Positions 1 through 29,537 of a stretch of 29,537 nt of DNA are shown one piece after another. The stretch covers positions 1 to 29,537 of the forward strand of contig RZYX01000017.1 of assembly GCA_009930155.1 (NCBI GenBank), in the 5' to 3' direction. Positions within the stretch are counted from its first letter, which is position 1, and every line of letters starts with the position of its first letter. Under the pieces are notes generated by a model. It did no database searches, was not told where the DNA came from, and saw only the letters and a program-made list of their open reading frames with translations. The DNA comes from Clostridia bacterium. Its GTDB lineage: Bacteria; Bacillota_A; Clostridia; Oscillospirales; Acutalibacteraceae. A program made the position numbers and the translations under genes.

Positions 1-2
1 AC

Positions 3-2450
3 GGCGGTATATCTGAAATGAAAACAGGTGAAGGTAAAACCTTGGTCGCTACTTTACCCGCATACCTTAATGCCCTTTCAGGCAGAGGCGTTCATATTAT
101 TACTGTTAATGACTATCTTGCCCGCCGTGACTCTGAATGGATGGGAAAGGTTTTTCGTTTTCTTGGGCTTTCTGTTGGACTTATTGTTAACGGAATGGAA
201 ACTGAGGAAAAAAGAGCTGCTTATTCTGCCGATATAACTTATGGTACAAACAACGAGTTTGGCTTTGATTATCTTCGTGACAACATGGTTCAATACAATA
301 AAGACAAAGTTCAACGACCTCACTTCTACGCTATTGTCGATGAGGTTGACTCAATACTTATAGATGAAGCTAGAACTCCTCTTATTATTTCTGGAATGGG
401 AACACAATCTACAGAACTTTACAAAGTTGCAAACAAATTTGTCTGTGGACTTAGTATGGTTAAAGTTGCTGAACTTAATCAAAAGGAAGAGTACGAGGAT
501 AAAGGTGACGGCGACTATATAGTTGATGAAAAAGCAAAGACTGCAACACTTACAGAAAGTGGTGTTGCCAAGGCTGAAGCTTTCTTTAATGTTGAAAACC
601 TTATGGATGCTGACCATTCTGAAATTTATCACCACATAAATCAGGCAATTAAAGCTCACGGTGTTATGACCAATGATATTGACTATGTTGTTAAAGACGG
701 CGAAGTTTTAATTGTTGACGAATTTACAGGCCGTATAATGCTTGGCCGACGCTATAACGAAGGTCTTCATCAAGCTATTGAGGCAAAGGAAGGTGTGAGT
801 GTTCGCCGTGAGAGCAAAACTCTTGCAACAATCACATTCCAAAACTACTTTAGGCTTTATGAAAAGCTCTCTGGTATGACAGGTACTGCTATGACAGAGG
901 CTGATGAGTTTTCTGAAATTTATAACTTATACCCTGTTGAAGTGCCAACAAATAAACCAATGATTAGAATTGACCATCCTGACTCTGTTTATAAAACAGA
1001 AAAAGGTAAGTTTAATGCAGTTATTGACGAGATAGAAAAGGCACACACTAAAGGTCAACCTGTTTTGGTTGGTACTATTTCTATTGAAAAATCCGAAACT
1101 TTAAGCAAGATGCTCAAGAAGCGTGGATTAAAGCATGAAGTGCTAAACGCAAAGAACCACGAGCGTGAGGCTGAAATAATTGCACAAGCAGGTAAGTTTG
1201 GTTCAATCACTATTGCAACAAACATGGCAGGACGCGGAACCGATATCATGCTTGGTGGTAACCCTGAATTTCTTGCAAAATCACAGCTTCGTAAACATGG
1301 ATATTCAGAAGAAGTTATAATAGAGGCTATGGGCTTTGCTGACACTGATAATGAAGATGTTTTAAATGCCCGTAAAGAATTTGCAGAGCTTGAAAACAAC
1401 TGCCGTAAAGAAATATCACAAGAGGCTGAAAATGTTTGCAACGCAGGCGGACTATTCATAATCGGTACAGAGCGTCATGAATCAAGGCGTATTGACAACC
1501 AGTTGCGTGGCCGTTCTGGCAGACAGGGTGACCCTGGTGAAAGCCGTTTTTATCTTTCTATGGAAGATGATTTACTCCGTTTGTTTGGTGGAGACAGAAT
1601 GTCCAGATTAATGGAAACTCTTAATGTTGATGAGAATATGCCTATCGAGATGAAAATCCTTTCATCAACTATCGAAAGTGCCCAGAAAAAGGTTGAATCT
1701 CAAAACTATTCAATGCGTAAGCATGTTCTTGAATATGATAATGTTATGAATAGGCAAAGAGAACTTATATATGCACAGAGAAATAAAGTGTTGGACAATG
1801 CAGACCTAAAACAATCTATTTTAAAAATGCTTGATGAAACAATAGAAACCTCTGTTGATACATTCTGTGCAGAGGGCTCAAATTTTGAACAATGGAACAC
1901 TGTGGGACTTCGTGATAAATTCCTTGGTTGGCTCACAACTCCTGATGATTTCAAAACTGAAGTTTCTAGAGATGAAATCAAAGAAATGCTCATCGAGCGT
2001 GGTCACACTAAATACGACGAGAGAGAACAGCAATTCTCACCTGAAATTACAAGGGACCTCGAGCGTATGATTCTTTTACGCAATGTTGATACAATGTGGA
2101 TGGATCACATTGATAATATGGAAGAGCTTAAAAGAGGAATTGGACTTCGTGCATATGCACAGAAGGACCCCGTTGTTATGTTTAAGTTTGAAAGCTTTGA
2201 TATGTTTGACGAAATGACTGCTTCTATCCGTGAAAGCACCGTTATTCAAATGTTTAATGTTATGGTTAAAAAGAACGAGAGCATAAAGCGTGAGCAAGTT
2301 GCAAAAGTAACAGGAACTAGCGGTGGCGGTGATGGAACCGACAAGCCAAAGACAATAAAAAAAGGTGAGCGTATTGGTTCTAATGACCCTTGCCCATGTG
2401 GTAGCGGTAAAAAATATAAAAAGTGCTGTATGTTAAAAGAAAATGCTTAA
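3..2450 (+). CDS. secA: Preprotein translocase ATPase SecA (5' end cut off by window)
   Basis: SecA is the cytosolic motor that drives secretory preproteins through the SecYEG channel using ATP. The reading frame is open from the first bases of the window ([13 protein letters not shown]), so the Met at 18 is an internal residue and the true N-terminus, about 90 residues in this family, lies outside. Visible motifs are the Walker A loop MKTGEGKT, the Walker B/DEAD-like [13 protein letters not shown], the helicase motifs [13 protein letters not shown] and [15 protein letters not shown] of NBD2, the scaffold and wing segments, and a C-terminal zinc-binding SEC-C motif ([13 protein letters not shown]) used for SecB or ribosome contact. 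Two diguanylate cyclase genes follow on the same strand after only 35 bases, so read-through from secA is likely. Confidence 0.98.
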
Positions 2451-2485
2451 TATGCAAATACAATATTACACTTTAACCTACAGAG

Positions 2486-3655
2486 GTGATTCCTTTAAAA
2501 AAGCCACAAATAACCACTCCGGAAAATAATCAGGATAATGTACAAGATTATACACAAGAAAAACTAATAGAAAGAATAAAAAAATTTATGAATAAATATT
2601 TGGGAGCCGGCCAGCCTATACGAGTAAGATTTTTTAACATCGTATTCTCATGCGGATTTTTTGCAGGAATAATGGGCGTATGCGCTTGTCTTATGCTTGG
2701 GTCTTCGCCATTTGCAATTAAAATAGCAGCTATATTTACATTGTTTTTCCCTGCTATGTTTTTCTTTGCAAACTATTTTAATAATCATCATGACCAAATC
2801 ACTATCTTAACCTTTATATTGCTGAATTTTATTATATTGCCTGCAATGTATCTTACAGGTGGTGGTGTTGATTGTGGTATACCAAGCTATTTTGCACTGA
2901 GCATAGCACTTGCTATGTTTCTAGTTAAAGGGCGAACTGGTATAGTTCTTACATACCTAACCTCGATTTGGTGCATTTTAATAATTGCTTTTTCTTATTA
3001 TTACCCTGATTATGTAATACCTCTGCCAACAGAAACATCAAAGTTCATGGCTATAAGTTCAAACGCTGCAATGGTTGCCTTTGCAATTGGACTTATGGCA
3101 AAAGGTGTTTTCATACAATACCATAAAGAAAAAGATTCCGTTAATAAACTTACCGAAAAACTTGAAGATATGTCTTTTAAAGACCCCCTTACTACAACAT
3201 ATAACCGTAGATTTATGCTAGAATATCTTCAATCCCAAATGAAAAAAGCTTGGGAAAAAGGCAATGAACTTTCAATAGTTATGATTGATATCGATAAATT
3301 TAAAAGACTTAATGACAACTATGGTCACTTAGTTGGTGACGAAGTTCTTATAAATCTATCTTCAATACTTAAATCAATGTGCCGTGATGATGATATAGTA
3401 TCTCGATACGGTGGCGAAGAATTTCTAATGATTCTCCCAAATGTTGATAAGCAAACCGCCGCCAAACGAGCAGACGAGCTAAGGAAAAAAGTTGAGACTT
3501 CCTCTTTGAGCACAGAATTCTCAGAAACGGTAACCATAAGCCTTGGTGTCGGAAGTTATCATTGTGGGATGAGTTGTGTTAAATTTATTGAAGAAGCTGA
3601 CCAAAACCTTTACAAAGCAAAAGAGTCTGGACGCAACCGTGTTTGTGCCGAATGA
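2486..3655 (+). CDS. Membrane-anchored diguanylate cyclase (GGDEF), first of a tandem pair
   Basis: GGDEF proteins make cyclic di-GMP from two GTP. The N-terminal half (about residues 45-210) has roughly six hydrophobic helices without a recognisable ligand domain, followed by a short linker and a full GGDEF domain (about 225-389). The active-site signature is GGEEF at residues 309-313, and RDDD just before it fits the RxxD allosteric inhibitory site, so the enzyme should be active and product-inhibited. The only upstream start is a GTG that lies inside the ribosome-binding-site-like AGAGGTGAT, so the start is uncertain; the next ATG is at 2588 but has no Shine-Dalgarno. The following gene, 30 bases on, has the same architecture and looks like a duplicate. 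Confidence 0.93.
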   Translation: MIPLKKPQITTPENNQDNVQDYTQEKLIERIKKFMNKYLGAGQPIRVRFFNIVFSCGFFAGIMGVCACLMLGSSPFAIKIAAIFTLFFPAMFFFANYFNNHHDQITILTFILLNFIILPAMYLTGGGVDCGIPSYFALSIALAMFLVKGRTGIVLTYLTSIWCILIIAFSYYYPDYVIPLPTETSKFMAISSNAAMVAFAIGLMAKGVFIQYHKEKDSVNKLTEKLEDMSFKDPLTTTYNRRFMLEYLQSQMKKAWEKGNELSIVMIDIDKFKRLNDNYGHLVGDEVLINLSSILKSMCRDDDIVSRYGGEEFLMILPNVDKQTAAKRADELRKKVETSSLSTEFSETVTISLGVGSYHCGMSCVKFIEEADQNLYKAKESGRNRVCAE

Positions 3656-3685
3656 TACAACAGTTTTTTATAGGAGGAATTTTAA

Positions 3686-4828
3686 TTGATTAAAAATATT
3701 GTCCGCAAATATAACAATCGTTATGGAACCAATTCTCCTCTTGGCACCAGGTTTTTCTATGTCTCTTCTTTTATTTGCTTTATAGGATTCTTAGCTAATA
3801 TTATACTTTCATTTTATTTTCCATTTCCAATTATTTCAAGGTATATATATATAGCTGGCTGCTTATTCGTTGTAATAATTAATATTTGTACAGATCATAC
3901 AAAAACAGAAAATGGGAAAGAACTTATGATCCTTCTTTTCTGCATTGGAATAAATATTTTCTTATTGCCTGCAATTTATATAACATCTGGTGGAATTCAC
4001 AGTGCTGTTGCAATGTATTTTATAGTTGGAGTTATAATCTCTATTTTACTTTTACACGGCAAAAAACTAGTTATCGTTCTGCTGGTTGAAAACATTGTAT
4101 ACGCAATTACTTTTGCTATATCATTTTTCAAGCCAGAGATTGTAAACCACTTTATGATTATAGAAGACGAACGATTTGCCTCCGTGGCACTTGGTTGCGT
4201 TCTCACGGGACTCGCCATAGGTAATGTGCTTAGAATAATGACAAACGGCTTTGAAGATGAGCGTACAAAGTCTGACGAGATTATAGGCAAGCTTGAGGAT
4301 TTAACAACACGAGATGCATTGACTGGGGCATACAACCGCAGGTTTTTGATGTCTTATATTGATGACTGCATAGAGCGTATAAACGCTGATGAACTTGGTA
4401 CTTTTTCTATAATTATGTATGACATTGACCATTTTAAACATGTTAATGACACCTATGGACATATCGCTGGTGACGAAGTTTTAAAATCCTTTACTAACAT
4501 ATTGTGTTCAAGCATGAGAAGCGCTGATATCGTCGCCCGTTACGGTGGTGAAGAGTTTATAATAATAATGCCAACCGCAGATGAACTTACAGCTTTTAGA
4601 CGAGCCGAACAAATAAGAGCAAAAATAGAAGGTGCAGCCCTTTATGATGAAATTAAAGAGATCATTACAGTAAGTGGAGGAATTTCATCATATGCCCCAC
4701 TTCTTTCAGTTGAAGCTATTATTGAAAAAGCAGATAAAAACTTATATATTGCTAAAGATACAGGTAGAAACAAAATAGTATGGAAAAATGGTAAAAACCC
4801 ACCTTTGTGCTATTCAATATATTGTTAA
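3686..4828 (+). CDS. Membrane-anchored diguanylate cyclase (GGDEF), second of the pair
   Basis: Paralogue of the preceding gene: about six membrane helices (roughly residues 20-195) and a C-terminal GGDEF domain. The active-site motif is GGEEF at residues 287-291, with RSAD upstream matching the RxxD I-site, so cyclase activity with feedback inhibition is expected. The start is TTG, chosen because AGGAGG (3672-3677) sits eight bases upstream. The last dozen residues (NGKNPPLCYSIYC) form an unusual tail past the normal end of the domain. Both genes share the sensory-type membrane module, with Leu-Pro-Ala helices and a conserved T(S/G)GG turn, so they may sense similar signals. A strong bidirectional terminator follows. 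Confidence 0.93.
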   Translation: MIKNIVRKYNNRYGTNSPLGTRFFYVSSFICFIGFLANIILSFYFPFPIISRYIYIAGCLFVVIINICTDHTKTENGKELMILLFCIGINIFLLPAIYITSGGIHSAVAMYFIVGVIISILLLHGKKLVIVLLVENIVYAITFAISFFKPEIVNHFMIIEDERFASVALGCVLTGLAIGNVLRIMTNGFEDERTKSDEIIGKLEDLTTRDALTGAYNRRFLMSYIDDCIERINADELGTFSIIMYDIDHFKHVNDTYGHIAGDEVLKSFTNILCSSMRSADIVARYGGEEFIIIMPTADELTAFRRAEQIRAKIEGAALYDEIKEIITVSGGISSYAPLLSVEAIIEKADKNLYIAKDTGRNKIVWKNGKNPPLCYSIYC

Positions 4829-4870
4829 AAGCATCGCCACTCATTTTTTTGATGCGAATCCAAAAACCAA

Positions 4871-4916
4871 GATAAAAATCCCTCTATTTTAAAATTAAAA
4901 TAGAGGGATTTTTATC
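4871..4916. terminator. Bidirectional intrinsic terminator
   Basis: A perfect inverted repeat: the left arm runs from 4871 and its exact complement ends at 4916. The GC-rich core CCCTCTA/TAGAGGG is flanked by A and T runs on both sides, so it can end transcription of the secA-cyclase cluster on plus and of the DUF2809 gene on minus. Confidence 0.85.
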
Positions 4917-5006
4917 AAAACAAACACCAGATTTATCTTTTAATATATATAACTATAGTTCAAAATATATAGTAACCGTTCATATCCAACACTATGTATT
5001 TACACA

Positions 5007-5384
5007 TTACGTTCTTACTCTACTTTGTATTATCTTTTCCCATATTATTAAAACAACTGTTGCAATTAGATAACAACAAATATCTTTTATATCAAACGAG
5101 GATCCGATAATAATTGATATTACTTTATTATCTTGCAAATGCAAAACATTTACAATGTTATAATATTGAACCAACTCAACAGCTGATGCAAAAGCGAATA
5201 AGTATAGCGGCAAAAACCCTATGGGCTTTTTTACAAATGCTTTGATAAATGTATACATTAGAATAACCACCAAGATATCTCCTACGTATGGTCTAATTAA
5301 AGTATCATGTACAAAAACAGCAATGATCACCTCTGTTATAAACAACACTAAAAAAGCAACTAAGTATTTTAGATTTATTTTCAT
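5007..5384 (-). CDS. DUF2809 family small integral membrane protein
   Basis: A 125-aa protein with four hydrophobic helices. The pattern of an acidic residue in helix 1 (TEV), the RPYVGD motif (residues about 32-37), VEL/QYY in the middle and the GSSFDIKDICCY motif near the end is characteristic of the DUF2809 family, whose function is not established. The start has GGGAGT eight bases before the ATG. It is the last gene of a minus-strand stretch, about 220 bases from the next gene upstream, so it probably has its own promoter. It converges on the cyclase gene pair and shares their terminator. Family assignment is from remembered motif patterns. Confidence 0.8.
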   Translation of the reverse strand: MKINLKYLVAFLVLFITEVIIAVFVHDTLIRPYVGDILVVILMYTFIKAFVKKPIGFLPLYLFAFASAVELVQYYNIVNVLHLQDNKVISIIIGSSFDIKDICCYLIATVVLIIWEKIIQSRVRT

Positions 5385-5562
5385 AAATTATACTCCCAAA
5401 CTTATTAAAGCTATTCATTTTTCATTACTAACCCCATCGTCAACACGGCAATTGCTTTTATCATAATTTCACTAACTTACAAAACGACTATTTATAAGCT
5501 CGTATTTAATCTAAATCATTTTTATATCCTCAACAAAATAGGTGTTTATAGGTTAATATCAA

Positions 5563-5594
5563 TAATAAAGGGCCGAATATAAATTCGACCCTTC
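5563..5594 (-). terminator. Intrinsic terminator of the acidic anchored protein gene
   Basis: Arms 5568-5578 and 5583-5593 pair over 11 bp. One pair is a G-U wobble only in the minus-strand RNA and a mismatch in the plus-strand RNA, which supports minus orientation. It lies 15 bases past the stop at 5609 and is followed on minus by TTTATTATT. Confidence 0.65.
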
Positions 5595-5608
5595 ATTTGC
5601 GTTTATAT

Positions 5609-6913
5609 TTATCTTGTAAAAAACTCACTAAGCTCTGGCTTATCTGTAATAAATGTTTTACCAAATGTTAATGCGCCAACCTTTTCATGTTCAGGTGGAA
5701 GCATAACTTTACCACTTTTTGTGATTGAAAAAACATTGTCAAGTGTGTTTTCATTTTTAATTCTGTTATTAGAGAATTCAAATACAAGCCCTGCTCCATC
5801 CTGCGACATTATAGACACGAGTCTGTCCCTTTGAGCACCTTTAAATTGCGACACAACCATATCAATTGCCTTATTGTAAGGTTCATCAGAAACAATACTA
5901 GTACCAACAATCTTTGTTTTCCCACACTCTGCAGCCTTCAAAAAGACTGGCTCCTCAGGCTCCTCTGTTGAAGAATTTATGTTTTCTTGTTCTACTCCTA
6001 TTTGAGGTTCTATCTGTGACAAAACTGGTTCTGGTGGAAGTTGATCTTCTTCATTATCTAAAGATCGTCCGCTAACTATTACTGGAGTTTTCTCAAATAC
6101 CTCTATTTCTTCATCAGGAGGTATAGCAACAACAGGTTCATCCGTTATAGGGCTTGTAACTGTTACAGAATCTTCTAAATTCAATATATCCTTCTCAATA
6201 AGTGACATATCAAGAAACGGGTTCAAACTCTCTTCCTGTTTTTCTGAAATCGTTTCTTGGATTTTGTCAGGCTCAATCTCTGCAATTGGATTAATAATTA
6301 TCTCTGGCTCTTGCTTTACATGTTGCTTCATGTCGATTGAATTATTAACCTGTGCATCTTCATTGCCATCAAGACTTTCGAGCTTTCCTGCAATATAAGG
6401 TAAACCAAAGGTCATTTCCATTTCTGGTTTAGGTTCTTCCGCCAGTGGTTTTGTCTCAATTATTGGCAAATCATTTGATATTGGAAGATGATTTATGCTC
6501 TGTGATTCAAATTCATTTATATCCATCATTACCGGCTCAACTGATGTTACTTCAATTGGAGTTGGCTCAATCGGTGCTATATCTATATTGTTTGATTCCA
6601 CCATGGATTCTTCTATCGATATAAAATCATTTGAATTAACAGCATTATTTACAACAGATGCAACATCATCAAGATTAATCGTTGGCAATATATCTTCTGG
6701 TGGTTGATTAACTTGCTCTCTAACAACCTGATCTCGACCAAAATTGGGTACTGTTCCGTCCTTTACAGGTTTACGAAGTGTTGTAGGCTCCGAACCAATC
6801 ACTCCCTTTACAAGAGTTTTAAGTGACTTGTCAGCAAGCAACAAAGAGCCGGCTGCCGTTGCTACTGTGGCTACTGCCAATGCACCCAATTTTAATATCC
6901 TACTGTCTCCCAT
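5609..6913 (-). CDS. Acidic proline-rich anchored protein of unknown function
   Basis: A 434-aa protein I do not recognise. I chose the ATG at 6913 because AGGAGG lies nine bases upstream; a longer frame to 6976 lacks a ribosome binding site. Residues about 8-27 form one hydrophobic alanine-rich segment (a signal anchor or uncleaved signal). Residues about 40-330 are low complexity: rich in Glu, Asp, Pro, Ile and Val, with recurring E-P-x-I/V and I-E-P spacing, and probably disordered. The last 100 residues look globular, with one Cys (AAECGKTKI), a helical segment (NKAIDMVVSQFKGAQRDRL) and a basic end. Single gene with its own terminator. The layout suggests an extended stalk holding a folded head at the membrane, but topology cannot be fixed from sequence alone. 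Confidence 0.8.
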   Translation of the reverse strand: MGDSRILKLGALAVATVATAAGSLLLADKSLKTLVKGVIGSEPTTLRKPVKDGTVPNFGRDQVVREQVNQPPEDILPTINLDDVASVVNNAVNSNDFISIEESMVESNNIDIAPIEPTPIEVTSVEPVMMDINEFESQSINHLPISNDLPIIETKPLAEEPKPEMEMTFGLPYIAGKLESLDGNEDAQVNNSIDMKQHVKQEPEIIINPIAEIEPDKIQETISEKQEESLNPFLDMSLIEKDILNLEDSVTVTSPITDEPVVAIPPDEEIEVFEKTPVIVSGRSLDNEEDQLPPEPVLSQIEPQIGVEQENINSSTEEPEEPVFLKAAECGKTKIVGTSIVSDEPYNKAIDMVVSQFKGAQRDRLVSIMSQDGAGLVFEFSNNRIKNENTLDNVFSITKSGKVMLPPEHEKVGALTFGKTFITDKPELSEFFTR

Positions 6914-6960
6914 TATATTGAAACCTCCTAATAAAACTTTTATATTATCGTTCAAAATAC

Positions 6961-6989
6961 AATATTTATTATGCACTGTTTCATGTCAA
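6961..6989 (-). promoter_or_regulatory. Possible sigma-70-type promoter for the acidic anchored protein
   Basis: On minus, a consensus -35 TTGACA (complement of 6984-6989) is followed after 17 bases by AATATT (6961-6966), a poor -10. It lies about 50 bases upstream of the start at 6913. Confidence 0.35.
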
Positions 6990-7031
6990 CTATTGCTAAT
7001 ATAATTTTATATAGATAATTGATTGGAGTGA

Positions 7032-8009
7032 TTAATTAAATGATTTGTTATGCAAAGTCTGAAAATTTTCATCTTTTGACATCGCTAAAAATCTTGCCTG
7101 AGCAGTCTCATAAGATTCACGTTTAGATGCATCAGGCTCATTTTCCTCTTGCATAGCTTGCCATTTTTGTTCTGCCGATTTTTTAGCTGCAAGGTATTCT
7201 GCTGAACCACTTTCCATTGTGAAAAAGCTAAAGTAATTAACCTCGTCTATAAAAATTTGAACTTGCATAAGAGTAGTGTCGTTCCATGTACTGGTGTTTG
7301 CAAACTGAAATACATATCTATAAGTGTTGCCAGTAATCGCAACATATACCAAATGACCGTCAGCCATTGCTATTCCACTCTTTGCATAATCTGATTTTAT
7401 CTTTGCGACATATGTATTATTTGACATGCTAGAAAGCAAAGTTTCACTATCATTTTGATTTGTAAATTTAAGGCTACTTCCAACAAAACCAGGTGTTACT
7501 ACTTTTGTAGTAGTCGTCGTAGTATTTTGCGATTTAGTTGTGGTCTTTGAATTTTGGGTTGTAGTTGGCATAACAGCTATTATTTTGTAATAATATTTTT
7601 TACCACTTTCTGCACTTTTATCAGTATAGGTTGTTGTTGTTACTGTACTAAGTTCTTTATAATCACCATCTTGGCTTGTCGCTCTGTAAATATTGTAGCT
7701 TGTTGCTCCCAAAACAGATTCCCAAGAAACTTTAATACTTCCATCCTTTGCAACTGAAGTTGTATCAACCGTTGCTATACTTTTTCCCTCTGCCTTTTGA
7801 GGGGTTGTATTGCCATCAATATCAGCTTCTACTTTTTGGGTTGGATCAATAAGACCTTGCTGACCGTCTTCATTTGTTATAGTGTCGCCAAACTGGCCAT
7901 ATTCTGCACAATCTCCAAAATCAAGAGTTGGAGAACTCTCTTCCTTAGAGCAAGCTGCAAACATTAAAATAAAAGCAATAAACAATGATATTAATGCCTG
8001 TTTTTTCAT
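7032..8009 (-). CDS. Secreted lipoprotein with a fibronectin type III domain
   Basis: A 325-aa protein with a lipoprotein signal peptide: MKK, a hydrophobic stretch and lipobox MFAAC, giving lipidated Cys20. After a short acidic linker, residues about 80-150 form a fibronectin type III domain (IKVSWESVLGATSYNIYRA, later GKKYYYKIIAV), the kind used as a spacer or binding module in Firmicutes surface proteins. A Thr/Ser/Gln-rich linker (TTTTKSQNTTTTTTK, about 155-172) leads to a C-terminal domain of about 150 residues that I do not recognise; it has several Tyr/Trp/Phe and ends in a charged helix. The start has GGAGG ten bases upstream. Probably monocistronic. It should sit on the outer face of the membrane; the ligand is unknown. 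Confidence 0.88.
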   Translation of the reverse strand: MKKQALISLFIAFILMFAACSKEESSPTLDFGDCAEYGQFGDTITNEDGQQGLIDPTQKVEADIDGNTTPQKAEGKSIATVDTTSVAKDGSIKVSWESVLGATSYNIYRATSQDGDYKELSTVTTTTYTDKSAESGKKYYYKIIAVMPTTTQNSKTTTKSQNTTTTTTKVVTPGFVGSSLKFTNQNDSETLLSSMSNNTYVAKIKSDYAKSGIAMADGHLVYVAITGNTYRYVFQFANTSTWNDTTLMQVQIFIDEVNYFSFFTMESGSAEYLAAKKSAEQKWQAMQEENEPDASKRESYETAQARFLAMSKDENFQTLHNKSFN

Positions 8010-8059
8010 AATAAAATTCCTCCATCTAAAATACTTTTACCATTATTTCATTAAATAAT

Positions 8060-8088
8060 ATATTACCATTATTACACAATAAATACAA
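8060..8088 (-). promoter_or_regulatory. Candidate promoter of the fibronectin-III lipoprotein
   Basis: On minus, TTGTAT (complement of 8083-8088), a 17-base spacer and TAATAT (8060-8065). The 11-mer TTACCATTATT occurs at 8063-8073, overlapping the -10, and again at 8037-8047, 26 bases apart, which could be a repeated regulator site. Confidence 0.4.
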
Positions 8089-8180
8089 TAAGATTTATTT
8101 ATAAAAAGATATGCAAAACATAGTTATTTAAATGCTTTAACATTTGTTCATGCAACAGATATAAAAGTATATTTATCTAA

Positions 8181-8216
8181 AAAAAAACACAGAACAAATT
8201 GTTCTGTGTTTTTTAC
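8181..8216. terminator. Bidirectional intrinsic terminator
   Basis: Arms 8186-8197 and 8199-8210 are perfectly complementary (AACACAGAACAA with one loop base), with an A run before and a T run after. It lies just past the stop of the 46-aa gene and serves that minus-strand gene. Confidence 0.85.
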
Positions 8217-8228
8217 AAAAAACTAAAA

Positions 8229-8369
8229 TTAAAATATTGCTGAAAGCAAGTTGTTCATGATCTCGCTCAAAGTCTGTGTGTTAAAGCTAAAACCGTAGTT
8301 AATAATTCTAGTTACATCTTGGCTGAACCAAACATCTGCAATACCTGTAAGAAATGCTGTTGTTATCAT
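8229..8369 (-). CDS. 46-residue peptide of unknown function
   Basis: A small open frame with good expression signals: GGAGGTGA nine bases before the ATG at 8369 and a strong terminator directly after the stop. A longer frame reaching 8420 lacks a ribosome binding site and reads through the Shine-Dalgarno, so I take the shorter start. The peptide is Cys-free, weakly charged and moderately hydrophobic, with one Trp (VWFSQDVT) and a probable amphipathic C-terminal helix (TLSEIMNNLLSAIF). It has no typical signal peptide and I recognise no family. It could be a membrane-active or regulatory peptide, but that is only inference from size and composition. Upstream lie four TTAACAT repeats. Confidence 0.6.
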   Translation of the reverse strand: MITTAFLTGIADVWFSQDVTRIINYGFSFNTQTLSEIMNNLLSAIF

Positions 8370-8423
8370 TGGTATTTCACCTCCATTTTTTTTAAAGAAG
8401 TTATTTTCTAACTCTTCCATATT

Positions 8424-8487
8424 TTAACATATCTTCGAAAAAACATGTTAACATTAAATGAATTAATTATTAACATATTGTTAACAT
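8424..8487 (-). promoter_or_regulatory. Phased TTAACAT repeats upstream of the 46-aa peptide gene
   Basis: TTAACAT occurs at 8424, 8448, 8470 and 8481, all in the same orientation, with start-to-start distances of 24, 22 and 11 bases, close to whole helical turns. Read on minus they are ATGTTAA boxes 55-118 bases upstream of the peptide start, where a promoter and regulator sites would be expected. In such AT-rich DNA part of this could be chance. Confidence 0.4.
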
Positions 8488-8842
8488 CAAGAGTGTGTTT
8501 TTGAACTATTATTACTATTTACCATATTAACCTGCTGTTTTTAGCTTGTTATATGTGCAATTTTTCATATTGTATTTTTATTAACTATTATTACGACAGT
8601 TTAAAAACATTGATGTCTCATTGTTTTTTGACTTATGTATATTATAATTTTAATTTTTATAAAAATTTTTTACCTAAGAATATTTTTATTTTTAATCACT
8701 TGAATTAATATTCTTGGATAGAACTAATTGTTAATAGTATGTTAATAATTTAATTGTAGTCTTATTGATTATTGCCTTTATTAATTTTGTGATAAAAACA
8801 ATAAACTTTATTTAATTTTTTTGTTTATTTTGGTAAATTTTG

Positions 8843-8871
8843 TTGATTTACACATTATGTTGTGCTATTAT
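8843..8871 (+). promoter_or_regulatory. Candidate promoter of the GH77 gene
   Basis: TTGATT (8843-8848), 17-base spacer and TATTAT (8866-8871), with an extended -10 TG at 8863-8864. It would give a leader of about 90 bases before the start at 8968. Confidence 0.5.
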
Positions 8872-8967
8872 TGTCATATAATAATTATTATATCTATATA
8901 TTATGGTCTATCGAGTCAAGTTTAACACTTCGTGTGATAGATTGTAATTTTGAAAGGAATCTTTAAA

Positions 8968-10470
8968 ATGTCTATTGATGCCCGTTCTTCTGGTATGCTT
9001 ATGCATGTCTCCTCATTACCTGGGCCTTTTGGTGTTGGTGTTCTTGGGAGAGAAGCATTAGACTTTGTTGATTTTATATCTCAGCTTGGATTTTCCTCGT
9101 GGCAAATTGTGCCCCTCAATCCTATTAATAATTGTCAATCTCCATACAAAATCTCAAGTGCATTCGCCGGTAACTATGTTTTTATAGACCCTCGTTCGCT
9201 CAAAACTCTTGGTCTTGTATCACAAGAAGAAGTGGATACTTGTATTTACGCAAAAAGCGAAACAGCCTACAACTACGATTTTGCCGCAGAGAAAATGCTT
9301 GCACTCTTAAAAGTCGCTTTCTCTCGCATTAGTAATACAATGCTGACAAGTATTGATGACTTTTCGTCTAAACATAAATGGATTGAACCTTATTCACTTT
9401 ATATGGCAATTAGAGAAAGTCAGGGAGGTGCTCCATGGTGGGAATGGACGTCAGGTTATGATGACTATGAATATTGCAAGCTACAATATAATAAATTCAC
9501 TTCTCAAATAAACTTTTGGAAATTTACCCAGTATATATTTTATTCCCAATGGTCGGTTATTAAAAACTACGCTAATATCAAAGGCATAAAAATAATCGAA
9601 GATATGCCTTTTCATGTGTCTATGGACAGTGCCGATGTTTGGAGCAATTCATATTACTTTCGGTTTGATATTAATGACCTTAAATCATCAAATGTTTCTA
9701 GCGATACTGATAACTCTTTTTTAGCTAACGATCAAGCTTGTTCTAATCCACTTTATAATTGGGACAATTTAGAGGATGAAGGATTTTCTTGGTGGATTTC
9801 TAGGCTAAAATTTTTAAACAACAACTTTGACATTATAAAGATTACTAATTTTAAGTCCTTTGAATCTTATTTATCTATCCCACCAGACGAAAAAATCACT
9901 GAAAGAGAAAAATGGGTTCAAGTTTCTGGTCAAAACTTTTTTAAAGCAATAAAAAATTCTTTGTCAGACATAAATTTAATTGCAAATGACCTTGGTAATA
10001 TTGAAGATGATGTAATAGAACTTTTAAATAACAATAATATATACGGTGTATGTGCTATGCAATTAGGATTTGAGTACGCCTCTAAAAACGACCATTTACC
10101 TCACAACTATACCAAAAATACAATTGCCTATCTTGGTACACATGATAACAAAACATTTATTGATTTTCTGCATGAGCTTGCAACAGATAAGCGAGAGTTC
10201 ACACTGAATTACTGCGGATTTCGTGGAGAAGATTGGGCCACACCCAAATATGATAATATTGCATGCCGTTGTGCTTTTGAGGCTTTGTGGCGTTCTCCTG
10301 CAACTTTAACCATTATAAATATTAAAGACATTTGTGGCATGACAAGTTCTGATAGCAAAGACCTTGCGGGCAAACAACAAAACAATTGGTATTTTAGGGT
10401 TGCAAGTGATTATTTACACAATATTGACGGCGACTATTTCAAACGCATAAACGAAATATTCAAACGATAA
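8968..10470 (+). CDS. GH77 4-alpha-glucanotransferase-like protein lacking catalytic residues
   Basis: A full-length (500 aa) member of the GH77/MalQ family, which transfers glucan chains in glycogen and maltodextrin metabolism. Family landmarks are clear: SPYKISSAFAGN, ADVWSNSYYFRFD, NPLYNWD, LPHNYTKNT, GTHDN and NNWYFRV. However the nucleophile motif, RIDHF in active enzymes, reads KITNF here (Asp to Thr293), and the acid/base motif AEDLG reads ANDLG (Glu to Asn340). Only the third carboxylate, Asp393 in THDN, remains, and the usual substrate-loop motif before NPLYNW (PPDxFSxxGQ) is replaced by FLANDQACS. The frame is otherwise intact, so this looks like a maintained pseudoenzyme, perhaps a glucan-binding or regulatory protein, rather than decay. 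The start is the ATG after AAAGGA; a TTG at 8950 is less likely. Confidence 0.9.
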   Translation: MSIDARSSGMLMHVSSLPGPFGVGVLGREALDFVDFISQLGFSSWQIVPLNPINNCQSPYKISSAFAGNYVFIDPRSLKTLGLVSQEEVDTCIYAKSETAYNYDFAAEKMLALLKVAFSRISNTMLTSIDDFSSKHKWIEPYSLYMAIRESQGGAPWWEWTSGYDDYEYCKLQYNKFTSQINFWKFTQYIFYSQWSVIKNYANIKGIKIIEDMPFHVSMDSADVWSNSYYFRFDINDLKSSNVSSDTDNSFLANDQACSNPLYNWDNLEDEGFSWWISRLKFLNNNFDIIKITNFKSFESYLSIPPDEKITEREKWVQVSGQNFFKAIKNSLSDINLIANDLGNIEDDVIELLNNNNIYGVCAMQLGFEYASKNDHLPHNYTKNTIAYLGTHDNKTFIDFLHELATDKREFTLNYCGFRGEDWATPKYDNIACRCAFEALWRSPATLTIINIKDICGMTSSDSKDLAGKQQNNWYFRVASDYLHNIDGDYFKRINEIFKR

Positions 10471-10492
10471 TTTTCTCCTTTCATATGTTTTT

Positions 10493-10540
10493 AAAAAGAG
10501 AAAACCCTACAGTTTAACACTGTTGGGTTTTCTCTTTTTT
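10493..10540. terminator. Bidirectional intrinsic terminator between convergent genes
   Basis: Stem AGAGAAAACCC-T-ACAGT with ACTGT-T-GGGTTTTCTCT, a single T-T mismatch, a five-base loop, A run before and T run after. It closes the GH77 gene on plus and can close the third cyclase gene on minus. Confidence 0.9.
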
Positions 10541-10581
10541 ATTACACTATTTTAATCAATATTATAAATTTTTAATTATTT

Positions 10582-12171
10582 TCATTGATAGTTTCTGATG
10601 CAGAATTTATATTGATCCTTACCATTACGCTTTGCTTCATACAACGCTTTATCAGCATTCTTATAAAGCTCATCATAAGTTGCTCCGTCCTTATTAAACA
10701 TTGATATACCCATACTCGTTGAAAGCTTATGGCTATAATTATGGTCTATGCCATATTTTTTATATGATGCAGATAACCTTTGAACCTTGTCACAAACCAA
10801 TGCAACGGACTGGACATTCTTAATGAATGCCACAAACTCGTCGCCTCCAATTCTACCCAAAATATCACTCTCACGGAAATAACTTTTAAGTTCATTAGAA
10901 AGCTCTAACAAAACATCGTCACCTACGAAATGCCCATGTGTATCATTTATAGACTTAAATTCATCCATATCTATAATAATAAAGGCATGAGAACCATCTG
11001 ATCCTTCACCTGCTATATACTCTTCAATAAGAAATTTAGTCGTCGTTTTATTATAAAGCTTTGTAAGCGGGTCCATCTGTGCTGCTGTTTTAAGCTTAAC
11101 TTCACTAGTCTTTCTATTATCAATGTCCTGAAGTAACTGCATAAGCCTAAATTCATCTTTGTTTTCTGTGTATTCTCGTATCATTAATGTTGATGTCCAC
11201 GCATATTCCCCGTTTGACCTCCGCCTGCGTGCTTCTTGATATATCTGCTTTTTGCCCTCTCTAAACTCATTTTTAATATTGTCTATAGAAAACTTTTGAG
11301 TATACTGTTCTACATCATCAGGATGCAGAAGCGTTTCCGTTATATGTTCCATGCTTTTTTCGTAACTATCTCTCATATGAGATGACTGAAAAGTGCCCTT
11401 GTTACGAACAAGAATAAACTCATTTTTATTAAGATTGACCTCATAGACTTCATCAAAAAGGTCTTCCAGTATACCTTGCATTCGTTTTTCAACAACATAT
11501 CCCCGTTGCTCAATTTTACTCTGAGCCAACAATACTTTCATCCTGCCAATATATGTTGTCTGAAACAATAGCCCTGAAATGAGCAAAAAAGGAATAGCAA
11601 TTAATGAAATCCTAATTATGCAAGTACCTATAATTACTGCTGTCAATATTACAAATATTTCAGATATTATGAGTATAAATGCCGTTTCATTTTTATCAAA
11701 CACAGGTGCTACTAATGCAAGAGTCAAAAATACAAACCATGATTCAATATGCCCATACAAAGAATATTGCAAAACAGCTACAAGACATATAGAAAACTCA
11801 AATATGCCCCAAAAAGACATATAAACCCATTTACTTTTTTTAATATTAACAGTTGATTTGTTCATAATATTTGCAATAAACACTAAATAAACAATTGACA
11901 AAACCACTAGAAAAACAAATAAGCAAATATATAATATGCCCTGAGTTGATTTTATGCTGTATTGGTTAACCTTTAAAAAGAAAGCATAAGTTGAGAACAC
12001 AAATATCAGCAGCATTGCTGGCACCATTCTTTTAAGGTTTGCTCTAGCTCTTGCATCCTCAGCATAAATAAAAGCTTTGTAATCCTCTGAATCTTTAGAG
12101 GATTTGGACATAGTTCTTATCTTTTTTATCTGCCCAAACAGGTTTACATATTCTCTCCATATGTTCTCCAC
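10582..12171 (-). CDS. Membrane diguanylate cyclase with PAS-like domain (GGDEF)
   Basis: A 529-aa sensor-type cyclase. After a short charged N-terminus come about six hydrophobic helices (roughly residues 50-215), then a PAS-like segment (about 230-360; DEVYEVNLNKNEFILV and a later RRRRSNGEYAWTSTLMI that resembles the PAS/PAC strand pair), then a GGDEF domain with GGDEF at 442-446 and an RESD I-site. It should synthesise cyclic di-GMP in response to a membrane or cytosolic cue. I chose GTG at 12171 because GAGGTGAT precedes it by a normal spacing; a frame to 12219 runs through that site. This is the third cyclase gene in 10 kb, but its domain plan differs from the tandem pair, so it is not a recent copy. 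Confidence 0.93.
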   Translation of the reverse strand: MENIWREYVNLFGQIKKIRTMSKSSKDSEDYKAFIYAEDARARANLKRMVPAMLLIFVFSTYAFFLKVNQYSIKSTQGILYICLFVFLVVLSIVYLVFIANIMNKSTVNIKKSKWVYMSFWGIFEFSICLVAVLQYSLYGHIESWFVFLTLALVAPVFDKNETAFILIISEIFVILTAVIIGTCIIRISLIAIPFLLISGLLFQTTYIGRMKVLLAQSKIEQRGYVVEKRMQGILEDLFDEVYEVNLNKNEFILVRNKGTFQSSHMRDSYEKSMEHITETLLHPDDVEQYTQKFSIDNIKNEFREGKKQIYQEARRRRSNGEYAWTSTLMIREYTENKDEFRLMQLLQDIDNRKTSEVKLKTAAQMDPLTKLYNKTTTKFLIEEYIAGEGSDGSHAFIIIDMDEFKSINDTHGHFVGDDVLLELSNELKSYFRESDILGRIGGDEFVAFIKNVQSVALVCDKVQRLSASYKKYGIDHNYSHKLSTSMGISMFNKDGATYDELYKNADKALYEAKRNGKDQYKFCIRNYQ

Positions 12172-12302
12172 CCATATCACCTCTTTCGCAAATAAAATCT
12201 TTAAACCGCAACAAATCATATATATATAAACTTAATGATTTGCAAAAATAAAGCTTCATAATAAAAACTGTATATATTAAGAAATAAAATATAAAAAGCA
12301 CT

Positions 12303-12342
12303 ATAACAAAAGTGATGCACAATCACTTTTGTTATTATATCA
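12303..12342 (-). promoter_or_regulatory. Extended -10 promoter with overlapping 14-bp palindrome
   Basis: On minus, TGATATAAT (complement of 12334-12342) is a full extended -10 element. Directly after it lies a perfect inverted repeat, arms 12303-12316 and 12322-12335 (ATAACAAAAGTGAT), whose right arm overlaps the -10. It may be an operator, a 5' stem-loop protecting the transcript, or a terminator of the upstream nadE operon (a T-rich stretch starts five bases past the stem). About 130 bases upstream of the third cyclase start. Confidence 0.5.
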
Positions 12343-12484
12343 TATTTAACAGCTCTTGCACAGCTAAAATATTTGTGTATTATGCCCTTTTTTCATAACT
12401 TTGTTTAATTTTTTTGTGTGCTATTTATAGGATGCTAGATTCATCTGTATATATAGCTTTCAAATATTTTATAAATATTAATTT

Positions 12485-12670
12485 AAGAGTTATAAATCAT
12501 AAAGAATAAACACTATTTTATCATTTTTCTATATTCATTTCTTTGCTCGCCAAAGAAACAAGTCAAAGAAAGGCGGCACGGGAAAACCCTCTGTGGACTT
12601 TCAGTCGATTTTCCCCCGTGACCCCCTTCCGTTCGATTTCGAGCAAGTCTTTTTAATACTATGTTTTATA
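12485..12670 (+). repeat. Dispersed structured intergenic repeat, copy 1
   Basis: About 185 bases that recur in reverse orientation at 24300-24480. The core 12538-12575 is identical in both copies and neighbouring bases are highly similar. It can fold: TTTCTTTG/CAAAGAAA with loop CTCGC; GGGAAAA (12580-12586) with TTTTCCC, enclosing GACT/AGTC (12596-12606); and an outer closing stem TTGCTCG (12543-12549) with CGAGCAA (12640-12646). The core is clearly richer in G and C than its surroundings. No reading frame is conserved. It may be a small non-autonomous mobile element or a structured RNA/DNA repeat. Confidence 0.8.
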
Positions 12671-12715
12671 AATTATAATTATATAACACATATAAACGCT
12701 TTATAGAGTCAAAAA

Positions 12716-13030
12716 TCAACCTATTTTCCTACCGTTCTTAATCATTATCTTACCAAAAAATGGTGCATTAATATGTCCGTTACATGTATCACCGTCAAAA
12801 CTTGCAACAACCTCTACTTCCTTGCCTGGAAGCATATCAGATCCACCTTTAACTGTTAGTGTATTACCTTTTTCAGCTATATGACTTATAAAGTAGCTTG
12901 GTATTTTGTTTACCCCTGGAATCTCAACATTAAATCCATATTTACCATTTTTGTCTATAATCTCAAGGACTGCATTTCCCTTAAAGAAAATCGTATTTAC
13001 TGAAAACTGCCATTTTCCTACGCCAATCAT
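12716..13030 (-). CDS. 104-residue protein of unknown function, downstream of nadE
   Basis: A 104-aa protein with a clear ribosome binding site (GGAGG eight bases before the ATG). It has no signal peptide and no membrane segment. Alternating hydrophobic residues and many Gly (GKWQFSVNTIFF, VLEIIDKNGKYGF, NTLTVKGG, VEVVASFDGDTCNGHI) suggest a small all-beta fold, such as a barrel. There is one Cys and a basic end. It starts 59 bases past the nadE stop on the same strand, so the two are probably co-transcribed, but nothing links it to NAD metabolism by sequence. I do not recognise the family. Confidence 0.8.
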   Translation of the reverse strand: MIGVGKWQFSVNTIFFKGNAVLEIIDKNGKYGFNVEIPGVNKIPSYFISHIAEKGNTLTVKGGSDMLPGKEVEVVASFDGDTCNGHINAPFFGKIMIKNGRKIG

Positions 13031-13089
13031 AATTAATACCTCCTATATCTTTTACATCTATTATATAAAGATTAAACATTGTCCGTGTA

Positions 13090-15006
13090 TTATAGCCGCC
13101 AAATATCTGCACTAGCATCAGATGGCATTCTAAAATCACCTCTTGGAGAAAGGCTAACACTACCAACCTTTGGTCCATCTGGCAAGCAAGAACGCTTAAA
13201 TTGGCTCTGAAAAAATCTTTTTAAAAATAACGAAAGCCATTTTTCTATTTCATCATGAGAATATTTGCCTTCAAAAGCTAGCTGTGCTAAGAACTTTAGT
13301 TTTTGTGGCTGTGTACCAAATCGCATAAAATGATACAAGAAAAAATCATGCAACTCATATGGCCCAATTTGCTCCTCTGTCTTCTGCTGTATTGCTCCGT
13401 GCTCATCAGGCGGCAAAAGTTCTGGGCTTACTGGCGTATCAAAAATCTTTAAAAGCACAGTTGCTGTTCTCTCATCTGAATTATCTGCAACATTTTTAAC
13501 CAAATGACGCACCAATGTTTTTGGAACACCTGCATTAACACCATACATACTCATATGGTCACCATTATATGTGCACCAACCCATTGCAAGTTCACTCAAA
13601 TCGCCTGTTCCAACAAGCAATGCACCCTCTTTATTTGCAAGGTCCATAAGGATTTGCGTTCTTTCTCTTGCCTGAGTATTTTCATAAGTTATATCATGAA
13701 TATTTATATCATGACCTATATCTTTCATATGCTGAATGCAAGCAGGACGAATGTCAATCTCTCTCTTTTCTGCTCCAATAGAATATATTAATTCCATTGC
13801 ATTTGTGTATGTCTCGTCTGTTGTTCCAAACCCAGGCATTGTAATACAAAGTATATTTTGCATTGGAAGCCCAAGCTTTTTCATTGCCTTTACTGTTACA
13901 AGCAGAGCAAGGGTTGAATCAAGCCCACCAGATATTCCTATAATTGCCTTTTTTGCACCTACATGTTTCATTCTTTTTGCAAGGCCTGAAGCCTGAATAG
14001 ACAAAATTTCCTTGCAACGCTCATTTCTATCTATAGCATCGCTAGGAACAAAAGGATATGCATTTATCTTTCTATCTATGGCTTTTTCATTAAGTGGTGA
14101 AAGGCTACATTCAACAATACTGTACTTGCCAAAAATTCCGCCACAATCATCTGCATTGTCTGCAAACACATTCCTCTTAATTCTCTCCGAATTAAGATTT
14201 TCAAAATCTATACAAGCAATAGCACTGTTCGCATCGTTTTTAAATCGTTCACTATCTGCAAGTATTACTCCGTTCTCTGCAACTATACAAGCGTCTGAAA
14301 ACACAAGGTCTGTTGTTGACTCGCCTGTAGCTCCGCTTGCAAAAACATATCCACAATATCCTCTTGCACTCTGTTGCTTTATAAGTTCTCTCCTATAATC
14401 ATGCTTTGTTACCAGCTCATTACTTGCCGAAACATTTAAAATGATATTGGCGCCCTCCAAAGCCATAACAGAACTTGGAGAAATAGGCACCCATAAGTCC
14501 TCACAAACCTCTATCCCAACTATTACGCTATCACTCATCTTAAATAAAAGTCTGCCAAACGGAACATTATCTGCACCAAATTTAACGCTATCAATCCTTG
14601 CATCTCTACCAGATACAAACCAGCGTTTTTCATAAAACTCACCATATGTTGGAATATATCTCTTTGGTACAAAACCTAAAAGTTTACCTTTTTGCATTAC
14701 TACCGCAACATTATAAAGACGATTGTCCGCACGTAGCGGCATGCCAATTACAATTAGTGCTGATATATCTTGTGTATTCTCAAGTATTTGCACAAGAGCC
14801 TTTTCACATTCATCATTTAGTATGCTCTGAGAAAATAAGTCAGCACAAGTATAGCCAGACAAAAATAGTTCTGGCAAAGCTATTATCTGTGCTTGTTGCT
14901 CCGCCGCTTTATATATCTCCTCAAGTGCCGACTTTGCATTCTTTTTAGGGTTTGCAACCTCAACAACAGGGCTGAGCGCTGCAACTTTTACAAAATCCAT
15001 ATTCAT
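13090..15006 (-). CDS. nadE: Glutamine-dependent NAD+ synthetase
   Basis: NadE performs the last step of NAD synthesis: ATP-dependent amidation of nicotinic acid adenine dinucleotide, with ammonia taken from glutamine. The 638-aa protein has both expected domains. The N-terminal nitrilase-type glutaminase (about 1-290) carries the Glu46 (LPELFLSG), Lys115 (PKRYIPTYGEFYE) and Cys168 (GIEVCEDLW) triad. The C-terminal synthetase has the P-loop SGGLDS at 359-364, GTGDLSELAMGW and KVGSVSLSPRGDFRMP near the end. The length is normal for the clostridial type. I use the ATG at 15006, seven bases after AGAGG; a second ATG follows two codons later. A near-consensus promoter lies upstream, and a possible structured RNA further upstream could also read into the gene. 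Confidence 0.97.
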   Translation of the reverse strand: MNMDFVKVAALSPVVEVANPKKNAKSALEEIYKAAEQQAQIIALPELFLSGYTCADLFSQSILNDECEKALVQILENTQDISALIVIGMPLRADNRLYNVAVVMQKGKLLGFVPKRYIPTYGEFYEKRWFVSGRDARIDSVKFGADNVPFGRLLFKMSDSVIVGIEVCEDLWVPISPSSVMALEGANIILNVSASNELVTKHDYRRELIKQQSARGYCGYVFASGATGESTTDLVFSDACIVAENGVILADSERFKNDANSAIACIDFENLNSERIKRNVFADNADDCGGIFGKYSIVECSLSPLNEKAIDRKINAYPFVPSDAIDRNERCKEILSIQASGLAKRMKHVGAKKAIIGISGGLDSTLALLVTVKAMKKLGLPMQNILCITMPGFGTTDETYTNAMELIYSIGAEKREIDIRPACIQHMKDIGHDINIHDITYENTQARERTQILMDLANKEGALLVGTGDLSELAMGWCTYNGDHMSMYGVNAGVPKTLVRHLVKNVADNSDERTATVLLKIFDTPVSPELLPPDEHGAIQQKTEEQIGPYELHDFFLYHFMRFGTQPQKLKFLAQLAFEGKYSHDEIEKWLSLFLKRFFQSQFKRSCLPDGPKVGSVSLSPRGDFRMPSDASADIWRL

Positions 15007-15057
15007 ATAAAAACCTCTCAAAAAAGTTAATCTATAACATTGTTCCGATATATTTCT

Positions 15058-15086
15058 ATTATATAACAATCATGTCCCTTTTTCAA
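15058..15086 (-). promoter_or_regulatory. Promoter of nadE
   Basis: On minus, TTGAAA (complement of 15081-15086), a 17-base spacer and a perfect TATAAT (15058-15063), about 52 bases upstream of the start. Confidence 0.75.
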
Positions 15087-15112
15087 TTAAAAACATGGTA
15101 TGTTTACACAAA

Positions 15113-15340
15113 TGTAAAAAATAAAGACTACCAAATTTATAAGTGACTTGCGTCCCCTTATAAATTTATGATAGCCTTTTTAAAAGAGTAATAATCAAAA
15201 TAACGCACCTTGACCCGCCCTTTTAAATTATCCTACTGATTTTACAGCAGATATACAAGAATGTTCCCCATTCGTTTCACACTAAATCAATAAATTTTTG
15301 TATATTTTATTCTACACGAGTAATTTAATTCTTAATTGCT
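15113..15340 (-). ncRNA. Candidate structured non-coding RNA upstream of nadE
   Basis: A minus-strand transcription unit without a reading frame. It starts behind a good promoter (15346-15374), can fold into a three-way junction and ends in an intrinsic terminator, giving about 225 nt. Predicted helices: P1 15321-15328 with 15223-15230 (8 bp); P2 15298-15305 with 15251-15258 (8 bp), stacked on hairpin GAATG/CATTC at 15259-15273; P3 CTGCTG/CAGTAG at 15233-15250. P3 and the terminator contain G-U pairs that form only in the minus-strand RNA, which supports that direction. It is either a free small RNA or a leader that attenuates nadE by read-through. I checked for signatures of T-box, c-di-GMP-I, SRP RNA and tmRNA and found none; I cannot assign a family. 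Confidence 0.5.
15115..15180 (-). terminator. Strong intrinsic terminator upstream of nadE
   Basis: Arms AAATTTATAAG (15133-15143) and its complement (15157-15167) are extended by AGACTACC (15125-15132) and GATAGCCT (15170-15177) after a two-base bulge. The extension pairs fully only in the minus-strand RNA (two G-U pairs). The minus transcript then reads TTTATTTTTT. Plus-strand use is possible but weaker. Confidence 0.75.
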
Positions 15341-15345
15341 AATAT

Positions 15346-15374
15346 ATAATAATCCGTAAGTGAAGTATAGTCAA
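15346..15374 (-). promoter_or_regulatory. Promoter of the candidate RNA
   Basis: On minus, TTGACT (complement of 15369-15374), a 17-base spacer and TATTAT (15346-15351). No coding frame with a ribosome binding site lies between it and the terminator at 15115-15180. Confidence 0.55.
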
Positions 15375-15415
15375 CAAAAAATAAAATCACTTTTATTTCA
15401 TATCTTTATTATGAC

Positions 15416-15463
15416 ACACTTGTGTTTCTTCTGCAACACTTTTGTTTCATTTTGCCGTATAAT
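15416..15463 (+). promoter_or_regulatory. Promoter and direct-repeat operator of first XRE gene
   Basis: TATAAT at 15458-15463, with a weak -35 near 15435-15440. Two near-identical 13-mers, ACACTTGTGTTTC (15416-15428) and ACACTTTTGTTTC (15436-15448), lie 20 bases apart over the -35 region, as expected for a repressor binding twice to its own promoter. Confidence 0.55.
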
Positions 15464-15491
15464 TTAACTACAAATATAAGAAGGTGATTTT

Positions 15492-15713
15492 GTGTATTAT
15501 AACGAACGACTGTTATTTTTAAGACAATCAAAAGAATTAACCCAAGAAGAGATTTCAAATGCCATAGGAATAAAAAGACAACAATACAGAAGATATGAAG
15601 CTGGTATAAATCTATTGCCAATAACACACTTAAAAGCACTTTGTGAAATTTATGGTGTTTCTGCTGATTATATTCTTGGATTACCGCAAAATTTAGATTA
15701 TCCAAAAAGATAA
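15492..15713 (+). CDS. Small XRE-family HTH regulator, first of a paralogous pair
   Basis: A 73-aa protein made up almost entirely of one Cro/CI-type helix-turn-helix: helices at about residues 4-12, the recognition pair LTQEEISNAIGIKRQQYRRYEAG at 16-38 in part, and LKALCEIYGVSADYILGL at the end, where the conserved YGVSADYILGLP tail is typical of Firmicutes XRE repressors. There is no effector domain. The start is GTG, preceded by AAGGTGAT at a normal distance. The second gene 170 bases on encodes a protein with the same length and an almost identical C-terminal third but a different recognition helix, so the two should bind different operators. It could repress itself through the repeats in its promoter. 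Confidence 0.9.
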   Translation: MYYNERLLFLRQSKELTQEEISNAIGIKRQQYRRYEAGINLLPITHLKALCEIYGVSADYILGLPQNLDYPKR

Positions 15714-15774
15714 ATACATTTTAATTATATTATTTGAATTTCATATATTAATCTATTTGTTTTATTGCATACTC

Positions 15775-15849
15775 AAACACTGTTATGTTTCATAGTTTAA
15801 CACCGTTTGATGTTAAAGTCAATAGTACTGTTTGGTGTTATGATATAAT
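15775..15849 (+). promoter_or_regulatory. Extended -10 promoter and operator repeats of second XRE gene
   Basis: TGATATAAT (15841-15849) is a perfect extended -10. Upstream lie two similar 15-mers, CACCGTTTGATGTTA (15801-15815) and TACTGTTTGGTGTTA (15826-15840), 25 bases apart, and a palindromic AAACA-N6-TGTTT at 15775-15790. These differ from the repeats at the first XRE promoter, matching the different recognition helices. Confidence 0.6.
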
Positions 15850-15882
15850 CTCTTTATTTAACAAATAAAGAAGGTTTTAATT

Positions 15883-16104
15883 ATGCAAATTGCAACAAAA
15901 ATACGAGAACTTCGAGAAGATAAAGATTTAAACCAAACACAAGTTGCAAAACTTTTAAGTACATCCCAAACAGTGTATTCGAGATACGAAAGAAATGAAC
16001 GCACACTGCCGATTGAACATTTAATTAAACTTTGTGAAATTTATGGCGTTTCTGCTGATTATATTCTTGGATTGCCTGAAGATTTAAAATATCCAAAAAG
16101 ATAA
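15883..16104 (+). CDS. Small XRE-family HTH regulator, second of the pair
   Basis: A 73-aa paralogue of the preceding regulator. The helix-turn-helix covers about residues 5-60, with LNQTQVAKLLSTSQTVYSRYE as the turn region in which the recognition helix (STSQTVYSRYERN) differs from its neighbour (GIKRQQYRRYEAG). The C-terminal segment from LCEIYGVSADYILGLP to YPKR matches the first protein nearly residue for residue, as does the DNA, which points to duplication with later divergence of DNA-binding specificity. The start is ATG with AAGG eleven or so bases upstream (AGAAGG at 15869-15874). It has its own promoter and ends at a strong terminator. Confidence 0.9.
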   Translation: MQIATKIRELREDKDLNQTQVAKLLSTSQTVYSRYERNERTLPIEHLIKLCEIYGVSADYILGLPEDLKYPKR

Positions 16105-16110
16105 GCAGAC

Positions 16111-16154
16111 AACAAGAAATAACCACACTTATTATAGTGTGGTTATTTCTTGTT
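16111..16154. terminator. Bidirectional intrinsic terminator between convergent operons
   Basis: A perfect 19-bp inverted repeat, arms 16111-16129 and 16136-16154 (core AACCACACT/AGTGTGGTT), with a six-base loop. It separates the XRE pair on plus from the ABC transporter operon on minus. Confidence 0.85.
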
Positions 16155-16166
16155 TAATTAAGTATA

Positions 16167-16820
16167 TTAATTTTTTATGAGTTCAATATATTCAAGCACT
16201 ACTTTTTCATCTCTTTGGCTTTTTGGAACATCAAGCACGATATCTTTTTGAACTTTAAATCCATTTGAAGAAAAACACAGCACTCTGTCCGCAAGCCTTG
16301 CCGCATCAACCATATCATGAGTTGTAATAATAACTATTTTGGATTTAGCATACTGTAAAATTAAAGAATACATCTTTTCTTTAAGTTCGGCATCAAGCCC
16401 TTTTAGCGGTTCATCTAAAATTATAACATCACCTTGGGCTGCTAGGCTTCTTGCAAGAGCCACCCGTCTGCACATTCCTCCGCTAAGCTCACTTGGGTAT
16501 TTGTCTGCTTCACTAACGAGCTGCATATTGCCAAGCAATGCCTGCGCTTTTATCTTATCTGAAACAATTTCAATATTTTGCTGTGCTGTAAGCCATGGAA
16601 ACAATCTGTCCTCCTGAAAAGTTACACTTACCTTTTCAGTGCCACTAACACTGCCTATATCTTGATTTTCAAGCCCTGCAATTATTCTAAGTAATGTTGT
16701 TTTTCCTGCTCCAGAAGCAGAGCAAATAAAGGTGATTTGATTGTCATTAAAACTCTCGTTTAAATCATCTATAACAAGGTGGCTACCAAAGCTTTTACTC
16801 AAATTTTCAAGTTTTATCAT
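16167..16820 (-). CDS. ABC transporter ATP-binding protein, NitT/TauT type
   Basis: A 217-aa ATPase of the SsuB/TauB group, which energises import of nitrate, sulfonates, taurine or thiamine-precursor-like compounds. Motifs: P-loop SASGAGKTT (34-42), Q-loop Gln69 (TFQEDRLFPW), signature LSGGM (112-116), Walker B VIILDEP (132-138), D-loop GLDAE and switch His168 (TTHDM). The first glycine of the usual GxSGxGKST loop is Ser34 here; the essential Lys and Thr are present. It is slightly shorter than typical (about 240-260 aa) at the C-terminus. The start is the ATG preceded by GAGGTG, which overlaps the 3' end of the permease gene by 14 bases, indicating translational coupling. Last gene of the four-gene operon. 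Confidence 0.92.
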   Translation of the reverse strand: MIKLENLSKSFGSHLVIDDLNESFNDNQITFICSASGAGKTTLLRIIAGLENQDIGSVSGTEKVSVTFQEDRLFPWLTAQQNIEIVSDKIKAQALLGNMQLVSEADKYPSELSGGMCRRVALARSLAAQGDVIILDEPLKGLDAELKEKMYSLILQYAKSKIVIITTHDMVDAARLADRVLCFSSNGFKVQKDIVLDVPKSQRDEKVVLEYIELIKN

Positions 16821-17598
16821 TTGGCACACCTCGCCTTCCGCCAAGCTTATTTATAAGTGTTACCACTAATTTTTCTATAATCACGCTAAGCGCAACAACA
16901 ACAAGTGTCCACGCAAAAAGGTCTTGCGTTTCTATATATATTTTTGCATTGTAAAGCTGTGTGCCAATTGAAAATGTTGGTACGCTTATTACCTCTGCGG
17001 ATATACCCGCCTTCCATGCAAATCCAAGCCCCGTTGTACATGCACTTAAAAACATTGGAGAAACGCTGGGAACATACACCTTTGTTATCGTCTTTGATTT
17101 TGAAAACCCAAAAACTTTTGCAACCTCCAGCAGACCTTTATCTACACCATTTATACCAGCACTCACATTTGACCAAACTATTGGAAGCACCATTAAAAAA
17201 GAGATAAAAGTTGGAACATTATCCCTGCCAATCCAAACAAGAGCAATTATAATAAATGATGCTACGGGAGTCGCTTTTACAAGGCTCATTACAGGATAAA
17301 ACAAGTCATATAAAAACGATATTTTTGTTGTTAAAACAGCAAGTATAACTCCAAATACAACTGCAAGCAAATACCCCTGCATTATCCTAAAAAGTGACAG
17401 CAATGTAGCGTGCCAAAAATCTTGTTGCTGTACAAGTTCAAAAATGCGTATAACAACTCGTGCAGGAGACACAATAAGTATCTCCTGCTGAACAATCATA
17501 TAAACTACCTGCCACAAGCCAATCCAAAACGCAATGACAAGAAGCTTTTTTAGTGCTGATTTTAATTTTAGATTATGATTGGTAGTAGAAGTTGTCAT
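16807..17598 (-). CDS. ABC transporter permease, NitT/TauT type
   Basis: A 263-aa inner-membrane permease of the binding-protein-dependent transport family (SsuC/TauC/ThiX-like), with about six helices and the cytoplasmic EAA-type loop that docks the ATPase (GINGVDKGLLEVAKVFGFSKSK, with Gly at the expected place). It works with the ATPase encoded next and the lipoprotein encoded before it. The start at 17598 lies inside the 3' end of the binding-protein gene (26-base overlap), and AAAGG is present before it, so translation is coupled. Substrate cannot be told from the sequence. Confidence 0.92.
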   Translation of the reverse strand: MTTSTTNHNLKLKSALKKLLVIAFWIGLWQVVYMIVQQEILIVSPARVVIRIFELVQQQDFWHATLLSLFRIMQGYLLAVVFGVILAVLTTKISFLYDLFYPVMSLVKATPVASFIIIALVWIGRDNVPTFISFLMVLPIVWSNVSAGINGVDKGLLEVAKVFGFSKSKTITKVYVPSVSPMFLSACTTGLGFAWKAGISAEVISVPTFSIGTQLYNAKIYIETQDLFAWTLVVVALSVIIEKLVVTLINKLGGRRGVPNDKT

Positions 17599-18589
17599 CA
17601 GGCAACGCCTTTCCTACTGATTGTGGATTACTGTCAAACAGCATTTGCAAATTTGCCTTTGCTATTTTTTGCATATCTAAGCCCGCAATAAATGTTATAT
17701 TACAGTTTGGAATTGCATTTGTTGCTATTGCTTCACTTGGTAATATCTGCTGTTCTACAATCAATTTTGCAGCATCTGCGGCATTTTTATTTACATATTC
17801 AACTGATGCCTCATACTCATCCATAAAGATCTCTACTGCTGCTTTATTTTTGCTCAAAAAGTCTTTATTAACTATTATACATCCCATTGCAAGTTTGCTT
17901 TCATCGCCATTTACCTTTTCCCATTCAGCTGTAAGGTCAAGAGCTATTCTCATATCTTTATTTTGTGCTTTAACTACTGTAACATTTGGTTCTGGCAACA
18001 TACAAATACTTACACTTCCTGCTGCTGCAAGTGTTGCAAGCTCGCTGTGTTCACTTTTGTACTCTATAGTTACATCTGTGCCAACTTCAAGTCCGTTTTT
18101 CTCCAACAAATAGTTAAGAATATATTCTGGAGTTGAGCCTTTGCCCGTCGCATAAATAGTTTTGCCTTTTAAATCTGCAATGCTATTTATTGTGTTACCG
18201 TTTTCCATTATATATAATACGCCTAATGTGTTTACTGCAAGCAACTTTACATTTTTATCTGTCTTGTTATAAAGAGTTGCTGCAAGGTTTAAAGGACACA
18301 TAGCCATATCTACTTCCCCACTAGACACCATTGAAACAATATCCTCTGGAGCTGCTGTAAGTGTAATATTATAATTGTTTTTTGCGTTGCCTTTATTTGC
18401 GTCATCTGCAAGCTTTGAGATACCCATTCCTGTTGGGCCTTGTAAAGTTGCTATGTTTATTGTAGCTTTCTCTTTTGCTACTGCTGTTGTTGTCTCTTTT
18501 TCCTCTGTTTCACCTGAATTGCATGCTGCAAAAGCAAATATCATTACAAATGCCAACACAATAGATAAAACTCTTTTAAAATTCTGCAT
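17573..18589 (-). CDS. ABC transporter substrate-binding lipoprotein, NMT1/SsuA-like
   Basis: A 338-aa lipoprotein that should bind the substrate outside the cell and hand it to the permease. It has a signal peptide with a lipobox ending at Cys23 (FAFAAC), a short acidic Thr-rich linker, and a two-lobed type II binding fold: INIATLQGPTGMG at the start, GEVDMAMCPLNLA, then IADLKGKTIYATGKGSTPEYILNYLLEKNG in pieces, as in the NitT/TauT binding proteins. The GPTGMG strand and the short gap to YNITL are like proteins annotated for unknown small anions or amines. The ATG is preceded by GGAGAG at normal spacing; a longer frame to 18619 lacks one. Thirteen bases separate it from the upstream regulator gene. 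Confidence 0.92.
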   Translation of the reverse strand: MQNFKRVLSIVLAFVMIFAFAACNSGETEEKETTTAVAKEKATINIATLQGPTGMGISKLADDANKGNAKNNYNITLTAAPEDIVSMVSSGEVDMAMCPLNLAATLYNKTDKNVKLLAVNTLGVLYIMENGNTINSIADLKGKTIYATGKGSTPEYILNYLLEKNGLEVGTDVTIEYKSEHSELATLAAAGSVSICMLPEPNVTVVKAQNKDMRIALDLTAEWEKVNGDESKLAMGCIIVNKDFLSKNKAAVEIFMDEYEASVEYVNKNAADAAKLIVEQQILPSEAIATNAIPNCNITFIAGLDMQKIAKANLQMLFDSNPQSVGKALPDDNFYYQS

Positions 18590-18602
18590 AATTACTCTCC
18601 TT

Positions 18603-19277
18603 TTATTTGGCATATTCATTAAGAATATCCCTATTTAAAATTATTATCTGCTTACCACTGCGTTTTATCGCATCGCTTTGCTCAAGCTCATCCAAAGCAC
18701 GATAAAGTGACGAGCGTCCTATGCCAAGCACTTTTGATAGTGCTGTCATACTAACTGATAGCTTGCCTTCATCCTCACCTTTAAAACATTCTTCTAAATA
18801 CATTGCAAGCTTTCCGCTTGCGTTACAAGCTGTAAATTCATCTATCCTATCGTTCAAAAAATAAATTCTGTCTGAAAGATAGCTAATATAGTTTTGCCAA
18901 ACTGATGGTTCTCTTTTCATAAGTTCTAAAATAGAGTCATAATCAAAAAAAACAACACAGCAAGCTGTTGATGCTGTTATAGTATTTACAAAATTCCTTT
19001 TTCCCGAAAAAAGAGTAACTGCTCCAAAAAGCTCACCCGCTTGAAGTTTGCTTATTATCAAATGATTTTGAGCACCTTTTGACACAGAAGCTTGTCCTTT
19101 TGCAATAATCCCAATGCATCTTTCTTGATTTTGTGGTGAAAAAATTATTTGACCTTTTGAAAAAGACTTTAGCTTAGCCCCTTTTACAAGCTTTGCTATG
19201 TTTTCATCTAAGCAATTACAAAATATTATATTTTGTTTTAAATACTCACAGGCTTTATCTTCATAATTATTTTTCAT
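18603..19277 (-). CDS. Crp/Fnr-family transcriptional regulator
   Basis: A 224-aa regulator with a cyclic-nucleotide-binding-type beta roll (about residues 20-130; LKSFSKGQIIF, IGIIAKGQASVSK, LQAGELFGAVTLFSG), a dimerisation helix and a C-terminal winged helix (LSVSMTALSKVLGIGRSSLYRALDELEQ in part, about 175-205). The phosphate-binding cassette is degenerate, so a nucleotide ligand is doubtful. A CNC pair near residue 23 and a CC pair in the roll could have a redox role but do not match the four-Cys Fnr pattern. The ATG at 19277 is preferred over 19298 because AGGACAG precedes it. As first gene of the transporter operon it probably controls it, through the inverted repeat in its promoter. Confidence 0.92.
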   Translation of the reverse strand: MKNNYEDKACEYLKQNIIFCNCLDENIAKLVKGAKLKSFSKGQIIFSPQNQERCIGIIAKGQASVSKGAQNHLIISKLQAGELFGAVTLFSGKRNFVNTITASTACCVVFFDYDSILELMKREPSVWQNYISYLSDRIYFLNDRIDEFTACNASGKLAMYLEECFKGEDEGKLSVSMTALSKVLGIGRSSLYRALDELEQSDAIKRSGKQIIILNRDILNEYAK

Positions 19278-19306
19278 ATTCTGTCCTATTTGGTACATTT
19301 TTTCTT

Positions 19307-19342
19307 ATTATATCTTAACATTGTTAAAAAGTCAACAATGTT
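19307..19342 (-). promoter_or_regulatory. Near-consensus promoter overlapped by a perfect inverted repeat
   Basis: On minus, TTGACT (complement of 19330-19335), 17-base spacer and TATAAT (19307-19312). A perfect 9-bp inverted repeat AACATTGTT-N8-AACAATGTT (19317-19325 and 19334-19342) covers the -35 and the spacer. It differs from the classical TGTGA-N6-TCACA site but fits a dimeric Crp/Fnr-type operator; its position predicts repression. This promoter drives the regulator and the ABC transporter. Confidence 0.75.
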
Positions 19343-19356
19343 TTTGCTACTCTTAT

Positions 19357-19388
19357 AATAAAAAAGAAGTTGCCCTAAGGCAACTTCA
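19357..19388 (-). terminator. Intrinsic terminator of the zinc-ribbon gene
   Basis: GAAGTTGCC (19366-19374) and GGCAACTTC (19379-19387) form a perfect 9-bp stem with loop CTAA; the minus transcript continues TTTTTTATT. Confidence 0.85.
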
Positions 19389-19425
19389 AGTTTGCATAAT
19401 CAAAGCTATAAAAGTTTTAATAAAA

Positions 19426-19704
19426 TTATGCTTCTTCCTTCATCTTTGCAAAGCACTCACTGCAATATACAGGGCGGTCTTCGCGTGGTCTGAAAGGAAC
19501 TTTTGCTATCTGTCCGCATGATGCGCAAACAGCTTCATACATTTCGCGCTCTGCTTTTGCTGCGTTTTTGCGTGAATCGCGGCAAGTCTTACAACGCTGT
19601 GGCTCATTTTCAAAGCCCTTTTCTGCATAAAACTCTTGCTCTCCTGCGGTAAAGATAAATTCTTCACCACATTCTTTACATATAAGTGTCTTGTCTTCGA
19701 ACAT
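19426..19704 (-). CDS. Small four-CxxC zinc-ribbon protein
   Basis: A 92-aa cytoplasmic protein with four CxxC pairs (CKEC at 9-12, CKTC, CASC and CSEC), which should bind two zinc ions. It matches the widespread Firmicutes probable zinc-ribbon family, recognisable by TAGEQEFYAEKGFENEPQRC in part and by RPVYCSECFAKM; its biochemical role is not established, though nucleic-acid binding or a translation link is often assumed. The start is the ATG after GAGGTT; a longer frame to 19776 has no ribosome binding site and the family starts at MFEDKTL. Own terminator downstream; sigma factor gene upstream. Confidence 0.9.
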   Translation of the reverse strand: MFEDKTLICKECGEEFIFTAGEQEFYAEKGFENEPQRCKTCRDSRKNAAKAEREMYEAVCASCGQIAKVPFRPREDRPVYCSECFAKMKEEA

Positions 19705-19775
19705 ATTTTTAACCTCGCTTGAAAAATTATTTTGCCCTTGTGCTAACGCACTGCCTTTAAAAGACATTACGGACA

Positions 19776-19798
19776 TAAAAACAGTGGCTTACACTGCT
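19776..19798 (-). terminator. Probable intrinsic terminator after the sigma factor gene
   Basis: CAGTG and CACTG arms (19782-19796) with a five-base loop, followed on minus by TTTTTAT. The stem is short. Confidence 0.5.
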
Positions 19799-19819
19799 TT
19801 GACCAAAAGAACCGAGTGG

Positions 19820-20410
19820 CTAATTCACTCTCAATTTTTTATGAACTCTTTGCATCGCATTGTCTACTGACTTTTGCGACAATTGCAGTTCACTTGCAAT
19901 CTCCTCATAACTTTTCCCGCTCAAATATAGCGTTACCACACTTCTCTCAAGCTTAGAGAGTCGCATTGCGATTGTTTCCATCATTCTGGAAACTTCATCA
20001 TTAGCAATTACTATATCCTCCGGATTTAAAGAATCCGCAAGCTCCAAATTTTCACTATCAAGTGAAACAAAGGAATTTAGGGGGAGGTGTTTCTTCCTTG
20101 AATATGTTTTAACCGCAGAAAGCATACAATTGGATATACACTTATCCGCATATGTTTTAAATGATGCACCTATTATACTGGTATAACTATAAATGGCAGA
20201 AAGAAGACCAAACATTCCCTCTTGTGCCAAATCCTCGGGCAAGATAGCATTGGACGAAAGCCGTGATGCTTTTATTCTGACAATGAAAGCAAAACGAGAT
20301 ATAATAACCTTCATCGCTTCATCATCTCCGCCTTGTGCAAGGCGAACCAATTGTTCATCAGCTATATTCCAATTACTGAAAAAAGCGTCAGTCAAGGTGT
20401 TTGCCCCCAA
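19820..20410 (-). CDS. SigH-like RNA polymerase sigma factor (sigma-70 family)
   Basis: A 196-aa alternative sigma factor of the SigH/sigma-30 type, which in spore-forming Firmicutes directs early stationary-phase and sporulation genes. Region 2 is clear (DEAMKVIISRF, ILPEDLAQEGMFGLLSAI, FKTYADKCI), as are the KKHLPLNSFVSLD linker typical of SigH and region 4 (LSKLERSVVTLYLSGKSYEEIA, VDNAMQRVHKKL). There is no region 1.1 and no anti-sigma gene next to it. The only possible start upstream of region 2 is the TTG at 20410, which has no Shine-Dalgarno; in-frame stops lie just above. Whether it is the true sporulation SigH or a paralogue cannot be decided without the genome. Confidence 0.9.
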   Translation of the reverse strand: MGANTLTDAFFSNWNIADEQLVRLAQGGDDEAMKVIISRFAFIVRIKASRLSSNAILPEDLAQEGMFGLLSAIYSYTSIIGASFKTYADKCISNCMLSAVKTYSRKKHLPLNSFVSLDSENLELADSLNPEDIVIANDEVSRMMETIAMRLSKLERSVVTLYLSGKSYEEIASELQLSQKSVDNAMQRVHKKLRVN

Positions 20411-20428
20411 TCGGCTTGTGCAAAATTA

Positions 20429-20457
20429 ATAATAATATAGATAAATACATTTGTCAA
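20429..20457 (-). promoter_or_regulatory. Promoter of the sigma factor gene
   Basis: On minus, a perfect TTGACA (complement of 20452-20457), 17-base spacer and TATTAT (20429-20434). Transcription would begin about a dozen bases before the TTG start, leaving almost no leader. Confidence 0.65.
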
Positions 20458-20570
20458 TGTATTTAACATGATAATTCTACCAAAATTTGGAAATATTTTT
20501 GATTATTGTAAACAGTTATTGTGAAAAAAGCTGTCAAATTAATAGGTTGTCCTATTTTTCGCAAAATACC

Positions 20571-20813
20571 CTAATCCTTTTTAAGCAGTTTTGGTACAAC
20601 TGTAACACCTGTCAAAATCACCAAAGCTATAACAGCAACAACGATAATCCAAGTACTCATACTTGATTCTCCAGTGTTTGAGATTATAACGCTTGCATCA
20701 ATAACATCCATGGCAAACACCTGAATAGCACCAATTAAAACTCCGCCAAGCATAAGCACTGCCATTAAAAGTGCAACTATTCGTGTTGCCAATTTTGTAG
20801 TCTTACTACTCAT
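20571..20813 (-). CDS. 80-residue membrane protein of unknown function
   Basis: A small membrane protein with two hydrophobic segments: about residues 10-34, after a basic N-terminus and possibly a signal sequence cleaved near VFA-MD, and about 53-74 (TWIIVVAVIALVILTGVTVV), followed by a Lys-rich end. The short middle region contains Ser, Glu and Thr. Ribosome binding site GAGGAAA before the ATG. It starts 12 bases after the stop of the phosphosugar mutase gene and is surely co-transcribed with it. The shape (signal, short loop, helix, KKD end) recalls sortase-like or cell-envelope minor components, but there is no LPxTG and I do not assign a function. Confidence 0.8.
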   Translation of the reverse strand: MSSKTTKLATRIVALLMAVLMLGGVLIGAIQVFAMDVIDASVIISNTGESSMSTWIIVVAVIALVILTGVTVVPKLLKKD

Positions 20814-20825
20814 AATTTATTTTCC

Positions 20826-22547
20826 TCAATCAATCTTCATCAATTTTTTCATATCTTTTGCAAGCTTTTCATACAATTCTTGTGCTTGCTCACTAGTCTT
20901 TGCACACGCTGTAATATAAACCTTTATCTTTGGCTCTGTTCCAGAAGGACGAACAATAACTCCGCTACCGTTTGGCAATGTGTATGACAACACATTAGAG
21001 CTTGGCAAATCAATCTTTGAAACATTACCTGTTTTAATTTCTGTATTTGTTCCATTCTTATAATCAGAAACGGCTGTAACTTCAAGCTTTGCAATTTGTG
21101 ATGGTAAATTATCTCTCAAGTCATTCATTATATCCATCATTTTTTGCATTCCCGCTGCACCTTCAAAAGTGAAATTCTCAACTTTATTAAGATACATACC
21201 GTATTCATTATATATCTCATTCATTACATCAATCAAGGTTTTTCCCTGTGTCTTGTAATATGATGCCATTTCACAAACAAGCATTGACGCAACTACAGCA
21301 TCTTTATCCCTTGCGTGTGTACCGATAAGATAGCCGTAGCTTTCCTCCATACCCACTACAAAGTCACTTGCTCTGCCTTCTTTTTCAAGGTTTGTTATAA
21401 GCTCACCAATGTATTTAAAACCTGTTAAAAGATTTACAGTCTTTGCACCATATTTTGATGCAATCTCTTCAACAAGCTTTGTTGTTACAAATGATTTTAC
21501 TACGATTGGATTCTTTGGCATTTTACCCTGCTGTGCGTACTGTGAAAGCACATATTCGGCAAACATTGCTCCAACCTCATTACCACTCATAAGCTGATAT
21601 TCATTCCCGTCAAAAACAGCTATGCCCATTCTGTCGCAATCAGGGTCAGTTGCCAAAAGCAAATCCGCCTTGTTGCCTTGTGCAAGCTTTATTGCACATT
21701 CAAACGCCTGCCTTATTTCAGGGTTGGGATATGGACAGGTAGGAAAATCGCCATTCGGAAGCTCCTGCTCTGCAACAACCGCAACATCTTTTATGCCAAT
21801 TCTGCTCAAAATCTCTCTTACAGGAATATTGCCTGCTCCATTAAGCGGAGTGTAAATAACTTTTAGTCCAGCGGTTTTGCAAGCGTTTGGATTTATATTA
21901 CAACTTTGAACTAGCTGGTAAAACTCCTCAATAAGTTCTGCTTTTATAAGCTCTGCTTTGCCTTGTGCCAGTGCGTCTTTAAAGCCCATCTTTTTAACGC
22001 CATCAAACATATCAACCTTTTGGATGTATTCATATGTCTTTTTCGCTGCGGCATCTGTCATCTGGTAACCTTCAGGATCATAGCACTTATAGCCATTATA
22101 AGCTGCGGGATTGTGGCTTGCTGTTATGATAATTCCAGACTGGCAATGCAGCTTGCGAACCGCAAAAGAAAGCATTGGAGTTGGAACAAGAGTTGAAAAG
22201 AAGTGAACCTTTATTCCGTTTGCAGCAAAAACTCCCGCTGCATGTTTTGCAAAAAGCTCAGAGTTATTGCGTGAATCATAGGCAATAGCAACGCTTGGAT
22301 TCTCATATGTTTCATTTAAAAAGTCACACAAGCCTTGTGTCGACTGATTAACTGTGTATATATTCATTCTGTTTGTGCCTGCACCTAAAACACCACGAAG
22401 TCCCGCTGTGCCAAACTCAAGATTTTTATAAAAGCGGTCAAGTATTTCATCTTCATTTCCATCTATTTTTTCAAGTTCTGCAATCAGAACTGAATCGCCC
22501 ACACACTTTTCTCTCCACAATTTATAAAGTTCATTTATATTTTGCAT
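20826..22547 (-). CDS. Phosphoglucomutase/phosphomannomutase (alpha-D-phosphohexomutase)
   Basis: Interconverts hexose 1- and 6-phosphates, probably glucose, supplying glycogen, UDP-glucose and envelope sugar synthesis. The 573-aa protein has the four-domain plan of the family: catalytic phosphoserine loop TASHNP with Ser144, metal loop DPDCDR (Asp301, 303, 305), sugar-specificity loop EESYG (401-405) and the phosphate-binding loop RPSGTEPK near the end. GEESYG in active PGMs is here GMEESYG. Length and the LWREKC start are typical of the PgcA type of Firmicutes. The ATG is preceded by GGAGG. A promoter lies about 80 bases upstream. A small membrane protein gene follows in the same operon. 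Confidence 0.95.
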   Translation of the reverse strand: MQNINELYKLWREKCVGDSVLIAELEKIDGNEDEILDRFYKNLEFGTAGLRGVLGAGTNRMNIYTVNQSTQGLCDFLNETYENPSVAIAYDSRNNSELFAKHAAGVFAANGIKVHFFSTLVPTPMLSFAVRKLHCQSGIIITASHNPAAYNGYKCYDPEGYQMTDAAAKKTYEYIQKVDMFDGVKKMGFKDALAQGKAELIKAELIEEFYQLVQSCNINPNACKTAGLKVIYTPLNGAGNIPVREILSRIGIKDVAVVAEQELPNGDFPTCPYPNPEIRQAFECAIKLAQGNKADLLLATDPDCDRMGIAVFDGNEYQLMSGNEVGAMFAEYVLSQYAQQGKMPKNPIVVKSFVTTKLVEEIASKYGAKTVNLLTGFKYIGELITNLEKEGRASDFVVGMEESYGYLIGTHARDKDAVVASMLVCEMASYYKTQGKTLIDVMNEIYNEYGMYLNKVENFTFEGAAGMQKMMDIMNDLRDNLPSQIAKLEVTAVSDYKNGTNTEIKTGNVSKIDLPSSNVLSYTLPNGSGVIVRPSGTEPKIKVYITACAKTSEQAQELYEKLAKDMKKLMKID

Positions 22548-22622
22548 AATTGCCTCCAGCGTATAAATTTTTAGTACAATGTACCATTATATATTCTAAC
22601 AAAAACTAAATTATATAAAACT

Positions 22623-22651
22623 ATAATAACGCTATGTATATGTTTTGTCAA
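22623..22651 (-). promoter_or_regulatory. Promoter of the phosphohexomutase operon
   Basis: On minus, perfect TTGACA (complement of 22646-22651), 17-base spacer and TATTAT (22623-22628). Confidence 0.7.
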
Positions 22652-22687
22652 ACTCAAAATGATGTTACGACATACTGTGTTTTATAC

Positions 22688-22716
22688 TTGTCCTATTCTA
22701 CAAAATAGTGTATAAT
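22688..22716 (+). promoter_or_regulatory. Promoter of the ComM-type ATPase gene
   Basis: TTGTCC (22688-22693), 17-base spacer and perfect TATAAT (22711-22716), 30 bases before the start. CTATT/AATAG arms lie within the spacer. Confidence 0.65.
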
Positions 22717-22746
22717 TTTCGCGATAAAGAGAGGGTGATGTTAGTT

Positions 22747-24276
22747 TTGTTTTCTAAAGTATTTAGTATGGGGCTACTGGGGATGAACGCTTTCCTTGTA
22801 GAGGTTGAAGCTGATTTATCTTCTGGTCTTCCCCGATTTGATTTGGTTGGACTTCCCGACTCATCTGTTAATGAATCTCGTGAGCGTGTTCGTTCTGCAA
22901 TCAAAAATTGTGGGCTTGATTTTCCAATCAGCCGTATTACAGTAAACCTTGCTCCCGCCGACTTTAAAAAAGAAGGCTCTATTTATGATTTGCCTATACT
23001 TGTTGCCTTGCTTTTAGCAAGTGACCAACTAAGATGTAAAACAGATAACTGTGCCTTTTTGGGTGAAGTTTCACTTAGCGGTGAGGTTCGCCATATAAAC
23101 GGTGTTCTGCCTATGGTTATAAAAGCAAAAGATGCAGGTATACACAATGTGTTTGTACCAAAGGATAACATTGATGAAGCATCTGTGGTTGAAGGCGTTG
23201 ATGTGTTTCCAATAACACATGTCAAGGAACTTCTTGCACATTTGCGTGGCGAATCACTTTTAAAACCGTATATTGCAAAGAGTTTTGAAGAACATAAAAG
23301 CAGTGCATATATGCCCGATTTTTGTGAAGTTAAAGGGCAATTTGAAGCCAAACGGGCTCTTGAAGTTGTGGCTGCGGGCGGTCATAATGTTATGATGATT
23401 GGCCCTCCTGGGTCAGGCAAAAGTATGCTTGCAAAGCGTATTCCATCCATATTGCCTGATATGAGTTTTGAAGAAGCTATTGAAACAACTGCGATATATT
23501 CAGTTGCGGGTGCTCTTCGAAATGGGATATCGCTAATTAAGCAAAGACCTTTCCGTTCGCCACACCACACCATTTCTGCCGCTGGACTTTCAGGTGGCGG
23601 AGCAATACCAAAGCCTGGCGAAATTTCTCTTTCTCACAACGGAGTTTTATTTCTTGACGAGCTTCCAGAGTTTGCCCGCTCGTCTATGGAAACATTACGC
23701 CAACCTATCGAGGATGGAACAATAACAATATCTAGAGTTGCAGGCACACTTTCATACCCTTGCTCTGTTATGCTTGTTTGTGCAATGAACCCATGCCCAT
23801 GCGGATTTTTTGGACACCCAACTCATCCATGCACCTGCCCAAAAGGCTCTGCTGCAAAGTATCTTTCACGAGTTTCGGGTCCTTTGCTCGATAGGCTAGA
23901 TATTCATATAGAAGTTGCACCTGTTGAATTTGACCAGCTTTCGGATGAAACATACGGAGAAAAAAGCGAGCAAATTCGCCAAAGAGTAAATGATGCAAGA
24001 CAACTGCAAAGGCAAAGATTTGAAGGAACGGGCATTAATTGTAATGCCAGAATGACTTCATCAATGGTTCGAGAGTTTTGCAAAGTTACTCCAACAGCAA
24101 AAAAGCTTCTAAAAGATGCCTTTGAACGGCTTGGAATGTCTGCCAGAGCATATGACAAGGTTCTTAAAATTGCACTGACCATTGCAGATTTAGACCATAG
24201 TGATATTATTGATTCGCAGCATATAGCCGAAGCAATACAATACAGGAGTCTTGACCGCAAATTTTGGAAAGACTAA
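22747..24276 (+). CDS. comM: YifB/ComM-family Mg-chelatase-like AAA+ ATPase
   Basis: ComM is a hexameric helicase that promotes branch migration during integration of transforming DNA in naturally competent bacteria; in Firmicutes its role is less studied. The 509-aa protein has an N-terminal Lon-substrate-like domain (FSKVFSMGLLGM to about 190), the AAA+ core with Walker A GPPGSGKS at 219-226, Walker B LFLDE at 301-305, a Cys-rich insert (MNPCPCGFFGHP, HPCTC) and sensor RLDIH, and the C-terminal helical domain (MSARAYDKVLKIALTIADL in part). I place the start at TTG 22747, seven bases after GAGGGTGAT and matching the family start MFSKV; an ATG at 22738 is inside the ribosome binding site. Nothing in the neighbourhood is a competence gene. 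Confidence 0.93.
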   Translation: MFSKVFSMGLLGMNAFLVEVEADLSSGLPRFDLVGLPDSSVNESRERVRSAIKNCGLDFPISRITVNLAPADFKKEGSIYDLPILVALLLASDQLRCKTDNCAFLGEVSLSGEVRHINGVLPMVIKAKDAGIHNVFVPKDNIDEASVVEGVDVFPITHVKELLAHLRGESLLKPYIAKSFEEHKSSAYMPDFCEVKGQFEAKRALEVVAAGGHNVMMIGPPGSGKSMLAKRIPSILPDMSFEEAIETTAIYSVAGALRNGISLIKQRPFRSPHHTISAAGLSGGGAIPKPGEISLSHNGVLFLDELPEFARSSMETLRQPIEDGTITISRVAGTLSYPCSVMLVCAMNPCPCGFFGHPTHPCTCPKGSAAKYLSRVSGPLLDRLDIHIEVAPVEFDQLSDETYGEKSEQIRQRVNDARQLQRQRFEGTGINCNARMTSSMVREFCKVTPTAKKLLKDAFERLGMSARAYDKVLKIALTIADLDHSDIIDSQHIAEAIQYRSLDRKFWKD

Positions 24277-24299
24277 TTATAAGAATTTATTTTGTTTGT

Positions 24300-24480
24300 T
24301 TCTATAACCATAACACAAAACAGCTTACTCGAAACTGAGCAGAAGGGGTCTTTTGGGAAAACCGACTAATAGTCCACAGAGGGTTTCCTCGTGTCGCCTT
24401 TCTTTGACTTGTTTCTTTGGCGAGCAAAGAAATTAACATAAGCAAATGATAAAATAACATTTATTCTTTATATAACTCTA
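24300..24480 (-). repeat. Dispersed structured intergenic repeat, copy 2 (inverted)
   Basis: Reverse-complement partner of 12485-12670. The block 24395-24432 is identical to 12538-12575. Where copies differ, folding is mostly kept: GACT/AGTC stays while its loop changes from TTC to ATT, and the outer TTGCTCG stem pairs with CGAGTAA using one G-U. The CACGG/CCGTG part of copy 1 is not kept here. It fills the whole gap after the ComM gene and may double as its terminator region. Confidence 0.8.
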
Positions 24481-24491
24481 CGGAGCGTTTA

Positions 24492-24520
24492 TTGATTTTA
24501 TTTCTATCAGCATTTATAGT
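24492..24520 (+). promoter_or_regulatory. Promoter of the HTH-desulfoferrodoxin gene
   Basis: TTGATT (24492-24497), 17-base spacer and TATAGT (24515-24520), 21 bases before the start. Confidence 0.5.
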
Positions 24521-24540
24521 TATACTCGGAGGTGAAAGGC

Positions 24541-25125
24541 ATGGATTGCAACAAAGTTGGAAAGCTTATTTTAAAATTACGACAAGAAAAAAATATGACT
24601 CAAAAAGAAATTGCAGACAAAATGAATATAAGCGATAAAACTATTTCAAAATGGGAGCGAGGTATTGGCTGTCCCGATGTATCTTTATTGCCTGAACTTT
24701 CTGATATATTAGGTGTAAATATCGAAAAAATTCTAGCAGGCTATTTAAACGCTAATGATACTGACGGAGGAAATATGAAAAGAATAAAGTTTTTTGTTTG
24801 CCCATTTTGCGGAAATATAATTACATCAACAGGAAGTGGAGATTTTTCATGTTGTGGCAGAAAGCTTAATGCCCTAGCTATTAATGAAACAACGCAGCCG
24901 CATACGCCAACTATTGAGGAAATAGAAAATGACTATTATGTTACATTTTCTCACGAAATGAGCAAGCAACACTTCATCTCATTTATTGCTTATGTTATGC
25001 TTGACAGAGTCCTCTTGATTAAGCTTTATCCTGAACAAGAGGCACAGGTTCGTTTTCCAAAAATATATAGAGGTGAACTTTATTATTACTGTTCAGAGCA
25101 CGGACTTATGAAACAAAAATTATAA
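24541..25125 (+). CDS. XRE-family regulator fused to a desulfoferrodoxin-type iron domain
   Basis: A 194-aa fusion. Residues about 5-62 form a Cro/CI helix-turn-helix (MTQKEIADKMNISDKTISKWERG). Residues 84-112 match the desulforedoxin FeS4 site: Cys87, Cys90, Cys104 and Cys105 (CPFCGN and CCGRKL). Residues 118-190 resemble the superoxide-reductase centre II domain: His121 (QPHTPTIEEI), His138 and His144 (SHEMSKQH), and Cys184/His187 (CSEHG), i.e. all five iron ligands. The Glu-Lys before the first His in classic enzymes is absent. The protein could sense superoxide, oxygen or iron and alter gene expression; zinc instead of iron is also possible. Start ATG 24541 after GGAGG; a GTG at 24532 overlaps that site. 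I recall related architectures in Clostridia but no characterised function. Confidence 0.88.
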   Translation: MDCNKVGKLILKLRQEKNMTQKEIADKMNISDKTISKWERGIGCPDVSLLPELSDILGVNIEKILAGYLNANDTDGGNMKRIKFFVCPFCGNIITSTGSGDFSCCGRKLNALAINETTQPHTPTIEEIENDYYVTFSHEMSKQHFISFIAYVMLDRVLLIKLYPEQEAQVRFPKIYRGELYYYCSEHGLMKQKL

Positions 25126-25220
25126 AGACAAAATCTTATAACAATATTTTGTCATATTGTAAATTTATAGCATATTCATACCGATATAAATAAAAAGAAG
25201 TATTTTTGCGAGGTGACAAC

Positions 25221-25913
25221 ATGAAAATTAATTTTTCTCCACATTTTTTTAAAACCAATGTGCAAGATTATTCAAAACTTATTTCTCATACGCCGCCTAC
25301 TAGCTCCGATAAAAATCATTTCGACTCAAATTTTGACACAATCGATATAAGCAAAGATTCTGTCCAATCCCCAAATTTTGTTGACCCTGTACAAAGTGAA
25401 GAAGGCGATAAAATCAAAGTCGAACTTCTACATTCAAAACTAAAAAGAGGTGAAGAGCTAAGCTCCTCCGAACTTAATTTTTTAAAGAAAACTTCCCCAG
25501 GGCTATATGAGAAAGCTGTTGAAATAAACCGAGAACGAAAAGAGTATAGACAGCAACTCGAGTCTTGCAAAACCAAGCAAGATGTTGAAAAAATAAAAAA
25601 CCTAAAGATGAATAGATTTGCCAAAGAAATAAAAGCCATTAACAATGCACCTCTTTCTCAATCTGAAAAAGAAGAAAAACTTGAAATGGTTAAAATGCGT
25701 CAAGCTGCAATAGAAAACGAACACAAGCAATTTATAAAAACCAACCATTATAAATCTCTTAAAGAAACAGATGAAGATTCAAATAAAGTTGAACATCCAA
25801 AGAAAACTCACACTTCAAGCAGAGCTGATGATTCAAAGGAAGTTGACGATTTTAAAAAAGCTGATGCCATAAAAGAATCAGACAAAGAAAGTATTTTAAA
25901 TCAAGTAAAATAA
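25221..25913 (+). CDS. Highly charged, mostly helical protein of unknown function
   Basis: A 230-aa protein without signal peptide or membrane segment. The N-terminus (MKINFSPHFF) and a motif DTIDISKDS are followed by a helical charged core, residues about 70-180, containing ELNFLKKTSPGLYEKAVEIN, CKTKQDVEKIKN and LSQSEKEEKLEMVKMRQAAI, then a Lys/Asp/Ser-rich tail that is probably disordered. I recall a family of such proteins in Clostridia, with the conserved order helical core plus SCKTKQDV, but no function. Start ATG 25221, five bases after GAGGTG. It follows the HTH-desulfoferrodoxin gene by 95 bases and may be co-transcribed. Confidence 0.82.
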   Translation: MKINFSPHFFKTNVQDYSKLISHTPPTSSDKNHFDSNFDTIDISKDSVQSPNFVDPVQSEEGDKIKVELLHSKLKRGEELSSSELNFLKKTSPGLYEKAVEINRERKEYRQQLESCKTKQDVEKIKNLKMNRFAKEIKAINNAPLSQSEKEEKLEMVKMRQAAIENEHKQFIKTNHYKSLKETDEDSNKVEHPKKTHTSSRADDSKEVDDFKKADAIKESDKESILNQVK

Positions 25914-25960
25914 ATACTCACAAATGTAGTTTTAACCGTCTACATTTGTGAGTATTTTTA
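25913..25960. terminator. Bidirectional intrinsic terminator
   Basis: A perfect 17-bp inverted repeat, arms 25913-25929 and 25940-25956 (core ACTCACAAATGTAG), followed by TTTTTATAT on plus. The left arm begins at the stop codon of the charged protein. It faces the DHHW protein gene on minus. Confidence 0.85.
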
Positions 25961-26000
25961 TATCTATTTTATCAAATTATCCCAATCGACAATAAAGAAC

Positions 26001-27128
26001 TTATTGCACCTGTCCTAACATTTTTGAAAAAGCCGTCATATATGTTGCATTGGATGGAGCAAATGTGTAGTTAACAAAAAGCACACTGTCGATTCCATTT
26101 GCACTTACAAAGCTTGCAAGATTCATATCAATCTTCCTTGGGTCGGTTACATAAACCTCTTCATAATTGTCAATCAAAAATGGAGTTAACGCATTACCGT
26201 AGGATTCTTTTATAACAATTATCTTTTTTCCATTTTTATTGTTTGTAGTTATCTTTATAAGAGGGTTATCTCCCTGTATAAATGCAAGATATTTATTGCT
26301 TGCTGAGATACTATTGGCAACGATTGTAAGAGGCATACTTTGGCTCATTGTTGCATCGCTGAATATTATTCCCTCTGCGGGAGTTGCTGGTATAAAAGTT
26401 TCAACATAATCTGGATTATCCATAAGCACCTGTGCTTGTGTGTATCTATACATACTACCTACAAAGCCATCTATTTTACCCATCGTGTATGTGTCAAGCC
26501 CGCTAGGAACAAAGCCCGCAACTTTTGCAAATGCCGTATATGCATAATAGGCTCCTCTTGCTGTCCAGTGATGGTCTGTTCTAAAATATATATATTCATC
26601 TGTATGCATACGAAGTGCTGTGCGAGCATCAATACTCTTTATCTTTGGGTCTAGTGCTTTGTATGCAATGTTTATACCTTCGTTTTGAGAACGATTGCCC
26701 GTGTTATACTTTTCTGGCCCATAAAATTCAATTGCTGTGGGTGCAAGCATAACATAAATCTGTGTGTTTGGCACTGTAACAGAAAATGCATTTATTATTT
26801 CTGAATATCTTTGCAAGCTCTTTGAACTTATTCCATACATCTCCATTGCAGATGAACCTATAAGTACTATCGAACTGCTTGTTGTATACTCCGCTGGACT
26901 TGATATTGGTGGTGGTGCAATCTGAGTTGTTTCCTCTTTACTTGTTGTTCCATTCGGCAAGGCTGTTGTTGATTCCTGTATGCTCGAAACTTTGGTGGTT
27001 TGAAAATCAGGATTTTCATAAACCTTTTCACTAAAAGCCAAAATACAAGCGATAACAATAATTACAGCCACTACAAGAACAATAGCTATTGGAACTTGTT
27101 TTTTTTGCAAACCTTTGGCGCTACCCAT
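26001..27128 (-). CDS. DHHW-family membrane-anchored protein (AlgX/DltD-like fold suspected)
   Basis: A 375-aa protein with one N-terminal membrane anchor (about residues 12-33), a Thr/Ser/Pro/Glu-rich linker and an extracellular domain of about 290 residues. It carries the family motif DHHW in FRTDHHWTARGAYY, an IGSSAMEMYG segment near the start of the domain and VIKESYGNAL at the end, the positions of the catalytic blocks in SGNH/AlgX-type O-acetylation proteins. Such proteins usually act with an MBOAT acyltransferase on exported polysaccharide, but no MBOAT gene is present in this window. Start ATG with GGTAGG upstream. It lies 36 bases after the metallophosphatase gene on the same strand, so the two form an operon. 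Confidence 0.85.
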   Translation of the reverse strand: MGSAKGLQKKQVPIAIVLVVAVIIVIACILAFSEKVYENPDFQTTKVSSIQESTTALPNGTTSKEETTQIAPPPISSPAEYTTSSSIVLIGSSAMEMYGISSKSLQRYSEIINAFSVTVPNTQIYVMLAPTAIEFYGPEKYNTGNRSQNEGINIAYKALDPKIKSIDARTALRMHTDEYIYFRTDHHWTARGAYYAYTAFAKVAGFVPSGLDTYTMGKIDGFVGSMYRYTQAQVLMDNPDYVETFIPATPAEGIIFSDATMSQSMPLTIVANSISASNKYLAFIQGDNPLIKITTNNKNGKKIIVIKESYGNALTPFLIDNYEEVYVTDPRKIDMNLASFVSANGIDSVLFVNYTFAPSNATYMTAFSKMLGQVQ

Positions 27129-27164
27129 TTTACCTACCTGCCTTAATCATATTTAGGTCACTAC

Positions 27165-27860
27165 TTATTTGGGAACTACCTTCCCTGTTTTCGCTTCTAT
27201 TATGTTGTTGAACACTGCTATATGTAAGCTTGAAATATGCTTATCCATATGCATACTTCCAAAATACCACTTGCTAAATTCACAAGATGCACCCAACTGT
27301 TCAAAATACGCATTAAGTGCTGTAACCCTTGTTCTCTCATTACTCTTAAGCATTAAAAATCCTTTAATCTTTGACGGCGGTTCATGAGTTACAATAATAT
27401 CTACCTTGCATCCTACCTTCTCCATATTACTAGCACCTTCAAGAAGTTCAACCTGGGTTGGAATTTCGTCCCTCGACCATGCTTCATTGTCGAATCTCAT
27501 GTCGATATCTGGGCTTTCCCCTCCACCCATAGTAAATATTTTAAGCCCCTCAATGTCATAAATTTGACCACGCATAAGGTGATAAACGCCACCCGTAATA
27601 TGCTGTACTTTGCCACCGTTCCACTCGCTGATTGCATATGCATTTAGCAATTCATAATTCTCGTGTGTGCCGTCTAAAAAGCATATGTTATATTTCTTTT
27701 TTCCAAGCTGTTTTAAAGTTTTTTGCTCTTGCTTGGAGTCTTTCCATATAAACCCAAAATCGCCACAAATAATAAGAGTATCGCCTTTTTTAAGTCTTTT
27801 TGCAGCTGAAGATAAAAATCTTTCAATGTCCCCATGTGTGTCGCCTGTGATATAGACCAA
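27165..27860 (-). CDS. Calcineurin-like metallophosphatase
   Basis: A 231-aa cytosolic phosphoesterase with the two-metal site motifs in order: GDTHGD (near residue 7), GDFGFIW, GTHENY (the GNHE motif with Thr in place of Asn), and THEPPS. Family members split phosphomonoesters, phosphodiesters or nucleotides; the substrate cannot be told. Start choice: the TTG at 27860, preceded by GGAAG, gives MVYITGDTHGD, a common start in this family; the GTG at 27869 would be too close to the AGGA. It is the first gene of an operon with the DHHW protein. Confidence 0.88.
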   Translation of the reverse strand: MVYITGDTHGDIERFLSSAAKRLKKGDTLIICGDFGFIWKDSKQEQKTLKQLGKKKYNICFLDGTHENYELLNAYAISEWNGGKVQHITGGVYHLMRGQIYDIEGLKIFTMGGGESPDIDMRFDNEAWSRDEIPTQVELLEGASNMEKVGCKVDIIVTHEPPSKIKGFLMLKSNERTRVTALNAYFEQLGASCEFSKWYFGSMHMDKHISSLHIAVFNNIIEAKTGKVVPK

Positions 27861-28043
27861 TCTTTCCACTTCCTAAAAAAATGTATTAAACTATTTATTT
27901 TTTATTGTTTAAATGTTATACTGTATTAAATAATATTTAGGAATTAATTTCCAGCGTACTGCAAATATATTTTATATTTTGCAATTTATATATTAAATAA
28001 CGGTTGATTAGCAATTTTAATTGCTGCACAGTATATTATGCTG

Positions 28044-28072
28044 TTGAAAACTCAATCATAACACAATAATAC
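28044..28072 (+). promoter_or_regulatory. Candidate promoter of the carboxypeptidase gene
   Basis: TTGAAA (28044-28049), 17-base spacer and TAATAC (28067-28072), 22 bases before the start. Confidence 0.4.
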
Positions 28073-28094
28073 AATATTTAAAAGGTGATTGTCT

Positions 28095-29444
28095 ATGAGA
28101 AAAGCAATATTTTTTTTATTTTCTATGGTAATTTTAGTAAGTCCGCTAACTTTAGGTGCAAGTGCATCTTATAATTCCGAACTAGAAACAAGTTCAAATA
28201 TCCTCTATATGTCCAGCTTGGACAATGGCACTGTAATTTTTGACAAAAACGCAGATTTAAAAACTGCCCCAGCATCTCTTACAAAAATAATTACTGGTAT
28301 GGTTGTTTTAGAAAACTGCAAAGACTTTTCCGAGGTTGTTGCTGCCCCTACCTCTGTCATCCGTTCTTTTGACGGAAAAAACAGCTCTAACGCTGGCATT
28401 GTTGTTGGAGAGGAAATAGCAGTTGATGACCTTTTGCATCTTATGCTTATAAAAAGTGCAAACGAAGCTGCCGCTATTCTTGCTTATCATGTTGGTGGCG
28501 ACAATATTGATAATTTTATTGTCATGATGAATGACTTTGTAAAAAAAATCGGATGTAAGAATACACATTTTGCTAATCCACATGGATTGGATGAAGAGGG
28601 TCAGTATACCACAGCAAGAGACCTTAGCATTATTGTTAATCATGCACTTAAAAATGAAAAATTTGTTGAAATAACAAGTACCAACACATATTATTTGCCG
28701 CCAACCAACAAAAGGCCTGAGCAAACCCGTTTTTACTCAACTAACTTCCTCATATCTCCATCCACTTCTTATTACTATGAGTACGCAAAAGGAATTAAAA
28801 CAGGAACCACCGAACTTGCTGGCTGCTGCCTTATTTCTACAGCATCAAAAAACGGCTACACATACCTTTGCATTGCAATGCAAGGTCCATTTGAAGATGT
28901 TGATGGAAACGGTACAAAAGATAATCTTGCTTTTATAGACAGTAAAAAAGCTTTTGAATGGGCGTTCAAAAACTTAAAGCTAAAGGTTGTTGCTGACCCT
29001 TCTAATGTTGTAACTGTAGTTAATGTAAATCTTTCAAGCAAAGTTGACCATGTAAGACTTATGCCAAAAGATGAAATTTCCGACCTTATCCCAACAAAGG
29101 TTGATTCAACAGGGATTTTGATTGAGCCAATAGCTGACACTATCCCCGAAAGCCTTGATGCACCAATAAAAAAAGGTGATGTCATAGGCAAAGCACGAGT
29201 AATGTATGCCGACAAAGAACTTCGCACAATTGACCTTGTTGCAGGCGAGAACATTGATAGAAACATATTCCTTTATGTTGGCCATTTAATTAAAACAGCA
29301 TTTAAATCAACAACTGTAAAAATTATTGCAATCGTTGCACTTTTACTTTTGATTTTCTATATTATTATCAATATTTTGTATTTTAAAAAAAAGAAAAAGA
29401 GTAGCATTTATATGGTAAAAGATTATAGAAACCTTAGACGATAA
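28095..29444 (+). CDS. D-alanyl-D-alanine carboxypeptidase (peptidase S11, DacA/DacF type)
   Basis: A low-molecular-weight penicillin-binding protein that trims the terminal D-Ala from peptidoglycan stem peptides outside the membrane. The 449-aa protein has a signal peptide (to about residue 25), then the serine-peptidase domain with SLTK (Ser61/Lys64), SAN (121-123) and KTG (235-237), all in order and properly spaced. A beta-rich C-terminal domain follows (about 290-390), then a hydrophobic helix (about 408-430) and a Lys-rich tail KKKKK. This is a true transmembrane anchor rather than the amphipathic one of PBP5. Start ATG 28095 after AAGGTGAT; a TTG at 28089 is less likely. A DUF523 gene follows after 27 bases. 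Confidence 0.95.
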   Translation: MRKAIFFLFSMVILVSPLTLGASASYNSELETSSNILYMSSLDNGTVIFDKNADLKTAPASLTKIITGMVVLENCKDFSEVVAAPTSVIRSFDGKNSSNAGIVVGEEIAVDDLLHLMLIKSANEAAAILAYHVGGDNIDNFIVMMNDFVKKIGCKNTHFANPHGLDEEGQYTTARDLSIIVNHALKNEKFVEITSTNTYYLPPTNKRPEQTRFYSTNFLISPSTSYYYEYAKGIKTGTTELAGCCLISTASKNGYTYLCIAMQGPFEDVDGNGTKDNLAFIDSKKAFEWAFKNLKLKVVADPSNVVTVVNVNLSSKVDHVRLMPKDEISDLIPTKVDSTGILIEPIADTIPESLDAPIKKGDVIGKARVMYADKELRTIDLVAGENIDRNIFLYVGHLIKTAFKSTTVKIIAIVALLLLIFYIIINILYFKKKKKSSIYMVKDYRNLRR

Positions 29445-29471
29445 ATCTTAGAAGAAAGAAGTCTAGCACAT

Positions 29472-29537
29472 ATGAATATTTTAATTAGTGCCTGTTTGCT
29501 TGGCATAAAATGCCGATACGACGGCTCATGTGTATTT
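29472..29537 (+). CDS. DUF523 family protein, 5' end only
   Basis: Only the first 22 codons are in the window. MNILISACLLGIKCRYDG matches the start of DUF523 proteins (usually about 150 aa, with the conserved CLLG and CRYDG segments), whose function is not established. The ATG is preceded by a weak AAAGAAG. It is probably co-transcribed with the carboxypeptidase gene. Confidence 0.75.
   Translation, partial: MNILISACLLGIKCRYDGSCVF

Follow-up and report, generated by a model that had tools for sequence, protein, structure and literature searches.

The window, i.e., the whole analyzed stretch of 29,537 nucleotides of clostridial DNA, is AT-rich and contains at positions 8968 to 10470 (plus strand) a gene for a protein with the fold of glycoside hydrolase family GH77, but without the nucleophile and the acid/base of that family. 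The frame is open, without a stop codon, from the ATG at 8968 to the TAA at 10470. A longer version of the open reading frame begins upstream, at TTG 8950; the ATG was taken as the start because it results in a protein of 500 amino acids with the same beginning as in the homologs P0002, P0003, and P0004, and the sequence GAAAGGA at 8952 to 8958 (plus strand) may plausibly serve as its ribosome-binding site. In a Pfam search the GH77 domain PF02446 spanned residues 12 to 481 (E-value 5.8e-110, 368.8 bits), and the protein was assigned the amylomaltase fold. The original prediction of an intact GH77 frame was thus confirmed by the open frame and the extent of the domain. The protein also scored 227.8 bits with TIGR00217, the malQ equivalog of NCBIfam, for which the cut-off is 205.65, so that automatic annotation would name it a 4-alpha-glucanotransferase. 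A search of the window against Rfam retrieved no family at or above the cut-off.

The GH77 gene and its downstream neighbor are convergent and are separated by a terminator-like hairpin (10493 to 10539; -25.9 kcal/mol, z -7.3 by folding); a simple terminator scan listed nothing, in spite of the strength of this structure. The neighbor encodes a GGDEF protein (10582 to 12219, minus strand) and is followed by the genes for a 104-amino-acid protein without a Pfam match (12716 to 13030, minus strand) and a glutamine-dependent NAD synthetase (13090 to 15069, minus strand). The same order and strand were found for the genes that follow the end of the P0004 gene on contig C87 of genome G402, a contig that starts within the GH77 gene and the first 472 bases of which encode residues 345 to 500 of P0004. 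The proteins at the two loci have identities of 66.0% (GGDEF protein), 67.0% (104-amino-acid protein), and 64.5% (NAD synthetase), and the synteny continues with an ABC ATPase (64.7%), a permease (78.9%), an NMT1-type binding protein (72.3%), a small zinc-finger protein (not scored), and a sigma factor (72.6%). In comparison to this range of 64.5 to 78.9%, the C-terminal 156 residues of the GH77 protein are the least conserved syntenic piece, with 46.8%. The shared order and strand of the neighbors identify P0004 as the syntenic ortholog of the window protein.

NMT1-type ABC transporter genes are located near the NAD synthetase gene at both loci (16167 to 19298, minus strand, in the window; 4896 to 7332 of L070 in G402). 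The window contains a Crp-type gene at 18603 to 19298, for which no counterpart of at least 100 amino acids was found between the binding-protein and sigma-factor genes of G402. An explanation of the GH77 gene via cyclic-di-GMP was set aside, because the GGDEF gene, while syntenic, is convergent and lies beyond the strong hairpin. Upstream of the GH77 gene, proteins of 455 and 325 amino acids are encoded at 5609 to 6976 and 7032 to 8009 (minus strand); neither has a Pfam or NCBIfam match at an E-value of 0.001, and the start of the 325-amino-acid protein looks like that of a lipoprotein. Further away, the window encodes a charged protein of 235 amino acids without a Pfam match (25206 to 25913) and a DHHW/AlgX-like protein (26001 to 27128, minus strand; Pfam DHHW, E-value 1.8e-54), which possibly acts in the acetylation of a surface polymer.

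The window protein was aligned with the amylomaltase of Thermus (1cwy). KITNF replaces RIDHF, ANDLG replaces AEDLG, and THDN is found in both proteins. The nucleophile Asp is therefore replaced by Thr293 (codon ACT, 9844 to 9846, plus strand) and the acid/base Glu by Asn340 (AAT, 9985 to 9987, plus strand), while the transition-state stabilizer Asp393, which corresponds to Thermus Asp395 and is an Asn in P0002, is retained (GAT, 10144 to 10146, plus strand). These three motifs and the loop preceding NPLYNW could be aligned without gaps to all 162 triad-complete homologs among the matches listed. That loop, the 250s or "gate" substrate loop (residues 243 to 259; 9694 to 9744, plus strand), has lost the family motif and reads SSDTDNSFLANDQACS, compared to the family majority of AGVPPDYFSxDGQLWG. 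Likewise, RMNxPG is lost in the 460s or "gatepost" loop (residues 462 to 468; 10351 to 10371, plus strand). The AlphaFold2 pLDDT is low at both loops and falls below 50 at residues 247 to 258. Additional losses are R291K, H294N, W258C, and W302L, whereas Asp212, His392, Asp393, and Tyr60 are conserved; no new carboxylate is present at the catalytic motifs in the alignment, which is a comparison of sequence and not of space. The replacement of the nucleophile and the acid/base, the retention of the third carboxylate, and the loss of the motif in front of NPLYNW had all been proposed earlier, and the alignment bears them out. An assembly error is unlikely, because Thr293 also occurs in three more protein clusters.

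Two protein searches (best 120 of 4432 and best 120 of 7401 matches) yielded 166 homologs including the window protein. Of these, 162 have Asp/Glu/Asp at the three catalytic positions and four have Thr293, counts from candidate sets that were themselves limited, so that rarer and more distant variants may exist. The four are P0003 and P0004 with Thr/Asp/Asp, the window protein (P0001 in these comparisons) with Thr/Asn/Asp, and P0002 with Thr/Asn/Asn; P0002 is thus the only other protein with Asn340 among the 166 homologs listed. A tree was calculated with 37 of these homologs; in it, P0001 to P0004 form one clade (support 100/99), which joins the triad-complete proteins P0005 to P0009 (100/100 for all nine). 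The grouping of P0005 to P0009 among themselves is weak (87/28), and the tree program flagged an unusual letter composition for P0002 and P0009. P0001 to P0004 each have 500 residues and align with one another without gaps; the full-length window protein and P0004 share 58% identity. The common clade, the equal lengths, and the stepwise residue states indicate that the catalytic loss is inherited and graded. The genetic code allows the changes from Glu to Asp to Asn by single-base steps. The search for orthologs with the same replacements, which the original prediction had put forward as a check, was therefore successful with respect to Thr293, which is present in P0002 to P0004, including the syntenic ortholog.

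Every one of 64 genome loci (some genes being represented twice) encodes the nucleophile Asp, and all 62 that were aligned at the other two positions have Glu340 and Asp393. A scan of genome contigs gave eight loci with identities of 26 to 34%; the nucleophile Asp was present in 8/8, and Glu340 and Asp393 in the 6/6 loci for which the alignment extends that far. A plasmid collection of 72,556 records yielded 21 matches, none of which reached 60% identity; of the five matches listed (32.0 to 36.1%), four are annotated as malQ and one belongs to a record without annotation. No GH77 relative was found in a search of viral contigs. In a sample of 394 genomes from the order of the Oscillospiraceae MAG G001, to which L001 belongs, and in a family sample of 398 genomes, the best identities were 47% to P0004 and 51% to P0003, so that the Thr293 clade is not represented at full length in either. 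The closest SecA in the order sample is 71% identical to that of the window, which makes a clostridial origin of the window probable. One member of the clade, truncated by the contig end, was found only at a looser cut-off, in a search of the genus of G402; it is the gene in G402, a genome of the family sample, and a search of G402 for the 5' part of the truncated P0004 gene did not retrieve it. The GH77 proteins of L004 to L006, from MAGs of Bacilli/Erysipelotrichaceae, keep the triad and vary in the motifs around it (AENLG, a CPADDFA gate, and THDNPP).

G402 also contains a second GH77 gene on contig C78, with an intact frame of 490 amino acids, the motifs RIDHF, AEDLG, and THDN, and a Pfam score of 627 bits; according to the coordinates, the single TGA in the match lies upstream of the ATG. 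The order on this contig is ABC permease, MalK-type ATPase, GH77, and carbohydrate phosphorylase, all on one strand (L071, 2 to 5001), which is a cluster for maltodextrin use. A second, active MalQ in the same genome had also been proposed as a check; one with a complete triad is present in the genome of the ortholog P0004. A GH77 protein with a complete triad is also encoded by G515, a congener of G402, and in the genus of G289 GH77 was found in eight of eight genomes, with a complete triad in the five of five that were read.

The selective constraint on the proteins was analyzed with site rates derived from those 116 proteins of the first listing that have a complete triad. The site-rate weight of the differences between P0003 and P0004 was 0.75 (0.60 to 0.85), compared to 0.60, 0.75, and 0.80 for the nearest triad-complete proteins P0005, P0006, and P0008 among themselves, while distant family pairs reached 0.9 to 1.0, helped by their membership in the rate-estimating set. 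The constraint typical of GH77 sites is hence followed by P0003 and P0004 to about the same degree as by their nearest triad-complete neighbors. In a first mask of cleft blocks, for which the alignment had already been inspected, they differ at 22/117 positions inside versus 142/383 outside, and with the same mask the cleft blocks change more slowly than the rest in six pairs other than P0001 and P0002. P0003 and P0004 share changes at near-invariant residues, including V246A, L257I, D293T, E340D, and F366L. These replacements lie in or next to motifs that presumably line the cleft, which suggests a remodeled rather than a neglected site. Judged from their sequences, P0003 and P0004 represent a stage at which the nucleophile is lost and the cleft is largely whole.

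The window protein and P0002 show a different pattern. The site-rate weight of their differences was 0 (0 to 0.20), with a flat profile, and it was 0.10 to 0.15 when either was paired with P0003. A second cleft mask was composed of positions named in the accessible passages of two publications (PMC7990933; PMC4705983). With this mask, which was mapped when the alignment differences were already visible, P0001 and P0002 differ at 13/25 named cleft positions versus 64/475 elsewhere (p 1.2e-5), and at 29/90 versus 48/410 when five residues on either side are included (p 6.8e-6); at radii of 0, 3, 5, and 8 the p values were 1.2e-5, 2.5e-5, 6.8e-6, and 5.7e-4. The distribution of the differences over the gene is also uneven, as judged by a permutation test on the variance of 25-residue windows (p 0.00125), while the longest unchanged run is unremarkable (p 0.17). 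Among 114 family-invariant positions, 33 are changed in P0001 and 33 in P0002. For P0001, the first mask gave changes at 33/69 invariant positions inside and 0/45 outside the blocks; we prefer the values of the paper-based mask with a radius of 5, i.e., 21/44 inside and 12/70 outside (p 6.6e-4).

The hydrophobic core was defined by a threshold, namely a hydrophobic residue in 95% or more of the 116 proteins at a position not belonging to the cleft blocks; 69 positions qualified. Relative to P0003, P0001 and P0002 have 15 distinct changes in this core, none of which leaves the class VILMFWCAY, while 36% would leave it under neutral mutation of the same codons (p 0.0012; at a threshold of 99%, eight changes, p 0.028). 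When the class is narrowed to VILMFWC, a single one of these changes, from Tyr to Phe, counts as leaving it. As yardsticks, 3/20 core changes leave the class between P0004 and P0003, and 2/16 between P0005 and P0008, one of the two being a gap. Of the ten conserved Gly and Pro residues outside the cleft blocks, two are lost in P0001 (G399D and G427K). Neither the P0001 nor the P0002 gene contains a stop codon, whereas about six to ten would be expected under neutrality. Neutral simulations with an assumed base composition gave means of 5.8 to 6.2 stops for two tips 77 residues apart and of 9.6 stops for one lineage with 133 changes, a number estimated from branch lengths; none of 300 runs in any of the four settings was free of stops, although intact copies are favoured by the way in which the sequences were found, which weakens this argument. 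AlphaFold2 is only weakly sensitive to destabilizing changes. Based on the stop and core tests, a plain junk gene was not accepted, and decay was retained as a rival. In the window lineage the cleft has been released from constraint, and the fold probably has not.

With moderate confidence, we favour the view that the window gene is a paralog of an ordinary MalQ gene that was converted in two stages into a gene for a non-catalytic pseudoenzyme, in which the cleft was kept at first and only the fold later, in the window lineage. In the first stage, common to P0001 to P0004, the nucleophile Asp293 would have been replaced by Thr and the acid/base Glu340 by Asp, and the cleft would otherwise have stayed largely intact and constrained, so that an alpha-glucan could be held without transfer. 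In the second stage, common to the window protein and P0002, position 340 would have become Asn and the loops that hold the sugar would have been lost, while the fold would have remained under purifying selection. The order of these steps is inferred. The window protein would then act via its folded surface, e.g., by partnering or competing with an ordinary GH77 enzyme like that of G402, and such a surface-based role is the best remaining guess. The original prediction had suggested another role, such as glucan binding, scaffolding, or regulation. Glucan binding by the window protein is not supported, given the loss of the gate and gatepost loops and of W258, H294, and R291, and the faster change of the cleft than of the rest of the gene between P0001 and P0002; with the sugar-holding parts gone, glucan binding is not a likely role of the window lineage. 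It appears better suited to P0003 and P0004, the kept and constrained cleft of which suggests that they still hold an alpha-glucan.

The main rival is early decay, i.e., that an ordinary GH77 enzyme took over and that the paralog of the window and P0002 is drifting toward a pseudogene that has not yet acquired a stop codon or an indel. This is a serious alternative, even if we regard it as the less likely one; the original prediction had named decay only as an outcome that would refute it. From the shared node, the branch length to the window protein is 0.345 (stem 0.274 plus tip 0.071) versus 0.045 to P0003, a strong acceleration, but P0003 is also slow in comparison to P0004 (0.113 versus 0.394), and the contrast thus partly reflects the slowness of P0003 itself. 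The length of the window branch is near that which release from constraint would give. The flat site-rate profile is also what early decay would give, and the many changed family-invariant residues, the loss of the third carboxylate in P0002, and the low codon-usage score of the window gene (0.007, with lower scores in 3/20 other genes) point in the same direction. The replacements G399D and G427K, the unremarkable longest unchanged run, and the low identity of the C-terminal 156 residues likewise weigh against the two-stage view. On the other hand, decay does not easily account for the lack of stops in both genes, for the constant length of P0001 to P0004, for a core in which 15 of 15 changes stayed hydrophobic, or for differences that are uneven and concentrated in the cleft. 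For the earlier claim of selection, as applied to the fold, the evidence points both ways: it is favoured by the core test and the stop test, and disfavoured by the acceleration and the flat site profile.

Two further alternatives concern the chemistry. In retaining transglycosylation, the nucleophile Asp forms a glycosyl-enzyme. For the enzyme of Streptococcus agalactiae, the accessible passages of PMC7990933 describe this intermediate on D295. Without a nucleophile and an acid/base the window protein should not follow this route, and it very probably has no transferase chemistry, as had been proposed on the basis of Thr293, Asn340, and the lost loops. That it is still an active 4-alpha-glucanotransferase by means of other carboxylates would fit with the passing of the TIGR00217 cut-off and with the retention of Asp212, His392, Asp393, and Tyr60, but it is extremely improbable, given that the nucleophile, the acid/base, R291, H294, W258, and both substrate loops are replaced and that the catalytic motifs have not gained a carboxylate in the alignment. 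It is somewhat less far-fetched, if still very unlikely, that the chemistry was altered at the first stage, that Asp340 and Asp393 carried out a different reaction, such as an inverting hydrolysis or phosphorolysis, for which the enzyme would not have to supply a nucleophile, and that the window protein has since lost even this. The replacements shared by P0003 and P0004 and their constrained cleft blocks would agree with such an activity; Asp340 and the loops are absent from the window protein, and we know of no glycosidase with Thr as a nucleophile. In the accessible parts of the literature searched, no GH77 precedent was found.

A variant of the two-stage conversion into a pseudoenzyme may also be considered, albeit tentatively: the lineage with Thr293 and Asp340, in which the glucan cleft stays constrained, might be a non-cutting maltodextrin sensor or a nucleophile-free enzyme, and the window protein a later descendant that has abandoned the cleft and has a fold re-used as a regulatory or structural partner of an ordinary MalQ. 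Non-catalytic members of the alpha-amylase clan are known as partners in complexes, e.g., the isoamylase subunit ISA2 and 4F2hc, which has a GH13 fold. They belong to families different from that of the window protein, and for them the partner role is known. In the GH77 proteins of Borrelia, the Arg before the nucleophile is changed to Lys and the catalytic triad is kept. R291K of the window protein resembles this Lys, but the window protein has not kept the triad. The Borrelia proteins form a separate GH77 group, as stated in passages of PMC8465469. In its full-length match and its fold the window protein resembles the GH77 amylomaltases/MalQ/DPE1 (Thermus, 1cwy; S. agalactiae, 6m6t), but it differs from them by the replaced nucleophile and acid/base and by the loss of the 250s and 460s loops; the accessible text of PMC7990933 states that the three catalytic residues are present in all amylomaltases. 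According to passages of PMC8774843, the Arabidopsis beta-amylases BAM4 and BAM9 have substituted catalytic residues and act as regulators of starch breakdown; binding to starch is reported for BAM4 but was not robustly seen for BAM9, and a flexible loop is missing in BAM9 and not conserved in sequence in BAM4. Like the window protein, they have kept the fold of a glucan enzyme, and their contrast in binding, as far as these passages go, loosely resembles that between the two stages. Unlike it, they belong to the unrelated family GH14, occur in plants, and have a role that is backed by genetics.

The literature search covered mostly titles outside of subscription journals, and in the passages accessible there no GH77 protein without catalytic residues was reported; a table in PMC11046441 marks "one inactive isoform" among archaeal enzymes, the family of which the passage leaves unsettled. 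Glycoside-hydrolase pseudoenzymes are already known, and a GH77 case with a surviving intermediate appears to be new. For annotation the gene is a trap, because automatic pipelines would assign to the organism an activity that, judging from the residues encoded, very probably does not come from this gene. In plants, glucan enzymes without catalysis are known to act as regulators. A bacterial GH77 series in which the nucleophile is lost and the cleft kept, and then the cleft is lost and the fold kept, would make the conversion of an enzyme testable step by step with natural proteins.
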